Below, piece by piece: positions 1-64,000 of a stretch of DNA of 64,000 bases (its first letter is position 1; each line of letters opens with the position of its first letter). Below the pieces are notes generated by a model, which saw only the letters and a list, made by a program, of their open reading frames with translations, ran no database searches and was not told the DNA's origin. Location of the stretch: positions 4,821,394 through 4,885,393 of the forward strand of contig NZ_JAIHOO010000001.1 of assembly GCF_019733395.1 (NCBI RefSeq), given 5' to 3'. Position numbers and translations under genes: made by a program. Source of the DNA: Lysobacter sp. BMK333-48F3 (GTDB taxonomy: Bacteria; Pseudomonadota; Gammaproteobacteria; Xanthomonadales; Xanthomonadaceae).

Positions 1-1
1 C

Positions 2-496
2 TTCGTGCGCTCCGGCTTCAACCTCGACGTCGACTTCCAGCACGTGGCGATGGTGCAGCTGTGGCAAGGCCTGGGCGTGGCGCTGTTCTTCATGCCGGTG
101 TTGACCATCCTGCTATCGGACCTGGAACCGCACGAGATCGCCGCCGGCTCCGGCCTGGCGACCTTCGTCCGCACCCTGGGCGGCAGCTTCGCCGCCTCGC
201 TCACCACCTGGGGCTGGAACCAGCGCAGCACCATCCACCATGCCGAACTGACCGAGCACATCGGCGCCTACGACCCGGCGATCCGCCAGACTGTGGACAT
301 GCTGGGCCGCGGCGACCTGCAGCGCGGCGCGGTGTCCTTGAACCAGATGATTTCGCAGCAGGCGGCGCAGATCGGCTTCAACGAGATCTTCCACCTGCTC
401 GGCATCCTGTTCCTGGTGGTGATCGTATTCGTCTGGTTCGCCAAACCGCCGTTCACCGCCAAGGCCGGCGGCGGCGCGGCCGCGGGCGGCCACTGA
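2..496 (+). CDS. DHA2 (EmrB/QacA-type) MFS efflux transporter, C-terminal fragment
   Basis: The reading frame is open at the left edge, so only about the last 165 residues are present. The fragment has the features of the C-terminal membrane segments of 14-TM drug:H+ antiporters of the EmrB family: a hydrophobic stretch ending in PVLTILLSDL, the segment around GSGLATFVRTLGGSFAAS (the usual conserved Arg and small residues), a periplasmic loop, and a last helix around LLGILFLVVIVFVWF followed by a short Gly/Ala-rich tail. The family exports hydrophobic drugs across the inner membrane, usually with an HlyD-type adaptor (EmrA) and TolC. The adaptor would lie outside the window. The substrate cannot be inferred. 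A strong terminator follows at 521-557. Confidence 0.85.
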   Translation, partial: FVRSGFNLDVDFQHVAMVQLWQGLGVALFFMPVLTILLSDLEPHEIAAGSGLATFVRTLGGSFAASLTTWGWNQRSTIHHAELTEHIGAYDPAIRQTVDMLGRGDLQRGAVSLNQMISQQAAQIGFNEIFHLLGILFLVVIVFVWFAKPPFTAKAGGGAAAGGH

Positions 497-520
497 GCGG
501 CTAGCAGCCAACCCTCGCAA

Positions 521-557
521 CGCAACAGGCCGGGCATCGCCCGGCCTGTTGCGTTTT
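521..557 (+). terminator. Rho-independent terminator after the efflux gene
   Basis: A perfect 15-bp stem (521-535 with 539-553) encloses the 3-nt loop ATC and is followed by TTTT. It lies 25 bp after the stop codon of the efflux gene. Confidence 0.85.
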
Positions 558-633
558 CGTCCTATCCCGATCGAGAGCGGCAACGGCCAATAAGCCAGGC
601 TGAAACCGACGCCCCTCACCCGCCTGCAGCGCC

Positions 634-663
634 GATTCCCTATTCCCTATTCCCCATTCCCGA
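634..663. repeat. Heptamer array (GGGAATN family, inverted orientation)
   Basis: About four tandem units of ATTCCCT/ATTCCCC run up to the stop codon of hypX. The same heptamer family occurs at 12783-12811, 21983-22012, 22103-22132, 45585-45611, 50078-50107 and 50162-50189, always between genes. Confidence 0.8.
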
Positions 664-672
664 CGCCCCGCC

Positions 673-2373
673 TCAAGCCATCGCCTCCGCCGGCGCCGCC
701 GCCTCGCACACCGCCGCGTGCTTGCGCACGAAGCGGCGGCGCGCTTCGTGATAGCTGCGGTCGGGGCCGAAGAAGTTGCGGTACATGTGCGCCAGTTCCT
801 CGGCGCCGTAGCTTTCCAGCGGCTTGCGGCGCTCGTCGGCGGCGCGGTGGCGACGCTTGAGCGCTACCGCCTTGCGCCATGCGACCGGGTCGGCCGCGCG
901 TTCGGCGCGCTGCTCGACATGCGCGGCGAAGTCGGCGACGCCGGCGCCGAACGCGGCGTCGATCAGGCCGATGCGTTCGGCCTTGGCGCTGCCGAGCGGG
1001 CGCAATTCCTCGGTGAGCTCCTGCGCCATCGCCTGGCCGACCCGACGCGGCAGCAGGTAAGTCCAGTACTCCGAACCGTACAGCCCGCCCATGCCTTTGT
1101 AGTGCGGGTTCATCACCGCGCCGCGGCGCGCCCAGACCTGGTCGGCGGCCAAGGCCAGGATCACCCCGCCGGCGCCGGCGTTGCCCTGCATCGCCGAGAT
1201 CACCAGGTGCGATTCGGTCAGCACGATCTCGCGCACCAGGGCGTTCATCGCCAGGATGTTGCGCCAGGATTCCAGCGCCGGATCGGCCGCGGCCTCGATC
1301 GCGTTGAGGTGGATGCCGTTGGACCAGATGTCCTGGCCGCCCATCAGCACGATCGCCCGGGTCGGCCGCTGCCGCGCCTGCAGGAACGCCGTGCGCAGAC
1401 GGTCGCATTGCCCGGTCGACATGGCGCCGTTGTAGAAATCGAAATGCAGATAGCCGACCGCGCCGATCTCCCGATAGCGGATCTGGCGGTAGGCGCGGTC
1501 GCGGCGCGCGGCGACCGAGGTCGCCGGCCGCGGCGGGCGCTGGGCGACGCCGGCCAGGCGGCGTTCGCCGAGCACCTGGGTCGCCGGCAGCTTGATCCCG
1601 TCCTTCGCGCGCAGATGGCTCAGCCACAGCGCGCCGTCTGCGGTACCGACGCAGACCGCGCCTTCGCGCCGGCCGAGCAACTCGCCGGGGCGGCCGCGCA
1701 ATGTCGGTTCGATGTGCGCGCCGAAGGCGTGGCAACGCATCCCGGCCAGCTCCACCCGCGCGCCCGGCGCGCTGTCGGCGCTGCGGATCCGATCGTGCAG
1801 GGTCGCGGTATCGCCATGCCAGTCGATCTCGCGGTCGCCGGCGCGGATCGCCGGACGCAGCCGGCCGCGCACGTCCGCACGGGCGTAGTCGAGCGCTTGT
1901 GGGCGGAAGTCGCCGTTCTCGAACCGTTCCACCGCCTGCAGCAGCGCGCGCAGCGCCGCATCGGCGACTTCGTGCCGGTACAGCTGGCTCTTCGGCGCCG
2001 CGCGCATGGCGAAGCCGGCGCTGGCCCAGATGTCGCCGGCGTCCATATCCTCGGCCGCCTGCAGCACGGTCACGCCCCAGTCCGGTTCGCGCTCGAGGAT
2101 GGCCCAGTCCAGCGACGACGGACCGCGGTCGCCGACGATGCCGGGATGGACGATCAAGCACACGTGCCGACGCCAGATGTCTTCGGGAATCGCCGACTTG
2201 AGCATCGGCGCGACGATCAGTTGCGGTCGCTCCCGCGCCACCGCCGCGCGCATCGTCGCCGCATCGGCGGCGACCTGCACGACGACCTGATGGCCGAGAT
2301 CGCCAAGCTCGGCCCAGGCGCGTTGCGCCAGTCCGTTGTACGCGGTGCACAGGAACAGGATACGCAACGACAT
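673..2373 (-). CDS. hypX: HypX-type hydrogenase maturation factor (formyl-THF to CO)
   Basis: 566 residues, the normal length for HypX/HoxX. Residues 1 to about 270 form a methionyl-tRNA formyltransferase/formyl-THF hydrolase-like domain with HPG at 76-78 and the following GDRGPSSLDW. Residues from about 290 to 510 form an enoyl-CoA hydratase-like domain containing the HypX-specific HYKGMGGLYGSEYWTYLLP block. In characterised HypX the N-terminal domain takes formyl from N10-formyl-THF and the C-terminal domain releases CO, which becomes the CO ligand of [NiFe]-hydrogenase under aerobic conditions. The ATG is preceded by AAGGAG at good spacing. No hydrogenase structural or hyp genes are in the window, so its role here is open. 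The family assignment is firm; the function is inferred. Confidence 0.88.
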   Translation of the reverse strand: MSLRILFLCTAYNGLAQRAWAELGDLGHQVVVQVAADAATMRAAVARERPQLIVAPMLKSAIPEDIWRRHVCLIVHPGIVGDRGPSSLDWAILEREPDWGVTVLQAAEDMDAGDIWASAGFAMRAAPKSQLYRHEVADAALRALLQAVERFENGDFRPQALDYARADVRGRLRPAIRAGDREIDWHGDTATLHDRIRSADSAPGARVELAGMRCHAFGAHIEPTLRGRPGELLGRREGAVCVGTADGALWLSHLRAKDGIKLPATQVLGERRLAGVAQRPPRPATSVAARRDRAYRQIRYREIGAVGYLHFDFYNGAMSTGQCDRLRTAFLQARQRPTRAIVLMGGQDIWSNGIHLNAIEAAADPALESWRNILAMNALVREIVLTESHLVISAMQGNAGAGGVILALAADQVWARRGAVMNPHYKGMGGLYGSEYWTYLLPRRVGQAMAQELTEELRPLGSAKAERIGLIDAAFGAGVADFAAHVEQRAERAADPVAWRKAVALKRRHRAADERRKPLESYGAEELAHMYRNFFGPDRSYHEARRRFVRKHAAVCEAAAPAEAMA

Positions 2374-2745
2374 CGCACGCTCCTTGTCACGACGAAGGCT
2401 CGAATGTCCGCCAACTCTCGTTCACGATCCTGAGCGCCGATCACAAATCGCGCGCCCTGGCGGATCGAACGCGATGACCGGATCGTTCCGGTCGACGAAC
2501 GCGATCGCGCCTGCGGCGCAGTGCGCAGCCTGACCGTGCGCGCCGCCATACTTCGTTTGCCGCGCCGCCGCACCTATCGAAACTGACAGTAGCCAAGTCC
2601 GGTTTCTCCGGCCGATGCTCGCCGGGCCGACATCGCTTCATCGTCGCGACGCCCGGGACGCAGCGCCGCGATGGTTCGGACCGCGTCCGGGAACCGGCCG
2701 CCACACGGCCCCATCGCCCATGACGGGCAATCAAGGAGAGCATCG
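2374..2745. other. Intergenic region, nothing recognised
   Basis: This 372-bp divergent spacer lies between hypX (minus) and the small Cys-rich gene (plus). It must hold the promoters of both, but no clear -35/-10 pair, repeat or RNA element was recognised. Overlapping long frames here have no ribosome binding site and look like GC-rich shadows. Confidence 0.5.
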
Positions 2746-2958
2746 ATGTTGAAGCGTGCAAGCAAGCTGTTGGGCATCTGCGCATTCTGTTTCGGCGCGG
2801 CGTTTTCGATGAGCGCGTTCGGCGCCGGCGGCTGCCAGTCCTGCTGGGACAACTGCCAGGTCCAGTTCGACCAGTGCATGGACTCCGGCAGCCCGGCCTA
2901 CGTCTGCCAGACCAACTGGCGCCATTGCGGCCTGTCCTGCGGCTGCGACATCCCCTGA
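2746..2958 (+). CDS. Small exported Cys-rich protein of unknown function
   Basis: 70 residues. The start is ATG 2746, chosen because AAGGAGAG lies at 2733-2740; an upstream in-frame start lacks a ribosome binding site. Residues 1-26 look like a signal peptide (two Lys/Arg clusters, hydrophobic core, SAFG-A cleavage region). The predicted mature part of about 43 residues has eight Cys (30, 33, 37, 44, 54, 61, 65, 67), several in CxxC or CxC spacing, plus aromatic and acidic residues. This suggests a disulfide-rich or metal-binding extracytoplasmic miniprotein. It stands alone between divergent spacers. No family was recognised; a metal-binding peptide or small toxin are both possible. Confidence 0.7.
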   Translation: MLKRASKLLGICAFCFGAAFSMSAFGAGGCQSCWDNCQVQFDQCMDSGSPAYVCQTNWRHCGLSCGCDIP

Positions 2959-3341
2959 TCCCGACCCGGTGCGGGAGGCCGCGCGCCTCCCCACCGCCGC
3001 GCGGCGCCGTGCTGCGGCGCAACGAATCCGCGCCCGGCGACGGCCGCGCGCGAGCGCCGGCGATGCCGCGGCGCGGACAATCGCCGACTGCGTCGCGGAT
3101 CGTCGTGGCAGCGGTCGCGATTCGGTACGGCGATGCTATAAACGCAAAGCCCGACGACGGGCACAGGGAGCAAGAGCGATGTTCGAGTCAGGCTGGATCG
3201 CCGACGCCACGGATCGTGCGCGCAATCTCGAATCCACCGTCCCGCATGCCGACCCCGCGACGCCCGCAACGGCGCCGCGCTCCCGCCCCTGACTCCACCC
3301 ACCGCCGCGCGCGCTGCGCCGGCGACTCTTGAGGACAAGGA
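2959..3341. other. Intergenic region with a candidate promoter and leader ORF
   Basis: This 383-bp spacer precedes the glutaredoxin gene. A TATAAA-type -10 element is visible at 3137-3142 without a good -35. A possible 37-codon ORF lies between it and the glutaredoxin start (listed separately). Nothing else was recognised. Confidence 0.4.
3179..3292 (+). CDS. Possible 37-residue small protein or leader peptide
   Basis: ATG 3179 is preceded by AGGGAG with an 8-nt gap and lies about 37 bp after a TATAAA box. The product begins MFESGWIADATD and ends in a Pro/Thr/Arg-rich tail without a hydrophobic segment. The stop is 49 bp before the glutaredoxin start, so it could be a leader ORF of that transcript. 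It has no recognised family, and codon use cannot separate it from chance in such GC-rich DNA. Low confidence. Confidence 0.25.
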   Translation: MFESGWIADATDRARNLESTVPHADPATPATAPRSRP

Positions 3342-3767
3342 ATGAGCTTCAAGTCGATACTCGGCACCATCGCGATCGTGGTAGTGGCGCTCGCGCTCGG
3401 CGTGGGCGCCGGCACCCTGGTCAAACGCACCGGCCTGATCGGCGACGGCGGCAAGGGCGGCGGCGCGATGGTCGAACAAGGCGACTACTCGCAGGTCTAC
3501 GCCCAGGCCGGCGGCGAGGTGGTGCTGTACTCGCTGTCGACCTGCCCGTTCTGCCACAAGGCCAAGGAACTGCTGCAGAAGCAGAACATCCGCTTCGTCG
3601 AACGGGTGATCGACAAGGACGAGGCCGCGCGCAAGGAAGCCGACGGACTGAAGATCAAGAGCGTGCCGGTGATCTACGTCGGCAACCAGAGCCTGCACGG
3701 CTACGACGAGGCCAAGCTGGCCGAGATCCTGGCCGCCCACGCCAAGGGCGCCAAGCCGGCAGCCTGA
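3342..3767 (+). CDS. Membrane-anchored glutaredoxin-like protein
   Basis: 141 residues. Residues 6-28 are a hydrophobic N-terminal segment that should act as a membrane anchor or uncleaved signal. The glutaredoxin fold follows from about residue 57, with the redox motif CPFC at 68-71 and the cis-Pro VP pair at 108-109. AAGGA precedes the ATG. The CPFC dithiol motif and length fit class I glutaredoxin-type thiol/disulfide or deglutathionylation activity. The anchor suggests action at the membrane, possibly on the periplasmic face, where glutathione chemistry is unusual. It is followed by the convergent PAP2/radA pair. The domain call is firm; substrate and side of the membrane are inferred. 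Confidence 0.85.
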   Translation: MSFKSILGTIAIVVVALALGVGAGTLVKRTGLIGDGGKGGGAMVEQGDYSQVYAQAGGEVVLYSLSTCPFCHKAKELLQKQNIRFVERVIDKDEAARKEADGLKIKSVPVIYVGNQSLHGYDEAKLAEILAAHAKGAKPAA

Positions 3768-3887
3768 GCCGGCGCATCCCTGCGGGCCGCCGCGGATCGC
3801 GGGCGGCCCGCAGCGCATCGGCGCAATGCGATCATCGCCGCCGGTGACGCGATGCCGGCCCAAAGCGCGTAGCGCTCGGCGCGCCGC

Positions 3888-4502
3888 TTACGCCAACCAG
3901 CGCAAGCCCATCGCAAAGCCCACCCCCAGCACCGCGCCGCCGATCACCTCGGCCGCGCCGTGCCGGCGCATGCGCAGCCGCGCCCAGCCCAGCAGCGGCA
4001 ACAGCGCCAGCCCGATCGCCGCCGCCGTCGGCGCCAGCGGCCACAGCGCCACCGCCGCGAAGCTCAGGCTGGCCATGTGCAGCGACAGCTTGATCCAGCG
4101 ATTGAACAGGGCGGCGGCGACCAGCATCGCCGCGACCGCGACGATGCCGTGGCCCAACGACGCGGCGCGATCGCGCATCCACCACCAGACCAGCGCCAGC
4201 ACCAGCAGCAGGACCAGATACAGCAGCGGCCGCTCGCTCGGATGCGAGGCGTCGACCGTGCTCCAGCGGCCGCTGCGATGGCGCTGCCAGACGAACAGCC
4301 ACACCACCGCCACCGCCGCGCCGACCCCGGCCATCGCCGCGGCGAACGCCTGCGGCGCCAGCGCCCGCACGCCCAGCACGGTCAGGGCCAGGAACACCGC
4401 GAAAGGGTGCAACGCCACCGACACCGCGCGCGCCAACGCGAACGCCGCACCGGCGTCGGTCTCCCCACGGTCGCCGTCGCGCGGGCCCGGCGTCGGGCTC
4501 AC
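3888..4502 (-). CDS. PAP2-superfamily membrane protein (lipid phosphatase-like)
   Basis: 204 residues with about five hydrophobic segments. The GTG start at 4502 overlaps the radA stop codon in a GTGA arrangement, which suggests translational coupling to radA. The PAP2 signature is recognisable but diverged: SERP near 89-92 (in place of K-x6-RP), SLH near 140-142 carrying the likely catalytic His, and a final AR-x5-H-x3-E block near 174-185 where the family normally has SR-x5-H-x3-D. Such proteins dephosphorylate lipid phosphates (phosphatidate, undecaprenyl diphosphate) at the membrane. The substitutions leave its activity uncertain. The link to RadA is by transcription only. Confidence 0.65.
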   Translation of the reverse strand: MSPTPGPRDGDRGETDAGAAFALARAVSVALHPFAVFLALTVLGVRALAPQAFAAAMAGVGAAVAVVWLFVWQRHRSGRWSTVDASHPSERPLLYLVLLLVLALVWWWMRDRAASLGHGIVAVAAMLVAAALFNRWIKLSLHMASLSFAAVALWPLAPTAAAIGLALLPLLGWARLRMRRHGAAEVIGGAVLGVGFAMGLRWLA

Positions 4503-5914
4503 GCCGCGTCCAGCGCCTCGGACAGCCGCTCGACCGCGATCACTTCCATCTCGCCGATGCGGCCGCCGCGCGGCGCATTGCCCTTGGGCACGATCGCGCG
4601 CTTGAAGCCGTGGGTGGCCGCTTCCTTGAGCCGATCCTCGCCGTTGGGCACCGGCCGGATCTCGCCGGACAGGCCGACCTCGCCGAAGGCCACGGTCTGC
4701 TCGGCCAGCGGCTGGTCGCGCAGCGAAGACAGCACCGCCAGCAGCACCGGCAGGTCGGCCGCGGTTTCCTGCACGCGGATGCCGCCGACCACGTTGACGA
4801 ACACGTCCTGGTCGCCGACCGCGATGCCGCCGTGGCGATGCAGCACCGCCAGCAACATCGCCAGCCGGTTCTGCTCCATGCCGACCGCGACCCGGCGCGG
4901 ATTGGACAAGGGCGAGGAATCGACCAGCGCCTGCACCTCGACCAGCAACGGCCGGGTGCCTTCGCGGGTCACCATCACGCAGCTGCCGGGCTGCGGCCCG
5001 CGGCTGCCGGAGAGGAAGATCGCCGACGGGTTGGGCACTTCGCGCAGGCCCTTGTCGCTCATCGCGAACACGCCCAGCTCGTTGACCGCGCCGAAGCGGT
5101 TCTTGAACGCGCGCAGCACCCGGAAGCGGCTGCCGCTTTCGCCTTCGAAGTACAGCACCGCGTCGACCATGTGCTCGAGCACGCGCGGGCCGGCGATGCC
5201 GCCTTCCTTGGTCACGTGGCCGACCAGGAACACCGAGGTGCCGGTTTCCTTGGCGTAACGCACCAGCCGCGCCGCGCTCTCGCGCACCTGGCTGACCGAG
5301 CCCGGCGCGGCGCCGAGCTGTTCGGTCCACAGGGTCTGCACCGAGTCGGCGACGATCAGCGCCGGCTTCATGCTCGCGGCGTGTTCGAGGATGCGCTCGA
5401 CGCAGGTTTCGGCCAGCGCATGCACGCCGTCCAGCGGCAGGCCCAGGCGCGCGCCGCGCCCGGCCACCTGGGACAGGGATTCCTCGCCGGTCACGTACAG
5501 GCCGGGCATGCTCTGGGCCATGCGCACGATCGCCTGCAGCAGCAGGGTCGATTTGCCGATGCCCGGGTCGCCGCCGACCAGCACCACCGCACCGGGAACC
5601 AGGCCGCCGCCGAGCACCCGGTCGAACTCGCCGATGCCGGTGCCGACCCGTTCCTCTTCGCTGTGGCGCACGTCCTTCAGCGCGGTCACCGCCGGCGCGT
5701 CGGCGCGGCCGGCCCAGCCGGCGCGGCGCGAGGCGGCGACGCTGGCGGCGGCGCCGGCCTTGGCCGCCGGCTCGACCACGAACTCGCTGAGCGTGTTCCA
5801 GGCCCCGCATTCCCCGCACTGGCCCTGCCACTTGCTGTAGTCGGCGCCGCATTCGCCGCAGACGTAAGCGGTGCGGGCCTTGGCGGCGGCGGATTTGAGC
5901 GGGGTCTTGGACAT
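4499..5914 (-). CDS. radA: DNA repair protein RadA (Sms)
   Basis: 471 residues from ATG 5914; an in-frame GTG at 5932 is possible, and neither has a good ribosome binding site. A four-Cys zinc finger opens the protein (YVCGECG...GQCGECGAW). A RecA-like ATPase follows, with Walker A GGDPGIGKST, then the RadA-specific KNRFG motif (FKNRFGAVNE) and a C-terminal Lon-like domain (GLSGEIRPVP). RadA is a hexameric DnaB-like helicase that promotes branch migration of recombination intermediates. Length and all domains are intact. The downstream PAP2-like gene starts within its stop codon. Confidence 0.97.
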   Translation of the reverse strand: MSKTPLKSAAAKARTAYVCGECGADYSKWQGQCGECGAWNTLSEFVVEPAAKAGAAASVAASRRAGWAGRADAPAVTALKDVRHSEEERVGTGIGEFDRVLGGGLVPGAVVLVGGDPGIGKSTLLLQAIVRMAQSMPGLYVTGEESLSQVAGRGARLGLPLDGVHALAETCVERILEHAASMKPALIVADSVQTLWTEQLGAAPGSVSQVRESAARLVRYAKETGTSVFLVGHVTKEGGIAGPRVLEHMVDAVLYFEGESGSRFRVLRAFKNRFGAVNELGVFAMSDKGLREVPNPSAIFLSGSRGPQPGSCVMVTREGTRPLLVEVQALVDSSPLSNPRRVAVGMEQNRLAMLLAVLHRHGGIAVGDQDVFVNVVGGIRVQETAADLPVLLAVLSSLRDQPLAEQTVAFGEVGLSGEIRPVPNGEDRLKEAATHGFKRAIVPKGNAPRGGRIGEMEVIAVERLSEALDAA

Positions 5915-6050
5915 GGCGGACGGCAACGGCACGGACGAAGCCGCACTTTAGCCGCTGCCGGTCGCAGCGTGCGAGACCGGGACCCGCGGACGCGGCGAAG
6001 TCCTACCCGCTGCCGGCGACGCCGCGCGGACCGGGCCGGGCCGGCGCGGG

Positions 6051-6347
6051 TCAGGCCGCCATCGGCTGGTTCGGCCGGTGCTGCTCGGGATAGATCGCCT
6101 GCAGGTGCTGCTGCGGCATCGCCAGCAGGCCGCTGACGTCGTTGGAGGCGACGATGCTGTAGCCGCGCGCGTCGATGTCGTTGGCGATCGCGTGCCAGTC
6201 CAGCTTGGGCATGGCCATGCGGGTGTCGATGGTCCAGCCGAAACGCAGCGCGCCTAGGGCCTTCATTTCGTCCAGGGGCAGCCAGCTGTCGGACGGTGCG
6301 ACCACATAGCCTTCGTCGTCGCCCACTACGAATACGTCTACGCGCAT
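6051..6347 (-). CDS. Hypothetical protein, 98 residues
   Basis: A soluble acidic protein with no signal or membrane segment. The sequence starts MRVDVFVVGDDEGYVVAPSD and shows an alternating beta/alpha pattern; the C-terminal part is rich in Gln, Pro and Met. ATG 6347 is the most likely start because conserved-looking sequence begins there. An in-frame ATG about 14 codons upstream is possible, and the ribosome binding site is weak in both cases. It lies alone between radA and another unknown gene. I do not recognise a family. Confidence 0.55.
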   Translation of the reverse strand: MRVDVFVVGDDEGYVVAPSDSWLPLDEMKALGALRFGWTIDTRMAMPKLDWHAIANDIDARGYSIVASNDVSGLLAMPQQHLQAIYPEQHRPNQPMAA

Positions 6348-6736
6348 TTTTGTCGGTGCCTTTGCTGTATGCGTTGCAAGCCGGCGCATGGTGTCGATCC
6401 GCCCGATAAAAAGGAGTGAAGAAGGAATGGCCAATTGGTGAATCCAGGCAGCTGCCTGAATGATGGATTCCGATTCAATGCAGACATGTGACAAGGCCGG
6501 CGGAACCGTAGTGTGACCGGCGCGGCTCTCACCGGCCGAGACGGCGCAGGCCGCTCGAACGCGGTCTCGCCCCCCAACGGACGATGAACCGGTGCGAGAC
6601 GAATCGTCGGCCACGCGGCCGCGCCTGCCGGACCGGTCGTGCGCGCAGCGCGCCGGGCACCCCGCTCCGCCCGACGTCGCATGCTTAACGGTACGCACGC
6701 CGCCGCAGCGCATCACGGCGGCGTGCGCCCGCCCCC
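6348..6736. other. Intergenic region, nothing recognised
   Basis: This 389-bp spacer is locally less GC-rich near 6400-6480 (runs such as AAAAAGGAG and TTGGTG), as expected for a promoter region of the minus-strand 98-residue gene. No repeat family or RNA structure was recognised. Confidence 0.4.
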
Positions 6737-7399
6737 TCAATCGATGCAGCTCTCGACCCGGGCGCGGCCGACGTCGAGGAACTCCGCGAGCGCGTCCAGG
6801 TGCTCCGGGTGGTCGCGCAAGCGGGTTTCCCTCGGCGCGATCACCACCAGTTCGAAGCGGTTGAGGTAGGTGGGGTTCTGCGCCAGCTTATAGCCCCAGG
6901 TAATACCCACGCCGGCCACCTTGCCGGTGCCGGTATCGAGCGCGTACTCGGCGAAGCGGGTGGCGGCCGGACTGTCGAGCACGCCGCCGGCCAGAGCGTC
7001 GGCGACCTCGCGCGCCGTATCGATCAGCCAGCACTCGGTCGCCGCCAGACGCCGCACCGGCTGGCCGGCGTAATGCGGCGAATGCTCGCCGACGAACAGA
7101 TTCGCCTCGCCGTACAGGCAACGGCCGAGCAACGAGGCGCCGGGCTCCGGCTCGCGCTTGTGCACGCTCCAGCGCCCAGGCTGGGCATGCGCGAACAGCG
7201 CCAGCGGCGACTGGACCAACTGGATCAAACCGACCGCACTGGAATGCAGCGCCGCGCGCGCGTACGACACCTTGCCGTCGATGCCGTACTCGACCGCGGC
7301 CCCGGTCGCGAACACGTTTTCGGGCGCGGCGACGTAGGGATGCAGGCGCAGCCCGAATTTGCCGACCTGGTAACTCTGTTCGGGACCATAGTGGCTCAT
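6737..7399 (-). CDS. Hypothetical protein, 220 residues
   Basis: A soluble protein beginning MSHYGPEQSYQVGKFGLRLH, with no signal peptide, transmembrane segment or motif that I recognise. It contains an aromatic and small-residue rich segment (GKVAGVGITWGYKLAQNP, near 165-182) and a charged C-terminus. Codon use matches its neighbours and the frame is long for this spacer, so it is probably a real gene. Neighbours give no functional clue. Confidence 0.6.
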   Translation of the reverse strand: MSHYGPEQSYQVGKFGLRLHPYVAAPENVFATGAAVEYGIDGKVSYARAALHSSAVGLIQLVQSPLALFAHAQPGRWSVHKREPEPGASLLGRCLYGEANLFVGEHSPHYAGQPVRRLAATECWLIDTAREVADALAGGVLDSPAATRFAEYALDTGTGKVAGVGITWGYKLAQNPTYLNRFELVVIAPRETRLRDHPEHLDALAEFLDVGRARVESCID

Positions 7400-7764
7400 G
7401 AACGCGCCCGCCGTGTGAGTCGAAAGCCCGGGCCAGCCGCCCAGGAATCTGTCACCTGGACGACTTCGACCGCAGTCCGCCTTTGCTAACGACCGGGGCC
7501 CGCGAGCGTGAAGCGAGCTGGTGGCGACGACTGCAGACGGCCCGAACGGCCAACGTGGTGCACGGACAGCATTCGATGGCGCGCAAAGGTGCCGATACCG
7601 GCCAGCGGCTTACTGTTCGGGTTCTGGGAAGTCCCTCGGCCGCGTCAGAGCGACTGACCAATTAGCCAGGGCGCGACTTCCAAAACGGCGGCCGCGATCG
7701 ACCCGGCGCACTGCCAATCGTCTGCGGCGCGCGCGCGACCAGACCGAGCCGTCAACGGTCGTCG
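7400..7764. other. Intergenic region, nothing recognised
   Basis: A 365-bp spacer between two minus-strand hypothetical genes. Short frames occur on both strands but none has a convincing ribosome binding site. No repeat family was recognised. Confidence 0.4.
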
Positions 7765-9249
7765 TCAACCGGCCCGGGAGCGCACGGCACCCGACGACGG
7801 ACGATCCGCCGGGGCCGACTCGCCGCTGCGGTATTCGAAGCGCAATTCGCGCATGCCATCCTTCACCTCCGGCAGCGACGGCTCCGCGCCGGTGCAGCCC
7901 CGATAGAGACGCCCCTGCAAGAACATCGCCAGCGTCTGCAGCTTGGCCGCATCGGCCTGCGAGGGGTCGCGCATCACGACGCGATCGGAGAGCACCCACG
8001 CTACAGCTTCCCCTTTGACCGAAGTCGTCGCCATCGCCTTCTGCGGTACCGGCGCGCCCTTGGCCAGGGTTTCGACCGGCGGCGGCGACCAGCAGCCGCC
8101 GCTGCTGCCGATGTCGAGCCGCGTCAGCATGTCCCGCGCGAATGCTTCCAGGTCTTGGCGCACCCGGGCACGCGGGTACTTCGCGGTCTCGGCGCTGTAG
8201 CGGAACTTGATGGCGTACATCCGATCGATTGCGAACACCATCGCCGAGCTGAGCGCCTTGCCGTCGCGGACATAGGCGAAATCGAGCGCGTAGGCGGCGA
8301 TGTCGTCGTCCGCGGCGCTGGAGCCGGACGCGGGCTCGGCGCGCGCGTCGTGCTTGATCGGCACGGAGAACCGGCTCAATGCCGTCATATCCTGCGGGCC
8401 GGCCATCGACTTGCCCCAGGTATCGAGCAAAGCCCGACGTTCGGCGTCGGCCATCTTCGCCGTATCGGCATCGGACGACACGCCGACGGGGTAGAAAAAT
8501 ACGTCGATCCAACCGCTGTCGTCGCCAGCGCGCTCGAACCGCACCGAGGCGCCGGCCTCTTGCTGGTCGTAACGCTTTTCCGCCTGCATCTCCCAGCCGC
8601 CGGAACGGAGCGGGTACACCACATGCGATTGGCGAAGAAAGCCGCCCAGAAACGCCTGCTTGGACGGCTCCGGCGCGGCAGCAGCCCCGTTCGACGCCGT
8701 GGGAGCCGCATCCCGGCACTTCTGCTCCACCCGCGGCGCCAGATAGGCCCGCAGCGCGCCGGCGTCGCGCTTGGCGATCAGCGCATCCAGGCGCGCCACC
8801 CTCGCCTTCGCATCCCGGGCGACGAATGCGGCATAGGCGCGCAACGCGCTTTCGACCGCCGCAACCTGCGTCGAGAGCTCATCGGCTTCGCCGCCGGCTT
8901 CGATCTGAAACGCGGCATTGCCGTAGATCATCTGCATCAGCAGTTCGTCCGCATGCGGCACGGCATCGCCGCCCGCGTCGCCGAAATCGAGCAGATCGCA
9001 GACTGCCAGGGTGTAATCGGGCGTCTTGATCGCCCACTGGGTCAGCCAGCGGCGAAGTTCGGGCGCGTCGGCGCGATCGGGCGCCGTCTCGAGGGCACGC
9101 GTGTAGCGCAGAACCCGGGCGGTGTCCGATTCGGGCGGCGCCGCAGTTGCGTCGCCCGGCGTCTGCGCGCCGGCAGTGGCCGAAGCGAGCAGTAAGCAAA
9201 ACCCAAGCCCCGCATTCAACCCAAAGCCACCCAGTCCGTGTGATGCCAT
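7765..9249 (-). CDS. Exported hypothetical protein, 494 residues
   Basis: ATG 9249 is preceded by an AAGGGACAGGA Shine-Dalgarno region and gives a good signal peptide (MASHGLGGFGLNAGLGFCLLL...AGAQ, cleavage near residue 27). The mature protein has an alpha-helical, Ala/Leu/Arg-rich N-terminal half, with a CDLLDFGD segment and a charged heptad-like region near 150-210. The C-terminal half is predicted beta-rich (for example VVYPLRSGGWEMQAEKRYDQQ). The C-terminal tail is Ser/Pro rich and probably disordered. Cys residues are few and scattered. I do not recognise a family; a periplasmic location is inferred from the signal peptide. Confidence 0.65.
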   Translation of the reverse strand: MASHGLGGFGLNAGLGFCLLLASATAGAQTPGDATAAPPESDTARVLRYTRALETAPDRADAPELRRWLTQWAIKTPDYTLAVCDLLDFGDAGGDAVPHADELLMQMIYGNAAFQIEAGGEADELSTQVAAVESALRAYAAFVARDAKARVARLDALIAKRDAGALRAYLAPRVEQKCRDAAPTASNGAAAAPEPSKQAFLGGFLRQSHVVYPLRSGGWEMQAEKRYDQQEAGASVRFERAGDDSGWIDVFFYPVGVSSDADTAKMADAERRALLDTWGKSMAGPQDMTALSRFSVPIKHDARAEPASGSSAADDDIAAYALDFAYVRDGKALSSAMVFAIDRMYAIKFRYSAETAKYPRARVRQDLEAFARDMLTRLDIGSSGGCWSPPPVETLAKGAPVPQKAMATTSVKGEAVAWVLSDRVVMRDPSQADAAKLQTLAMFLQGRLYRGCTGAEPSLPEVKDGMRELRFEYRSGESAPADRPSSGAVRSRAG

Positions 9250-9360
9250 TGTCCTGTCCCTTGTCGACGCGGGTTGCAGTCGTCGATGGGAGATTATCGA
9301 TGGATGCACGCTGCGGCTCTCGTCTGAGGCATCCACGCAAACGTTGCTCACGCAGCAAAT

Positions 9361-9399
9361 AAAAAAGGCCTGCAGCCCAAACGGGCAATGCAAGCCTTT
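9361..9399 (-). terminator. Terminator downstream of tRNA-Thr
   Basis: Read on the minus strand, AAAGGCTTGC pairs with GCAGGCCTTT, and an inner GCCC/GGGC pair extends the stem. It is followed by TTTTTT. It sits 9 bp after the tRNA 3' end. Confidence 0.8.
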
Positions 9400-9407
9400 G
9401 ATTTTAC

Positions 9408-9483
9408 TGGTGCCGGAAACAGGAATCGAACCTGCGACCTACGCATTACGAATGCGCCGCTCTACCAACTGAGCTATTCCGGC
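9408..9483 (-). tRNA. tRNA-Thr (anticodon CGU)
   Basis: Read on the minus strand, the acceptor stem GCCGGAA pairs with TTCCGGC, followed by A and an encoded CCA (9408-9410). The D arm is GCTC-AGTTGGTA-GAGC. The anticodon stem GCGCA/TGCGT encloses the loop TTCGTAA, so the anticodon is CGT, reading ACG (Thr). The T arm GCAGG-TTCGATT-CCTGT is canonical. It is 76 nt including CCA. No integrase or att duplication is seen beside it. Confidence 0.97.
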
Positions 9484-9580
9484 GAAGGACGGCAATTCTA
9501 GGCGGCCGGGGCTTGGGCGGTCAATTCGAGCCGGGGCGGAACCGAGCGCATGCGGCGCTCGGCGGGCCGGGCCGGCCGCT

Positions 9581-10147
9581 TCACGCCCGGGCGCCGCCGT
9601 TCGCCGGCATAGCGCCTGCGGGACGATCGGCGGGCGGCTGCGGGTGCGCCGGCACGGCCTTCGGCTCGATCCGCTCGAACCCCGGCGAGTGGTAGCCGCG
9701 GGCGGTCTCGCCGGTCAGGGTGCGGCCTTTGCACTCCAGCAAGGTGTCTTCATAGGAGTACTGGGTCTGAATCATGCCGTCGATGGCGTCGCGTTCGCTG
9801 CCGCGCCCGGCCCAGCCGATCTGGACCTTGTAGCGGGCATGGCGGCGGCCCGGTTCGACCACCCCATCGGTGGTCACCACGGTCTGCACGGTGCCGCCGG
9901 CCGCGACCGGGCGCGGTCGCGCGTCGGCCTGCGCGCGGTCCTCGCGGTTTCGCTGCTGCAGATGGGCCTTGCAGGCGGCGTAGCTGGGAAAGCGTCGCGG
10001 CCCCATCGGCGGGCCCGGCATCCAGCCGCTGCCCAGGGCCGACAAGCTGGCCAGCAGCAGGCCGGCGCCGAGCGCGATCGCAGGAACGCGGCGAAACGCC
10101 GCGCGAGGGCGCGACCGGGAAAGCAGGCGGTGGCTGGCGGCGTCCAT
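9581..10147 (-). CDS. Hypothetical membrane-anchored or exported protein, 188 residues
   Basis: An Arg-rich N-terminus (residues 7-20) is followed by a hydrophobic segment (22-40), as in a signal anchor or a long signal peptide. The rest has a Lys/Arg/Gln-rich helix (near 55-80), a beta-rich middle (VQTVVTTDGVVEPGRRHARY, YKVQIGWAGR) and a Pro/Ala-rich tail. One Cys lies in ACKAHLQQ and one in LECKGRT. This layout is common in small periplasmic proteins of this group, but I do not recognise a named family. Confidence 0.6.
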   Translation of the reverse strand: MDAASHRLLSRSRPRAAFRRVPAIALGAGLLLASLSALGSGWMPGPPMGPRRFPSYAACKAHLQQRNREDRAQADARPRPVAAGGTVQTVVTTDGVVEPGRRHARYKVQIGWAGRGSERDAIDGMIQTQYSYEDTLLECKGRTLTGETARGYHSPGFERIEPKAVPAHPQPPADRPAGAMPANGGARA

Positions 10148-10254
10148 GGCATCGAGATCCTGCGCGGGCGGGCGGCCCGCGCGTTGCCGGCACTGTAGCC
10201 CTGTTCGGACGCGGCGGTCGATTCCGGGGACGAACGCCCCGCGTTACGCCACGG

Positions 10255-11256
10255 TCACAACCCGCAAGGCGACGGCAGCGCCGGGCTGCGCTCTTTCACC
10301 CCGTCGATATGCGCCACCTTCCTGGCCCGCAGCTCGGCGACTTTCGCCTCCACCTCGGCGCTGGCCAGGGCCGCGTCCTGCTGGAAGAACACCCAGTCGA
10401 TGTCCTCCTGGTACTCGCGCAGCTCCGGGGAATCGACCGGCCCCAGCGAGCCGTCCGCGCCCTTGGGCATGAACCACAGGTTGAAGTTGATCGACATGAA
10501 GTCTTCCGGGTACACGGCGCTGCTGTGCTCGGAGAACAACTGGCCGTCGACGAAATAGCGCACCTTGTCGCCGGCGATCGTCAGCACCAGGGTGCGCCAG
10601 CCGGCGTAGCTGCCCTGCTTGCGCGAGAATTCGTTCACCTTGGTCCACGGCTCGAGCTGGAAGGTTTCCCAGGTCGTGGTCCACATCGCCGGCATGGCGT
10701 TTTCGCCCCAGCCGCCGTTGGGCAGGTACTCGAAGTCGGTCTCGCTGTAGTCCTTGTCCATCGGCGCCTTGAGCGGGCTGATGGCGTAGAAGGTCTGGAT
10801 CACTTCGTCGCCGTCCGGGCCGAAGCTCGGCGCATCGCGGAAGAAGATCCGCGCGGCGTAGGTGCCTTCGCGATATTTGCGCGCGTGGCAGAACTGGGTG
10901 TGGCGGGTCTTCTCGCCGCTGCCGTCGGTGACCGAACTCATCCTGACCGCGCCCGATTGGGTATCGGGAATGTCGGCGTGGAACGACAGGCCCTGCGCCG
11001 ACCAGGTCGCACCCTTGATCCCCGGGTGGCCGGTTTCGGTTCGCACCTTCCAGCCGTTGGCGTGGAACGCGGCGAGGTCGGGGTAGCTGAAATCGTCGAA
11101 GAACACCGCTTCCGCCGGCGCCGCAGCGGGCGCGGCCGCGGCCGTGTCCGCCGGCTTGGAGGCCGGCTCGGCCGGAGCGCCGGTGTTCGAATCGCAACCG
11201 GCGACGGCGATCGACGCCGCGACGATGCTGGCGAGAAAAGTGCGGTGCAGCCCCAT
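10255..11256 (-). CDS. GH16-like glycoside hydrolase lipoprotein
   Basis: 333 residues. AAAGGAC precedes ATG 11256. Residues 1-20 form a lipoprotein signal with lipobox VAG-C21, followed by an Ala/Pro/Thr linker to about residue 48. A concanavalin-type beta-sandwich follows: FFDDFSYPDL near 52-61, YREGTYAARI near 128-137, and the catalytic ETDFE motif with Glu172, Asp174 and Glu176, the ExDxE pattern of lichenase/laminarinase-type GH16 enzymes. The later block SYAGWRTLVLTIAGDKVRYFVDG is typical of the fold. The family hydrolyses beta-1,3 or mixed beta-glucans, agarose or related polymers; which one is not determined. A LacI-type operator overlies its promoter, which fits sugar-responsive control. 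Confidence 0.75.
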   Translation of the reverse strand: MGLHRTFLASIVAASIAVAGCDSNTGAPAEPASKPADTAAAAPAAAPAEAVFFDDFSYPDLAAFHANGWKVRTETGHPGIKGATWSAQGLSFHADIPDTQSGAVRMSSVTDGSGEKTRHTQFCHARKYREGTYAARIFFRDAPSFGPDGDEVIQTFYAISPLKAPMDKDYSETDFEYLPNGGWGENAMPAMWTTTWETFQLEPWTKVNEFSRKQGSYAGWRTLVLTIAGDKVRYFVDGQLFSEHSSAVYPEDFMSINFNLWFMPKGADGSLGPVDSPELREYQEDIDWVFFQQDAALASAEVEAKVAELRARKVAHIDGVKERSPALPSPCGL

Positions 11257-11323
11257 GGTGTCGTCCTTTGGTTGGTGACCGATCGGTTGCGCTGGGTCGA
11301 GCGAACCAATCTCCCGCACAAAA

Positions 11324-11335
11324 GACAACGTTGTC
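11324..11335. promoter_or_regulatory. LacI-family type operator overlapping the GH16 promoter
   Basis: GACAACGTTGTC is a perfect 12-bp palindrome with a central CG, the form typical of LacI-family carbohydrate regulators. On the minus strand, TTGACA (11332-11337) overlaps it and can serve as the -35 element; the -10 is poor. It lies about 70 bp upstream of the GH16 start. The regulator is not in the window. Confidence 0.55.
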
Positions 11336-11489
11336 AAATAGAGGCGCCAAATGGCCGGGAATCGGACATTGCGGCGGAGCCGGTGGGGCCGGCGCTGGAG
11401 CGCACGCCCGCCGGTACCGACTGAGCGTCGTAGCCCGGCGGCGCCGCATCGCGAATCCGCGGGCCGCCCTCGCCCGTCGCCGGTCCGCG

Positions 11490-12644
11490 CTACAGATCCC
11501 AGGCGTTCCCGGCCAGGATGCGCCCGACCAAGGCGTTCCCGGAGGGCGGCTGCAGACGCACGGCCTCGCCCTCCACGGCGACGCCGAAGCACTCGTGCGA
11601 GGTGAATTCCCGGCGCCGCACGCTGGCGGGCACGTCGGTCAGGCACAGCAGCGCACGGTCGTCGCGCAGCAGCCACTGCAGCGGACGCACGGTGCCGGCC
11701 GCGCCGGCGCCGCGCAGCGCGATGCGGCCGTCGCCGTCGGGCAACAGGCGGATCCCGCGTTCCTGCTCCGGCCGGTCCCGGTGCCGTACGACCAGGGTAT
11801 GGCCGACCAGCCGCGCCCGCAGCCGCCGGGCGGCCTCGCGGGCCGGAGCCGACAATCGCCGCGGGTCGTCGGGCAGCACGCGGCCGTAGACGCCGCCGCC
11901 GTCGTTCATGCGCCAGCTCATGCGGTCGCCGGCGAGCCGGACGCTGCGGCAATCGCCCTGCTCGGGCGAGCGTTCTTCTACCCCGATGCACAGGCCGCGC
12001 TCGGAGTCGAACGTCCATCGGAACGGGCGCACCGAAGCGCCGGCGATGCGGTCGGTGCTATTGCCGGGGTCCGGCACCAGCATCTGCCCACGGCCGCGGG
12101 GCTCGAAACGGTAGGCGCCGGATTCGGTACCGCTTGGCCTGTCGTCGCCGAGCACCGCTACGACGAAGGTGCGATCGATCAGGGCTTCGACCGCGTCCCG
12201 GCCGGCGAGCGCGCGCACCGGGCGCTGCAGCCAGCGCTGTTCCAGGCCCCAGGCATCGCCGGCCAGCACCTGCCCGGTGCCGGCGCGCCCGTCTTCGCCG
12301 GTCCAGTTCGCCCGGTCGCCGTCGATCGCGACGACGCGGCAATCGGCCTCGCGGTAAGAACGCTCGGGGGCGTGGGTACAGAACCGGCCGTCCGAGCGCG
12401 AATACCACTTCAACGGTCGCGGCGGTCCGATCCGATCGCCGTCGCGCGACGCGCTCCAGCCGCTGCCGTCGTAGGCGAAGAAGCTGGCCGTATGCGCTTG
12501 CGCGCCTGCGGCTTCGACCAGGGTGTTCTCGGCCAGGGCGTAGACCGGCGAAATCGCCGCGTCCGTGGGGCGCTCGGCGGCGTGCAGCAACGGCACGGCC
12601 GCAGCCAACAATGCCGCCATCGGCCGGCGCATCCTATCGAACAT
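11490..12644 (-). CDS. Exported protein with three tandem modules, unknown function
   Basis: 384 residues with a signal peptide (about 1-22, ending HAA). Three repeats of roughly 100-115 residues are visible at about 36-134, 152-264 and 276-384. Each has a Trp/Arg-rich strand followed by a Cys, a second Cys 12-17 residues later (pairs 89/102, 219/232, 334/352), a V-x-GD-type turn, and an ending like GxVLAGDAWGL or GRILAGNAWDL. The Cys pairing suggests one disulfide per module in the periplasm or outside the cell. I recognise no named domain. It lies downstream of the ispH operon end, separated by a repeat. Confidence 0.65.
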   Translation of the reverse strand: MFDRMRRPMAALLAAAVPLLHAAERPTDAAISPVYALAENTLVEAAGAQAHTASFFAYDGSGWSASRDGDRIGPPRPLKWYSRSDGRFCTHAPERSYREADCRVVAIDGDRANWTGEDGRAGTGQVLAGDAWGLEQRWLQRPVRALAGRDAVEALIDRTFVVAVLGDDRPSGTESGAYRFEPRGRGQMLVPDPGNSTDRIAGASVRPFRWTFDSERGLCIGVEERSPEQGDCRSVRLAGDRMSWRMNDGGGVYGRVLPDDPRRLSAPAREAARRLRARLVGHTLVVRHRDRPEQERGIRLLPDGDGRIALRGAGAAGTVRPLQWLLRDDRALLCLTDVPASVRRREFTSHECFGVAVEGEAVRLQPPSGNALVGRILAGNAWDL

Positions 12645-12744
12645 CGGTCCTCTCCCTGGGCCATCGTGGTCGCGCCGCCGGTGCGGCGCCGATCACGGCA
12701 TTCTGCCGCCTAGCCGCTGCGCGGGGAAATCCGGCCTGTAGTCA

Positions 12745-12811
12745 GGGATTGGCAAAGCGATTGTTTGGCTCTTGCTTTTGCCAATCCCGAATCCCGAATC
12801 CCGAATCCCGG
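12745..12811. repeat. Inverted repeat plus heptamer array
   Basis: GGGATTGGCAA (12745-12755) is matched by TTGCCAATCCC (near 12778-12788), forming an 11-bp hairpin arm. The right arm runs into four CCCGAAT-type heptamers ending at 12811, four bases before the ispH stop codon. It belongs to the GGGAATN family and could act as an mRNA 3' structure for ispH. Confidence 0.7.
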
Positions 12812-12814
12812 CCC

Positions 12815-13765
12815 TCAATCCACCAACTGCAGGCGCAATTCCTTGGGCAGGGCGAACACCATGTTTTCCGGCTCGCCGTCGAGCTCGGTCACCCGGTCCG
12901 CGCCGAGTTCGTGCAGACGCTCGATCACTCCGCGCACCAGCACTTCCGGCGCCGAGGCGCCGGCGGTGATGCCGATCCGCTGGCGGCCTTCGACCCACTT
13001 GGGATCGATCTCGATCGCGCCGTCGATCAGATGCGCCTCGACCCCGTCGCGCTCGGCCAGCTCGCGCAGGCGGTTGGAATTGGAGCTGTTCGGCGAACCG
13101 ACCACCAGCACCAGGTCGCAGCGCTGGGCCAGCTCGCGCACCGCGTCCTGGCGGTTCTGGGTGGCGTAGCAGATGTCGTCCTTCTTCGGTCCCTGCAGCG
13201 CCGGGAACTTGGCGCGCAAGGCCTCGATCACCCCGCGGGTGTCGTCGACCGACAGCGTGGTCTGGGTGGTGTAAGCCAGGTTCTCCGGCTGGTCGACCAC
13301 CAGGCGGGCGACGTCGTCGGCGTCCTCGACCAGGTAGATCCGGCCCGAGCCGGCCTCGCGCCGCCACTGCCCCATCGTGCCTTCGACTTCCGGATGGCCT
13401 TCGTGGCCGATCAGGACCACGTCGCGGCCGGCGCGGCAATGGCGCGAGACTTCCAGATGGACCTTGGTCACCAGCGGGCAGGTCGCGTCGAACACCTTCA
13501 GCCCGCGCCGGTCGGCCTCGGCGCGCACCGCCTTGGACACGCCATGGGCGCTGAAGATCACCGTCGCGCCGTCGGGCACTTCGTCGAGTTCTTCGACGAA
13601 GATCGCGCCGCGATGCTTGAGGTCGTCGACCACGAAGCGGTTGTGCACCACTTCGTGGCGCACGTAGATCGGCGCGCCCAGGGTCTCGATGGCGCGCTTG
13701 ACGATTTCGATCGCGCGATCGACGCCGGCGCAGAAGCCGCGGGGGTTGGCGAGGATGACGTCCAT
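12815..13765 (-). CDS. ispH: 4-hydroxy-3-methylbut-2-enyl diphosphate reductase IspH
   Basis: 316 residues, normal for IspH. It begins [20 protein letters not shown] with the first cluster Cys at 12. Later family blocks include [19 protein letters not shown] (second Cys), a [18 protein letters not shown] block (third Cys) and ITAGASAPE. It catalyses the last step of the MEP pathway, reducing HMBPP to IPP and DMAPP with a [4Fe-4S] cluster in the cytoplasm. It is the last gene of the murJ-ribF-ileS-lspA-ispH run on the minus strand, separated from lspA by 107 bp. Confidence 0.98.
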
Positions 13766-13872
13766 GGGGGCGATTGTACTCCGGTACCGGCCGGGCGGCT
13801 TGGAGCGGAAGTCGGCGATTGGGAGATGGAACATGGAAAAGCGTGTTCCGCCATCTCCTGCCTTCCTGTCCG

Positions 13873-14382
13873 CTAACTCTTGGCCGCGTCGGGCTTGCTG
13901 AACAACCCGTAAGCCGCGATCCCGATCGCGCCGGCGACGATGGCCGAGTCGGCGATGTTGAACGAGGGCCAGTGGTAGTCGCGCCAGTACCACTGGATGA
14001 AGTCGACCACGTGGCCGTGCATCAGCCGGTCGATCACGTTGCCGATCGCGCCGCCGATCACCAGGGCGTACGGCAGCGCGGTCTTCCAGTCGCCGCGGCG
14101 GGTGCGCGACAGCCAGAACCCGAGCAGGCCGCTGATCGCCACCGCCAGGACCAGGAAGAAGTACTTCTGCCAACCGCCGGCGTCGCTGAGGAAGCTGAAG
14201 GCCGCGCCGGTGTTGTAGCTGCGGTACCAGTTCCAGAAGCCGTCGATCACCGGCACCGCGGTGTACTCGGGCAGCGAAGCCAGCACCCAGGCCTTGCTCC
14301 ACTGGTCGAGGGCGATGACCACGATCGAGACGATCAGCCACGGCAGCGCGCTCTTGTCGGGTCGGTGGGCGGTGTCGGTCAT
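13873..14382 (-). CDS. lspA: Lipoprotein signal peptidase LspA
   Basis: 169 residues with four hydrophobic segments. The catalytic aspartates lie in [15 protein letters not shown] and [11 protein letters not shown]; the N-terminal block [10 protein letters not shown] is also conserved. It cleaves diacylglyceryl prolipoproteins at the inner membrane and so processes lipoproteins such as the GH16 and PstS2 proteins of this window. It lies 109 bp downstream of ileS in the common ribF-ileS-lspA-ispH order. Confidence 0.98.
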
Positions 14383-14491
14383 CGGTTCGGGAATCCGCAG
14401 GAAACTACTGAAAGGGTGGAACTCGCAAGCGAGCGGAAACAGGCGGCGGCAGCGGCGCCCGCGCCCGTCGCCGGGCGCGCGCGAGCCGGGG

Positions 14492-17428
14492 TCAGAACCA
14501 GCGACGGTCCTCGCCCTCGCCCGCCACGTTGCTGACGCAGCGGCCGCACAGCTCCGGATGCGCCGCGTCGGCGCCGACGTCGGCGCGGTAGTGCCAGCAG
14601 CGCACGCACTTGCTCTTGGCGGTCGGCGCGGCGAGCACGGCGATGTCCTTGATGCCGTCGTCGGCGACCACTTCGACGTCGCCGCTGATGAACAGGAAGC
14701 GCAGCTCCTCGGCCAGCGGCGCCAGCCAGTTCTGGTCGGCGACGCCGCAACGCAGCGAGATCTCGGCCTCGAGCGCGGCGCCGATCTCGCCGGCGGCGCG
14801 CATCGGCTCCAGCACCTTGGCCACGCCTTCGCGCAGCGCCAGCAGGCGTTCGAAATCCTCGGCCGACAAGGGCGCGTCGGCCGGCAGCAGGGCCAGGCCG
14901 TCGTACCAGGTCGCGAACAGCACGTTGCCGGCGCGCGCGCCGCGCTCGGTGGTCGCCGGCAGGTGGCGCCACATCTCGTCGGCGGTGAAGGCCAGGATCG
15001 GCGCGATCCAGCGCACGAAGGCCTCGGCGATGCGGTACATCGCGCTCTGCGCCGAACGCCGGCCGCGCGAGTCCTCGCGCATCGTGTACAGCCGGTCCTT
15101 GGTCACGTCCAGGTACAGCGAGCCCAGGTCGACGCTGCAGAAGTTCGACAGCAGCTGCACGATCTCGGCGAAGTCGTAACGCTCGTAGGCCGAGGCGATG
15201 CGGTCCTGCAGCTCGGCTGCGCGATGGACGATGTAGCGGTCCAGCGCGACCATGTCCTCCAGCGCGACCAGATCCCGCGCCGGGTCGAAGCCGTTGAGAT
15301 TGCCGAGCAGGAAGCGCGCGGTGTTGCGGATCCGGCGGTAGACGTCGCCGTTCTGCTTGAGGATTCCTTCCGACACCGACATCTCGGCGCTGAAGTCGGT
15401 AGATGCGACCCACAGGCGCAACACATCGGCCCCCATCTTGCCGATGACCTCCTGCGGAACGACCACATTGCCCTTGGATTTGGACATTTTTTCGCCGTTG
15501 CCGTCCACGGTGAAGCCGTGGGTCAGCACCTGCCGGTACGGCGCCACGCCGTCCATCGCCACGCCGCTGAGCAGCGCGCTGTGGAACCAGCCGCGGTGCT
15601 GGTCGGAGCCTTCCAGGTACAGGTCGGCCGGCTTGCGCAGGCCGTCCTGCGGCCGCTGCGCCAGCACGCATTCGTGGCTGGTGCCCGAATCGAACCAGAC
15701 GTCGAGGATGTCGGTGACCTTCTCGTAGTCGCCGGCCTCGTCGCCAAGCAGTTGTTCGGCGGTCATCGCATACCAGGCGTCGACGCCTTCGCGCTCCACC
15801 GCGTCGGCGACCTGGCGCATGATCTCGACCGTGCGCGGATGCGGCTGGCCGCTCTCGCGATGGAAGAACAGCGCGATCGGCACGCCCCAGTAGCGCTGGC
15901 GCGAGATGGTCCAGTCCGGCCGGCCCTCGATCATGTTGTAGATGCGCGCCTCGCCCCAGCCCGGGATCCAGGTCACGCCCGGGATCGCCGCCAGCGCGTC
16001 GCCGCGCAGGCCGGCCTGCTCCATCGAGATGAACCACTGCGGGGTGGCGCGGAACACCACCGGCGTCTTGTGCCGCCAGCAATGCGGATAGCTGTGCTTG
16101 AGCCGGCCGGTGGCGAGCAGGGCGCCGCGCTCGCGCAGGATCTCCAGCAACAGCGCATCGCTCTTGAAGATGTGCTGGCCGGCGAGGACGTGCTCGCCGA
16201 CGCCCGGCGTCGACGGCAGGTACTTGCCGCGGCCGTCGACCGGATTGATCTGGGCCGCGCTGTAGCGCTCGATCAGGCCGTACTTCAGCGACACCGCATA
16301 GTCTTCCTGGCCGTGGCCGGGCGCGGTGTGCACCGCGCCGGTGCCGGCGTCGGTGGTGACGTGGTCGCCGAGCAGCACCGGGATCTCGCGATCGGCGTAG
16401 AACGGATGCTGCAGGCGCAGGCCGTCGAAGGCCTCGCCCTTGTGCGAGGACCAGTCGCGGGTCTCGACGCTGTGGCCCTGCTTGAGCGCTTCCGGCGCGG
16501 TGATCGCGGCGAGCACGCCGCCGATCAGCTCGCTGGCGACCAGCAGGTACTCCGGACGCTGCGCCGGCTCCTTGAACAAGCCCGCTTCGCTGGGCTCGAT
16601 CCGGACCAGCGAGTACTCGACCTGCGGCCCCATCGACACCGCCAGGCTGGCCGGCAGGGTCCACGGCGTGGTGGTCCAGATCGGCACCGACAGCGGCGCG
16701 CCGTCGTCCTGCAGCCCGAATACCTCGAACACGCGCTTGCGGTCGAGCACCGGGTAGCGCACGTAGATCTGGGTCGATTCCTTGTCCTGGTACTCGATCT
16801 CGGCCTCGGCCAGAGCCGAGCCGCAGTCGAAGCACCAGTGCACCGGCTTGGAGCCGCGCACCAGGTGGCCGCGTTCGACGATCTTGGCCAGCGAACGCAC
16901 GATGTCCGCCTCGTAGCGGAAATCCATGGTCCGGTAGGGGTTGTCCCAGTCGCCGATCACGCCCAGGCGCTTGAAGTCGCGGCGCTGCAATTCGATCTGG
17001 CTGGCGGCGTACTCGCGGCACTTGGCCCGGAACTGGGCCGCGTCGAGCTTGTCGCCGACCTTGCCGAACTCCTTCTCGACCTTGGTCTCGATCGGCAGGC
17101 CGTGGCAGTCCCAGCCCGGCACGTAGGGCGCGTCGAAGCCGGCCAGCAGCTTGGACTTGACCACGATGTCCTTGAGCACCTTGTTGACCGCGTGGCCGAT
17201 GTGGATCTCGCCGTTGGCGTACGGCGGGCCGTCGTGCAGGACGAAGCTGCGCTCGCGATCCTTGACCTGCTCGCGAATCCGCTGGTACAGGCCCTCGCTC
17301 TCCCAGCGCGCCAGGGTGTCCGGCTCGCGCTTGGGCAGGTCGCCGCGCATCGGGAACTCGGTCGCCGGCAGCAGCAGGGTCGCCTTGTACGGATTGGCGG
17401 GGGCGGATTGGTTCGGATCGTTGGTCAC
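14492..17428 (-). CDS. ileS: Isoleucyl-tRNA synthetase
   Basis: 978 residues, slightly longer than the E. coli enzyme (about 938). The class I HIGH motif is at 76-79 ([10 protein letters not shown]), KMSKS in [11 protein letters not shown], and the C-terminal zinc site in [12 protein letters not shown]...CGRCVSNV. The CP1 editing region is intact. It charges tRNA-Ile in the cytoplasm. It starts 8 bp after the ribF stop codon, in the murJ-ribF-ileS-lspA-ispH cluster. Confidence 0.98.
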
Positions 17429-17436
17429 AGCGGGTC

Positions 17437-18426
17437 TCAGGCAGTAGGGGTCGCGGCCGCGCGCGCGGCCGGCGCGGACGCGCCGACGCGCGGAGCGTCC
17501 AGTCGCAACAGCTCGCGGGCCTGTTCGGCGTCGCGGTGCATTTGCTCGGTCAGGGACGACAGATCGGGGAACTTCAGTTCGGGCCGCAGATGGGCGACGA
17601 ATTCGACCTCGATCCTGCGACCGTACAGGTCGCCGTCGAAATCGAACAGATGCGCTTCCAGCAAAGGCTCGACCCCGGCCACGGTCGGGCGGGTGCCCAG
17701 GCTCGACACCGAGGCCCGCGGGCGCTCGCCGACGCCGTGCACCCAGGTCGCGTAGATGCCCGACAGGGCCGGCGTCTTGCCGGCGAAGCGCAGGTTGGCG
17801 GTGGGAAAGCCCAGAGTGCGGCCGAGCTGCTGGCCGCGCACCACCCGTCCGCCGATCGCGTACGGGCGGCCCAGCCAGCGCGCCGCGGCGGCGAAATCGC
17901 CGGCCAGCAGCGCCTCGCGGATGCGGGTGCTGGACACGCGCTCGCCATCGAGCAGCACCGGCTCGATCTCGTGCGCGCTGAAACCGCCCGCCTCGCCCAT
18001 CCGCCGCAGCAGCGCGATGTCGCCGCCGCGGGCCTTGCCGAAACGGAACTCCGGGCCGACCCAGACTTCGCGCGCGCCCAGGCGCTCGATCAGCACCCGG
18101 CGCACGAAATCCTCAGCACTCAGGCCGCTGAGCGCGCGGCCGAAGCGCAGCAGGCCGGCCTGGTCGACGCCGAGCCGCAACAGCCCTTCGGCCTTGGCGC
18201 GGGGCAACAGCAGCCGCGGCGGCGGCGCAGCCGGGGCGAAGTACTCGCGCGGCAGCGGCTCGAAGCTCAGCGCGACCGCCTCCAGGCCCAGCGCCTGCGC
18301 GCGCGCGATCGTGTGGCGCACCAGCGCGCGATGCCCGAGGTGCAGGCCATCGAAGGCGCCGATGCAGACCACACTGCCGTGCGGGCAACGCAGCCCGCCT
18401 TCGACGTCACGAAACAGCCTGCTCAT
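17437..18426 (-). CDS. ribF: Bifunctional riboflavin kinase/FAD synthetase
   Basis: 329 residues. The N-terminal FMN adenylyltransferase domain has [14 protein letters not shown] (HxGH-type nucleotide-binding motif) and the later [13 protein letters not shown] block. The C-terminal riboflavin kinase domain has LGFPTANL and the [20 protein letters not shown] block. It makes FMN and then FAD from riboflavin. An Ala-rich tail of about 20 residues follows the kinase domain. It lies between murJ and ileS in a conserved order. Confidence 0.97.
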
Positions 18427-18538
18427 TGGATCTGGCGTGGGGACCCGGACCGGCCGGGTTTAGCTCGAAGGATGAACCCTGAAGTATAGCCGCCGGCCGC
18501 GACTCTCAACGGTACGGACTGCGGCGGCACGCGCGGGC

Positions 18539-20170
18539 TCAATGCCCGCGCAGATCGCGCGGACGGATGCCCTGCAGCCACAGCGAGGCGCCGTAGGCCG
18601 CGCCGCCGGCGCCGACCACCACCGCCAGCTTCCAGGCCCGCTCCCACCACGGCCAACCGGTCCAGCCGGTCCACACCCACAGCAGGGCCAGCACCACCGC
18701 GCTCAGCGCCAGGCTGGCCACCGCGATCTGGCGCAGGAACCGGCCCCAGCCGGGCTGGCGCCGGTAGACCCGGGCGCGGCGCAGATACCAGGCCAGTTGC
18801 AGCGCGTTGACCCAGCCGGCGATCGCGATCGCCGCGGCCAGGCCGGCGTGCGCGCCGGGCACCCGGCCCAGCGCCTGGGTCAGGCTCGCCCCGGACGCCA
18901 GCGCGGCGCGACCGGCGTCGGTGCAATACACCGCCGCCAGCAGCAGGCCGACCGTGCTCAGCAGGTTCACCGCCACCGACACCACCGCGGCCTTGACCGG
19001 GGTCTTGGTGTCCTGGCGCGAATAGAACGCCGGCGCCAGCACCTTGACCAGCAGGAACGCCGGCACCGCCAGCGACTGCGCCATCAGGCTGAGCCGGATC
19101 ATCGCGGTGTCGTCGGCATTGAGCCGGCCGTACTGGAACAAGGCCGCGATCAGCGCCTCGGCGCACAGCACCAGGCCCAGGCAGGCCGGCACGCCGATCA
19201 GCAGGCAAAGGCGGAAACCCCAGTCCAGGCCCTTGGAATAGCCGTCGCTGTCGGTCGCGGCATGGCGCTTGGACAGATGCGGCAGGATCACCGTGCCGAT
19301 CGCGACCCCGAACATGCCCAGCGGGAATTCCAGCAGGCGGTCGGTCAGGTACAGCCAGGTCACGCTGCCGGCGATCAGGAACGAGGCCATCGCGGTGTTC
19401 AGCAGCAGGTTGAGCTGGGCCACCGACGAGCCGAACAGGGTCGGCACCATCAGCCACATGATCTTGCGCACCCCGGCATGCGCCCCGCCCCAGCGCGGCC
19501 GCGGCAGCAGCCCCAGCTTGGCCAGCGCCGGCAGCTGGAAGCCCAGTTGCAGCACGCCGGCGACGAACACGCCCCAGGCCAGGGCCAGCACCGGCTCGAT
19601 CCCCAGCGGCGGCATGATCGTGCTGGCGCAGACCGCGGCGGCGATCATCGACAGGTTCAGCAGCACCGGCGACAGCGCCGGGATGGCGAACTTCTCGTAA
19701 CTGTTCAGCACCCCGCCGACCAGCGAGGCCAGGGAGATGAACAAGGCGTACGGAAAGGTGATCTGCAGCATCTGGGTGGCCAGGCGGTACTGCTCGCCGC
19801 CGGGCTCGAAACCGGGCGCGAACACCGCCATGACCCAGGGCGCGGCCAGGATCACCACCGCGGTCAGCACCAGCAGGGCCGCCGCCAGGGTGCCGGTGAC
19901 CCGGTCGACCAGTTCCTTGACCGCGGCCTGGTCGTGCTGCTGCCTGTACTCGGCCAGGACCGGCACGAAGGCCATCGAGAACGAGCCCTCGGCCGACAGC
20001 CGGCGCATGAAGTTCGGGATCCTGAACGCGACGAAGAACGCGTCCATCGCCGGGCTGGCGCCGAACTGCCAGGCGTAGACCTGGTCGCGGACCAGGCCGG
20101 AGACCCGGGAAATGAAGGTCATCGCGCTGAACACGATCGACGAGCGCAGCAGCCCCCCGCCCCGGCTCAT
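18539..20170 (-). CDS. murJ: Lipid II flippase MurJ
   Basis: 543 residues from ATG 20170 (MSRGGGLLRSSIVFSAMTFI), chosen over an upstream in-frame start that would overlap the rpsT promoter region. About fourteen hydrophobic segments and the family blocks SRVSGLVRDQ, FFVAFRIPNFMRRLSAEGSF and SFLIAGSVTWLYLTDRLLEFP are present. It flips lipid II across the inner membrane for peptidoglycan synthesis. It is divergent from rpsT, a typical neighbour in gammaproteobacteria, and heads the minus-strand housekeeping run. Confidence 0.97.
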   Translation of the reverse strand: MSRGGGLLRSSIVFSAMTFISRVSGLVRDQVYAWQFGASPAMDAFFVAFRIPNFMRRLSAEGSFSMAFVPVLAEYRQQHDQAAVKELVDRVTGTLAAALLVLTAVVILAAPWVMAVFAPGFEPGGEQYRLATQMLQITFPYALFISLASLVGGVLNSYEKFAIPALSPVLLNLSMIAAAVCASTIMPPLGIEPVLALAWGVFVAGVLQLGFQLPALAKLGLLPRPRWGGAHAGVRKIMWLMVPTLFGSSVAQLNLLLNTAMASFLIAGSVTWLYLTDRLLEFPLGMFGVAIGTVILPHLSKRHAATDSDGYSKGLDWGFRLCLLIGVPACLGLVLCAEALIAALFQYGRLNADDTAMIRLSLMAQSLAVPAFLLVKVLAPAFYSRQDTKTPVKAAVVSVAVNLLSTVGLLLAAVYCTDAGRAALASGASLTQALGRVPGAHAGLAAAIAIAGWVNALQLAWYLRRARVYRRQPGWGRFLRQIAVASLALSAVVLALLWVWTGWTGWPWWERAWKLAVVVGAGGAAYGASLWLQGIRPRDLRGH

Positions 20171-20310
20171 CGGCGGCCTCCGGCGGAGTTGACGCAACCC
20201 ACTGAATCGGCCATACTTTTGGGTCTGATTTTCCGCAACTGCGAATTCAACCGTAGTTCCTCGTCCAGTTTCATCACTGCTTTCAACCAAATAATTCCAG
20301 GAATCCACCC

Positions 20311-20583
20311 GTGGCAAACATCAAGTCCGCCAAGAAGCGCGCCAAGCAGACTGTCGTGCGTAACGCCCGCAACGCCAGCCAGCGTTCGATGCTGCGTACC
20401 GCCGTCAAGAAGGTGCTGAAGGCCCTCGGCGAGAACGACGCCGCGGGTGCCAAGTCCGCGTTCGACGTCGCTCAGCCGATCCTCGACCGTTTCAGCTCCC
20501 GTGGCCTGATCCACAAGAACAAGGCCGCCCGTCACAAGAGCCGCCTGGCCGCGCGCATCAAGGCACTGGCCACCGCCGCCTGA
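20311..20583 (+). CDS. rpsT: 30S ribosomal protein S20
   Basis: 90 residues with a GTG start (20311) behind CCAGGA. The sequence [12 protein letters not shown] at the N-terminus and the [12 protein letters not shown] block near the C-terminus are typical of S20. It binds 16S rRNA early in 30S assembly. The non-ATG start is common for rpsT and helps autoregulation in E. coli. A strong bidirectional terminator follows. Confidence 0.98.
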
Positions 20584-20908
20584 TCCGCCGCCCACCCGGG
20601 CAGCGCGACGCAAAAACCCGGCCATGGCCGGGTTTTTGTTTGCCTGCGATTCGGCCACCGCCTGCGTCTCGGCAGCCGAACCCTCGCCCGCCACGCGGGC
20701 GACAGCCGTCGTCGCCGGCGCGAGCGCGCCAACCGCAGCGGAACCGCCGAAGGACGCCGACACTCGCATCGCGCACAGCATCGGCGCGCTGAGTGAAGCG
20801 GGATTGAAGCCGGCCGCGGCGCGCCGCGAGACGGCGGGCGCGAGCAGGCCGCGACGCGCGATGCGCCGCGGCGAAGATTGCGAAGAAGAATGCCGAGCCG
20901 CGCCGGGC
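20584..20908. other. Convergent spacer between rpsT and obgE
   Basis: A 325-bp spacer between convergent genes. It holds the rpsT terminator (20612-20637); the remainder shows no gene, repeat family or RNA structure that I recognise. Confidence 0.5.
20612..20637. terminator. Bidirectional terminator between rpsT and obgE
   Basis: AAAAACCCGGCC pairs with GGCCGGGTTTTT around a central AT. The perfect palindrome has an A-run on one side and a T-run on the other, so it can stop rpsT on the plus strand and obgE read-through on the minus strand. Confidence 0.9.
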
Positions 20909-22030
<1,122 letters not shown>

Positions 22031-22102
22031 CTAACGCCGCGTCGCAAGCACGTTCGCCGAGACGGGCAACGAAACTCAGGATTGAGGCAGAACCGCTTTA
22101 AC

Positions 22103-22132
22103 GATTCCCTATTCCCCACTCCCGATTCCCGG
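22103..22132. repeat. Heptamer array, inverted partner
   Basis: Four units of the ATTCCCN type. Read on the minus strand the array is followed by GTTAAAGC, a tail also found beside the 50078-50107 array. Confidence 0.85.
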
Positions 22133-22140
22133 CCTTGAAA

Positions 22141-22163
22141 CGAAAAACCCCGCCGAAGCGGGG
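22141..22163 (-). terminator. Terminator after rpmA
   Basis: Read on the minus strand, GCCCCGC-TTCG-GCGGGG is followed by TTTTT, 25 bp after the rpmA stop codon. It would limit read-through from rplU-rpmA into obgE. Confidence 0.85.
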
Positions 22164-22188
22164 CTCCTCGCGTCGCGTCGCGCCGGAA

Positions 22189-22449
22189 TTACTCGGCGGC
22201 GACGATGCTGACGGTGCGGCGCTTCTTCGGGCCCTTGGTCGAGAACTCGACCTTGCCGTCGATCAGCGCGAACAGCGTGTGGTCGCGACCCAGGCCGACG
22301 CCGGTGCCGGCGTGGAACTGGGTGCCGCGCTGGCGCACGATGATGTTGCCGGCTTCGATGGCCTGGCCGCCGTAGATCTTCACGCCCAGGTACTTCGGGT
22401 TGGAGTCGCGGCCGTTGCGGGTGGAACCTACGCCCTTTTTATGTGCCAT
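22189..22449 (-). CDS. rpmA: 50S ribosomal protein L27
   Basis: 86 residues beginning [20 protein letters not shown], the invariant L27 start without the cleavable extension of Firmicutes. It binds near the peptidyl transferase centre. It lies 12 bp downstream of rplU in the same transcript. Confidence 0.98.
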
Positions 22450-22461
22450 GGCTGCTGCTCC

Positions 22462-22782
22462 TTACTTGTTGTCGCCACCGGCGATGCCGGTGATCTCGAT
22501 TTCGGTGTAGTGCTGACGATGGCCCATCTGCTTGCGATGGTGCTTGCGGCGACGGAACTTGACGATGCGCACCTTGTCGGCGCGGCCGTGGCCGACGACC
22601 TTGGCGGTGACGCTGGCACCCTTGAGCGCGTCGCCGATCTTGATGCCTTCGCCGTCGCCCAGCATCAGGACGCTGTCGAACTTGATTTCGCTGCCGGCTT
22701 CGACGTCCAGCAGCTCGACGCGAAGCGTCTCGCCTTTCATCACGCGGTATTGCTTACCGCCGGTGACCAGTACTGCGTACAT
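22462..22782 (-). CDS. rplU: 50S ribosomal protein L21
   Basis: 106 residues beginning [14 protein letters not shown] and with the [18 protein letters not shown] block near the C-terminus. It is the first gene of the rplU-rpmA operon. A strong promoter lies at 22844-22873, leaving a leader of roughly 55 nt. Confidence 0.98.
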
Positions 22783-22843
22783 GACCAGATTCCTCTGTAG
22801 TTATTTTGGTCCTGCCGACCCGAACGGGGCGGACAGAAGCGGA

Positions 22844-22873
22844 ATTCTAGAGGAAATCCGCGCGCCGGGTCAA
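22844..22873 (-). promoter_or_regulatory. Sigma-70 promoter of rplU-rpmA
   Basis: On the minus strand, -35 TTGACC (22873-22868) and -10 TAGAAT (22849-22844) are separated by 18 nt. This is a near-consensus pair about 60 bp upstream of rplU, as expected for a ribosomal operon. Confidence 0.75.
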
Positions 22874-23076
22874 ACCGGATGACCCTCGCGACACACTGAG
22901 CGGGGAAAAACCCCAATAGAAAAGCACACTTACGTGGTTTTTTCGACCGTTCGTCCGCCCTACGCCACCGTTTGGTAAAAAGCCCCCGACGCCCCCCTTC
23001 GCCCCCCTGGCCCCGTGCTACATCGGCGGCGCGCATCGGTATTTCGTGATGCGCATCCCATTCCATGGAAAGCACT

Positions 23077-24561
23077 ATGCGCATCGACTTCCTGAATTCC
23101 CTCGTCGGCGACGTCGCCCACCGCTTCGGCCTGAGCACCGACCAGGCCCGCCAGCTCGCCGGCGTCCTCATCGCCCTGATCTTCGACGAAAAGCGCGGCG
23201 GCTTCACCGGCTTCGTCCACCTGTTCGAAAGCAAGGGCCTGGGCCGCCTGGTGCAGTCCTGGATCGGCACCGGGCCGAATCAGCCGATCAGCGTCGGCCA
23301 GGTCGAACACGCCTTCGGCGCGCCGCTGATCGGCGCCATCGCCGGCAAGCTCGACGCCCCGGTACCGACCACCGCCGGCGCGATCGGCGAGCTGTTACCG
23401 GACCTGGTCGACGGGCTCACCGAGAGTGGCCAAGCCCCGGCCGGCATCCCCGAAACCCTGCGCTACTGGGTGGCCAGCATCGCCGACTGGCTCGGCGACC
23501 TCGGCCGCTTCGGCTGGGGCGCCCTGGCCGCCGGCGCTGCGGCGATCGGCGGCGCGGTCGCCGGCGGCGCGCGCGCGGTCGGCCACGCCGCCGACGCCAC
23601 CGTCGATGCGGCGGCCGATGCGGCGCGCAAGACCGGCCGCGGCCTGGCCGCGTTGTTGCCCTGGCTGATCCTGTTGCTGGCCCTGCTCGCTGCCCTGGCC
23701 TGGTTCAAGGGCTGCCAGCGCCAACGCGAGCCCGCCGACGCGGCGGTCTCCACCCCTGCCCCGCTCGGCGCCGAGCCGGCGGCGACCGCGCCGGCCGCGA
23801 TCGAGCCGGCTACGCAGGCCAATGCACGTTTCAGCTTTGAGAACGCCGAAGGCAAGGCGCGCATCGCCGGCCAGGTCGCCAGCGAAGCCGAGAAGACCAA
23901 GCTGCTCGACGCGATCAAGGCCGCCTTCGGCGCCGACAACGTCGAAGGCGACCTGGTGGTCGACGCCAGCACCGCTCCGGCCGGCTGGCTCGAGCGCCTG
24001 ATCGCCCTGCTGCCGGAGTTGAAGGCGCGCGGGGTCAAGCTCGGCTTCGACGGCGACAAGATCGACATCGACACCTCGGCGCTGCCGGAGGCCGAGCGCT
24101 TCGCTCTGTCGCAGAAACTGCGCCAGGGTTTCGGCGGGTTCGAGATCAGCGGCCTGTGGGACCAGGCGCTGGCCGCGCTGGCCTCGCTCAAGTCCGGTTT
24201 CAGCGCCGACGATCTGGTCAAGGCGCTGAACTTGTCAGCGATCTATTTCGACACCGGCTCGGCGACGATCACCCGCGACAGCTACGAAACCCTGCGCAAG
24301 GCGGCCGAAGCGATCAAGGCCGCGCCGGCCGGCACCCGCATCGAGGTCGGCGGGCACACCGACGCCAGCGGCGACGCCGCGGCCAATCTGCAGCTGTCGC
24401 TGGATCGCGCCAACGCGGTCACCGCCAAGTTGGTCGAACTGGGCGTGAGCGGCGAGCAATTGGTCGGCAAGGGCTACGGCCAGGATCGGCCGATCGCCGA
24501 CAACGCCAGCGAAGCCGGCAAGGCGCGCAATCGCCGGATGGAGTTCACCGTGCTGGATTGA
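23077..24561 (+). CDS. YidB-like/OmpA fusion envelope protein
   Basis: 494 residues from ATG 23077, chosen because GGAAAG precedes it; ATG 23065 lacks a ribosome binding site. Residues 1-115 resemble YidB/DUF937 proteins (STDQARQLAGVL, LGRLVQSWIGTGPNQPIS). A Gly/Ala-rich segment (145-185) precedes one transmembrane helix (about 190-210). After a Pro/Ala linker come BON-like repeats (about 235-375), and the last 110 residues are an OmpA-type peptidoglycan-binding domain (IYFDTGSATI, GGHTDASG, GYGQDRPIADN, NRRMEF). It should be an inner-membrane protein reaching the cell wall. The lipoprotein at 28003-28842 shares its C-terminal architecture. Confidence 0.8.
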   Translation: MRIDFLNSLVGDVAHRFGLSTDQARQLAGVLIALIFDEKRGGFTGFVHLFESKGLGRLVQSWIGTGPNQPISVGQVEHAFGAPLIGAIAGKLDAPVPTTAGAIGELLPDLVDGLTESGQAPAGIPETLRYWVASIADWLGDLGRFGWGALAAGAAAIGGAVAGGARAVGHAADATVDAAADAARKTGRGLAALLPWLILLLALLAALAWFKGCQRQREPADAAVSTPAPLGAEPAATAPAAIEPATQANARFSFENAEGKARIAGQVASEAEKTKLLDAIKAAFGADNVEGDLVVDASTAPAGWLERLIALLPELKARGVKLGFDGDKIDIDTSALPEAERFALSQKLRQGFGGFEISGLWDQALAALASLKSGFSADDLVKALNLSAIYFDTGSATITRDSYETLRKAAEAIKAAPAGTRIEVGGHTDASGDAAANLQLSLDRANAVTAKLVELGVSGEQLVGKGYGQDRPIADNASEAGKARNRRMEFTVLD

Positions 24562-24625
24562 TCCGCGCCGCCGCGTCCGGATCGCAGCACCCGGCGTCAT
24601 GCCGCGGCGCGATGGACGATACCCA

Positions 24626-24653
24626 CAGGGCGCCGCAAGGCGCCCTGTTTCGT
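24626..24653 (+). terminator. Terminator after the YidB/OmpA gene
   Basis: CAGGGCGCC-GCAA-GGCGCCCTG is a perfect 9-bp stem followed by TTTCGTT, 65 bp after the stop codon. Confidence 0.8.
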
Positions 24654-25022
24654 TCGCACCGCGCACTCGCGCAACGCGCGTGCGGCGATCGCCGCGCCGC
24701 GCGACTGCGCGCGACGCCGAAGCCGCGCGCGTCCGCAATGCGATCTCATGCGGCCGCGCTCGCGCAGCGCACACTAGGGTTTTCCCCAGGTCGCGCGCAT
24801 GCGTCGTCGGCGCGTCGTCGGCGCCATCGCGCATCGCCCGAAGCGAGCGCGTCCGGCCGCACCGACATGGCACGACGCAGTTCACAGATCCGAAAGAAAC
24901 TTGGGCGTTACGGAAAAATCTTCGCGCCTGCGCAGCGTCCCGGCGCGCAAACGAAAACCCCTTGTTTTTTCCCGTTCAATCGATGCGCGCAAAGCCCGCC
25001 GTTGCGCCTGCGATACGTCGCG

Positions 25023-25040
25023 ATGTGCGCTCAGTCGCAT
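25023..25040. promoter_or_regulatory. Candidate CRP/Clp-type site upstream of the protease
   Basis: ATGTGC-GCTCAG-TCGCAT matches the TGTGA-N6-TCACA consensus at four of five positions in each half. In Xanthomonadaceae the CRP-like regulator Clp controls secreted enzymes. It is about 430 bp upstream of the start codon, which is far, so the call is tentative. Confidence 0.3.
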
Positions 25041-25074
25041 TCATGCGCGTTACACGATTTGCATGACACTTGCA

Positions 25075-25107
25075 CGCGACCGAGAAGCTCCTTTAGCTTC
25101 GGTCGCG
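25075..25107. repeat. Inverted repeat upstream of the protease
   Basis: CGCGACCGAGAAGCT (25075-25089) pairs with AGCTTCGGTCGCG (25095-25107), with one bulged base and a short loop. There is no T-run, so it is not a simple terminator. It could be a leader structure or regulator site. Confidence 0.5.
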
Positions 25108-25468
25108 AGCGACTTGCAAGGGGTCGCGCGACAAGGAACAGCGGCATCGATGGCGCCCGCACGACCGGGCGGCGGTGCGGCGGTCGCGTTGTCTCGGGGA
25201 CTTCCTGCACGTGGCCGGGCAGCCATACCGCCAACCCGAATTTCCCGCGAAAGCAACGTTTTCGCGCATGACGACGCAATCGACGTGACGATTCCGCGCA
25301 GCGATGCGCGGCGACGGACGCGTGCGCCGCTCGATGCCTCGCAGCCGCGACGCCGGCTGCGCAACGCAAGCCCGCGGCGGCGGGTCGGTAGCGCCGCCGC
25401 GGTCCAAGGCCCGACGCTGATGGGGATGCGAAGGGGATCATGCACAACGAAGATCAAGGATGTTTGTC

Positions 25469-27559
25469 ATGACTCGCAAAGCTCGTTCGTTGAAATGGAC
25501 TGCGTTGGCCATCGCCACCGCGGTCGTGATCGCACCGGTGGCCTATTCCGGCGGCAAGCTGCAGGCCTTCAACAAGGTCCACGGCCCGGCCGCGACGACC
25601 TCGAAGAAGGCGGTGAAGAAGGCCGCCGCCGAGACCTACAACCGCTTCATCGTCACCCGCGCGCCCGGCGCGAACGCCAAGCTCAGCGCCGCCGCGGTGA
25701 ACCAGCAGTACGCCGACGCCGCGACCAAGCTCGGCGTCGCGATCCGCCCGCTGCGCACCCTGGCCACCGGCGCCAGCCTGATCCGCACCGACAGCAAGCT
25801 CAGCACCGCCCAGGTCAAGGACCTGGCGATCGAGCTGATGAAGGACCCCAGCGTGATCGCGGTCGAACCCGATGTGCGCGTGCAGCGCCTGTCGGTGCCC
25901 AACGACCCCGGCTACGCCCAGCAATGGCACTACAAGAACGGCCCCGGCGGCCTCAACCTGGAACCGGCCTGGGACCTCAGCGACGGCGACGGCATCGTGG
26001 TCGCGGTGCTCGACACCGGCATCACCCCGCATAGCGATCTGAACGCCAACATCGTGCCGGGCTACGACTTCATCGACCTGGATCCGGACGGCACCGACGC
26101 CACCGCGGTCGACGGCGACGGCCGCGACGCGGATCCGAACGATCCGGGCGACTGGCACAACGGCGAGTGCAACATCTTCAACATCCCCGAAGACAGCAGC
26201 TGGCACGGCACCCACGTCGCCGGCACCATCGCCGCAGTCAGCAACAACAGCCTCGGCGTGGCCGGCGTGGCGCACGGCGCCAAGGTCCAGCCGGTGCGCG
26301 TGCTCGGCAAGTGCGGCGGCTGGTCGTCGGACATCATCGACGCAGTGGCCTGGGCGTCCGGCGGCACCGTCGACGGCGTGCCGGCCAACCCGACCCCGGC
26401 CGAGGTGATCAACCTCAGCCTCGGCGGCAGCGGCGCCTGCAGCGTGGCCTGGCAGACCGCCTTCGACGGCGCGCGCGCGCGCGGCACCACCGTGGTGGTC
26501 GCGGCCGGCAACTCCGGCGCCGACGTCGACGGCTTCTCGCCGGCCAACTGCAACAACATCGTCGCCGTGTCCGCGGTCGGCCCGACCGGCGCGCTGGCCA
26601 GCTACTCCAACTTCGGCGTCAAGGTCGACGTGGCCGCTCCGGGCGGCACCGGCGCCGCTCCGGCCGCCGACAACATCCTGTCCACCCTCAACCTGGGCAC
26701 CCAGGGCCAGGCCGGCGAAGGCTATGCCTGGATGGCCGGCACCTCGATGGCGGCGCCGCACGTCGCCGGCGTGGTCGCGCTGATGCAGTCGGCGGCGCCG
26801 TCGCCGAAGACCCCGGCCGAGATCGAGAAGATCCTGGTCAACACCGCCCATGTCGGCGGCCTGCCGGGCGCCTGCAGCTGGGACAAGTACTGCGGTTCGG
26901 GCATCGTCGACGCGCGTCACGCCGTCGCCGTCGCCGCCGGCAGCGAGCCGCTGCCGCCGGATCCGCAGGCGCCGGAACCCGAGCCGCCGATCGAGCTGGA
27001 AAACGGCATCACCGTGACCAACATCGAGGTCGCGGCCAACGGTACGATCAAGTACCAGCTGCTGGTGCCGAACGGCGCGTCCAACCTGCTGTTCGCGATG
27101 TACGGCGGCACCGGCGACTCGGACATCTACGTCAAGTACGGCGCCGAGCCGACCAGCACCTCCTACGACTGCCGTCCGTTCACCGCCTCCAACAACGAGA
27201 CCTGCTTCTTCCCGACCCCGAAGGGCGGGATCTGGTACGTCAACGTCAAGGGCTACCGCGCCTCGGCCGGCATCTCGCTGTACCCCAGCTTCGTCGACGC
27301 GAATTGGCCGCGCCGGCTCGACGCCAAGGCCAGCGCGCTGCCGAACCACCGCACCTCGGTCAACCTGTCGTGGGAGAAGGGCAAGAAGAACATCGACATC
27401 TACCGCAACGGCGCGATCCTCAAGACCGTGCGCAACACCGGCGCCAACACCGATACCTTCCGGATCATCGGCAGCGGCACCATGAGCTACAAGATCTGCA
27501 ACAACCAGACCCAGGAATGCGCGGATCCGGTCGAGATCCAGTACAACTCCAGCAAGTGA
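25469..27559 (+). CDS. Exported subtilisin-like (S8) serine protease
   Basis: 696 residues from ATG 25469, chosen because AAGGA (25456-25460) is 8 nt upstream; ATG 25460 overlaps that site. The order is: signal peptide (about 1-28), an inhibitor-I9-like propeptide (about 55-140), S8 catalytic domain (about 155-490), a Pro/Glu linker, a P/Homo B-type or PPC-like beta domain (about 512-605), and an Fn3-like C-terminal segment. The triad is Asp182 (VLDTGI), His246 (HGTHVAG) and Ser426 (GTSMAAPHVAG), with oxyanion Asn348 (AAGNSG). Such secreted proteases are used by predatory Lysobacter to degrade prey and extracellular protein. The last 49 codons recur in inverted form downstream (see the palindrome). 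Confidence 0.95.
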   Translation: MTRKARSLKWTALAIATAVVIAPVAYSGGKLQAFNKVHGPAATTSKKAVKKAAAETYNRFIVTRAPGANAKLSAAAVNQQYADAATKLGVAIRPLRTLATGASLIRTDSKLSTAQVKDLAIELMKDPSVIAVEPDVRVQRLSVPNDPGYAQQWHYKNGPGGLNLEPAWDLSDGDGIVVAVLDTGITPHSDLNANIVPGYDFIDLDPDGTDATAVDGDGRDADPNDPGDWHNGECNIFNIPEDSSWHGTHVAGTIAAVSNNSLGVAGVAHGAKVQPVRVLGKCGGWSSDIIDAVAWASGGTVDGVPANPTPAEVINLSLGGSGACSVAWQTAFDGARARGTTVVVAAGNSGADVDGFSPANCNNIVAVSAVGPTGALASYSNFGVKVDVAAPGGTGAAPAADNILSTLNLGTQGQAGEGYAWMAGTSMAAPHVAGVVALMQSAAPSPKTPAEIEKILVNTAHVGGLPGACSWDKYCGSGIVDARHAVAVAAGSEPLPPDPQAPEPEPPIELENGITVTNIEVAANGTIKYQLLVPNGASNLLFAMYGGTGDSDIYVKYGAEPTSTSYDCRPFTASNNETCFFPTPKGGIWYVNVKGYRASAGISLYPSFVDANWPRRLDAKASALPNHRTSVNLSWEKGKKNIDIYRNGAILKTVRNTGANTDTFRIIGSGTMSYKICNNQTQECADPVEIQYNSSK

Positions 27560-27775
27560 TCGCCGCCTAGGCGAGGCGAAGGACCCGGATCGCCGGGTCC
27601 TTCGCCTCGCCTAGGCGGCGATCACTTGCTGGAGTTGTACTGGATCTCGACCGGATCCGCGCATTCCTGGGTCTGGTTGTTGCAGATCTTGTAGCTCATG
27701 GTGCCGCTGCCGATGATCCGGAAGGTATCGGTGTTGGCGCCGGTGTTGCGCACGGTCTTGAGGATCGCGCCGTTG
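27406..27775. repeat. Perfect 183-bp inverted repeat over the protease 3' end
   Basis: 27406-27588 and 27593-27775 are exact reverse complements around the 4-nt loop ATCG. The left arm contains the last 51 codons of the protease plus its stop and a hairpin. The right arm repeats all of this on the minus strand. Arms this long and exact are rare in stable chromosomes. The hairpin core (about 27563-27618) could be the natural terminator. Confidence 0.95.
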
Positions 27776-28153
27776 TTGTTGACCAGGCTGAGCTTGGCGT
27801 CGAAGCGGACCACCGGCGCGGCGACCGCGGGCTGGTCGGCGGCCGGTTCGGCGTCGCCGGCGCCCGGGGCGCGGTTGCAGCCGGCGAGCGCGGCGCCGAG
27901 CGCGACCAGCAACAGGCCGGCGTAACGGTAATCGGGGAACAGCTTCCTGGCCTGCTCGAGCAGGCCAGGAAGCTGTTCCCCGATTACCGTTGCGCCGGCC
28001 TGTTGCTGGTCGCGCTCGGCGCCGCGCTCGCCGGCTGCAACCGCGCCCCGGGCGCCGGCGACGCCGAACCGGCCGCCGACCAGCCCGCGGTCGCCGCGCC
28101 GGTGGTCCGCTTCGACGCCAAGCTCAGCCTGGTCAACAACAACGGCGCGATCC
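27762..28153. repeat. 196-bp inverted repeat over the lipoprotein 5' end
   Basis: 27762-27957 is the reverse complement of 27958-28153 with one mismatch seen (27923 against 27992). The centre is the palindrome CCTGCTCGAGCAGG. It shares 14 bp (27762-27775, CAACGGCGCGATCC on the minus strand) with the preceding palindrome. In addition, 27950-28004 repeats 28391-28445 from inside the same gene with one difference. Confidence 0.93.
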
Positions 28154-28842
28154 GCTACGACGGCGTGGTCGACAGCGAAGCCACCCGCAAGGCGCTCGGC
28201 ATCGCCCTGGCCCAGGCCTACGCCGGCCAGATCGGCGGCGACCTGCAAGTCGACAAGGCCGCCAAGCCCGCGCCGTGGCAGGACAAGCTGCCGCAATTCG
28301 CCGCCGCCCTGACCATGCCGGGCGCCGCGGTGCGCTTCGAAGGCAAGACCGTCGAACTCAGCGGCCAGGCCTCCGACGCCGACCGCGCGAGCCTGCTCGA
28401 GCAGGCCAGGAAGCTGTTCCCCGATTACCGTTACGCCGGCCTGTTCGAAGGCGTCGGCGATGCCGCCGCTTCCGCCGACGCCGCCGCCCAGGCGCTGGCC
28501 GCGCTGCAACCGGGCCAGGCCGACGGCGCCGCGGTGGCCAAGGCGCTCAACCAAATGTCGGTGCGCTTCGACGAAGGCAGCGCGCAGATCCAGGCGTCCA
28601 GCCTCGACATCCTCAGCCGCGCCGGCAAAGCCCTGCAGGCCGCGCCCAAGGACGCCCGCTTCCAGATCGTCGGCCCGGGCGGCGGCGCCGGCCAGCCGGC
28701 CGACAACGAAAGCCTGTCGCGCCAACGCGCCGAGGCGGTCAAGGTCCAGCTGATCGTCGCCGGCGCCAACCCCGGCGCGCTGGAGACCCGCGGCGAGCCC
28801 GGCGCCGCCGCCACCCCGCTGCGCTTCCAGGCCGTGCCCTGA
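28003..28842 (+). CDS. OmpA/BON-like lipoprotein with rearranged 5' end
   Basis: About 279 residues from the first usable position. The signal-like segment AGLLLVALGAALAGC gives a lipobox LAGC, but the normal initiator and first basic residues are missing. The frame instead runs in from a duplicated internal segment (EQARKLFPDYR, native copy near codon 131-141). The rest has a BON-like region (about 45-150) and a degenerate OmpA-like domain (VRFDEGSAQIQASSLDIL, then AEAVKVQLIVAGANP). It resembles the C-terminal half of the 23077-24561 protein and may be a paralogue working at the cell wall. The coding start cannot be trusted from this sequence. Confidence 0.6.
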   Translation: MLVALGAALAGCNRAPGAGDAEPAADQPAVAAPVVRFDAKLSLVNNNGAIRYDGVVDSEATRKALGIALAQAYAGQIGGDLQVDKAAKPAPWQDKLPQFAAALTMPGAAVRFEGKTVELSGQASDADRASLLEQARKLFPDYRYAGLFEGVGDAAASADAAAQALAALQPGQADGAAVAKALNQMSVRFDEGSAQIQASSLDILSRAGKALQAAPKDARFQIVGPGGGAGQPADNESLSRQRAEAVKVQLIVAGANPGALETRGEPGAAATPLRFQAVP

Positions 28843-29109
28843 GCCAGGCTTCAAACTGAACGAGACCGGCGGGCGGGCCCCTCGCGGGCCTGCCCGTTCG
28901 CGCATTCGCGTCCGGCCCCGGCGGTCCCGCAGCCCCTGCCCGACGCCGCCGCGCCGGCGCAAAGCCCGCCGCCACGGGCCCTGCATGACAACGAAGGTGA
29001 CGCCCGCGGACCTTCCGTTACGCGGATTTGCCCCCATCTTCCCCACTCGATACGCTCTTCTGTTCGCCGTCGCCCCTTGCGCCGGCGACCCTCCCCTTGC
29101 AGGCACCCG
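28843..29109. other. Intergenic region before uvrA
   Basis: A 267-bp spacer. An inverted pair GGGCCCCTCGCGGGCC near 28876 may form a weak terminator of the lipoprotein gene. There is no recognisable LexA box: no CTG-N10-CAG palindrome was found near uvrA. Confidence 0.35.
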
Positions 29110-32024
<2,915 letters not shown>

Positions 32025-32028
<4 letters not shown>

Positions 32029-32636
32029 CCGATACCCCGTCCACGCCGGCCGCCGGCAAGAAAAAGCCGGCGCCGCGCAAGCGCGCCCCGCGCGCGCGCA
32101 AGAAACCCGAAGCGGCCGTCGCCGTCGAAGCCGCGGCGCCTGCCGCGGTAGCGGCCGAAGCCGCCGTCGTTCCGGCAGCGCTTGCCGCTGCCGCCGTGGT
32201 CCCCGCTGCGCCCGCGCCAGCCGCCGCGCCCGCGCCGATCGCGCTGATCAAGGTGCCGCTGTCGGTGCGCTGGCGCGACCTCGACGCCTTCAATCACGTC
32301 AACAATTCCAAGTACCTCAGCTACCTCGAGGAAGCGCGTTTGCGCTGGATGGTGACCCTGCCCGGCCACGGCATGGACGACCACGTCGCGCCGGTGGTCG
32401 CCGCCGCCCACCTCAACTACCGTCGTCCGATCGAGTGGCCGAACGAGATCGATGTCGAACTGTTCGTCGAACGCCTGGGCAACACCAGCGTCACCGTCGG
32501 CCATCGCATCGTCGGCGCCAACGATCCTTCCGCGCTGTATTGCGACGGCAACGTGGTGATGGTCTGGATCCACCGCGAAACCGGCCAGGCCGCGGCCCTG
32601 CCCGATGCCGTGCGCGCGGCCTGCAGCCCGGCCTGA
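32025..32636 (+). CDS. 4HBT-fold acyl-CoA thioesterase with Ala/Lys-rich N-terminus
   Basis: 203 residues. ATG 32025 overlaps the uvrA stop (ATGA), suggesting coupled translation. Residues 1-70 are a Lys/Arg then Ala/Val/Pro-rich, probably disordered extension. From residue about 75 there is a hot-dog fold: [20 protein letters not shown] carries the Asp/His/Asn pattern of the 4-hydroxybenzoyl-CoA thioesterase family, followed by [13 protein letters not shown]. It probably hydrolyses acyl-CoA; the substrate is not known. The extension looks like those attached to other proteins in this window (Nth, RNase R). Confidence 0.85.
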
Positions 32637-32700
32637 TCCGGCCAGCCTTCGCGCCCCCTCGAACGCCCCCCCTTTCGAATGCCATTCCCCCCTTTGAAAA

Positions 32701-33449
32701 GGGTCTTAGGAAGCAAAGCTGCCTCATAACGCAGCTATCTTCCTGAAATGAATAAGAAAAATAGGTACTACAGCCGTTCGAAAATCAGCGAGGCCCGATT
32801 TCGGGCCCTCGTGCGCTGCTGGGCCCTGGACCTGACCGCGACCAGCACCGCGCAACTGACCGGGTTGAGCGTGCGATCGGTCAACTCGATCTTCCTTGCC
32901 TTGCGTCGTGCCATCGCCACCGAATGCGAGCAGCATTCGCCGTTCACCGGCCAGGTGGAAGTCGACGAATCCTTCTTCGGACCGTGGCGCGTGCGCGGCA
33001 AACGCGGCCGCGGCGCCGGCAAGAAAACCATCGTCTTCGGCATGCTCAAACGCGGCCAGCACGTCTACACCCAGATCGTCCCCAACTGCAAAACCGCCAC
33101 GCTTCAGGCCTTAATTCGTGGGCATATTCGCCTGGAGAGCGAAATCCTCTCCGACTGTCTGTCCAGCTACGACGGCCTGGTCGACCTGGGCTATGCCAAG
33201 CACTGGCGCATTCGCCACAGCGGCAATCATTTCGCCGAGGGCGACAACCACATCAACGGCATCGAGAGCTTCTGGAGCTTCGCCAAGCGGCGCCTGGCCA
33301 AATTCAACGGGGTGCCCAAGGCCACCTTCTACCTGCACCTGAAGGAGTGCGAGTTCCGCTTCAACCACCGCCACGAAGACCTCTACCGGGCGACCCTCAA
33401 GTTGCTACGATCCAACCCACTCTGAGGGGCTGTTTGCTTCCTAAGACCC
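32701..33449 (+). mobile_element. IS1595-type insertion sequence, about 749 bp
   Basis: The terminal inverted repeats begin GGGTCTTAGGAAGCAAA (32701-32717) and end in its reverse complement (33433-33449). A single transposase gene lies inside, and a 7-bp target duplication (TTGAAAA) flanks it. It is inserted in a dispersed CCCCCCTTTGAAAAAGGGG repeat. The exact 17-bp ends and intact gene suggest recent or active movement. Confidence 0.92.
32748..33425 (+). CDS. IS1595-family transposase
   Basis: 225 residues. It has an N-terminal helix-turn-helix-like region (STAQLTGLSVRSVNSIFLALRR) and a DDE-type core of the ISXO2/IS1595 kind: VEVDESFFGP (first Asp), SDCLSSYDGL (second Asp) and NHINGIESFWSFAKRRLAKFNG (Asn/Glu block). 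The N-terminal zinc ribbon seen in longer family members is absent. The frame is intact, so the enzyme may be functional. Confidence 0.93.
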   Translation: MNKKNRYYSRSKISEARFRALVRCWALDLTATSTAQLTGLSVRSVNSIFLALRRAIATECEQHSPFTGQVEVDESFFGPWRVRGKRGRGAGKKTIVFGMLKRGQHVYTQIVPNCKTATLQALIRGHIRLESEILSDCLSSYDGLVDLGYAKHWRIRHSGNHFAEGDNHINGIESFWSFAKRRLAKFNGVPKATFYLHLKECEFRFNHRHEDLYRATLKLLRSNPL

Positions 33450-33456
33450 TTGAAAA

Positions 33457-33690
33457 AGGGGGGCCAGGGGGGGGATTTGCTTCTAGCTTCTAGCTTCTAG
33501 CTTCTTGTCCTGCGCCACCTCGCCCCCCACACCGAACCGCGCAGCCGCATGAAGGCGGCCGCGACGATGCGGCAAAGCGATTGCGAATGGCGCAGAGACG
33601 GTTACGTCTTCTGCGCATCTTGCAGTCGCGGCTTACGCCGCTCCTGCAGGGGAACCGCGGCCTCGCCGGGGCCAAGACAAGCGGCCGCGC
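33457..33690. repeat. Repeat-rich spacer after the IS
   Basis: This holds the right part of the interrupted CCCCCCTTTGAAAAAGGGGGG repeat (to about 33478), three tandem TTCTAGC units (33481-33503), and a short-form copy of the GTCGCGGCTTACGCCGCTCC palindrome (33623-33650). No gene was recognised. Confidence 0.7.
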
Positions 33691-34155
33691 TCAGGGCGTC
33701 GGCTTGCGCACTTCGAATTCGCCCAGCAGGGTGCCGCCGTCCTTCAGCGCGAACTCCACCGCGATCCGGCTGCCCGCCTTCAGCGGCTTGTGCGGCTGCA
33801 TCAGCATCAGATGCAGGCCGCCCGGCTTGAGCACCGCCGCGCCGTCGGGCGCGATCCGCAGCTCCGGCACCGGCCGCATCTTGCTGACCCCGTCGACCAC
33901 CCGGGTCTCGTGCAGGCTGACCTCGCCGAAGGCCGCGCTCTTGGCGCCGACGATGACCACCGGCGCCGCGCAACGATTCTCGATCCGGCCGAAGCCGGCC
34001 ATCATCGGCATCTGCATCGGCGGCAAGCGCAGCCAGCCTTCGCGGACCTGCGCCGCGCAGCGCTTGGCCGGCGCAGCCGATGCGGCCAGCGCCGCGGACG
34101 GCGCCGCGATCGTCAGCGCCAGCAGGAGTCCCATTGCGATGCGAGATGCGTTCAT
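33691..34155 (-). CDS. PCu(A)C-type periplasmic copper chaperone
   Basis: 154 residues with a signal peptide (about 1-25). The metal site H-x10-M-x21-H-x-M is exact: His in SLHETRV, Met in VSKMRPV, then LHLM. In this family the site binds Cu(I) and delivers it to the CuA centre of cytochrome oxidase or to other periplasmic targets. No SCO or oxidase genes are adjacent. An extra Met-rich stretch (PPMQMPMMAG) lies before the core and may add copper-binding residues. Confidence 0.88.
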   Translation of the reverse strand: MNASRIAMGLLLALTIAAPSAALAASAAPAKRCAAQVREGWLRLPPMQMPMMAGFGRIENRCAAPVVIVGAKSAAFGEVSLHETRVVDGVSKMRPVPELRIAPDGAAVLKPGGLHLMLMQPHKPLKAGSRIAVEFALKDGGTLLGEFEVRKPTP

Positions 34156-34516
34156 GACCCCATGATAGCGCCGGGGGCGGTGAAGGGGAGTTGAGAGGAA
34201 CGAGCGAAGAGGAACGAGTAGCGAGCGTCCCCCGCTCTCACGCTCTCCGCTCCGCTCGCTCCCGCATCCCGACAACCGTACCGGACAAGCCATCAGCGAA
34301 TAGTTCCGCAGCCATCGCCGCAACGCGAAACCGCACTCCGCCACGGTTCGCATCGCCCGACCCTTGCCGCGCTGGTGCGATTGGGGGATCGTGTCGTCCG
34401 ATCGGCCGGCGAACGCCAGGACCGGCGCCACGCCGGCGTCGATCCGGCGATGGCCGCCGCAGGCGCCCTCCGCCGACCCACACCGTGCGCTATCGCTGGC
34501 CCCAGGACTTCAACCC
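34156..34516. other. Spacer with AGGAACGAG-type repeat
   Basis: A 361-bp spacer. 34191-34265 contains the phrase GAGGAACGAGTAGCGAGCG followed by an imperfect inverted copy rich in CGCTC. Similar sequence occurs at 35281-35397 and 58093-58120. No gene was recognised. Confidence 0.6.
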
Positions 34517-35275
34517 ATGAGCTTCGTAGAAACCCAATCCCACGGCGACATCGTCGAGATCCGCCTGAGCCGCGCGCCGGTCAACGCGCTCGATCCGCAA
34601 CTGTGCAACGCCACCCGCGAAGCGCTGGAAAGCGCCGTCAGCCACGGCGCCCACGGCATCGTCCTCAGCGGCGGGCCGAAGGTGTTCTCGGCCGGCCTCG
34701 ACGTGCCGTACCTGCTCTCGCTGGGCGAGCGCAAGGATCAACTGCTGCTGGCCTGGCAGGCCTTTTTCGGCCTGGCCCGCACCCTGGCCTCCTCGCCGGT
34801 GCCGGTGGTCGCGGCGATCGGCGGCCACGCCCCGGCCGGCGGCTGCGTGCTGGCGCTGTGCTGCGACTACCGGATCATGGCCTCCGGGCCGTTCCGCATC
34901 GGCCTCAACGAGACCGAGGTCGGCCTGGTCGCGCCGGAAGGCATCCAGCGCCTGATGCGGCGCGTGGTCGGCACCTACCGCGCCGAGCGCCTGCTGGTCG
35001 CCGGCGAACTGGTCGACGCCGAAACCGCGCTCGGCATCGGCCTAGTCGACGAACTGGTCGAGATCGAACACGTCGCCACCCGCGGCAAGGTCTGGCTGGA
35101 GCACCTGCTGAGCCTGCCGCGCAGCGCGATGCTGCACACCCGCGCCCTCGCCCGCGCCGACCTGGTCGATGCGCTGCGTCCCGAGCACATCGAACTCGAT
35201 CGCTTCATCGAGGCCTGGTACGGGGTCGATACGCAGACGGCGTTGAAGTCGCTGGTGGCGAAGCTGCGCAAGTAA
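34517..35275 (+). CDS. Crotonase-family protein, enoyl-CoA isomerase (ECI/DCI)-like
   Basis: 252 residues from ATG 34517. The crotonase fold shows in VFSAGLDVPYL (oxyanion region) and GGHAPAGGCVLALCCDYRIM. The first catalytic Glu of hydratases (GGxxELA) is Val here. A Glu is kept in IGLNETEVGLVAPEG, which matches the single-Glu pattern of delta3,delta2-enoyl-CoA isomerases (NETxLGI). It therefore probably shifts double bonds during beta-oxidation of unsaturated acyl-CoA and does not hydrate them. It stands alone between repeats. Confidence 0.8.
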   Translation: MSFVETQSHGDIVEIRLSRAPVNALDPQLCNATREALESAVSHGAHGIVLSGGPKVFSAGLDVPYLLSLGERKDQLLLAWQAFFGLARTLASSPVPVVAAIGGHAPAGGCVLALCCDYRIMASGPFRIGLNETEVGLVAPEGIQRLMRRVVGTYRAERLLVAGELVDAETALGIGLVDELVEIEHVATRGKVWLEHLLSLPRSAMLHTRALARADLVDALRPEHIELDRFIEAWYGVDTQTALKSLVAKLRK

Positions 35276-35280
35276 AGCAA

Positions 35281-35397
35281 GGGCGAGGAGTGCGCGCAGA
35301 GGAGTGAGTAGCGAGCGGAAGCCAGCCCGTCGTTTCTGCTGGTTTTGCCCACTAGCCGCTTTTGCTCGCTCCTCGCTCCTCTACGCTCGCTCCTGGC
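35281..35397. repeat. Dispersed GAGGAGTGAGTAGCGAGC-type repeat, inverted pair
   Basis: A GAGGAGTGAGTAGCGAGCGG-like phrase on the left and its imperfect reverse complement (GCTCGCTCCTCGCTCCTC) on the right can form a long hairpin. It lies between convergent genes and may help to terminate both. Confidence 0.6.
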
Positions 35398-35398
35398 G

Positions 35399-36742
35399 TC
35401 ACAGCATCCAGATCTCCACCCGCTCGTTCCGATAGCGGGCGCCCACAACGCCGGCGGCGGCCAGCGCCAGCGCGGTGCCCATGCCGCGCGCCTGCTCAAC
35501 CCGCAGGCCGCGCGCCATCAGTTCCTGCGCGACCAGGTCGGCGCGGTCGTTGCTCATCATCATCGCCGCCATGCTCGAGCCGGCGCTGATGTCGGCGAAA
35601 CCGATCACCAGCAAACGCCGGCCGCGATTCGGCGGCAATTGCATGAAACGGCGCAGGCGGTCGAGGTCGCGCACCGTGCGGCTGTCGTAGACGCTGGCCG
35701 CCACCCCGCTTTCGCCGCCGCCGGCGAAATTGAAGCGCAGGCTCAGCGGCAACCGCACCGCATCGGCGACCAGTCGCCGGTACTCGCCCGGGCCCTGGGC
35801 GATGCGGCGGGCCCGGCCCGGAATCAGGGTCATCGCCAGGTGGCCGCTGCGCGCGACCGCACGCTGGCCGGAGCGGGCCATCGCGTACAGGGCGAAGCTG
35901 CGGCTCAGGGCGCCCATCATCTGGCCGCCGTAGAAGTACAGGCGCCGGCTCAGCGGATAATCCTCCGACAGCACCTCGGTATGGGTCGGCGCCACCGCCC
36001 GGCCGCCGTCGGCGATCGCCAGCGGGCGCGTGCCGGCGCCGTAGTGCGCGCCGATCGGAATCAGTCCGATCGCTTGCCGGTCGGCGGCGACCGCGGCGAC
36101 CAACTGCTCGGCGCCGGCATGCAGTTGCGCTTCGCCGAACGCGGCGCCGCGCATGACCCGCTCGTTCATCAGGTCGCGCACCGCGCCTGCGCCCGGCATC
36201 AGATGCAGATGCACCTCGCCCGCCGCCGCGCCGAACTCGCGCCAGTCGCGCGCCTGGCCCGAGAACAGCCGCCGCAGCTGACCGACATCGAGGCGCACCA
36301 GCGGATGGTCGCGCGCGACCACCACCGCGATCCCGTCCAGCGCGACCGCGAATTCCTGATCCTGCGAAGCCAGATCGCCGAGCTGCCAACCGGCATCGAG
36401 CTCGGCCGCGTTCGGACGCCGGGTCGTCATCGCGATCTGCGCATTGCCCTCGACCAGATCGGCGAAGCCGCGCGCCGAATCGCTGGATTCGATCTCCACC
36501 ACCAGCGGCAGCCCGTCGCGCAGCGCATGGATTTCGGTGAGCCCGGCGCGAGGACGAACGTGGCGGATACCGACATAACCGATATCCCGCAGCCAGGACT
36601 CGGCCAGCGCCGGCGTCAGCGCGTAGGCCAGCGTGTGCGAGCCGTGGATGCGCACGCGCTCGGCATCCTGCGCTTGCGCCTGCACGCACAACGCGAGCGA
36701 GCACAAGATCGCAACAAAGAAATTCAGAACCAGGCGCAACAT
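35399..36742 (-). CDS. PstS-like substrate-binding protein fused to an OmpA-like domain
   Basis: 447 residues from ATG 36742, chosen because AGGGGGAG precedes it and a signal peptide (1-25) follows at once. Residues about 28-270 have the PstS-type fold (HGSHTLAYALTPALAESWL, IESSDSARGFADLVEGNAQIAM, DGIAVVVARDHPL). Residues about 330-447 resemble an OmpA C-terminal domain (VYDSRTVRDLDRL, LVIGFADISAG, SNDRADLVAQELMARGL, NERVEIWM). This couples phosphate-type ligand binding to peptidoglycan attachment in the periplasm. It is about 6 kb from the pst block and carries no pho box that I can see. Confidence 0.78.
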   Translation of the reverse strand: MLRLVLNFFVAILCSLALCVQAQAQDAERVRIHGSHTLAYALTPALAESWLRDIGYVGIRHVRPRAGLTEIHALRDGLPLVVEIESSDSARGFADLVEGNAQIAMTTRRPNAAELDAGWQLGDLASQDQEFAVALDGIAVVVARDHPLVRLDVGQLRRLFSGQARDWREFGAAAGEVHLHLMPGAGAVRDLMNERVMRGAAFGEAQLHAGAEQLVAAVAADRQAIGLIPIGAHYGAGTRPLAIADGGRAVAPTHTEVLSEDYPLSRRLYFYGGQMMGALSRSFALYAMARSGQRAVARSGHLAMTLIPGRARRIAQGPGEYRRLVADAVRLPLSLRFNFAGGGESGVAASVYDSRTVRDLDRLRRFMQLPPNRGRRLLVIGFADISAGSSMAAMMMSNDRADLVAQELMARGLRVEQARGMGTALALAAAGVVGARYRNERVEIWML

Positions 36743-36924
36743 GATGCGCACTCCCCCTGTAAGAGTGCGCGCAAGAATGGCCACGACCTGTGACGCGACG
36801 ATTACGCGACACGAAGCACATTAATGACGAAGCGGAATATCTTTATTTCGCCAAGCTGCAACAAATCAATGCAGGTGCGCCCGCCCAACGGAACATAAGA
36901 AGAAGCGCGGCGAGCACCGAACAT

Positions 36925-36975
36925 GGCGGTCGCGGCTTGTGATCAAAGGAAATCCCCGCGAGACGCCGCTCCTAC
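36925..36975. repeat. Long-form dispersed palindrome
   Basis: The ends GGCGGTCGCGGCTT and GACGCCGCTCCTAC flank an insert containing GGAAATCCCCGCG. Other long copies lie at 37596-37648, 57987-58036 and 63892-63942. Confidence 0.8.
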
Positions 36976-37057
36976 CCCCAACGTCCCCCGCACCGCCTGC
37001 CGTTGCCGTTGAGGCGTTTGAAGCCTTCGAACACAAACCGCGCGAGGCCGCAGCAGC

Positions 37058-37083
37058 GCGGTCGCGGCTTGCGCCGCTCCTAC
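37058..37083. repeat. Short-form dispersed palindrome
   Basis: GCGGTCGCGGCTT directly followed by GCGCCGCTCCTAC. The left and right halves pair as GCGGC/GCCGC. It has the ends of the long form without the GGAAATCCC insert. Confidence 0.8.
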
Positions 37084-37109
37084 CCTTCAAGCACCGCGGG
37101 CGGCCTGCC

Positions 37110-37151
37110 GTTGCCGTTGCGGTTGCGGTTGCGGTTGCGGTTGCGGTTGCA
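37110..37151. repeat. GTTGCG hexamer tandem repeat
   Basis: Seven units: GTTGCC, five perfect GTTGCG, then GTTGCA. The tract could vary in length by slippage. No gene or clear promoter surrounds it. Confidence 0.9.
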
Positions 37152-37179
37152 GTGAAGAGCTTGGCGCCGCAGCGAACTC

Positions 37180-37385
37180 GCGAGAACGCCCTGAAGCCCC
37201 GAAGGGCGGCCCGCAGGGATGCGGGCCGTGCGCAGCCAGGCCAGGGACGGCCTGTGCGGAGCAGCCCCGCGCAGGCCTCGTCCCATAGTGGCTTTTGACT
37301 CGAAACAGCCATGGCGTTTTCTTTGGTTACTTTCTTTGTCGCCTTGGACAAAGAAAGTGACCCGGCCGCTTGCGGACGGAAGCTT
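37180..37385. repeat. Dispersed element with a GGTTACTTTCTTTGTC hairpin
   Basis: GGTTACTTTCTTTGTC (37325-37340) pairs with GACAAAGAAAGTGACC (37347-37362) around GCCTTG. The flanking text (ATGGCGTTTTCTTT, GCCGCTTGCGGACGGAAGC) is of a type I associate with multi-copy intergenic elements in this family. Only one copy is in the window, so the repeat status is inferred. Confidence 0.5.
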
Positions 37386-37448
37386 TGTTTTAAGAGCTTT
37401 GGCGCTTTAGAAGCTTTCGAACGACAGACGGCGCGAGGCCGTAAGAAC

Positions 37449-37541
37449 GCGGTCGCGGCTTACGCCGCTCCTACAGGGGCGTAGGACAAAGACGCGGCGA
37501 ACGGGCGGGATGTCGGTCGCGGCTTGCGCCGCTCCTACAGG
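37449..37541. repeat. Two short-form dispersed palindromes in tandem
   Basis: Copies at 37449-37477 and 37514-37541, each GCGGTCGCGGCTT[A/G]CGCCGCTCC-like, in the same orientation 36 bp apart. Confidence 0.8.
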
Positions 37542-37595
37542 CGATGGCCTTGGGCTTCGATCGATGACGTCGGCCTTGGATCTTCTGCGCGTCCC

Positions 37596-37648
37596 GCGGT
37601 CGCGGCTTATGACCGAAGGAAATCCCTGTGGGACGCCGCTCCTACAGG
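37596..37648. repeat. Long-form dispersed palindrome
   Basis: Same ends as the short form with the insert containing GACCGAAGGAAATCCCTGTG. It is nearly identical to 57987-58036. Confidence 0.85.
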
Positions 37649-37722
37649 GGGCATAGGACAATGACGCGGCAAACGGGCGAAAGGCAGACAGAAACGAACC
37701 GGGGCGACGTCGCGGCGGAAGC

Positions 37723-38574
37723 TCACTCTTCGCCGGTCGCCACCGGACGCTGCGGGTCTTCGATCCAGCCGCTCCACGAACCGGTGTACAACGCCGCGCC
37801 GTCGAAACCGGCGTGCGCCATCGCCAACAGATGATGGCAGGCGGTAACGCCGGAGCCGCACATCGCCGCGACTTCGCCCGGCGCGCGATCGCCGAGCAAG
37901 GGCGCGAACTCCTGCGCCAATACCTCGCCCGACTTGAACCGGCCGTCGGCCAGATTGCTGGCGAAGGCGCGGTTGCGCGCGCCCGGCACGTGTCCGGCGA
38001 CGCGGTCCAGCGGCTCGACCTCGCCGCGGAAACGCTCGCCGGCGCGGGCGTCGATCAACAGGCCGCCGGAATCCAGCAGCGCCCGCAGGTCCTGCGCGTC
38101 GAGCAGCCGGCGGCGGTCGTATTCGGCCTCGTAGCGCGCCGGCTGCGGCGCCGGCAGTTCGGCGTCGGTCGGCAGGCCGAGCGCACTCCAGCGCTGCCAG
38201 CCGCCGTCGAGCACGGCCACGCGGCGGTGGCCGAGCACGCGCAGCAGGAACCACAACCGCGCCGCGGCCAAAGCGCCGTCGGCGCTGTCGTAGGCGACGA
38301 CCTGGTGCTGCGGGGTGATGCCCCACTCGCCCAGGCGCGCGGTGAAATCCGCCGCGTCCGGCCAGGGATGGCGTCCGCCGCCGCGCTTGCGGTGGTCGGA
38401 CAGGTCGCGATCCAGGTCGGCGTAGCGCGCGCCGGGGATGTGCGCGTCGCGGTAGGCCTGCTCGCTGGCGGCGCGGTCGGTCAGCGAGGTGCGCGTGTCG
38501 ATCACGATCAGGTCCGGCCGGCCGAGCGCCGCGGCCAGGTCTTCGGCCGACACCAGGGTGGTCCACTGCATCAT
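37723..38574 (-). CDS. sseA: Sulfurtransferase (3-mercaptopyruvate/thiosulfate type)
   Basis: 283 residues with two rhodanese domains. The first has DTRTSLTDRAASEQAYRDAHIPGA. The second carries the active Cys in CGSGVTACHH, the loop typical of 3-mercaptopyruvate sulfurtransferase (CGSGVTA), whereas rhodanese proper usually has CRxGx[KR]. It should transfer sulfane sulfur to cyanide or thiols in the cytoplasm. Its start overlaps the stop of the upstream Nudix gene (ATGA), so it is the last gene of a three-gene operon. Confidence 0.92.
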   Translation of the reverse strand: MMQWTTLVSAEDLAAALGRPDLIVIDTRTSLTDRAASEQAYRDAHIPGARYADLDRDLSDHRKRGGGRHPWPDAADFTARLGEWGITPQHQVVAYDSADGALAAARLWFLLRVLGHRRVAVLDGGWQRWSALGLPTDAELPAPQPARYEAEYDRRRLLDAQDLRALLDSGGLLIDARAGERFRGEVEPLDRVAGHVPGARNRAFASNLADGRFKSGEVLAQEFAPLLGDRAPGEVAAMCGSGVTACHHLLAMAHAGFDGAALYTGSWSGWIEDPQRPVATGEE

Positions 38575-39233
38575 CGGATCGTCTCCAGTCGTTGCCGCAG
38601 GTTCAACAGCATCGAAGCGGTCGCGCCCCAGATGCGCTGGTCCGGCCAGCGGTACTCGAGCACGTGGCGCGCGCGGCCCTTGTAGTCGAGCGCGCGGGTG
38701 GTGAGATTGTCGGGGTCGAGCAGGAACGCCAGCGGCACTTCGAACACTTCGGCCACTTCGTTCGGATCCGGCCGGGCGACGTAGCCCGGGTCGATCGTCG
38801 CCACCAGCGGCAACACCCGGAAGCCGGTGATGGTGACCAAGGGGTCGAGGAAGCCCAGCGGCGCGATCAGCGCGCCCGGCACGCCGATTTCCTCCTGGGT
38901 TTCGCGCAGCGCCGCGGCGACCGCGTCGACGTCGTCGGGTTCGATCCGGCCGCCGGGAAAACTGACCTGGCCGCCGTGCTGGCGCAGCCCGTCGGTGCGC
39001 CGGGTCAGCAGCACCTGCACGCCGTCGGCGCGCGGCACCAGCCCGACCAGCACCGCCGCCTGCGCGCGCAAAGTGTCGTCGGGCAGCAGGCCGCTGAGGT
39101 CGTCGAGGTTCCAGCCGTCGCTCTCCGGCGCGGCGTCCAGCGGATGCAGCGCGGCCAGCAGACGGATCCGCGCGGGCGAATCGGCGGCGAGGAATTCGGC
39201 GCCGAAGCCCTCGGCGAACGCGGCCCGGCTCAT
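38571..39233 (-). CDS. Nudix hydrolase, CoA pyrophosphatase type
   Basis: 220 residues. The Nudix box GGRIEPDDVDAVAAALRETQ-EEIGV is preceded by LLTRRTDGLRQHGGQVSFPGG, the CoA-specific signature (LLTxR-x(4)-LRxHxGQVxFPGG) of NudL/YeaB-type enzymes. It should cleave CoA or acyl-CoA to 3',5'-ADP and 4'-phosphopantetheine. It overlaps both neighbours by four bases, so it is co-translated with the DUF1289 gene before it and the sulfurtransferase after it. Confidence 0.9.
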   Translation of the reverse strand: MSRAAFAEGFGAEFLAADSPARIRLLAALHPLDAAPESDGWNLDDLSGLLPDDTLRAQAAVLVGLVPRADGVQVLLTRRTDGLRQHGGQVSFPGGRIEPDDVDAVAAALRETQEEIGVPGALIAPLGFLDPLVTITGFRVLPLVATIDPGYVARPDPNEVAEVFEVPLAFLLDPDNLTTRALDYKGRARHVLEYRWPDQRIWGATASMLLNLRQRLETIR

Positions 39234-39427
39234 CGGCCCGTTTCGCGCAGCGGCAGCACCTGCTCCATCAGCCGCAGGCGCTCGTCGTCGTTCATCTGCG
39301 ACCAGCGCGCGATCTCGGCCGTGGTACGCAAGCAGCCCTGGCACAGGCCGTCGTCGCCGAGTTGGCAGATGCCGATGCAGGGGCTCAGCACCGCGCGGAA
39401 AGTCGTCATGTCGTCCAACCTGGCCAT
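39230..39427 (-). CDS. DUF1289 small Cys-containing protein
   Basis: 65 residues from ATG 39427; ATG 39409 (MTTFRAVLS) is an alternative with AGGTTGG upstream. The motif SPCIGICQLGDDGLCQGCLRTTAEIARW has three Cys in the C-x3-C-x7-C-x2-C-like layout of DUF1289 proteins, which may bind metal. Function is unknown. First gene of the DUF1289-Nudix-sulfurtransferase operon, overlapping the Nudix start by four bases. Confidence 0.85.
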   Translation of the reverse strand: MARLDDMTTFRAVLSPCIGICQLGDDGLCQGCLRTTAEIARWSQMNDDERLRLMEQVLPLRETGR

Positions 39428-39504
39428 GCGGCCATTGTGCCTCGCGCGGCGGCCGACCGCAGCCGGCGCGCGGACGGCGAATGCGGCGGCCGGACGGCGC
39501 CGGC

Positions 39505-39541
39505 CGCAGAAACGACTTGCGCCGGACGAGCCGGCGCAAGT
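39505..39541 (-). terminator. Hairpin downstream of the FKBP-like gene
   Basis: ACTTGCGCCGG (39515-39525) pairs perfectly with CCGGCGCAAGT (39531-39541) around a 5-nt loop. On the minus strand it is followed by CGTTTCTG, a weak T-tract. It lies 20 bp after the stop codon. Confidence 0.6.
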
Positions 39542-39560
39542 GGGTGTTGCGAAGCGGGTC

Positions 39561-40247
39561 TTACTTGACGCTGACCAGCTTGATCTCGAACTGCACCGCG
39601 ACGTTCGGCGGGAACGGAGTGCGCGGGTCGGCGCCGTAGGCCTTGTCCGACGGCAGGGTCACTTCCCACTTCGAACCGGTCGGCATCTGCAGCAGCACTT
39701 CGCGCATCGCCGCCATTTCGATCTCGCTGACCTTGATCGCCGGGATCGAGTTGGCCGGGCGCGCCTGCGCCGGACGCTCGCCGAACGGGTACGGGCCGGC
39801 CACTTCCAGGGCCACGGTGCTGGCCTGGGTCGGCTTGGCGCCGGTGCCGTTCTCGATCACCCGGTACTGCACGCCGCTCGGCAGCGCCTTCACGCCCGCC
39901 TTGGACTTGTTGGCGTTGATGAAAGCGTCGCTCTTGGTCTTGTTCTCGGACGCGGCCTTGTCCCACTCGGCCTTGGCCTTGTCCTGCTGGCGCTTCTGCA
40001 TGTTCTGCACCGCAGTGCGCAGCTGGTCGACCGGCACCGACGGCTGCTTCTTGGAGTAACCGTCCTGCAGGCCCTTGACGATGGTGTTCACGTCGACCTG
40101 TTCGCCGCTTTCCACGGCATTGCGGCCGAGGTCGTAACCGAGCGCATAGCTCAGCTTGCCCTTCTCGGTAGAAGTGTCCTGCGCGACGGCGTTGCCGGCG
40201 GTCAGAGCCAGGGCCGCAACGGCGGCAGCAATCAGACGCAACTTCAT
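39561..40247 (-). CDS. FKBP-type peptidyl-prolyl isomerase-like protein (FklB/Mip-like), degenerate site
   Basis: 228 residues with a signal peptide (1-22, NAVAQ). The helical dimerisation domain typical of Mip/FkpA spans about 28-110 (KLSYALGYDLGRNA, VNTIVKGLQDGYS, QNMQKRQQDKAKAEWDKAA). The C-terminal domain (about 118-228) keeps the frame LPSGVQYRVIENGTGAKP, LLQMPTGSKWEVTLPSDKAYG and FPPNVAVQFEIKLV. The usual YxGxLxDGxxFDS strand is replaced by LEVAGPYPFGERPAQ, and the active-site Trp region (VIPGWxE) by SEIEMAAMRE. So it is probably a periplasmic chaperone with weak or no isomerase activity. Confidence 0.82.
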   Translation of the reverse strand: MKLRLIAAAVAALALTAGNAVAQDTSTEKGKLSYALGYDLGRNAVESGEQVDVNTIVKGLQDGYSKKQPSVPVDQLRTAVQNMQKRQQDKAKAEWDKAASENKTKSDAFINANKSKAGVKALPSGVQYRVIENGTGAKPTQASTVALEVAGPYPFGERPAQARPANSIPAIKVSEIEMAAMREVLLQMPTGSKWEVTLPSDKAYGADPRTPFPPNVAVQFEIKLVSVK

Positions 40248-40487
40248 TCGGTGGAATCTCCGCTAATGGCACGGGGCGACCTGCGCCGCCCCGATCGGCT
40301 GGGGACATCGTCAACCTGTCCCGATTTGAAAGCCCTGGCTCGGTCGTAAGCGGCCGACAGGACGGGTTAGGATACCGGCGGCAGCGCTTAACCGCCACTG
40401 ACGCCGTCCCGCTACGACCGCGCCGCGGGCGCAGAGTTCCGCGGCGGGCGCGTCCGCCTCCCTTTCCCGAAACCCAACGGCCATCAC

Positions 40488-41270
40488 ATGACCGAATCGC
40501 CCCTGCTGATCGCCGATCGCGGCGCCGTGCGCCAGATCACCGTCAATCGCCCCGACAAGCTGAACGCGCTCAACGCCGCGACCCTGGACGCCCTGCTGGC
40601 CGCCTTCGAGGCCGCCGCGGCCGATCCGGCGGTGCGCGCGGTGATCCTGACCGGCGCCGGCCCCAAGGCCTTCGTCGCCGGCGCCGACATCGCCGAAATG
40701 AACGGTCTGACCCCGGTCGAGGGCCGCGATTTCTCCCTGCGCGGGCAGAAGCTGATGCGCCGGATCGAGAAAATGCCGAAGCCGGTCATCGGCATGATCA
40801 ACGGCTTCGCCCTCGGCGGCGGCCTGGAACTGGCGATGGGCTGCCACCTGCGCATCGCCGGCGACAACGCCAAGATCGGCCAGCCGGAAGTCAACCTCGG
40901 CCTGATTCCCGGCTTCGGCGGCACCCAGCGCCTGCTGCGCCTGGCCGGGCGCGCGGCGACCCTGGAGCTGTGCCTGCTCGGCGCGCCGATCGACGCCGCC
41001 CGCGCCCAGCAACTGGGCATCGTCAACCGGGTGGTGCCGGCGGCGGAGCTGGAGAGCGAAACCTACAAGCTGGCCGATCAGCTCGCCGCCTCGGCGCCGC
41101 TGGCCCTGCGCGGCGTGCTCGACTGCGTCGCGGTCGGCGGCGAATGCGGGATCGAAGAAGGCCTGGAATACGAAACCGCGCAGTTCGGCCTGATGTTCTC
41201 GACCCAGGACATGCGCGAAGGCACCGGCGCCTTCCTGGAACGGCGCAAGCCGGCTTTCGCCGGCCGCTGA
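40488..41270 (+). CDS. Enoyl-CoA hydratase
   Basis: 260 residues. Both catalytic Glu of the crotonase family are present: GFALGGGLELAMGC and IGQPEVNLGLIPGFGGTQRL. The oxyanion block FVAGADIAEMNGL and the N-terminal VNRPDKLNALN are also typical. It hydrates trans-2-enoyl-CoA in fatty acid or amino acid degradation. It is followed after 8 bp by a small uncharacterised gene and nth on the same strand. Confidence 0.93.
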   Translation: MTESPLLIADRGAVRQITVNRPDKLNALNAATLDALLAAFEAAAADPAVRAVILTGAGPKAFVAGADIAEMNGLTPVEGRDFSLRGQKLMRRIEKMPKPVIGMINGFALGGGLELAMGCHLRIAGDNAKIGQPEVNLGLIPGFGGTQRLLRLAGRAATLELCLLGAPIDAARAQQLGIVNRVVPAAELESETYKLADQLAASAPLALRGVLDCVAVGGECGIEEGLEYETAQFGLMFSTQDMREGTGAFLERRKPAFAGR

Positions 41271-41278
41271 GCCGCACC

Positions 41279-41716
41279 ATGGCCTCGTCCGCGCCCCTGC
41301 CCTGCCGCTGCGGCTGCACCGCCGACGCGGCCGTCGCGCACGCGATCGTCCTGGCCCTGGCCGAGGACGATCTCGACCGCGCGCTGGACCTGGGCCTGGC
41401 CGACGCGATCGCGCCCGATTGCGCGCATTGCGCGCCGGACTGCCGCGAGCGCCTGAGCGCGGCGCGCGAGGCGCGCCTGCGCGCGCTGGCCGCGCGCGAG
41501 CGCTACCGGGCGCGCGAAGCGCGCCTGCAACGCCGCGCCGCCGAGCGCGCGGCGCAACGCGCCGGCGTGGCGGCAACGGCCGCCGCAGTCGCGCAGGCAT
41601 CGGCGCCGCAGGCGCCTGCCGCAGCGACTGCGCCGCCGCGTCCCGCACTGCCCGCCGCCGCCGCCGCGGCCTTGGCCCGGGCCAAGGCGAAAGCCGCCGG
41701 CCGACCGCCGGACTGA
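41279..41716 (+). CDS. Hypothetical Ala/Arg-rich protein with N-terminal Cys cluster
   Basis: 145 residues from ATG 41279. The N-terminus has CRCGC at about 9-13, and a second set C-x2-C-x3-C (DCAHCAPDC) lies near 48-55, which could form a metal site. The middle is a strongly charged Arg/Ala helix (REARLRALAARERYRAREAR, about 63-95, coiled-coil-like). The tail is Ala/Pro-rich and probably disordered. It sits between an enoyl-CoA hydratase gene and nth, on the same strand and closely spaced. I do not recognise a family. Confidence 0.6.
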   Translation: MASSAPLPCRCGCTADAAVAHAIVLALAEDDLDRALDLGLADAIAPDCAHCAPDCRERLSAAREARLRALAARERYRAREARLQRRAAERAAQRAGVAATAAAVAQASAPQAPAAATAPPRPALPAAAAAALARAKAKAAGRPPD

Positions 41717-41752
41717 ACCGTTCACCCGCCCCACTGCCTCCGCATCGTCCGC

Positions 41753-42718
41753 ATGCCCAAGCCCGCCTCGCGCCAGCGCCCCGCACACCCCTCCGCCGAC
41801 TCCGGACCGAAGGCCGCCCGCTCCGCCGCAACCGCCGCGCCCAAGGCCGCGACGTCCAAAGCGGCGCCGTCCAAAGCGCTGCCGTCCAAAGGCGCGAGGT
41901 CCAAAGCCGGCACGGCCCAGCCGGCGCCGTCGAAACCGCGTCCGTCGCGATCCAAGGCGGCGACAGAGATTCCGTCGACGCCGCGCGCAGCGGCCAAGCC
42001 GAACCGGTCCGCGTCGTCCTCGCCGGCATCCAAGCCGCGCGCCGGCAAGCGCACGCCGCGCTTGAGCCCGGCCGAAGCCGAGGAGATGTTCTCGCGCCTG
42101 CGCGCGCTCAATCCGCACCCGACCACCGAACTGGAATACGCCACGCCGTTCGAATTGCTGGTCGCGGTCGCGCTGTCAGCGCAGGCCACCGACGTCGGCG
42201 TCAACAAGGCCACGCGCAAGCTGTTCCCGGTCGCCAACACGGCGCAGGCGATCGCCGCGCTGGGCGTCGAGGGGCTCAAGCCGTACATCGCCACCATCGG
42301 CCTGTTCAACACCAAGGCGGCGAACGTGGTGGCGCTGTCGCAACAGTTGCTGGAGCGTCATGGCGGCGAAGTGCCGCGCGACCGCGCCGCGCTCGAAGCC
42401 CTGCCCGGCGTCGGCCGCAAGACCGCCAACGTGGTCCTCAACACCGCGTTCGGCGAGCCGACGATGGCGGTCGACACGCATATCTTCCGGGTCTCCAACC
42501 GCACCGGCCTGGCTCCCGGCAAGGACGTGCGCGCGGTCGAGGACGCGCTGCTGAAAGCGGTGCCGGCGCAGTACCTGCAGGACGCGCACCACTGGCTGAT
42601 CTTGCACGGACGTTACGTTTGCAAGGCGCGCAAGCCCGATTGCCCGCATTGCGCGATCCGCGATCTGTGCCGCTTTACGGACAAGACGCCGGGCGAGCCG
42701 GAGCCCGTAGCCATCTGA
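41753..42718 (+). CDS. nth: Endonuclease III with long basic N-terminal extension
   Basis: 321 residues against about 211 in E. coli. The core starts near residue 103 (LSPAEAEEMFSRLRALNPHP). It has the helix-hairpin-helix LPGVGRKTANVV with the catalytic Lys, the catalytic Asp in VDTHIFRVSNR, and the [4Fe-4S] loop C-x6-C-x2-C-x5-C (CKARKPDCPHCAIRDLC). It excises oxidised pyrimidines in base excision repair. Residues 1-100 are a low-complexity Lys/Ser/Ala/Pro segment with short repeats of the type SKA(A/L)PSK. ATG 41753 is the only upstream start in frame, but an initiation nearer the core cannot be excluded. Confidence 0.95.
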   Translation: MPKPASRQRPAHPSADSGPKAARSAATAAPKAATSKAAPSKALPSKGARSKAGTAQPAPSKPRPSRSKAATEIPSTPRAAAKPNRSASSSPASKPRAGKRTPRLSPAEAEEMFSRLRALNPHPTTELEYATPFELLVAVALSAQATDVGVNKATRKLFPVANTAQAIAALGVEGLKPYIATIGLFNTKAANVVALSQQLLERHGGEVPRDRAALEALPGVGRKTANVVLNTAFGEPTMAVDTHIFRVSNRTGLAPGKDVRAVEDALLKAVPAQYLQDAHHWLILHGRYVCKARKPDCPHCAIRDLCRFTDKTPGEPEPVAI

Positions 42719-42758
42719 TTCGCAAGGAAATCCGATTCGACGCAGGACGGTTGCGCCG

Positions 42759-42776
42759 GCGTCATCGCGCGGTCAT
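42759..42776 (+). promoter_or_regulatory. Candidate PhoB box upstream of the porin gene
   Basis: GTCAT at 42761-42765 and again at 42772-42776 are spaced by exactly 11 bp, the PhoB repeat period. An A/T-rich stretch (AAATAAG) follows 10 bp later and could be the -10. Only two units are visible, so this is weaker than the sites before the pstS genes. Confidence 0.45.
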
Positions 42777-42863
42777 CCCGGAGAAATAAGTCAGATCTGT
42801 CACATTTACGCAACTTTCACACCCTAGCCTGCGCGCCATCACTCCACGCCTCAGGGCTAGACC

Positions 42864-44138
42864 ATGAAACTCTCGCGTAACACCCTCGCCGTAGCGTTGC
42901 TCGCCGTGCTGGCCGCTCCCGCCGCGCATGCCGAAGTCGCGCTGGACGTCATCGGCGACTCCGAAGTCTCCTTCGAAGGCCTGCTGCAGGCGGATTACAA
43001 CGATTTCAACAGCGACGTCCTGAACCTCAACGCCGACCTGCCGGACGGCAAGGACAGCGACAACGAGCTGCGCCGCGCCGAGCTGGTCCTGAAGGGCAAG
43101 GGCCCGGGCAACATCGAGTGGGTCGCCGGCTACGACGCCAAGGCCGACAAGTTCCTCGACGTCAACGTCAAGTACAAGCTCGGCGGCGACAGCAACCACT
43201 ACATCCAGGTCGGCCAGTTCAAGCAGCCCAACAGCCTGGAAGAGCTGTCCTCGACCAAGAACAACGACTTCGTCTCCAAGGCGATGGTCACCAACACCTT
43301 CGGCGTCGCCCGTCGCCTCGGCGCCGCCTACAGCTACGGCACCAACGACTGGAGCATCACCGCCAGCTACTTCGGCCGCGAGCTGACCCGCAACCTGGCG
43401 CACGGCGCCGGCTTCGGCCTGCGCGGCACCTTCGCCCCGATCAACGAGAAGGGCAACCTGCTGCACTTCGGCCTGTCCTACGTCGACCTCGACACCGACG
43501 CCGACACCGCCCGCATCCGCACCCGTCCGCAGGCCGACCTGGCCGCCGGCCGCCTGGTCGACACCGGCAACATGCTCAACGTCGACCGCCAGAACACCAT
43601 CGGCGCCGAGGCAATGTGGGTGCGCGGTCCGTTCAAGCTGCAGGCCGAGTACATGCGTTCGGAATTCGACCGCTACGCGACCCGCGCCAGCACCCAGCCG
43701 GGCAAGAAGTTCACCGGCGACAGCTGGTACGTCAGCGGCGTGTGGAACATCACCGGCGAAACCTGGGGCTACAAGGCCGGCGTGCCGACCACCCCGCTGC
43801 CCGACGAACCCGCCAGCGGCATGTGGCAGGTCGGCGTGCGCTACGACAAGATCGACCTCAACGACGGCTCGCTGCGCCCGGGCGCGACCCCGACCGCGGC
43901 GCCGATCGTCGCCGGCGTGCTCGGCGGCGAGATGGACGCCTGGACCGTCGGCGTGAACTGGTACTGGCGCTCGAACTTCAAGTTCATGCTCGACTACTCG
44001 ATGGTCGACAGCTCCAAGTACATCGGCCGCACCAGCGCGACCTACTCGCAGAACCCGCGCTACAACAACCGCACCTTCAACCGCGTGGTCGACGACAGCC
44101 CGAACATCATCACCGCGCGCGTCCAGTTCTACTGGTAA
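42864..44138 (+). CDS. Phosphate-selective porin OprP/OprO family
   Basis: 424 residues with a signal peptide (1-23, AAHA-E). Alternating beta-strand pattern throughout and a C-terminal aromatic residue in ARVQFYW, as required for BAM-dependent outer-membrane insertion. Family blocks include GLLQADYNDF near the N-terminus, RRAELVLKGKG and GQFKQPNSLEELSSTKNNDF. OprP/OprO porins form trimers that pass phosphate or polyphosphate. It is the first gene of the phosphate block, with a candidate pho box upstream and a terminator after it. Confidence 0.92.
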   Translation: MKLSRNTLAVALLAVLAAPAAHAEVALDVIGDSEVSFEGLLQADYNDFNSDVLNLNADLPDGKDSDNELRRAELVLKGKGPGNIEWVAGYDAKADKFLDVNVKYKLGGDSNHYIQVGQFKQPNSLEELSSTKNNDFVSKAMVTNTFGVARRLGAAYSYGTNDWSITASYFGRELTRNLAHGAGFGLRGTFAPINEKGNLLHFGLSYVDLDTDADTARIRTRPQADLAAGRLVDTGNMLNVDRQNTIGAEAMWVRGPFKLQAEYMRSEFDRYATRASTQPGKKFTGDSWYVSGVWNITGETWGYKAGVPTTPLPDEPASGMWQVGVRYDKIDLNDGSLRPGATPTAAPIVAGVLGGEMDAWTVGVNWYWRSNFKFMLDYSMVDSSKYIGRTSATYSQNPRYNNRTFNRVVDDSPNIITARVQFYW

Positions 44139-44183
44139 GCGGTTCCGGTCATCTCTCCCCCTCCGATCGGCGACGGTCGTTAC

Positions 44184-44213
44184 GGGCGCGGCGCTGCCGC
44201 GCCCTTATTTTTC
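44184..44213 (+). terminator. Terminator after the porin gene
   Basis: GGGCGCGG (44184-44191) pairs with CCGCGCCC (44197-44204) around a 5-nt loop and is followed by TTATTTTTC. It separates the porin transcript from pstS1. Confidence 0.88.
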
Positions 44214-44232
44214 CCGCGCCACGGCCCGCGCC

Positions 44233-44283
44233 GTGTCATCCGGCTGTCACATAAGTGCCTCGCAGCGGTCATCGGACCGTTAT
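44233..44283 (+). promoter_or_regulatory. Multi-unit PhoB box upstream of pstS1
   Basis: Five 7-bp units recur every 11 bp: GTGTCAT (44233), CTGTCAC (44244), GTGCCTC (44255), CGGTCAT (44266) and CCGTTAT (44277). The first, second and fourth are close to the CTGTCAT consensus. This is an extended tandem pho box about 50-100 bp before the GTG start. Confidence 0.82.
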
Positions 44284-44334
44284 CAAATGCGCGGCAACGG
44301 TTACGTGCCAGCCGTCTCTTTTCAGGAGCCCACC

Positions 44335-45354
44335 GTGTTCAAGTCCCTGTCCTTCCGCCTGAGCGCCATCGCCATGGCCAGCGCGCTCGCCGTCACCGCG
44401 CAGGCCGCCGACGTCACCGGCGCCGGCGCTTCCTTCGTCTACCCCGTGATGTCGAAGTGGTCGGCCGACTACGCCAAGACCACCGGCAAGAAGGTCAACT
44501 ACCAGTCGATCGGCTCCGGCGGCGGCATCGCCCAGATCAAGGCCGCGACGGTCGATTTCGGCTCTTCCGACGCCCCGCTCAAGCCCGAGGAACTGGCCAA
44601 GTTCGGCTTGGCCCAGTTCCCGTCGGTGATCGGCGGCGTGGTGCCGGTGGTCAACGTCCCGGGCGTGGCCTCCGGCGCGATGAAGCTCGACGGCGAGACC
44701 CTCGCCAACATCTTCCTCGGCAAGGTCACGATGTGGAACGACCCGGCGATCGTCGCCCTCAACGGCGGCCTCAAGCTGCCGGCGAAGAAGATCACCGTCG
44801 TCCACCGCTCCGACGGTTCGGGCACCACCTTCAACTTCGTCAACTACCTGTCCAAGGTCAGCGGCGAGTGGAAGAGCTCGGTCGGCGAAGGCACCGCGGT
44901 CAAGTGGCCGACCGGCATCGGCGGCAAGGGCAACGAAGGCGTGGCCGCCTACGTCAAGCAGATCCAGGGCGGCATCGGCTACGTCGAGCTGTCCTACGCG
45001 CTGCAGAACAAGATGGCCTATTCGCGCCTGAAGAACGCCGACGGCAAGTACGTGCTGCCGACCGACGAGACCTTCTCCGCCGCCGCCGCGAGCGCGCAGT
45101 GGGCGACCGCCAAGGATTTCTACCTGGTCATGACCAACGCGCCGGGCGAGAACTCCTGGCCGATCACCGCGACCAACTTCATCCTGATGTACAAGCAGCC
45201 CAAGAACGCCGCCGGCGCCAAGAACGCCAAGGAATTCTTCCGCTGGGTCTACGCCAACGGCGACGCTCAGGCCAAGTCGCTGGACTACGTGCCGCTGCCG
45301 GACGCGCTGGTCAAGCAGATCGAGACCTACTGGTCGGCGAACATGAACTACTGA
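44335..45354 (+). CDS. pstS: Phosphate-binding protein PstS (soluble, first copy)
   Basis: 339 residues from GTG 44335, chosen because CAGGAG is 8-10 nt upstream and a signal peptide (1-24, TAQAA) begins there; longer frames would run through the pho box. Phosphate-site motifs are VTGAGASFVYPVMSKW, YQSIGSGGGIAQI, VDFGSSDAPL and HRSDGSGTTFNF. It lacks a lipobox, so it is a soluble periplasmic binding protein. It shares long stretches with the second pstS, evidence of tandem duplication. A terminator follows the stop codon, so pstCAB may depend on the promoter of the second copy. Confidence 0.96.
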   Translation: MFKSLSFRLSAIAMASALAVTAQAADVTGAGASFVYPVMSKWSADYAKTTGKKVNYQSIGSGGGIAQIKAATVDFGSSDAPLKPEELAKFGLAQFPSVIGGVVPVVNVPGVASGAMKLDGETLANIFLGKVTMWNDPAIVALNGGLKLPAKKITVVHRSDGSGTTFNFVNYLSKVSGEWKSSVGEGTAVKWPTGIGGKGNEGVAAYVKQIQGGIGYVELSYALQNKMAYSRLKNADGKYVLPTDETFSAAAASAQWATAKDFYLVMTNAPGENSWPITATNFILMYKQPKNAAGAKNAKEFFRWVYANGDAQAKSLDYVPLPDALVKQIETYWSANMNY

Positions 45355-45414
45355 TCGGTCCGGAGGCGACCGGACCGGGGGGTTATCGGTCGCCGCCAGG
45401 GGAAGCAGATCGCG

Positions 45415-45444
45415 CAACGGGCCTTCGGGCCCGTTGTTGTTTTT
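45415..45444 (+). terminator. Terminator after pstS1
   Basis: CAACGGGCC-TTCG-GGCCCGTTG is a perfect 9-bp stem with a stable TTCG loop, followed by TTGTTTTT, 61 bp after the pstS1 stop. Confidence 0.92.
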
Positions 45445-45472
45445 GGGGATTGGGGGCGGGGCAGCTAAATCC

Positions 45473-45565
45473 CTCCTGCCGTCGTTCCCGCGAAGGCGGG
45501 AACCCAGGGCTACACCGAGGCAGGGCGCTGAAGTCTCTGGATCCCCGCTTTCGCGGGGATGACGG
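45473..45565 (-). repeat. MITE-like double-hairpin element, inverted copy
   Basis: 93 bp with a GTTCCCGC...GCGGGAAC hairpin at one end and ATCCCCGC...GCGGGGAT at the other. It is the reverse complement of 45656-45748 with one mismatch seen. Confidence 0.92.
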
Positions 45566-45600
45566 CCTGGGAGTTTCAGCCCGCATCCCAAATCCCAATC

Positions 45601-45906
45601 CCGAATCCCGACGCCGGGGCGTTTGTGACCGCCAGACCGCAGCCCGCCCCCAACACCGTCATCCCCGCGAAAGCGGGGATCCAGAGACTTCAGCGCCCTG
45701 CCTCGGTGTAGCCCTGGGTTCCCGCTTTCGCGGGAACGACGGCAGGAGAGGATGCCGCTCTCCCACACCGTCATCCCCACGATCGCACCATCCCGCCCCC
45801 CGATCCCCCGATCCTCAGGGCCGCGAACGCCCTCCCGTATCGCCCGTGCCGCGGTCACGCCCGAATCCCGACGCCGGGGCGTTTGTGACCGCCAGACCGC
45901 AGCCCG
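45601..45906. repeat. 46-bp direct repeat, 260 bp apart
   Basis: 45601-45646 and 45861-45906 are identical (beginning CCGAATCCCGACGCCGGGGC and ending CGCAGCCCG). They bracket the plus-oriented MITE-like copy, so the segment between may have been duplicated or could be lost by recombination. Confidence 0.92.
45656..45748 (+). repeat. MITE-like double-hairpin element, direct copy
   Basis: 93 bp, the inverted twin of 45473-45565. Between its two hairpins lies the spacer CTTCAGCGCCCTGCCTC, also found (one base different) in the copy at 47176-47281. Confidence 0.92.
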
Positions 45907-45970
45907 ACCCCGCCAAACCGCGACGTCCGGCACCCGGAACGGCGCTTCGCTACAGATTCATTACCGATCC

Positions 45971-45999
45971 ATGTCATAGCGGTGTAACAAAAAGATCAT
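45971..45999 (+). promoter_or_regulatory. PhoB box upstream of pstS2
   Basis: ATGTCAT (45971), GTGTAAC (45982) and AGATCAT (45993) recur every 11 bp with A-rich spacers (AGCG, AAAA). This is a good three-unit pho box about 50 bp before the pstS2 start. Confidence 0.78.
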
Positions 46000-46049
46000 C
46001 AAATGGCGCCACCCAGCCGGCGCCCACGCCGGCCCCTCCTGGAGCAGTC

Positions 46050-47132
46050 ATGAAATCGCCGGCCCGTATCGCCGTCCTCTCCCTCGCCATCGCGCTCGCC
46101 GCCGCGGCGTGCTCGGGCAGCCAGTCCCCGGCCCCGGCCGGCGACGCCAAGACCGAGGCGGCCGCCCCGGCCGGCGACCAGGTCGCCGCCCAGATCACCG
46201 GCGCCGGCGCCACCTTCATCTACCCGCTGCTGTCCAAGTGGTCGGACGACTACCACAAGGCCACCGGTGCCAAGGTCAACTACCAGTCGATCGGCTCCGG
46301 CGGCGGCATCGCCCAGATCAAGGCCGGCACGGTCGATTTCGGCTCCTCGGACAAGCCGCTGGCCAGCGACGAGCTCGCCGCCGCCGGCCTGGGCCAGTTC
46401 CCCTCGGCGATCGGCGGCGTGGTGCCGGTGGTCAACGTCGACGGCATCGCCCCGGGTCAGCTGCGCCTGACCGGCCCGCTGCTGGCCGAGATCTTCCTCG
46501 GCACGGTGGCGAAGTGGAACGACGCCAAGATCGCCGCGGCCAACCCGGGCGTGGCCCTGCCCGACCTGAAGATCAACATCGTCCACCGCTCCGACGGCTC
46601 GGGCACCACCTTCAACTTCTCCAACTACCTGTCCAAGGTCAGCCCGGAGTGGAAGACCAAGGTCGGCGAAGGCACCTCGGTGCAGTGGCCGGGCGGCGTC
46701 GGCGGCAAGGGCAACGAGGGCGTGGCCTCGTACGTGAAGCAGATCAAGGGTTCGATCGGCTACGTCGAGCTGGCCTACGCGCTGCAGAACAAGATGGCCC
46801 ACACCCAGCTGCAGAACGCGGCCGGCCAGTTCGTCCAGCCCAGCGCCGAGGCCTTCCAGGCCGCCGCCGCGACCGCGGACTGGGCCAACGCCAAGGACTT
46901 CAACCTGGTGATCACCAACGCCGCCGGCGAGAAGTCCTGGCCGATCACCGCGACCAATTTCATCCTGATGCACAAGCAGCCCAAGGACGCCAAGCGCAGC
47001 GCCGACACCCGCGCCTTCTTCAAGTGGGCGTTCGAGAACGGCCAGTCCCAGGCGCAGTCGCTGGACTACGTGCCGCTGCCGGCGGAACTGGTCAAGCAGA
47101 TCGAGGCGTATTGGGGCGCGGAGTTCAAGTGA
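46050..47132 (+). CDS. pstS: Phosphate-binding lipoprotein PstS (second copy)
   Basis: 360 residues from ATG 46050 behind CTGGAG. Residues 1-20 form a lipoprotein signal (ALAAAAC-SGS), followed by an Ala/Pro/Gly linker to about residue 45. The binding domain repeats the first copy: ITGAGATFIYPLLSKW, YQSIGSGGGIAQI, HRSDGSGTTFNF and KGNEGVASYVKQI. It is anchored to a membrane, whereas PstS1 is soluble, which suggests a division of labour between scavenging and delivery to PstCA. A GC-rich hairpin and a MITE-like element lie between it and pstC. Confidence 0.96.
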   Translation: MKSPARIAVLSLAIALAAAACSGSQSPAPAGDAKTEAAAPAGDQVAAQITGAGATFIYPLLSKWSDDYHKATGAKVNYQSIGSGGGIAQIKAGTVDFGSSDKPLASDELAAAGLGQFPSAIGGVVPVVNVDGIAPGQLRLTGPLLAEIFLGTVAKWNDAKIAAANPGVALPDLKINIVHRSDGSGTTFNFSNYLSKVSPEWKTKVGEGTSVQWPGGVGGKGNEGVASYVKQIKGSIGYVELAYALQNKMAHTQLQNAAGQFVQPSAEAFQAAAATADWANAKDFNLVITNAAGEKSWPITATNFILMHKQPKDAKRSADTRAFFKWAFENGQSQAQSLDYVPLPAELVKQIEAYWGAEFK

Positions 47133-47141
47133 CGTTCTGAC

Positions 47142-47164
47142 CCGCGCCCGCGCAGCGGGCGCGG
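47142..47164 (+). terminator. GC-rich hairpin between pstS2 and pstC
   Basis: CCGCGCCCG (47142-47150) pairs with CGGGCGCGG (47156-47164). It is followed only by CTTTGT, so it is a weak terminator or an mRNA-stabilising hairpin. It could give more PstS than PstCAB from one transcript. Confidence 0.5.
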
Positions 47165-47175
47165 CTTTGTCGGAA

Positions 47176-47281
47176 CGTCATTCCCGCGCAGGCGGGAATC
47201 CAAAGCCTTCAGCGCCGTGCCTCCTACCTGGAAGCCACGTCGCGATGAAGCCCTGGATCCCCGCCTTCGCGGGGATGACGG
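47176..47281 (+). repeat. MITE-like double-hairpin element, third copy
   Basis: 106 bp with ATTCCCGC...GCGGGAAT at the left and ATCCCCGC...GCGGGGAT at the right. The inner CTTCAGCGCCGTGCCTC matches the two copies before pstS2, but the spacer is longer and differs elsewhere. It sits in the leader of pstC. Confidence 0.88.
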
Positions 47282-47353
47282 CACAACACTTCACCGCAAC
47301 ACCCGCCAGCAACCCCAATCCCACGCGTGGCCCCGCCGGACCGACACCCGCCA

Positions 47354-48328
47354 ATGAACGCGACCGCCCTACCCGCCGCCCCGACCGCGCCCGCCGCGCG
47401 CGACGTCAAGGACGCGCGCAACGACCGCCTGTTCCGCTACGCGCTCACCGCCACCGTCGTCTTCGTCCTGTTCGCCCTCGCCAGCGCCGCCCTGTCGATG
47501 CTGTGGGGCGGCCGCCACGTGCTCGCCCATGAGGGCCTGAGCTTCTTCGTCACCGCCGAATGGAATCCGGTCGAGGACAAGTACGGCGCGCTGGTACCGA
47601 TCTACGGCACCGTGGTCACCGCCCTGATCGCGATGCTGATCGCGGTGCCGGTCAGCTTCGGCATCGCCTTCTTCCTGACCGAGGTCGCGCCGCGCTGGGC
47701 GCGCGGTCCGATCGGCACCGCGATCGAACTGCTCGCCGGCATCCCCTCGATCATCTACGGCATGTGGGGCCTGTTCGTGCTGGTCCCGGTGATGACCGAA
47801 CACGTCACCCCCTGGCTCAACGACAACGTCGGCACCTGGCCGGTGATCGGCAAGCTGTTCCAGGGCCCGCCGCTGGGCATCGGCATGCTCACCGCCGGCA
47901 TCGTCCTGGCGATCATGGTGATCCCCTTCATTTCCTCGGTGATGCGCGAAGTGTTCCTGACCGTGCCCACGCGGCTGAAGGAATCGGCCTACGCGCTGGG
48001 CTCGACCCGATGGGAAGTCAGCTGGGACATCGTCCTGCCCTACACCCGCTCGGCGGTGATCGGCGGCATCTTCCTCGGCCTGGGCCGCGCGCTCGGCGAG
48101 ACCATGGCGGTGGCCTTCGTGATCGGCAACTCGGTCAACTTCTCGGCCTCGCTGCTCGAACCCGGCACCACCATCGCCGCGCTGATCGCCAACGACTTCG
48201 GCGAAGCCACCGAGACCTACCGCTCGGCCCTGCTGCTGCTCGGCTTCGTACTGTTCATCGTCACCTTCGTCGTGCTCGCCGCCGCGCGGCTGATGCTGCT
48301 GAAACTCTCGCGCAAGGAGGGCACCTGA
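47354..48328 (+). CDS. pstC: Phosphate ABC transporter permease PstC
   Basis: 324 residues with about six to seven hydrophobic segments. Permease motifs include PIYGTVVTALIAMLIAVPVSFG and the EAA-type loop LKESAYALGSTRWEVSWDIVLPYTRSAVIGG. With PstA it forms the inner-membrane channel of the high-affinity phosphate importer. Its stop overlaps the pstA start (TGATG). The 220-bp gap from pstS2 holds a hairpin and a MITE-like repeat. Confidence 0.96.
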   Translation: MNATALPAAPTAPAARDVKDARNDRLFRYALTATVVFVLFALASAALSMLWGGRHVLAHEGLSFFVTAEWNPVEDKYGALVPIYGTVVTALIAMLIAVPVSFGIAFFLTEVAPRWARGPIGTAIELLAGIPSIIYGMWGLFVLVPVMTEHVTPWLNDNVGTWPVIGKLFQGPPLGIGMLTAGIVLAIMVIPFISSVMREVFLTVPTRLKESAYALGSTRWEVSWDIVLPYTRSAVIGGIFLGLGRALGETMAVAFVIGNSVNFSASLLEPGTTIAALIANDFGEATETYRSALLLLGFVLFIVTFVVLAAARLMLLKLSRKEGT

Positions 48329-49224
48329 TGAGCGCCGCCGCCAACGCTGCCCTGCAGCAACGCCATCGCACCGCCGACGCGTTGTACCGGCGCCGCCGCC
48401 TGATCAACGCCGTGTCGGTGCTGCTGGCAAGCGCCGCCGCCGGGTTCGGCCTGTTCTTCCTCGGCTGGATCCTCTACACCCTGATCGCCAAGGGTCTGGG
48501 CGGGATCAACTGGGCGCTGTTCACCCAGAACACCCCGCCGCCGATGCAGGAAGGCGGCCTGATGAACGCCTTCTTCGGCAGCGCGGTGATGTGCGCGATC
48601 GCGATCGCGATCGGCACCCCGCTGGGCATCGCCGCCGGCACCTGGCTGGCCGAGTACGGCGCGGGGCGCAAGATCGGCACCGTGGTGCGCTTCGTCAACG
48701 ACATCCTGCTGTCGGCGCCGTCGATCGTGCTCGGCCTGTTCGTCTACACCCTGGTGGTGATGCAGACCGGCGGCAATTTCTCCGCCCTCGCCGGCGCGAT
48801 CTCGCTGGCCTTCATCGTCCTGCCGGTGGTGGTGCGCACCACCGACGAGATGCTGCGCCTGGTTCCGGCGCAGATGCGCGAAGCGGCGCTGTCGCTGGGC
48901 GTGCCGCAGTGGAAGGTGATCGTGCAGGTGCTGTACCGCAGCGCCTCGGCCGGCATCGTCACCGGCGTGCTGCTGGCCCTGGCGCGCATCTCCGGCGAGA
49001 CCGCGCCGCTGCTGTTCACCGCCTTCGGCAACCAGTACTGGAACCACAACGTGCTGCAGCCGATGGCCAGCGTACCGGTGGTGATGAACCAGTTCGCCGG
49101 CAGCCCGTACGAGACTTGGCAAACCCTGGCCTGGGCCGGTGCCCTGGTCCTCACCTTCTTCGTCCTGATCGTCAGCCTGCTCGCCCGCACCCTGGTGCTG
49201 CGCAATCGGATCTCCAATGACTGA
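48328..49224 (+). CDS. pstA: Phosphate ABC transporter permease PstA
   Basis: 298 residues, about six hydrophobic segments. Family blocks are [20 protein letters not shown], the EAA-type loop [21 protein letters not shown], and [16 protein letters not shown]. The ATG follows GGAGGG and overlaps the pstC stop codon by one base. The C-terminus overlaps pstB by eight bases, so translation of pstC, pstA and pstB is coupled. Confidence 0.96.
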
Positions 49225-50071
49225 CCTGTCCAACATCTCCGTCGCCCGTACCCCGGCCGCCATGAACGAGCCCCGCCTCACCGTCGCCACCCCGGAGCGC
49301 GCGGCATCCGCCGACGCGCCGGTCAAGCTCGCCGCGCGCGGCCTGAACTTCTACTACGACAAGTTCCACGCGCTGAAGAACATCGACCTGGAGATCCCGG
49401 AAAAGCGCGTCACCGCGCTGATCGGGCCCTCCGGCTGCGGCAAGTCGACCCTGCTGCGCATCTTCAACCGCATCTACGCCCTGTACCCGAAGCTGGAGGC
49501 GCGCGGCGAAGTGCTGCTGGACGGCGAGAACATTCTCGATGCGCGCTATCCGATGAACCGGTTGCGCAGCAAGGTCGGCATGGTGTTCCAGAAGCCGGTG
49601 CCGTTCCCGATGACCATCTTCGAGAACGTCGCCTACGGCATCCGCCACCACGAAAAGCTGTCCAAGTCGGAAATGAACGACCGCGTCGAGCAGGCCCTGC
49701 GCCAGGGCGCGCTGTGGGACGAAGTCAAGGACAAGCTCGGCCAGAGCGCGCTCGGCCTGTCCGGCGGCCAGCAGCAGCGCCTGTGCATCGCCCGCGCCGT
49801 GGCCCTGCGCCCGGACGTGCTGCTGCTCGACGAACCGACCTCGGCGCTGGACCCGATCTCGACCAGCCGCATCGAGCAGTTGGTCGAGGAGCTGAAGAAG
49901 GACTACACCATCGCGATCGTGACCCACAACATGCAGCAGGCGGCGCGCGTCTCCGACTTCACCGCCTTCATGTACCTCGGCGACCTGATCGAGCACGGCG
50001 CGACCGAGCAGATCTTCTCGCAGCCGACCAAGCAGCAGACCGAGGACTACATCACCGGCCGGTTCGGTTGA
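49217..50071 (+). CDS. pstB: Phosphate ABC transporter ATP-binding protein PstB
   Basis: 284 residues with a 35-residue N-terminal extension. Walker A is GPSGCGKST, the signature LSGGQQQRL, Walker [14 protein letters not shown] and the H-loop [13 protein letters not shown]. It powers phosphate uptake through PstCA and, with PhoU, signals phosphate status to PhoR. It begins inside the pstA 3' end. Inverted heptamer arrays separate it from phoU. Confidence 0.97.
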
Positions 50072-50077
50072 TGTGGC

Positions 50078-50107
50078 CGGGAATGGGGAATCGGGAATAG
50101 AGAATGG
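50078..50107. repeat. Heptamer array (GGGAATN) between pstB and phoU
   Basis: About four units (GGGAATG, GGGAATC, GGGAATA, GAGAATG), followed by GTTAAAGC. The partner array in opposite orientation is at 50162-50189, so a large hairpin can form in the pstB-phoU message. Confidence 0.85.
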
Positions 50108-50161
50108 TTAAAGCACTCCTCCCAGTCTCCAGGAATCTCCCGCCCTCCCCGCTTCGTCTTT

Positions 50162-50189
50162 TCCATTCCCTATTCCCCATTCCCTATTG
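50162..50189. repeat. Heptamer array, inverted partner
   Basis: About four ATTCCCN-type units ending 6 bp before the phoU start codon. Pairing with the 50078-50107 array would bury the phoU initiation region; whether this matters in vivo is unknown. Confidence 0.85.
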
Positions 50190-50195
50190 CCGACC

Positions 50196-50900
50196 ATGAC
50201 CATGCACGACCACATCGTCAAAAGCTACGACGACGAGCAGCGCCGGCTGCTCGACGAGACCCTGCGCATGGGCGAAATGGCGGCCGCTCAGCTGGAAGCC
50301 GCGCTCGACGTGGTCCAGCGCCGCGACGACAAGGCCGCCGAGCGGATCATCGCCAACGACGAGGCGATCGACGCGCTGGAGCAGGAGATCAGCCACGACG
50401 TCATGAAGCTGGCCCTGCGCGGCCCGATGGCGCGCGACCTGCGCGAGATCCTGGCCGCGATCCGGATCGCCTCGGACATCGAGCGGGTCGGCGACTACGC
50501 CGCCAACGTCGCCAAGCGCTCGACCGCGCTGAACCTGGCGCCGCCGCTGCCGCACGTGGCCGGCCTGCACGCCCTGGGCACCCTGGCGGTGGCGCAGCTG
50601 CGCGACGTGCTGGTCGCCTACCGCGACAACGACGTCGAGCTGGCGCAACGGGTGCGCGCGCGCGACGCCGAGATCGACACCGCCTATACCGGCCTGTTCC
50701 GCGAATTGCTGACCTACATGATGGAAGACGCGCGCAGCATCACCGCCTGCACGCACCTGCTGTTCATGGCCAAGAACATCGAGCGCATCGGCGACCACGC
50801 CACCAACATCGCCGAGAACGTCTGGTTCCTGGTCAAGGGCGAGCATCCGCTGCCGCCGCGCGAGAAGCGCGACGACACCAACACCGCCAGCCCGGTCTGA
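50196..50900 (+). CDS. phoU: Phosphate signalling regulator PhoU
   Basis: 234 residues from ATG 50196 (MTMHDHIVKSYDDEQRRL); TTG 50187 in frame is less likely. It has two helical PhoU repeats with the metal-binding blocks RIASDIERVGDYAANVAK and FMAKNIERIGDHATNIAE. PhoU links PstSCAB activity to the PhoR kinase and represses the Pho regulon when phosphate is plentiful. It closes the phosphate block; phoB and phoR are not in the window. There is no strong ribosome binding site because the heptamer array lies directly upstream. Confidence 0.97.
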   Translation: MTMHDHIVKSYDDEQRRLLDETLRMGEMAAAQLEAALDVVQRRDDKAAERIIANDEAIDALEQEISHDVMKLALRGPMARDLREILAAIRIASDIERVGDYAANVAKRSTALNLAPPLPHVAGLHALGTLAVAQLRDVLVAYRDNDVELAQRVRARDAEIDTAYTGLFRELLTYMMEDARSITACTHLLFMAKNIERIGDHATNIAENVWFLVKGEHPLPPREKRDDTNTASPV

Positions 50901-51211
50901 GCCCGCGGACGGACGCCGAACGCGCCCGTCCGCGCTGCGCCGCAACATAATCCGGCCTGCGCCGAAGTCCGGCCGGCAGGCTCGCCTTCGCCGTTGCCGC
51001 CGCGCCGTGCCGGCGCGGGCCGGCCGATGAATCGCGATTTCGCCGCGATGCCGCGCATGCAAACGGTTTCATGCGGCGCGGACTGAATCCGTTCTGAACA
51101 AAACGCGACCCAGGTCGCGTTGCGCGAACCCGTTCGCCCCTCCCCCGACTCTTGGTACATGCCCGCAGCGCTGCGCGGCGGTGTATTTTGGCAACCCGGA
51201 GGAGGACCGGC
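50901..51211. other. Spacer upstream of the ECF sigma gene
   Basis: 311 bp. It contains a perfect 9-bp inverted repeat (51102-51121) about 90 bp before the sigma factor start. No promoter of clear type was recognised, and the phoU terminator is not evident. Confidence 0.45.
51102..51121. promoter_or_regulatory. Perfect inverted repeat before the sigma gene
   Basis: AACGCGACC-CA-GGTCGCGTT. It has no T-run and stands 91 bp before the sigma factor start, so it may be an operator for this operon. Confidence 0.35.
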
Positions 51212-51727
51212 ATGACCCTGCTGATGGCCAACGGAGATTTGGCGGCGGCCCGCTCGGGCGATCGGGCGGCGCTCGAACGCGTGCTGACGCATTCGCGCCA
51301 GGACCTGCGGCGCTACGCCGAATTCCACTGCGTCATCAACGACGTCGAGGACGCGGTCCAGGAAAGCCTGATCACCGTCTCGCGCAAGCTGCGCGACCTG
51401 CGCGTGCTGGAATGCTTCGTGTCGTGGACCTTCCGCATCGTCAAGCGCGAATGCAACCGGCTCAAGCGCGCCCGGCGCCTGCTCGCCGGCCAGCCGATCG
51501 GCGAGGAGATCATGCCGGTGACGACCCCGGAACCGGTCGAGTGGCGCCACGACGTCGCCGCCGCGCTGGAATCCCTGCCCGCGCACTACCGCGAGATCAT
51601 CCTGTTGCGCGACCTGGAGGGGCTGACCGTCGAAGAGCTCGGCGCGCGCCTGGACATGACCCGCGAAGCGGTCAAGTCGCGCCTGCACCGCGCCCGCGTG
51701 CTCGCCCGCGAGTACCTGCAGACTTGA
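51212..51727 (+). CDS. ECF-type RNA polymerase sigma factor
   Basis: 171 residues from ATG 51212, chosen because GGAGGAGG is close upstream. Region 2 is DLRRYAEFHCVINDVEDAVQ...FVSWTFRIVKRECNRLKRARR. Region 4 is LESLPAHYREIILLRDLEGLTVEELGARLDMTREAVKSRLHRAR. No anti-sigma gene lies beside it. It is 173 bp upstream of the EGxCG-repeat precursor gene, on the same strand. In other bacteria ECF sigma factors control this kind of DUF692/DUF2063 operon in response to copper or oxidative stress, so self-contained control of the RiPP operon is a reasonable inference. Confidence 0.88.
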   Translation: MTLLMANGDLAAARSGDRAALERVLTHSRQDLRRYAEFHCVINDVEDAVQESLITVSRKLRDLRVLECFVSWTFRIVKRECNRLKRARRLLAGQPIGEEIMPVTTPEPVEWRHDVAAALESLPAHYREIILLRDLEGLTVEELGARLDMTREAVKSRLHRARVLAREYLQT

Positions 51728-51900
51728 CCCCGCGCCGCCCGCCGCATGGCACCCGGCCGCGCCGGATTGCGTATTCCCTTTGGTTCGACCCACGCTCTGT
51801 ACCCGCAAACCCGAATTCAGCGCAAACCACGGACCCGACCTGTCGGACCGTCATCCCAACCGGCGGATAACCGCCGACATCGCCACGTAGGAGTCATTCC

Positions 51901-52317
51901 ATGTCCAAGCAAATCAAGAAGCCCGTCGCCCTCGCCCTCGGCGCCACCCTGATCGGCGGCCTGAGCCTGTCGGCTTCCGCGTTCGCGATGACCGATCTGT
52001 CGCAGGGCTACCTGCTGGGCGCGCAGTCGGCGCAGACCGCCGACAAGGCCGTCGACGCCAAGGCCACCGACGCCAAGAAGGCCGAAGGCACCTGCGGCGC
52101 AGACAAGAAGGCGAAGGAAGGCAGCTGCGGCGCCGACAAGAAGGCCGCCGAGGGCAAGTGCGGCGAAGGCAAGTGCGGCGCCGACAAGAAGAAGCACGCC
52201 GAAGGCAAGTGCGGCGGCGACAAGAAGGACGCGGCCAAGCCCGCCGACGCCAAGCCGGCGGCCAAGAAGGCCGGCGAGGGCAAGTGCGGCGAAGGCAAGT
52301 GCGGCGGTTCGGTCTAA
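51901..52317 (+). CDS. hvfA: HvfA-type EGxCG-repeat RiPP precursor (metallophore/bufferin-like)
   Basis: 138 residues behind TAGGAG. Residues 1-29 are a cleavable signal peptide ([16 protein letters not shown]; the TDLSQGY phrase after the signal is typical of the family). From residue 62 the sequence is low-complexity with seven EGxCG motifs, Cys at 65, 76, 87, 92, 104, 129 and 134, separated by Lys/Asp/Ala spacers. Two are doubled as [10 protein letters not shown] (84-93 and 126-135). In Haemophilus HvfA, EGKCG Cys residues are converted by HvfBC into oxazolone/thioamide pairs that bind copper. Here the next genes encode the same enzyme pair, so each of the seven Cys is a candidate modification site. 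Confidence 0.9.
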
Positions 52318-52330
52318 TCGCCGCCACGCG

Positions 52331-53194
52331 ATGACGATGGACGGCACGCGTCCCCTGAAACCGGATGCCGTCGGCCTCGGCCTGCGGCGGGCCCTGCTGG
52401 GCCCGCTGCAGTCCGCCGCGGACGGGGATTTCGATTTCCTCGAATGCGCGCCGGAGAACTGGATCGGCGTCGGCGGCCGCTACGGCGAGGCCCTGCGCGA
52501 ACTCGGCGCGCGCCACCCGCTGGTCTGCCACGGCCTGTCGCTGTCGCTGGGCGGCACCGAAGCGCTGGACGAGACCTTCCTGGTCCGGGTCCGGCGTTTC
52601 CTCGACGAGCACCGGGTCGCCTGCTACAGCGAGCACCTGAGCTACTGCAGCGACGACGGCCACCTCTACGATCTGCTGCCGATTCCGTTCACCGAAGAGG
52701 CGGTGCACCACGTCGCCGCGCGCATCCGCCGCACCCAGGACCTGGTCGGGCGCCGGATCGCGATCGAGAACGCCTCCTACTACGCCGCGCCGCACCAGGA
52801 GATGAGCGAAATCGAGTTCACCCTGGCGGTGCTGGCCGAGGCCGACTGCGAGCTGTTGCTCGACGTCAACAACGTCTACGTCAATTCGATCAACCACCGC
52901 TACGACGCGCGCGCCTTCCTGGCCGCGATGCCGGCCGAGCGGATCGCCTACCTGCACGTCGCCGGCCACTACGACGAGGCCGAAGACCTCAAGGTCGATA
53001 CCCACGGCGCGCCGGTCAAGGATGCGGTGTGGTCGCTGCTCGGCGAGGCCTACCGGCTGTTCGGCCAGCGCCCGACCCTGCTCGAACGCGACTTCAACTT
53101 CCCGCCCTACGAAGAGCTGGTCGGCGAACTCGGCCAGGTGCGCCGGATCCTGGCCCAGGCCGCGCCTGCCGCCGCCCGCCGCGCGCGCGGCTGA
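52331..53194 (+). CDS. hvfB: DUF692 multinuclear non-heme iron oxidase (MNIO), HvfB/BufB type
   Basis: 287 residues, starting 13 bp after hvfA. It has a TIM-barrel with the family metal and substrate blocks: [11 protein letters not shown] (His67), YSEHLSY (Glu101/His102), IENASYY (Glu146), [18 protein letters not shown] (Asp178, Asn180/181), [10 protein letters not shown] (His209, His213), VDTHGAPV (Asp223, His225) and [10 protein letters not shown] (Glu252). MNIOs use an iron cluster and O2 to oxidise Cys residues of a precursor. Partner specificity comes from the DUF2063 protein. It is intact, with no missing ligand that I can see. Confidence 0.93.
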
Positions 53195-53200
53195 GCCCCC

Positions 53201-53977
53201 ATGAACGACGCTCCCTCGCGCCTGCGCGCGCAGCAGTTCGAACTGACCCGGCACCTGCGCGACCCGCAGGCCAGCCCGGCCCCGGCCGGCCTGGAAGACC
53301 GCCGCCTGGGCATCTACCGCGACCTGTTGTTCAACAACATCGAAGGCCTGCTGGCCGGCAATTTCCCGGTCATCCGCCGCCTGCTCGGCGACGAGCGCTG
53401 GCCGCGCATGGTGCGCGACTTCTATCGCGACCACCGCTGCCGCACGCCACTGTTCCCCGAGATCGCGCGCGAGTTCATGCGCTACCTGGAGCAGCGCGAG
53501 AACGCGGACGACCCGCCGTTCCTGTCCGAGCTGGCGCATTACGAATGGGTCGAACTGGCCCTGCAGCTCAGCGAAGCGCAGGCGCCCCGCGACGACGCCG
53601 GCATCGCCGACGCCGACCTGCTCGAACACCCGCCGCAACTGTCGCCGCTGGCCTGGCCGCTGGCCTATGCCTGGCCGGTACACCGGATCGGCCCGGATTT
53701 CGAGCCCGACCGCGCCCCCGCCGCGCCGAGCCTGCTGCTGTTGCGCCGCGAGGCCGACGGCGAGGTCCGCTTCTCCGAACTCAGCCCGCTGGCCTACCGC
53801 CTGATCGAACGCATCGGCGAGGCGCCGCAGTTGAGCGCGCGCGAACAACTCGCCGCGCTCGCCGCCGAGGCCGGCAGCGACGATCCGGCCGGGTTCCTCG
53901 AACTCGGCCACGGCCTGCTGCGGCAGATGCGCGCCAACGCGGTGATTTTTTTCGCCGCGGCGAACCCTTCGGCCTGA
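53201..53977 (+). CDS. hvfC: DUF2063 RiPP maturation partner, HvfC/BufC type
   Basis: 258 residues, ATG 53201, 6 bp after hvfB. The N-terminal DUF2063 domain has [45 protein letters not shown] and [27 protein letters not shown]. The C-terminal half carries a second domain with aromatic strands ([34 protein letters not shown]). In HvfBC and BufBC this protein binds the precursor and the MNIO and is needed for activity. It is cytoplasmic. The small hairpin GCGCCGG-CATTT-CCGGCGC at 53999-54017 follows its stop. Confidence 0.9.
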
Positions 53978-54035
53978 GCGGCGCCTCTTATCGGTAAAGC
54001 GCCGGCATTTCCGGCGCGACCGTGGAGTGCCCGCA

Positions 54036-54716
54036 ATGCCGTCGTTCTGCCTGATCAAGTCCTGCCTGTCCTTGCGCGACCGCCTCGCCGGCGTCGGCGC
54101 CTGGCTGGCGCCCGTAGGCCTGCGCCTGATCCTGGCCTGGGAATTCTTCGAATCCGGACGCGAGAAACTGCGCGGCGAGAACTGGTTCGGCGAAATCATG
54201 GCCAACTTCCCGTTCCCGTTCGACCGCGTGCCGGCGTCATTGAGCTGGTCGCTGGCGACGTGGTTCGAACTGCTCGGCGCGGCCGCACTGCTGCTCGGCC
54301 TGGCCACCCGCTTCGCCGCCGCTTCGCTGTTCGCGCTGACCGTGGTCGCCACCGCCGCTGTGCACTGGCCGCAGGACTGGATGGGCCTGGCCCAGTTGGC
54401 GCAAGGCTATGCGATCCGCGACAGCGGCGCCGGCAACTACAAGCTGCCGCTGATCTTCCTGGCCATGCTGTGGCCGCTGATCCTCGGCGGCGCCGGGCGG
54501 CTGAGCCTGGACGCCCGGCTGACGCGCCGCGCGGCGCTGCCGGCGACCGCGCCGCGCGCCGATCTGTTCGGCTGGGGCCTGGTCCTGGCGCCGTTCGGCC
54601 TGCTCGTGGCGATGCTGCTGCCGGCGCCGGGCCTGGCCCTGGCCGGACTCGGCGCGGCGGCCCTGCTCGTCGGCGCCCGGCGCGCGCCGGGCTGCACGCT
54701 CGCGCCGGCGAACTGA
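54036..54716 (+). CDS. DoxX-family membrane protein of the RiPP operon
   Basis: 226 residues from ATG 54036 behind GTGGAG. About five hydrophobic segments. The DoxX blocks [24 protein letters not shown] and [23 protein letters not shown] are present. DoxX proteins often close DUF692/DUF2063 operons (HvfX-like), where a copper-linked membrane role has been proposed. An additional hydrophobic C-terminal region (about 175-210) ends in a short tail with one Cys. Its place as the last gene, 58 bp after hvfC, supports membership of this operon; the exact task is unknown. Confidence 0.85.
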
Positions 54717-54820
54717 ACCGCCCCTGCCTGCCGCCGCGGCCGGACCGCGGCGGCGGCCATGCGCGAGGCCGGGGCCGCGTACGGACGAAGGCTCAGCATC
54801 AACCTGCTAGGCTTTCGTCC

Positions 54821-55468
54821 ATGATCGAAACCGGCCCCATCGCAACCGCCCCCGTCGCGCCCCCTACCCTCGCCACCCGTTTCCGCGGCTACCTGCCGGT
54901 GGTCGTCGACGTCGAGACCGGCGGCTTCGACTGGAACAAGCACGCCCTGCTGGAAATCGCCGTGCAGCCGCTCGAGCTCGACGGCGAAGGCCGGCTGGTG
55001 CCGGGCGCGGTCGCCAGCGCCCATGTGGTGCCCGCCCCGGGCACCCTGATCGACCCCAAGTCGCTGGAAGTCACCGGCATCGACATCGACCATCCGTTCC
55101 GCGACGCCAAGCCCGAACGGCAGGCGCTGGAGCAGGTGTTCGCGCCGGTGCGCGAGGCGGTCAAGCGCCACGGCTGCCAACGCGCGATCCTGGTCGGCCA
55201 CAACGCCCACTTCGACCTCAACTTCCTCAATGCCGCGGTCGCGCGCAGCGGCCACAAGCGCAATCCTTTCCACCCCTTCAGCGTGTTCGACACCGTGACC
55301 CTGGCCGGCGTCGCCTACGGCCAGACCGTGCTCGCCCGCGCCGTGCAGGCCGCCGGCCTGTCCTGGAACGCGCAGGAGGCGCATTCGGCGGTCTACGACA
55401 CCGAACGCACCGCCGAGCTGTTCTGCAAGATCGTCAACGCCTGGCCGGCGGGCGCTGCGCGCGGCTGA
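54821..55468 (+). CDS. rnt: Ribonuclease T
   Basis: 215 residues, standard length. DEDD exonuclease motifs are [10 protein letters not shown] (Exo I), [13 protein letters not shown] (Exo II) and [14 protein letters not shown] (Exo III with the His of the DEDDh class). The sequence [17 protein letters not shown] is characteristic of RNase T. It trims the CCA ends of tRNAs and matures 5S and 23S rRNA 3' ends as a dimer. It stands alone after a 104-bp gap. Confidence 0.97.
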
Positions 55469-55499
55469 ACCTGGCGTAATTCAACGACACGGACCGTCG

Positions 55500-56480
55500 A
55501 TGGACGAATACCGTTGGATCCCCGGCCAAGGGCCGGACCGAACCGCCTTGCAGCGCCTGCGCGCCCTGACCCGAGTGCCGAAGCAGCCGATGGGCGAAGC
55601 CTGGTTCATGGGCGAGACGCGGCGCATGTACCCGGCGCTGATGCACGACGATCCGTCGCGATGGCCGCGGGACGAACTCGACTCGGCGCTGTACGAATTG
55701 GCTTCCGGACCGGTCGCGTTCGGCCCGCTGCGCGAGTGGAGCCTGTGGTTCGCGTTCCTGCTGCCGCGCGCGCTGGAACTGCTCGGCCGATCCGACGCGG
55801 CAGCGTTCGACGACAGTCGATTGCTCAGCGGCCTGATCACCGCCACCTTCGTCCATTATCCCGATGGCGAACGACTGCCCGCGAACCTGCGCCAGGATTT
55901 GCTGGATACGTTGGGGCGAGCAATGTTCGCGCCTTCGCTATGGAACGCATCGGGCATGCAGAAAAACGCCTTCTGCTCGCCGTGGCAGCGCGGAACCCGG
56001 CACGGCGACATGCTCGACCCGAGCGACGCGTTTTCCGCCTCTTGCATCTTGATCGCAACCTACCTGGATCCCGAGCGACTCGCCCACTGGCTGGATTCGG
56101 TCATGCGCATCGCCGACCCGTTCTGGCGCGCCGGCTGGGTGGTCTGGCTGGCCGGCGCGGCGCCGGTCCTCATCGATGGCGCTTATCCGAGCGCGCTGGA
56201 CAGCGGCGGCTTCCACCTCGCCGATTGGCTCAACGCCCATCTGCTGGACGCGCCCTCGAAGCCGATCGTGCCGGACGTGCTGCCGGCGGCATTCGTCGAT
56301 GCGGAACGGCGCCAACTCCTGCAGGCATCGCTGAGGCGGAACCTGGATCGCCGCCGGCTGCAGCAGTGGGGCGCCGACCTGCGCCAAGCCGGCGCGCCGC
56401 GCGGCGAAGCGTTCGAGTACGTCTTGTGGCAGTACGACAGCGCCGCCGAGGCCGTGGCCGAGCGCTATCGGCTCGACTGA
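55500..56480 (+). CDS. Hypothetical protein, 326 residues
   Basis: A soluble protein from ATG 55500, Trp/Arg-rich, with no signal peptide. Recognisable features are a conserved-looking block FVHYPDGERLPANLRQDLLDTL (near 122-143), CSPWQRGTRHGDMLDPSDAFSASC (near 163-186) and an alternating amphipathic C-terminus. Segments such as WRAGWVVWLAGAAPVLI are hydrophobic but probably not membrane-spanning. I do not recognise a family. Its base use is slightly less GC-rich near 55860-56060. The next gene encodes a GH19-type lysin, so a toxin-immunity or accessory relation is possible but not shown. Confidence 0.6.
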   Translation: MDEYRWIPGQGPDRTALQRLRALTRVPKQPMGEAWFMGETRRMYPALMHDDPSRWPRDELDSALYELASGPVAFGPLREWSLWFAFLLPRALELLGRSDAAAFDDSRLLSGLITATFVHYPDGERLPANLRQDLLDTLGRAMFAPSLWNASGMQKNAFCSPWQRGTRHGDMLDPSDAFSASCILIATYLDPERLAHWLDSVMRIADPFWRAGWVVWLAGAAPVLIDGAYPSALDSGGFHLADWLNAHLLDAPSKPIVPDVLPAAFVDAERRQLLQASLRRNLDRRRLQQWGADLRQAGAPRGEAFEYVLWQYDSAAEAVAERYRLD

Positions 56481-56634
56481 GGCGCATTCGCTATCCCGCG
56501 CGCCGATGTTGCGCGCGCGCAACATGCCCGCCCTGGCCGCCCGCCTCGTGCGGCCTCGTTTCCTGGAGTGCGAGCGGCGCTGTGCCGCCGATCCGGCCCG
56601 CGACGCGGGTCGCGGCCCAGGACGGGAGGACAGG

Positions 56635-57252
56635 ATGTTCGCTTTCGACGACGAGCAGTTTCTCGATGGCTATCGCCGGCGCTTCGGCCCGCTGCGGGCC
56701 GATCTGGTGCAGGCGCTGCGCTTCCTGATGGGGCGCATCGAACAGGACCGCAGCTTCAGCGACAGCGCGGTGCACCGGCAGCAGATCGCCTATTGCATGG
56801 CCACTTTCAAGTGGGAGACCGCGCATACCCTGCGCCCGATCGACGAGTTCGGCGACGATGCGCGCTTCGAGCGCCTGTACGGCGCGCACACCCGGATCGG
56901 CAAGACGCTGGGCAATACCAAGCCCGGCGACGGCGCGCGCTACCACGGCCGCGGTTACGTGCAACTGACCGGCCGCACCAACTACGAACGCGCCGGCAAA
57001 CTGCTCGGCGTCGACCTGCTGGGCAAGCCCGACGACGCCAAGCAGCCGGAGATCGCCTACGCGATCGCGATGGAAGGCATGAAGAAGGGCTGGTTCACCG
57101 GCAAGAAGCTCGACCACTACTTCAAGCCGGGCCAGGCGCCGAACTACGAAGACGCGCGGAAGATCATCAACGGCATGGACAAGGCCCAGACCATCGCCGA
57201 CATCGCCCGCCGCTTCGACGAGTTGTTCGCCAGTTCACTGGAGCCGGCGTGA
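56635..57252 (+). CDS. GH19-type chitinase/lysozyme-like protein (COG3179 type)
   Basis: 205 residues from ATG 56635 behind GGGAGG. It has the fold of small GH19-like lysins: MATFKWETAHTLRPIDEFG carries the likely catalytic Glu (in KWETAHT), and YHGRGYVQLTGRTNYERAGKLLGVDL is the strongest family block. It ends IINGMDKAQTIADIARRFDELF. There is no signal peptide, so release would need a holin, lysis or a secretion system. It should cleave chitin or peptidoglycan glycan chains. No phage genes are adjacent. Confidence 0.8.
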   Translation: MFAFDDEQFLDGYRRRFGPLRADLVQALRFLMGRIEQDRSFSDSAVHRQQIAYCMATFKWETAHTLRPIDEFGDDARFERLYGAHTRIGKTLGNTKPGDGARYHGRGYVQLTGRTNYERAGKLLGVDLLGKPDDAKQPEIAYAIAMEGMKKGWFTGKKLDHYFKPGQAPNYEDARKIINGMDKAQTIADIARRFDELFASSLEPA

Positions 57253-57300
57253 TCGGCGGCCACGCCCGCATCGCTGCCGCAGCGACGCGGGCGTGTCCGG

Positions 57301-57612
57301 TCAGGCGAGCTTGAGACCGACCAGGCCGGCGACGATCAGGGCCATGCTGCCGATGCGCAAGGCATTCGCCGGTTCGTTGAACAGGACGATGCCGAGAATC
57401 ACCGTGCCGACCGCGCCGACGCCGACCCAGATCGCGTAAGCGGTGCCGACCGGCAGCGACTTCATCGCCAGGCCGAGCAAGCCGACGCTGATCGCCATCG
57501 CCGCGACGGTGCCGACCGACGGCCACAGCCGGGTGAAGCCTTCGGTGTACTTCAGGCCGATCGCCCAACCCACTTCGAACAGGCCGGCGAGAACGAGCAG
57601 AATCCAGGGCAT
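57301..57612 (-). CDS. gdx: SMR-family guanidinium exporter (Gdx/SugE)
   Basis: 103 residues with four hydrophobic helices. Glu13 in [21 protein letters not shown] is the conserved ion-coupling residue, and the [12 protein letters not shown] and [17 protein letters not shown] blocks mark the Gdx (SugE) subtype. EmrE-type drug pumps have a different pattern. It exports guanidinium in exchange for protons across the inner membrane. The two-hairpin leader upstream matches a guanidine-II riboswitch, which supports this substrate strongly. Confidence 0.93.
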
Positions 57613-57632
57613 GACGCAGCTCCCATGCAGAT

Positions 57633-57694
57633 GGGGCCGTCCCCTGACGAAAACGCGCGCCGCTGTCGGGCTGCGCGGACCCGGGTCGTCCCGG
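57633..57694 (-). ncRNA. Guanidine-II (mini-ykkC) riboswitch
   Basis: On the minus strand two hairpins with ACGR loops occur in order: CCGGG-ACGA-CCCGG (57694-57681) and GGGG-ACGG-CCCC (57644-57633). About 36 nt lie between the two hairpins. The second hairpin stands 20 bp before the gdx start and close to its GGAG ribosome binding site. This is the two-stem ACGR layout of guanidine-II riboswitches, which free the ribosome binding site when guanidinium binds. A TATACT -10 is placed just upstream. Confidence 0.85.
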
Positions 57695-57704
57695 ATCGCG
57701 GCGC

Positions 57705-57710
57705 AGTATA
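57705..57710 (-). promoter_or_regulatory. -10 element of the gdx leader
   Basis: TATACT on the minus strand, one mismatch from consensus, about 10 bp before the first riboswitch hairpin. The -35 is poor. Confidence 0.5.
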
Positions 57711-57986
57711 TCGACGCCCGGCGCGGACGGAGCGCCGGCGCGAGCTCGGGGTCAGCGGGGGGTTACAGAGGCCGACGGCGCGTGAAGACCCGGGATGGAG
57801 CTTTCACGTTCGGGGCCTCAAGCAACGCGGAGGAAACAGGAACGAGTGGAGCGGGAACGGCGCGTCGGTGCCTTGTTCGCCTAGTGAGACTGGCGCTGGG
57901 ACGAAGCCGGACCGGGCATGAAGGCGCGGGGAAGCGCCTACACGGGGCTCAACGAACCCCAGGGCCTGCGCCGCAGGCGGGATGCC

Positions 57987-58036
57987 GCGGTCGCGGCTTG
58001 CGACCGAAGGAAATCCCTGTGGAACGCCGCTCCTAC
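57987..58036. repeat. Long-form dispersed palindrome
   Basis: GCGGTCGCGGCTT, then an insert with GACCGAAGGAAATCCCTGTG, then ACGCCGCTCCTAC. It is nearly the same as 37596-37648. Confidence 0.85.
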
Positions 58037-58181
58037 CGCTTGGCGCGAACGCGCGCCACGGAGGAGCGGAACTCGCGGCCCAGGACCGGGCCATTCGTTA
58101 CTCGTTGCTCGGCACTCGTTCCTTCCCAAGCGCCGCGCCGGCCGCGGGTTCCGCGGCCTTTCGCTTACACGCCCCCTGGCT

Positions 58182-58937
58182 TCAGCCGCGCTGGCGCACG
58201 GCTTCGAACAGGGTCACGCCAGCGGCGACCGAGACATTCAGGCTTTCCACACCGCTGGCGGCGTTGCCGCCCGGCATCGGGATCTTGACCAGTTGGTCGC
58301 AGGTCTCGCGGGTCAGGCGGCGCAGGCCGTCGGCTTCGCCGCCGAGCACCAGGGCGACGTTGCCGCGCAGGTCGATCGCGTACAGCGAGGCCTCGGCTTC
58401 GCCGGCCAGGCCGTAGATCCACACGCCCAATTGCTGCAGGTCGCGCAGCGCCCGCGCCAAGTTGGTCACCGGAATCACCGGGATGCTGTCGGCGGCGCCG
58501 GCGGAGGTCTTGCGCACGGTCGCGTTGACCTGCACCGACTTGTCCTTGGGGATGATCACCGCGGTCGCGCCGGCGGCGGCGGCGCTGCGCAGGCAGGCGC
58601 CGAGGTTGTGCGGGTCTTGCACGCCGTCCAGTACCAGCACCAAGGCGCGGCCTTCGGCGGATTCGATCAGGCCTTCCAGCTCGTTCTCGTTCCAGGTCTT
58701 GGCCGCGGCATAGCGCGCCACCACGCCCTGATGGCGCAAGCCGCCGACCACGCCGTCCAGGGCCTGGGTCGCAACCCGGCGCACGTCGATGTCGGCGCGG
58801 CGCGCTGCGGTCTCGATCTCGGCCAGACGCGGGTTCTTGGCCCCGGCTTCGATCAGGACCTCGCGCACGTTCTGCGCATCGTGTTCGATCGCGGCGGACA
58901 CGGCATTGATGCCGGCGATCCATTGTTTCTGGCTCAT
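58182..58937 (-). CDS. rlmB: 23S rRNA (guanosine-2'-O-)-methyltransferase RlmB
   Basis: 251 residues. The N-terminal L30e-like substrate-binding domain has IAGINAVSAAIEHD. The C-terminal SpoU/TrmH SPOUT domain has LDGVQDPHNLGACLRSAAAAGATAVI, LVLGGEADGLRRLTRETCD and IPMPGGNAASGVESLNVSVAAGVTLFE, the motif 1-3 set with the AdoMet-binding trefoil knot. It methylates G2251 of 23S rRNA. rnr lies upstream on the same strand, the same order as in E. coli, with a 593-bp repeat-filled gap. Confidence 0.95.
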   Translation of the reverse strand: MSQKQWIAGINAVSAAIEHDAQNVREVLIEAGAKNPRLAEIETAARRADIDVRRVATQALDGVVGGLRHQGVVARYAAAKTWNENELEGLIESAEGRALVLVLDGVQDPHNLGACLRSAAAAGATAVIIPKDKSVQVNATVRKTSAGAADSIPVIPVTNLARALRDLQQLGVWIYGLAGEAEASLYAIDLRGNVALVLGGEADGLRRLTRETCDQLVKIPMPGGNAASGVESLNVSVAAGVTLFEAVRQRG

Positions 58938-59530
58938 GGGACTTCCGTGGGGCTGGGAGGCCGCGCGGCGGCCGGAACGGCGGCGCGGCGGGGGCGGACG
59001 GCAATTCTAAGCTACCCGGCCGCACCGGGCCCGGTGCGGCCTCAGGAGCCGATATCGCGGGCAGCCCCCCAAATGCAGTTCCCCCCTTTGAAAAAGGGGC
59101 CAGGGGGGGATTGGCTTTGGCTTTGGCTTAAGCCCTCCTCACAGCAAGAGCAAATCCCCCGCGCCGCTGGACCATGACAAAACCGATTGACGCAAGGCGC
59201 TCGCCCCCTTTGCCAAAGGGGGCAGTGATTACGGCCAGTGTCCGACACGGCCGTAGGAATCGACGCCCGGGCGCCTCCCAAGCGCAGTTCCCCCCTTTGA
59301 AAAAGGGGGGCCAGGGGGGATTTGCTTTGGCTTTGGCTTTGGCTTGGCCCCACCCTCACCGCAAAAGCAAATCCCCCGCGCCGCTGGAACACAACAAAAC
59401 CGACTAACGCAAGGCGCTCGCCCCTTTGTCAAAGGGGGCGGTGGTTCAGCGGCGACGGTGCGGGAGTGCTGGATCGAGGCGGCGCTGGTTCGAATGCGCG
59501 GCGGCCACCAGGCCATCGGACGCCGGCGCC
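58938..59530. other. Repeat-filled gap between rlmB and rnr
   Basis: 593 bp. Two tandem copies of a MITE-like element occupy 59062-59450. The rest shows no gene or RNA that I recognise. Confidence 0.75.
59062..59450. repeat. Two tandem copies of a MITE-like element
   Basis: Copy 1 is about 59066-59235 and copy 2 about 59277-59448, roughly 170 bp each and clearly related. Each has CCCCCCTTTGAAAAAGGGG at the left, a GGCTTT hexamer tract, inverted GGGGGATTTGC/GCAAATCCCCC arms, the common CGCGCCGCTGGA, and CGCCCCTTTG-CAAAGGGGGC at the right. The left arm is the same sequence that the IS1595 element entered at 32694. Confidence 0.88.
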
Positions 59531-61966
59531 TCAGTACTTCTGCTTGACCCGCTTGGCCGGCTGGCCGCGCGGGGGCAGCGGCTTCACGCCGCGTTCCTCG
59601 ACCAGGCGGAAGTCGATCTTGCGGTCTTCGACGCTGGCCTTGAGCACGATGATGTCGACCCGGTCGCCGAGCCGGAACTCGCGGCCGGTGCGCTCGCCCT
59701 GCAGGGTTTTTCGGATCGGGTCGAAGTGGTAGTAGTCGTGCGGCAGCTGGGTCACGTGGACCAGGCCGTTGACCTTGGACTCGTCGAGTTCGATGAACAA
59801 GCCGAAGCTGGTCACGCCGCTGATGACGCCGGCGAACTGGCCGCCGACGTGCTGCTCCATCCACGCCGCGCGGTAGCGCTCGTCGACCTCGCGCTCGGCC
59901 TCGTCGGCGCGGCGCTCGCGCTCGGAGCATTGCAGCGCCAGCGCCGCCATCTGCCGCGGCGAGTACTCGTAGGCGGCCGGATTGACGCCGCTCAGCGCGT
60001 GCTTGATCGCGCGGTGCACCAGCAGGTCGGGGTAGCGGCGGATCGGCGAGGTGAAGTGGGCGTAGGCCTCCAGCGCCAGGCCGAAATGGCCGACGTTCTC
60101 CGGCGCGTACACCGCCAGACTCTGGCTGCGCAGCAACACCGACTCGATCAGCGCCGCATCGGCGCGTTCGCGGATCTTCTTGAGCAGCGCGGTGAAATCG
60201 CGCGGCTCGACCTGGTTCCAGGCCGGCATGCGCAGCTTGAACTCCTCGAGGAACTCCTGCAGGTCGGCGTACTTCTGCTCCGGCGGCCGGTCGTGGATGC
60301 GGAACGGCGCCGGCACCCGCTGCGCGATCAGGTACTTCGCCGCTTCCACGTTGGCGGCGATCATGCACTCCTCGATCAGCTTGTGCGCATCGTTACGCTG
60401 CAGCATGCCGGCCTGCACCACCTCGCCGTCCTTGCCCAGCACGAAGCGCACTTCGCCGGATTCGAACTCGATCGCGCCGCGCTTGGCGCGCGCCTTGGAC
60501 AGCACCTGATACAGCTGGTGCAGGCGCTGGATATGCGGCAGCAGCGAGCCGATCTGCGCCTGCGCCTCGGCCTTGGCCTCTTCGGGCACGTCGCCGACCG
60601 CGTTCCAGACCTGGGTGTAGGTCAGTCGGGCATGCGAATTCATCACCGCTTCGTAGAACCTGGACTCGCCGACCTGGCCCTCGCGATCGATCTGCATGTC
60701 GCAGACGAAGCACAGCCGGTCGACCTTCGGGTTCAGCGAACAGATGCCGTTGGACAGGGTCTCCGGCAGCATCGGCACGACGAAGCCGGGGAAGTACACC
60801 GAGGTCGCGCGCTTCTGCGCTTCCTCGTCCAGCGGCGTGCCCGGACGCACGTAATGCGAGACGTCGGCGATCGCCACCACCAGGCGGAAGCCGTTGCGGT
60901 TGCTTTCGCAATACACGGCGTCGTCGAAGTCCTTGGCGTCCTCGCCGTCGATGGTCACCAGCGGCATCGCGCGCAGGTCGACCCGGGTGGCGGCGACCGA
61001 CTCGGGTACCGTCAACGGCACCGCGGCGGCCTCGTCCAGCGTGGCCTGCGGGAACTGGTCGGGAATTTCGTGGCCGTGGATCGCCGCCTGCACCGCCAGC
61101 GAGGCGGTCAGCTTGTCGCCGAGCACGGCCAGCACGCGGCCGATCGGCGGACGCTTGGGGTCGGGCGCCTGGACCAGTTCGCACACCACCAACTGGCCGT
61201 TGTGCGCGTCCATCCGCGCGTCCGGCGGAATCTGCACGTTGCGCTGGATGCGGCGGTCGTCGGGCACCACGTAGCTGATGCCCTGCTCGAGGGTGAAGCG
61301 GCCGATCAGGCGGTTGAGGCGCCGCTCCAGCACTTCGACGATCGCGCCTTCGCGGCGGCCGCGGCGGTCGACGCCGGTCACGCTGACCAGCACCCGGTCG
61401 CCGTGCATGGCCTTGCGCATCTCGAACGGCGGCAGGAACAGGTCGTCGCCGCCGGCCTCCGGGCGCAGGAAGCCGAAGCCGTCGGGGTTGGCGATCACCA
61501 CCCCGGGGATCAGGTCCATCTGCGCCACGGGGGCGAACTCGCCCTTGCGGTTCTGCAGCAACTGGCCGTCGCGCAGCATCGCGCCCAGGCGCTTGGCCAG
61601 CGCTTCGGCGCGCTCGGGTTCGGTCAGCTGCAGGCGCTGCGCCAGGTCCTCGGCGGTGACCGGGCCGTCGGCCGCGATCAGGGTCTGCAGGATCAGTTCG
61701 CGGCTGGCGATCGGCTGCGCGTAGCGCATCGCTTCGCGCTCGGCGTAGGGGTCGTGGTAGGCGGGCGCGCGGCCTGCGGCGGCCGGGGCCGCGGACTTCT
61801 TGCGCGGGCCCTTGGCCTGCCCGTGCTGGAGATTCTCCGGCAGCCAGGCCGGGCGCGGCGCCGCATTCTTGCGGTTGCGCGGGGCGGCGGACTTGCCGGC
61901 GGTGGTGCGGGAGGGGGTTTTGCCGCCGGTGTTTCCGGTCTTCTTGCTCTTCGTTTTTTTGGTCAT
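59531..61966 (-). CDS. rnr: Ribonuclease R
   Basis: 811 residues from ATG 61966. A basic Lys/Ala-rich extension (1-75) is followed by a winged helix-like region (LILQTLIAADGPVTAEDLAQRL), cold-shock domains (GVVIANPDGFGFLRPE, HGDRVLVSVTGVDRRG), the RNB catalytic domain (LVTIDGEDAKDFDDAVYCE with the metal Asp set, HFTSPIRRYPDLLVHRAI) and the C-terminal S1 domain (GVISGVTSFGLFIELDESKVNGLVHVTQL). It degrades structured RNA 3' to 5'. It is upstream of rlmB on the same strand. Confidence 0.97.
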   Translation of the reverse strand: MTKKTKSKKTGNTGGKTPSRTTAGKSAAPRNRKNAAPRPAWLPENLQHGQAKGPRKKSAAPAAAGRAPAYHDPYAEREAMRYAQPIASRELILQTLIAADGPVTAEDLAQRLQLTEPERAEALAKRLGAMLRDGQLLQNRKGEFAPVAQMDLIPGVVIANPDGFGFLRPEAGGDDLFLPPFEMRKAMHGDRVLVSVTGVDRRGRREGAIVEVLERRLNRLIGRFTLEQGISYVVPDDRRIQRNVQIPPDARMDAHNGQLVVCELVQAPDPKRPPIGRVLAVLGDKLTASLAVQAAIHGHEIPDQFPQATLDEAAAVPLTVPESVAATRVDLRAMPLVTIDGEDAKDFDDAVYCESNRNGFRLVVAIADVSHYVRPGTPLDEEAQKRATSVYFPGFVVPMLPETLSNGICSLNPKVDRLCFVCDMQIDREGQVGESRFYEAVMNSHARLTYTQVWNAVGDVPEEAKAEAQAQIGSLLPHIQRLHQLYQVLSKARAKRGAIEFESGEVRFVLGKDGEVVQAGMLQRNDAHKLIEECMIAANVEAAKYLIAQRVPAPFRIHDRPPEQKYADLQEFLEEFKLRMPAWNQVEPRDFTALLKKIRERADAALIESVLLRSQSLAVYAPENVGHFGLALEAYAHFTSPIRRYPDLLVHRAIKHALSGVNPAAYEYSPRQMAALALQCSERERRADEAEREVDERYRAAWMEQHVGGQFAGVISGVTSFGLFIELDESKVNGLVHVTQLPHDYYHFDPIRKTLQGERTGREFRLGDRVDIIVLKASVEDRKIDFRLVEERGVKPLPPRGQPAKRVKQKY

Positions 61967-62319
61967 GGCCGCTATGGTCGCACATCGCCATGAACGCGGC
62001 GTCTGGACGCGCCCCGGCGGTCCGCCCCGTCCGACGCGCGGTCGCGCCCTGCCCTCGCGTTGCGCTGCGGCAAAGCACGTTGCGGGAAAGCGTAAACGCC
62101 GCGCCATCGCCGCGCGACGACGCACGCCGATATGCAAAGACGCGCACAGATCCCGCGCGGCGATTTCCCCCAGGCCGCTTGCGCTCGCGGCGCTTGCGCG
62201 AAGCCCCGACCACCGCACAAAAACCGCCTCCGGCGCGGCTTAGGGTCGCCACGTCCGCCGCTCGCGCGGACCGGCGGCTGCCTCGCCGACCTCCCCTCAG
62301 ACTTCCAAGGAAACGCACG
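61967..62319. other. Divergent spacer between rnr and the S1 protease
   Basis: 353 bp holding the promoters of both genes. It is rich in CG dinucleotides and CGCAAAG-like words, without a convincing repeat family, operator or RNA structure that I can name. Confidence 0.4.
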
Positions 62320-63693
62320 ATGATCCGCAACAACGCGCTTTGCCTCGCGCTGCTCGCCGGCCTGTCCGGCGCGTCGGCCCACGCCGCCGGGCCCGCGACG
62401 GTCGAAATGGATTCGGCGCCGGTCGTCGAAGCTCCCTCGGCCGGCGCCATGGGCGCGGCCGAATTCGCCGTTTCGGCCAAGACCGGCGCGGTGCGTCCGA
62501 TCAGCCTGGTCCGCCCGACCGACCTGGAACGCTCGGCGCTGAAGCAGCGCCGCGTGCAGCAGGACAAGCACGGCCAGCCGCTGGAAATCGGCTTCGCCCG
62601 CGACATCGCCCGCAGCGACATCGACCTGCGCACCCTGGCCTGGCAGCCGCTGGCCGACGGCGGCCAGGCGGCGCGCCTGGAACTGCGTTCGGAAACCGCG
62701 GTGGCGCTGCGCGCCGGCCTGTCCCTGCGCGGCGCCGGAGCGGCCTCGGCGGTGCTGCATTTCGCCGGCAACGACGGCCGGGTGTTCGCCGCGCGCGGCG
62801 CCGAGTTCGCCGGCAACGCGGTCGGCTGGTCGCCGCTGGTCGCCGGCGACACCTTGAGCGTGGAAATCGTGCTGCCCAAGGGCGTCCGCCGCGACGGCCT
62901 GCGCCTGAAGGTGCCGCAGCTCTCGCACCTGGACGTCAGCCCGGTCGCCAGCGAACGCGAGTTCCAGGCCCTGGTCGGCGAAAGCGACTATTGCGAGAAG
63001 GACATCGTCTGCCGCACCAGTCCGCCGTCGGGCTTCGTTTCCACCGCCAAGTCGGTCGCGCGCATGACCTTCACCAGCGGCGGCGGCACCTACCTGTGCA
63101 CCGGCACCCTGCTCAACAACAACCACTCGCCGAAGAAGCGCCTGTTCTGGACCGCCGCGCACTGCATCAGCACCCAGACCGTGGCCAATTCGCTGCAGAC
63201 CTACTGGTTCTACGACGTCACCACCTGCGGCGGCAGCACGGTCAACCCGGCCTACACCACGCTCAGCGGCGGCGCCTACCTGCGCCACGCCAACCGCACC
63301 CGCGACACCGCCCTGCTGGAGCTGAAGAGCGCGCCGCCGGCCGGCGCCGTGTACGCCGGCTGGTCGAGCTCGGCGATCGGCTCCACCGGCACCGCGATCG
63401 AAGGCATCCATCACCCGGCCGGCGACGTCAAGAAATACTCGCTGGGCTCGGTGACCGGCCTGTCGACCTCGATCGACGGCAAGTCGCCGCTGTATCGCGT
63501 GGTCTGGAACACAGGCGTCACCGAAGGCGGCTCCTCGGGCTCGGGCCTGTTCACCGTCACCAGCAGCGGCGGCTACCAGCTGCGCGGCGGCCTCTACGGC
63601 GGCTATTCCTATTGCAGCGCGCCGCGCGACCCGGACTACTACTCGCGCTTCTCGGACATCTATTCGAGCGTGTCGAGCTACTTCAACCCGTGA
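62320..63693 (+). CDS. Exported trypsin-fold serine protease, lysyl-endopeptidase-like
   Basis: 457 residues from ATG 62320 behind AAGG. A signal peptide (1-23, AHAA) is followed by a propeptide of about 195 residues (to about 221). The catalytic domain begins near ESDYCEKDIVC. The triad is His281 (TAAHC), Asp329 (RTRDTALLEL) and Ser406 (GGSSGSG). The Cys pattern (225, 231, 260, 282, 303, 432) and the blocks LNNN, EGIHHPAGDVKKYS and GGVTEGGSSGSG resemble Achromobacter protease I and Lysobacter Lys-C. Its cleavage specificity is not proven. It lacks the long C-terminal extension of protease I. It is probably secreted by the type II system. Confidence 0.9.
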   Translation: MIRNNALCLALLAGLSGASAHAAGPATVEMDSAPVVEAPSAGAMGAAEFAVSAKTGAVRPISLVRPTDLERSALKQRRVQQDKHGQPLEIGFARDIARSDIDLRTLAWQPLADGGQAARLELRSETAVALRAGLSLRGAGAASAVLHFAGNDGRVFAARGAEFAGNAVGWSPLVAGDTLSVEIVLPKGVRRDGLRLKVPQLSHLDVSPVASEREFQALVGESDYCEKDIVCRTSPPSGFVSTAKSVARMTFTSGGGTYLCTGTLLNNNHSPKKRLFWTAAHCISTQTVANSLQTYWFYDVTTCGGSTVNPAYTTLSGGAYLRHANRTRDTALLELKSAPPAGAVYAGWSSSAIGSTGTAIEGIHHPAGDVKKYSLGSVTGLSTSIDGKSPLYRVVWNTGVTEGGSSGSGLFTVTSSGGYQLRGGLYGGYSYCSAPRDPDYYSRFSDIYSSVSSYFNP

Positions 63694-63749
63694 TCGGTCC
63701 CGCGTCGTCCGCCGCCGCGCGCGGCGGGCGACGCATCGCAGCCGCCCCG

Positions 63750-63773
63750 TGTAGGAGCGGCGTGAACCGCGAC
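63750..63773. repeat. Short-form dispersed palindrome, inverted
   Basis: TGTAGGAGCGGCG-TGAA-CCGCGAC, the inverted form of the GTCGCGGCTT..CCGCTCCTAC unit. Confidence 0.7.
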
Positions 63774-63891
63774 ATCCGCAGCGACGTACGCAAGCGGCGC
63801 TGGCCGAAGCCGCGGGGCAACTGGAGACCGTTCGGAAGACGCCCGACGACTCGCGACTTCAGATGCGACCGTGGAATTGCACCGCTTCGGT

Positions 63892-63942
63892 TGTCGCGGC
63901 TTATGACCGGAGGAAATCCCCGTGGGACGCCGCTCCTACAGG
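63892..63942. repeat. Long-form dispersed palindrome
   Basis: GTCGCGGCTT, an insert with GACCGGAGGAAATCCCCGTG, then GACGCCGCTCCTAC. It matches the copies at 36925, 37596 and 57987. Confidence 0.85.
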
Positions 63943-63972
63943 CGGCGTCCCTGCCTCCGTCCAGGAAAACAG

Positions 63973-64000
63973 AACGGCCGCTGCGCAGGCAGCGGCCGTT
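63973..64000 (-). terminator. Hairpin at the window edge
   Basis: AACGGCCGCTGC pairs with GCAGCGGCCGTT around GCAG. On the minus strand it is followed by CTGTTTTCC, so it may end a minus-strand gene located beyond the window. Confidence 0.6.

Follow-up and report, generated by a model that had tools for sequence, protein, structure and literature searches.

A captophorin-type operon of Lysobacter linked to an apparently undescribed ECF sigma factor with a predicted promoter of its own

The window, a stretch of 64,000 nucleotides from Lysobacter sp. BMK333-48F3, carries five consecutive genes on the forward strand, which encode, in this order, an ECF sigma factor of 171 aa (51212..51727), a captophorin/HvfA-type precursor peptide of 138 aa (51901..52317), an MNIO (DUF692) of the HvfB family (52331..53194), a DUF2063 partner protein of the HvfC/PME type 1 (53201..53977), and a DoxX-family membrane protein (HvfX; 54036..54716). 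A sequence-only reading had proposed this gene set at the same coordinates and had called it an HvfABC-like MNIO RiPP operon; the set is borne out, and NCBIfam and Pfam matches support the HvfABC/captophorin assignment. The MNIO reaches 432 bits against the NCBIfam HvfB model (cut-off 360) and remains below the cut-offs of the BufB model (265 bits versus 310) and of MbnB from the methanobactin system MbnABC (47.9 bits versus 325), whereas the DUF2063 and DoxX proteins score 304 bits (cut-off 142) and 138 (cut-off 80) against their NCBIfam models. Pfam agrees with all three assignments, and for the sigma factor gives region 4 above and region 2 just below the cut-off. The DoxX gene more likely starts at the ATG at 54036, preceded by the Shine-Dalgarno sequence GGAG, than at the GTG at 54027. 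Known gene sets of this kind make modified, copper-binding peptides, and the one described here is the Lysobacter-type version.

The precursor begins with a Sec-type signal peptide, read by eye (residues 1-29, ending in SAFA; 51901..51987, forward strand), directly followed by an LxxGY motif (51997..52011, forward strand) that recurs as [LM]xxGY in 35/35 precursors compared and is a possible recognition site for the MNIO/DUF2063 enzyme pair. As had been read from the sequence, the peptide has seven Cys residues (65, 76, 87, 92, 104, 129 and 134), each within one EGxCG motif; five of these are EGKCG, one EGTCG and one EGSCG, and two units are doubled. It scores above the cut-off of the NCBIfam model KCGExKCG_twice (50.1 versus 19.5) and below that of the HvfA equivalog (53.3 versus 95), with no Pfam match, DUF2282 (Bufferin 1) included, up to an E value of 0.1. 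The number, doubling and variation of the motifs had been put forward as distinctive features, a view that counts in 35 loci and a preprint on captophorins (PMC12668002; this and the other papers are cited for the parts of their text that were available) lead us to reject for all but one of the variants. The relatives carry 4-11 motifs and 1-5 doubled units per precursor, doubled units are present at all 35 loci, fontiphorin also has seven modified sites (PMC12668002), and a precursor with 58 Cys residues has been published (PMC12452194). Motif variants with Ser occur in 18/35 precursors, so that EGSCG is equally unremarkable, while EGTCG was seen, among the 35 loci, only in the window and its nearest relative; FonBC tolerates threonine at the variable position (PMC12668002). 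EF-hand motifs are present in 16/35 precursors. Within its class, the precursor peptide does not stand out.

The modification had been described as conversion of Cys to oxazolone/thioamide groups, following the original assignment for oxazolin (HvfA), which survives in NCBIfam names. This chemistry has been revised: alkylation-assisted HMBC led to reassignment of the oxazolin modification to 5-thiooxazole, and the same group was reported in fontiphorin and gonophorin (PMC12668002, preprint), which makes it very improbable that the product of this locus bears oxazolone/thioamide groups. By analogy with characterised relatives, the peptide is probably a periplasmic copper chelator, given that fontiphorin and gonophorin bind copper (PMC12668002) and that bufferins chelate it (PMC12452194).

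The same gene order is repeated across genomes of the family, so the arrangement is not due to chance. Sigma matches were found in 34 of 119 family genomes, and in 30 of these 34 the sigma gene adjoins a captophorin MNIO (G116 being counted via L063); the sigma frame is interrupted in G023, a linked MNIO is absent from three sigma-positive genomes (G007, G094 and G095), and one sigma of the clade (L104) is an orphan in its locus. A second MNIO locus (L098) lies elsewhere in the window's own genome. The comparison set of 35 loci was assembled from 36 fetched loci, of which eight were dropped, by adding the window, L099-L103 and L105; it contains near-copies (L065/L066/L100, L072/L073 and L077/L079). 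Left out of the promoter counts were L083 (sigma, no linked MNIO), L092 and L093 (sister type), L094 (sigma interrupted by a stop), L095 and L098 (no sigma), and L096 and L097 (a distant ECF factor). Between sigma stop and precursor start, 46-215 nt separate the two genes (46-57 nt at 7/35 loci), the precursor starts being script-chosen throughout. This interval holds, in the window, a short G+C-rich hairpin with a 6-bp stem and a 4-nt loop (51861..51876, forward strand), and a hairpin occurs there in 26/34 loci (100 Markov shuffles: mean 6.6, maximum 12; L090 was left out for a miscalled start).

The MNIO-linked sigma factors form one clade (SH-aLRT 99), in which H39, C40, C81 and H125 are conserved and the two Cys residues are invariant in 74/74 members examined. 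The H-C...C signature was considered as a mark of MNIO-linked sigmas and rejected, since sister sigmas also have it; two of these (L092 and L111) adjoin a YgaP-like_TM gene. Part of a hand-picked set of 25 more distant ECF factors also carries C40 (11/25) or C81 (8/25), and both L096 and L097 have C81, so the conservation of the pair may be structural. As a sensor, the two Cys residues together with His39 are the best candidate. No support for coupling between H39 and H125 came from the tree, which shows only two independent pairs. The protein ends with region 4 and has no Cys-rich C-terminal tail; its AlphaFold2 model is poor (mean pLDDT 70, pTM 0.41), and fold matches say no more than 'ECF sigma'. 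Membership of ECF16 was rejected, as the genome gave no NrsF match at E 0.001 and the five NrsF-linked sigmas compared form a separate group on a long branch in a quick tree. Among the matches listed in a search of open-licence papers by title and start of abstract, no description of this sigma factor or its promoter was found; the factor looks like an as yet undescribed regulator that has a promoter sequence of its own and lacks a recognisable inhibitor gene beside it.

Upstream of the sigma gene lies a predicted promoter, P1, with the sequence GCGAACC-N18-CTCTT (51124..51153, forward strand), and a second copy, P2 (53960..53989, forward strand), overlaps the end of the DUF2063 gene just before the DoxX gene, a G+C-rich hairpin noted by eye (53999..54017, forward strand) lying between P2 and DoxX. 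The general form, GCGMAYC-N18-CTCTT, occurs upstream of the sigma gene at 27/35 loci, against a mean of 0.3 and a maximum of 2 in 200 Markov shuffles, counts that are post hoc because the pattern was drawn by eye from the same 35 related loci; the sister sigmas and the genome counts are less biased tests. A scan of spacers from 12 to 24 nt gave a fit at 18 nt in 23/35 loci, at 20 nt in one and at no other spacing, and the antisense element was found at none of the 35 loci. The eight loci that lack the pattern include some with near matches (another spacing or a changed base). The position of P2 is kept in six of the 16 loci to which a DoxX gene is linked (the window, L066, L089, L090, L100 and L101), and also in L240. 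In sigma-negative genomes, 12 MNIO loci were examined, and none has the element in the 1.5 kb preceding the MNIO gene.

Sister and neighbouring sigmas are preceded by the same element, with A/T-rich tracts resembling an UP element upstream of it in the sister set, and in other Proteobacteria it stands before related sigma genes as well as before separate genes for exported, Cys-rich peptides (20 matches versus 0 for the control, in eight genomes). Across 31 of the 34 sigma-positive genomes (without G000, searched apart, G023 and G094), 95 matches were counted versus 41 for the control pattern, compared with 62 versus 64 in 31 of the 85 sigma-negative genomes, those listed first (Fisher p 0.001 for the contrast); after removal of 21 matches at sigma loci or partners, among the matches listed, 74 versus 41 remained in the sigma-positive genomes (p 0.02). 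In the window's own genome, P1 and P2 are two of three strict matches and the control pattern also gives three, so that there only the clustering of two of the three at this operon supports the element; a looser scan (49 matches versus 27 for the control) revealed no clear further targets. The promoter reading draws on conservation and position, which a binding site for a separate DNA-binding regulator could share, but the asymmetric halves, the nearly fixed 18-nt spacer, the A/T tracts and the co-occurrence of the element with the sigma clade in different neighbourhoods make such a site a remote prospect. The presumed reader of P1 is the sigma factor that it precedes.

The candidate targets bear on what the system responds to. 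In sigma-positive relatives, the element precedes genes for cytochrome b561, YceI, Oxidored_molyb (YedY/MsrP-like), DUF417 and a second EGxCG precursor, and a sister sigma locus includes thioredoxin and DsbD-like genes. Together with the HOCl-dependent expression of the equivalent Haemophilus operon by RpoE2 (PMC7907618) and a Microbulbifer EGKCG cluster that is not copper-responsive (PMC12538549), they favour a main role in oxidative envelope stress (HOCl, thiol and methionine oxidation), with copper binding secondary. These candidates, however, come from 20 sites picked by eye among the matches listed, several of them inside genes or without a sensible gene, while fontiphorin, gonophorin and bufferins do bind copper and the Cupriavidus gig cluster is copper-induced (PMC10304878). 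An oxidative main role is thus a serious possibility, although somewhat the weaker bet, and copper induction is not universal for such clusters (PMC12538549).

The sequence-only reading had remarked on an ECF sigma gene without an anti-sigma gene, an observation that was worth making, though it came without evidence on regulation, and no anti-sigma gene is recognisable nearby. Small frames with the ZAS signature (HxxxCxxC), the anti-sigma type screened for at the loci, were found at none of the 35, including those with unrelated upstream genes. A further upstream element is the tandem repeat CTGAAT-N5-CTGAAC with an 11-nt period (51083..51099, forward strand), a possible activator site. Its general form, CTRAAN-N5-CTRAAN, precedes 18/35 sigmas (Markov shuffles: mean 0.03, maximum 1), starting 31-32 or 40-42 nt before the promoter pattern at the 14 loci with both, and has one strict match in the genome (control 0). 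The sigma factor may accordingly not sense anything itself, but be held by an unlinked anti-sigma factor in trans or be controlled only at transcription by an activator at the CTRAAY repeat. That the repeat keeps to one of two spacings, which differ by roughly one helical turn, speaks for the activator, and an anti-sigma factor in trans would match the shown or predicted anti-sigma partners of the ECF factors of this peptide class (PMC7907618, PMC3511200, PMC6180224, PMC10304878). Against trans control stand the negative ZAS screen and the missing NrsF match, and against a general activator the repeat's absence from the 900 nt upstream of 18 sister or neighbouring loci, which otherwise share the promoter element. 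Such indirect control is nearly an even proposition.

The locus is considered quite likely to be a captophorin (HvfA/oxazolin-type) operon under the control of its own ECF sigma factor, one that works with no anti-sigma factor encoded beside it. The prediction is a circuit that amplifies itself, lacks an anti-sigma factor and serves a peptide of the periplasm that binds Cu(I) and acts in thiol stress. Stress would activate the sigma factor, which would read GCGAACC-N18-CTCTT at P1, and the output would be self-amplifying because P1 is the sigma gene's own putative promoter. The sigma, precursor, MNIO and DUF2063 genes would be transcribed together, and P2 would boost DoxX separately. By analogy with characterised relatives, the MNIO and DUF2063 proteins would convert up to seven EGxCG Cys residues to 5-thiooxazoles, with a loss of about 4 Da each and about 28 Da in total, and the peptide would be exported by Sec and hold Cu(I) in the periplasm. 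A wider proposal is tentative and on balance doubtful: that the sigma represents an undescribed beta-/gammaproteobacterial ECF family with local regulons that yield exported peptides rich in Cys (captophorins among the relatives of Lysobacter; elsewhere KCGAKC-type peptides with DUF6969, cytochrome c, thioredoxin and DsbD-like proteins), free of anti-sigma factors, in which a Cys/His site (H39-C40 and C81, perhaps with H125 bridging regions 2 and 4) responds directly to copper in the cytoplasm, or to the oxidation of thiols, by turning on binding to the promoter.

Copper peptides made by MNIOs have only recently been recognised as a common class of bacterial RiPPs. For the way in which they are switched on, a dedicated sigma factor, together with its predicted promoter and a small regulon close by, offers a simple, testable circuit. 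The signature could serve to find similar peptide genes, including those for Cys-rich peptides with no MNIO found nearby, and, if the sigma itself senses copper or oxidants, it would add a region-2 mode of sensing to the few known anti-sigma-free ECF factors. What looks new is the sigma factor: a distinct, MNIO-linked clade with a predicted private promoter.

Among known systems, the closest in product are the captophorins fontiphorin, oxazolin and gonophorin (FonABC, HvfABC and NgoABC), which share the EGKCG-repeat precursor, the MNIO and the DUF2063 partner, and RR19-20 and RDF253-255 of the MNIO resemble the specificity and base residues of FonB by their published description (PMC12668002); the window differs in two non-Lys motifs (EGTCG and EGSCG) and in the linked ECF sigma without a recognisable anti-sigma gene. 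The Buf_EGKCG/oxazolin family has the same signal peptide, repeated EGKCG motifs, RiPP-MNIO-DUF2063-DoxX core and EF-hand fusions among relatives, although the EF-hands are C-terminal in that study and lie between motif blocks in those relatives inspected here; sigma/NrsF genes are reported there for Buf1 clusters, and the available part does not describe a sigma of the window's type (PMC12452194). A linked sigma, proposed as distinctive, is not so in itself, since ECF factors are known to control other MNIO clusters; the lack of a recognisable anti-sigma gene, the conserved candidate promoter, the independent clade and the invariant Cys residues do set this one apart. Caulobacter SigF-NrsF and Sinorhizobium RpoE7-EcfR7 (ECF16) likewise control MNIO/DUF2063 operons and their own gene, the SigF operons including DoxX and also YedY (PMC3511200, PMC6180224), but they have an anti-sigma partner, a different promoter (GTAACC-N16-CGAA for SigF) and a separate clade, and C40/C81 are absent from the five NrsF-linked sigmas. 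Haemophilus RpoE2-HrsE is alike in that HOCl cannot induce the equivalent operon without the ECF factor, whereas the sigma gene lies apart from the operon by locus numbers and the factor is held by a 67-aa anti-sigma (PMC7907618). CorE/CorE2 and OrbS also lack an anti-sigma factor and sense metal through Cys residues (PMC8999054, PMC9023288), a property that is theirs and only a candidate one here; their Cys residues lie in C-terminal extensions, with a linker CXC in CorE, whereas the pair described here lies in region 2 of a protein with no Cys-rich extension.

The five forward-strand genes that the sequence-only reading had described as a sigma factor plus HvfABC-like operon were borne out by reading frames and sequence. 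The ECF sigma factor is encoded at 51212-51727 and the precursor, of 138 residues, at 51901-52317; they are followed by genes for an MNIO (DUF692 enzyme; 52331-53194), a DUF2063 partner (53201-53977), and, ending at 54716, a DoxX protein whose likely start is the ATG at 54036, preceded by GGAG. The last three belong to the HvfB, HvfC, and HvfX families, respectively, each over the NCBIfam cut-off; the precursor passed the KCGExKCG_twice domain model and failed the HvfA equivalog model. By sequence, the top-scoring solved structures were 3bww for the MNIO and 3dee for the DUF2063 protein. The MNIO retains an RR pair (19-20) and RDF (253-255), which, by published residue description, resemble Arg15, Arg16, Asp249, and Phe250 of FonB, the fontiphorin MNIO. 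The peptide is firmly assigned to the captophorin (HvfA/oxazolin/fontiphorin) type, and copper binding, shown in relatives, would extend to it by analogy.

All seven Cys of the precursor (65, 76, 87, 92, 104, 129, 134) lie within EGxCG motifs, as the sequence-only reading had placed them. It had also taken the motif number, doubled units, and variant motifs to be distinctive; across 35 loci with the same sigma (the window, 28 from family genomes, and six named), precursors carry 4 to 11 motifs (a few QGxCG included) and 1 to 5 doubled units, the Ser variant occurs in 18, and seven modified sites are also reported for fontiphorin in the available part of a preprint (PMC12668002). EGTCG is confined among the 35 to the window and its nearest relative, L063. 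An [LM]xxGY motif precedes the repeats in all 35 precursors, and EF-hand motifs are found in 16 (L067-L073, L080, L084-L088, L101, L102, L105), lying between EGKCG motif blocks in the precursors displayed, in contrast to the C-terminal fusions described in the accessible part of PMC12452194. The oxazolin modification, cited for HvfA as oxazolone/thioamide, has been re-assigned to 5-thiooxazole; FonBC, the fontiphorin MNIO/DUF2063 pair, accepts Ala, Arg, or Thr in place of the motif's Lys, and of two shortened substrates it modified the two-repeat one and not the other (available part of PMC12668002). Since only the two-repeat short substrate was modified, the three lone motifs (Cys 65, 76, 104) may, by analogy, be less well processed.

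A sigma match (E <= 1e-15) was found in 34 of 119 family genomes and an MNIO match in 93. By match coordinates, a captophorin MNIO is found on the same contig, no more than a few kb away, for 29 of these 34 sigmas, including one with an interrupted frame (G023); counting in G116, whose contig ends inside the MNIO (L063), brings this to 30. A different MNIO lies about 2 kb from the sigma in G068, and no linked MNIO was detected by coordinates in G007, G094, and G095. The gene upstream of the sigma is variable (phoU in many loci, others, judged by eye, elsewhere), so that sigma and peptide genes stay together across differing neighbourhoods, with a sigma-to-precursor gap of 46-215 nt (173 nt in the window, stop codon subtracted). 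The proposed lack of an anti-sigma gene held for the two classes screened, with no small ZAS-signature frame across 35 loci and no NrsF match in the window's genome. In a quick tree of 80 sigmas, with long branches flagged, 37 MNIO-type sequences (including L083 and L104, both lacking a linked MNIO) formed one clade (SH-aLRT 99) near a mainly betaproteobacterial sister set, and five NrsF-linked sigmas fell far away. In L104 (2233-5016), a wider-clade sigma stands beside a VTT-domain/pyridine nucleotide-disulfide oxidoreductase fusion identified by domain search, as in L129 (4450-7304), where the fusion is apparently the same, judged by N-terminal likeness.

Inspection upstream of the sigma revealed GCG[AC]A[CT]C separated by 18 nt from CTCTT, giving predicted promoters P1 (51124..51153) before the sigma gene and P2 (53960..53989), which overlaps the 3' end of the DUF2063 gene ahead of DoxX. 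A slightly relaxed element occurred in 27 of 35 loci (mean 0.3, maximum 2, in 200 Markov shuffles); because the pattern derives from the very sequences counted, less biased tests were added. In a spacer scan of the 35 loci, 18 nt was found in 23 and 20 nt in one, with no match at other spacings from 12 to 24 or on the opposite strand. Among 18 loci of sister and neighbouring sigmas, independent of the pattern definition, 14 carried the element, which begins about 290-334 nt before the sigma match; those lacking it there were L104 (placed in the MNIO clade by the tree), L110 (short upstream sequence), L143 (two sites elsewhere in the locus), and L093. At 26 sites in 17 sister and neighbouring loci, A/T-rich tracts resembling an UP element lie directly 5' of the element, and its leading G is invariant although the search did not require it. 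Eight genomes of this set gave 20 matches to GCGAAYC-N18-CTCTT against none for the reversed control; by contig and position, 15 of the 20 map to the sigma operon or to the divergent partner of that operon. Within the family, 31 genomes with a sigma (of the MNIO clade in 29, of sister type in G068 and G095) gave 95 element matches against 41 for the control, and 31 sigma-negative ones 62 against 64. A stricter pattern, sought up to 1.5 kb upstream of the MNIO, was present in none of 12 MNIO loci from sigma-negative genomes and in 8 of 17 from sigma-positive ones, where some loci hold a variant element and some stretches may end before the promoter. The window's genome has three strict matches, P1 and P2 among them, and three control matches; it is therefore the clustering of two at the operon, not the number, that counts there. 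P2 is present in the window, L066, L089, L090, L100, and L101, six of the 16 loci where a DoxX gene is linked, and a P2-type copy occurs in L240 of G116. A self-amplifying sigma circuit is predicted with good confidence.

Upstream of P1, a tandem CTRAAY repeat of 11-nt period (51083-51099), shared with 17 other loci, lies 31-32 or 40-42 nt from the promoter start in the 14 loci with both, two distances differing by about one helical turn. A hairpin between the sigma and precursor genes (51861-51876), present in 26 of 34 loci, far above shuffles, is possibly a stability or processing element. One further MNIO locus of the window's genome, outside the window (L098:3677-6643), begins with DoxX and an EGKCG precursor whose C terminus bears a pair of EF-hands, followed by MNIO, DUF2063, and then a putative membrane-protein frame; no sigma match or strict promoter element was found there. 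In G116, a second EGxCG precursor gene with an internal assembly gap follows the element on another contig (L239, G116:C182).

How the sigma senses its signal is a matter of hypothesis. All 74 clade members, comprising 37 MNIO-type, 13 sister, and 24 other sigmas, have both C40 and C81, which occur in 11 and 8, respectively, of 25 hand-picked distant ECF factors; L096 and L097 both have C81 and lack C40. H39 is found in 50 of 50 and H125 in 49 of 50 MNIO-type and sister sigmas, in 5 and 7 of the 24 other members, and in none of the 25 distant factors, and a coupling test on the tree yielded two independent pairs only. The structure prediction was of too low a quality to support distance estimates. 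CorE, CorE2, and OrbS, with Cys in C-terminal extensions, are precedents for metal sensing within the ECF factor itself, according to the accessible parts of PMC8999054 and PMC9023288. In the available portions of the respective reports, hypochlorite triggers RpoE2-driven expression of the equivalent operon in Haemophilus (PMC7907618), Cupriavidus gig is copper-responsive (PMC10304878), and copper had no effect on an EGKCG cluster of Microbulbifer (PMC12538549). Because the inducers of relatives thus differ, the sensing is graded below both peptide and circuit.

In the sister system (L108:22-2692, L113:1312-4088, L116:1758-4113, L092:5382-6553, L290), with genes identified by Pfam search on L108, the element precedes a Cys-rich exported peptide gene of KCGAKC type followed by a DUF6969 frame, and a divergent copy precedes a cytochrome c or thioredoxin gene, then a DsbD-like gene and, further on, the sigma; three such peptides had no Pfam and four no NCBIfam family match. 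Twenty further element matches were chosen by eye among those listed and fetched. In sigma-positive relatives, genes downstream include those for cytochrome b561, YceI, DUF417, and DoxX proteins, a second EGxCG precursor, and an Oxidored_molyb protein resembling YedY/MsrP; other sites were intragenic or preceded no plausible target. This wider target set, suggestive only, resembles the Caulobacter SigF regulon, which, as described in the accessible part of PMC3511200, includes two MNIO operons, DoxX, and YedY.
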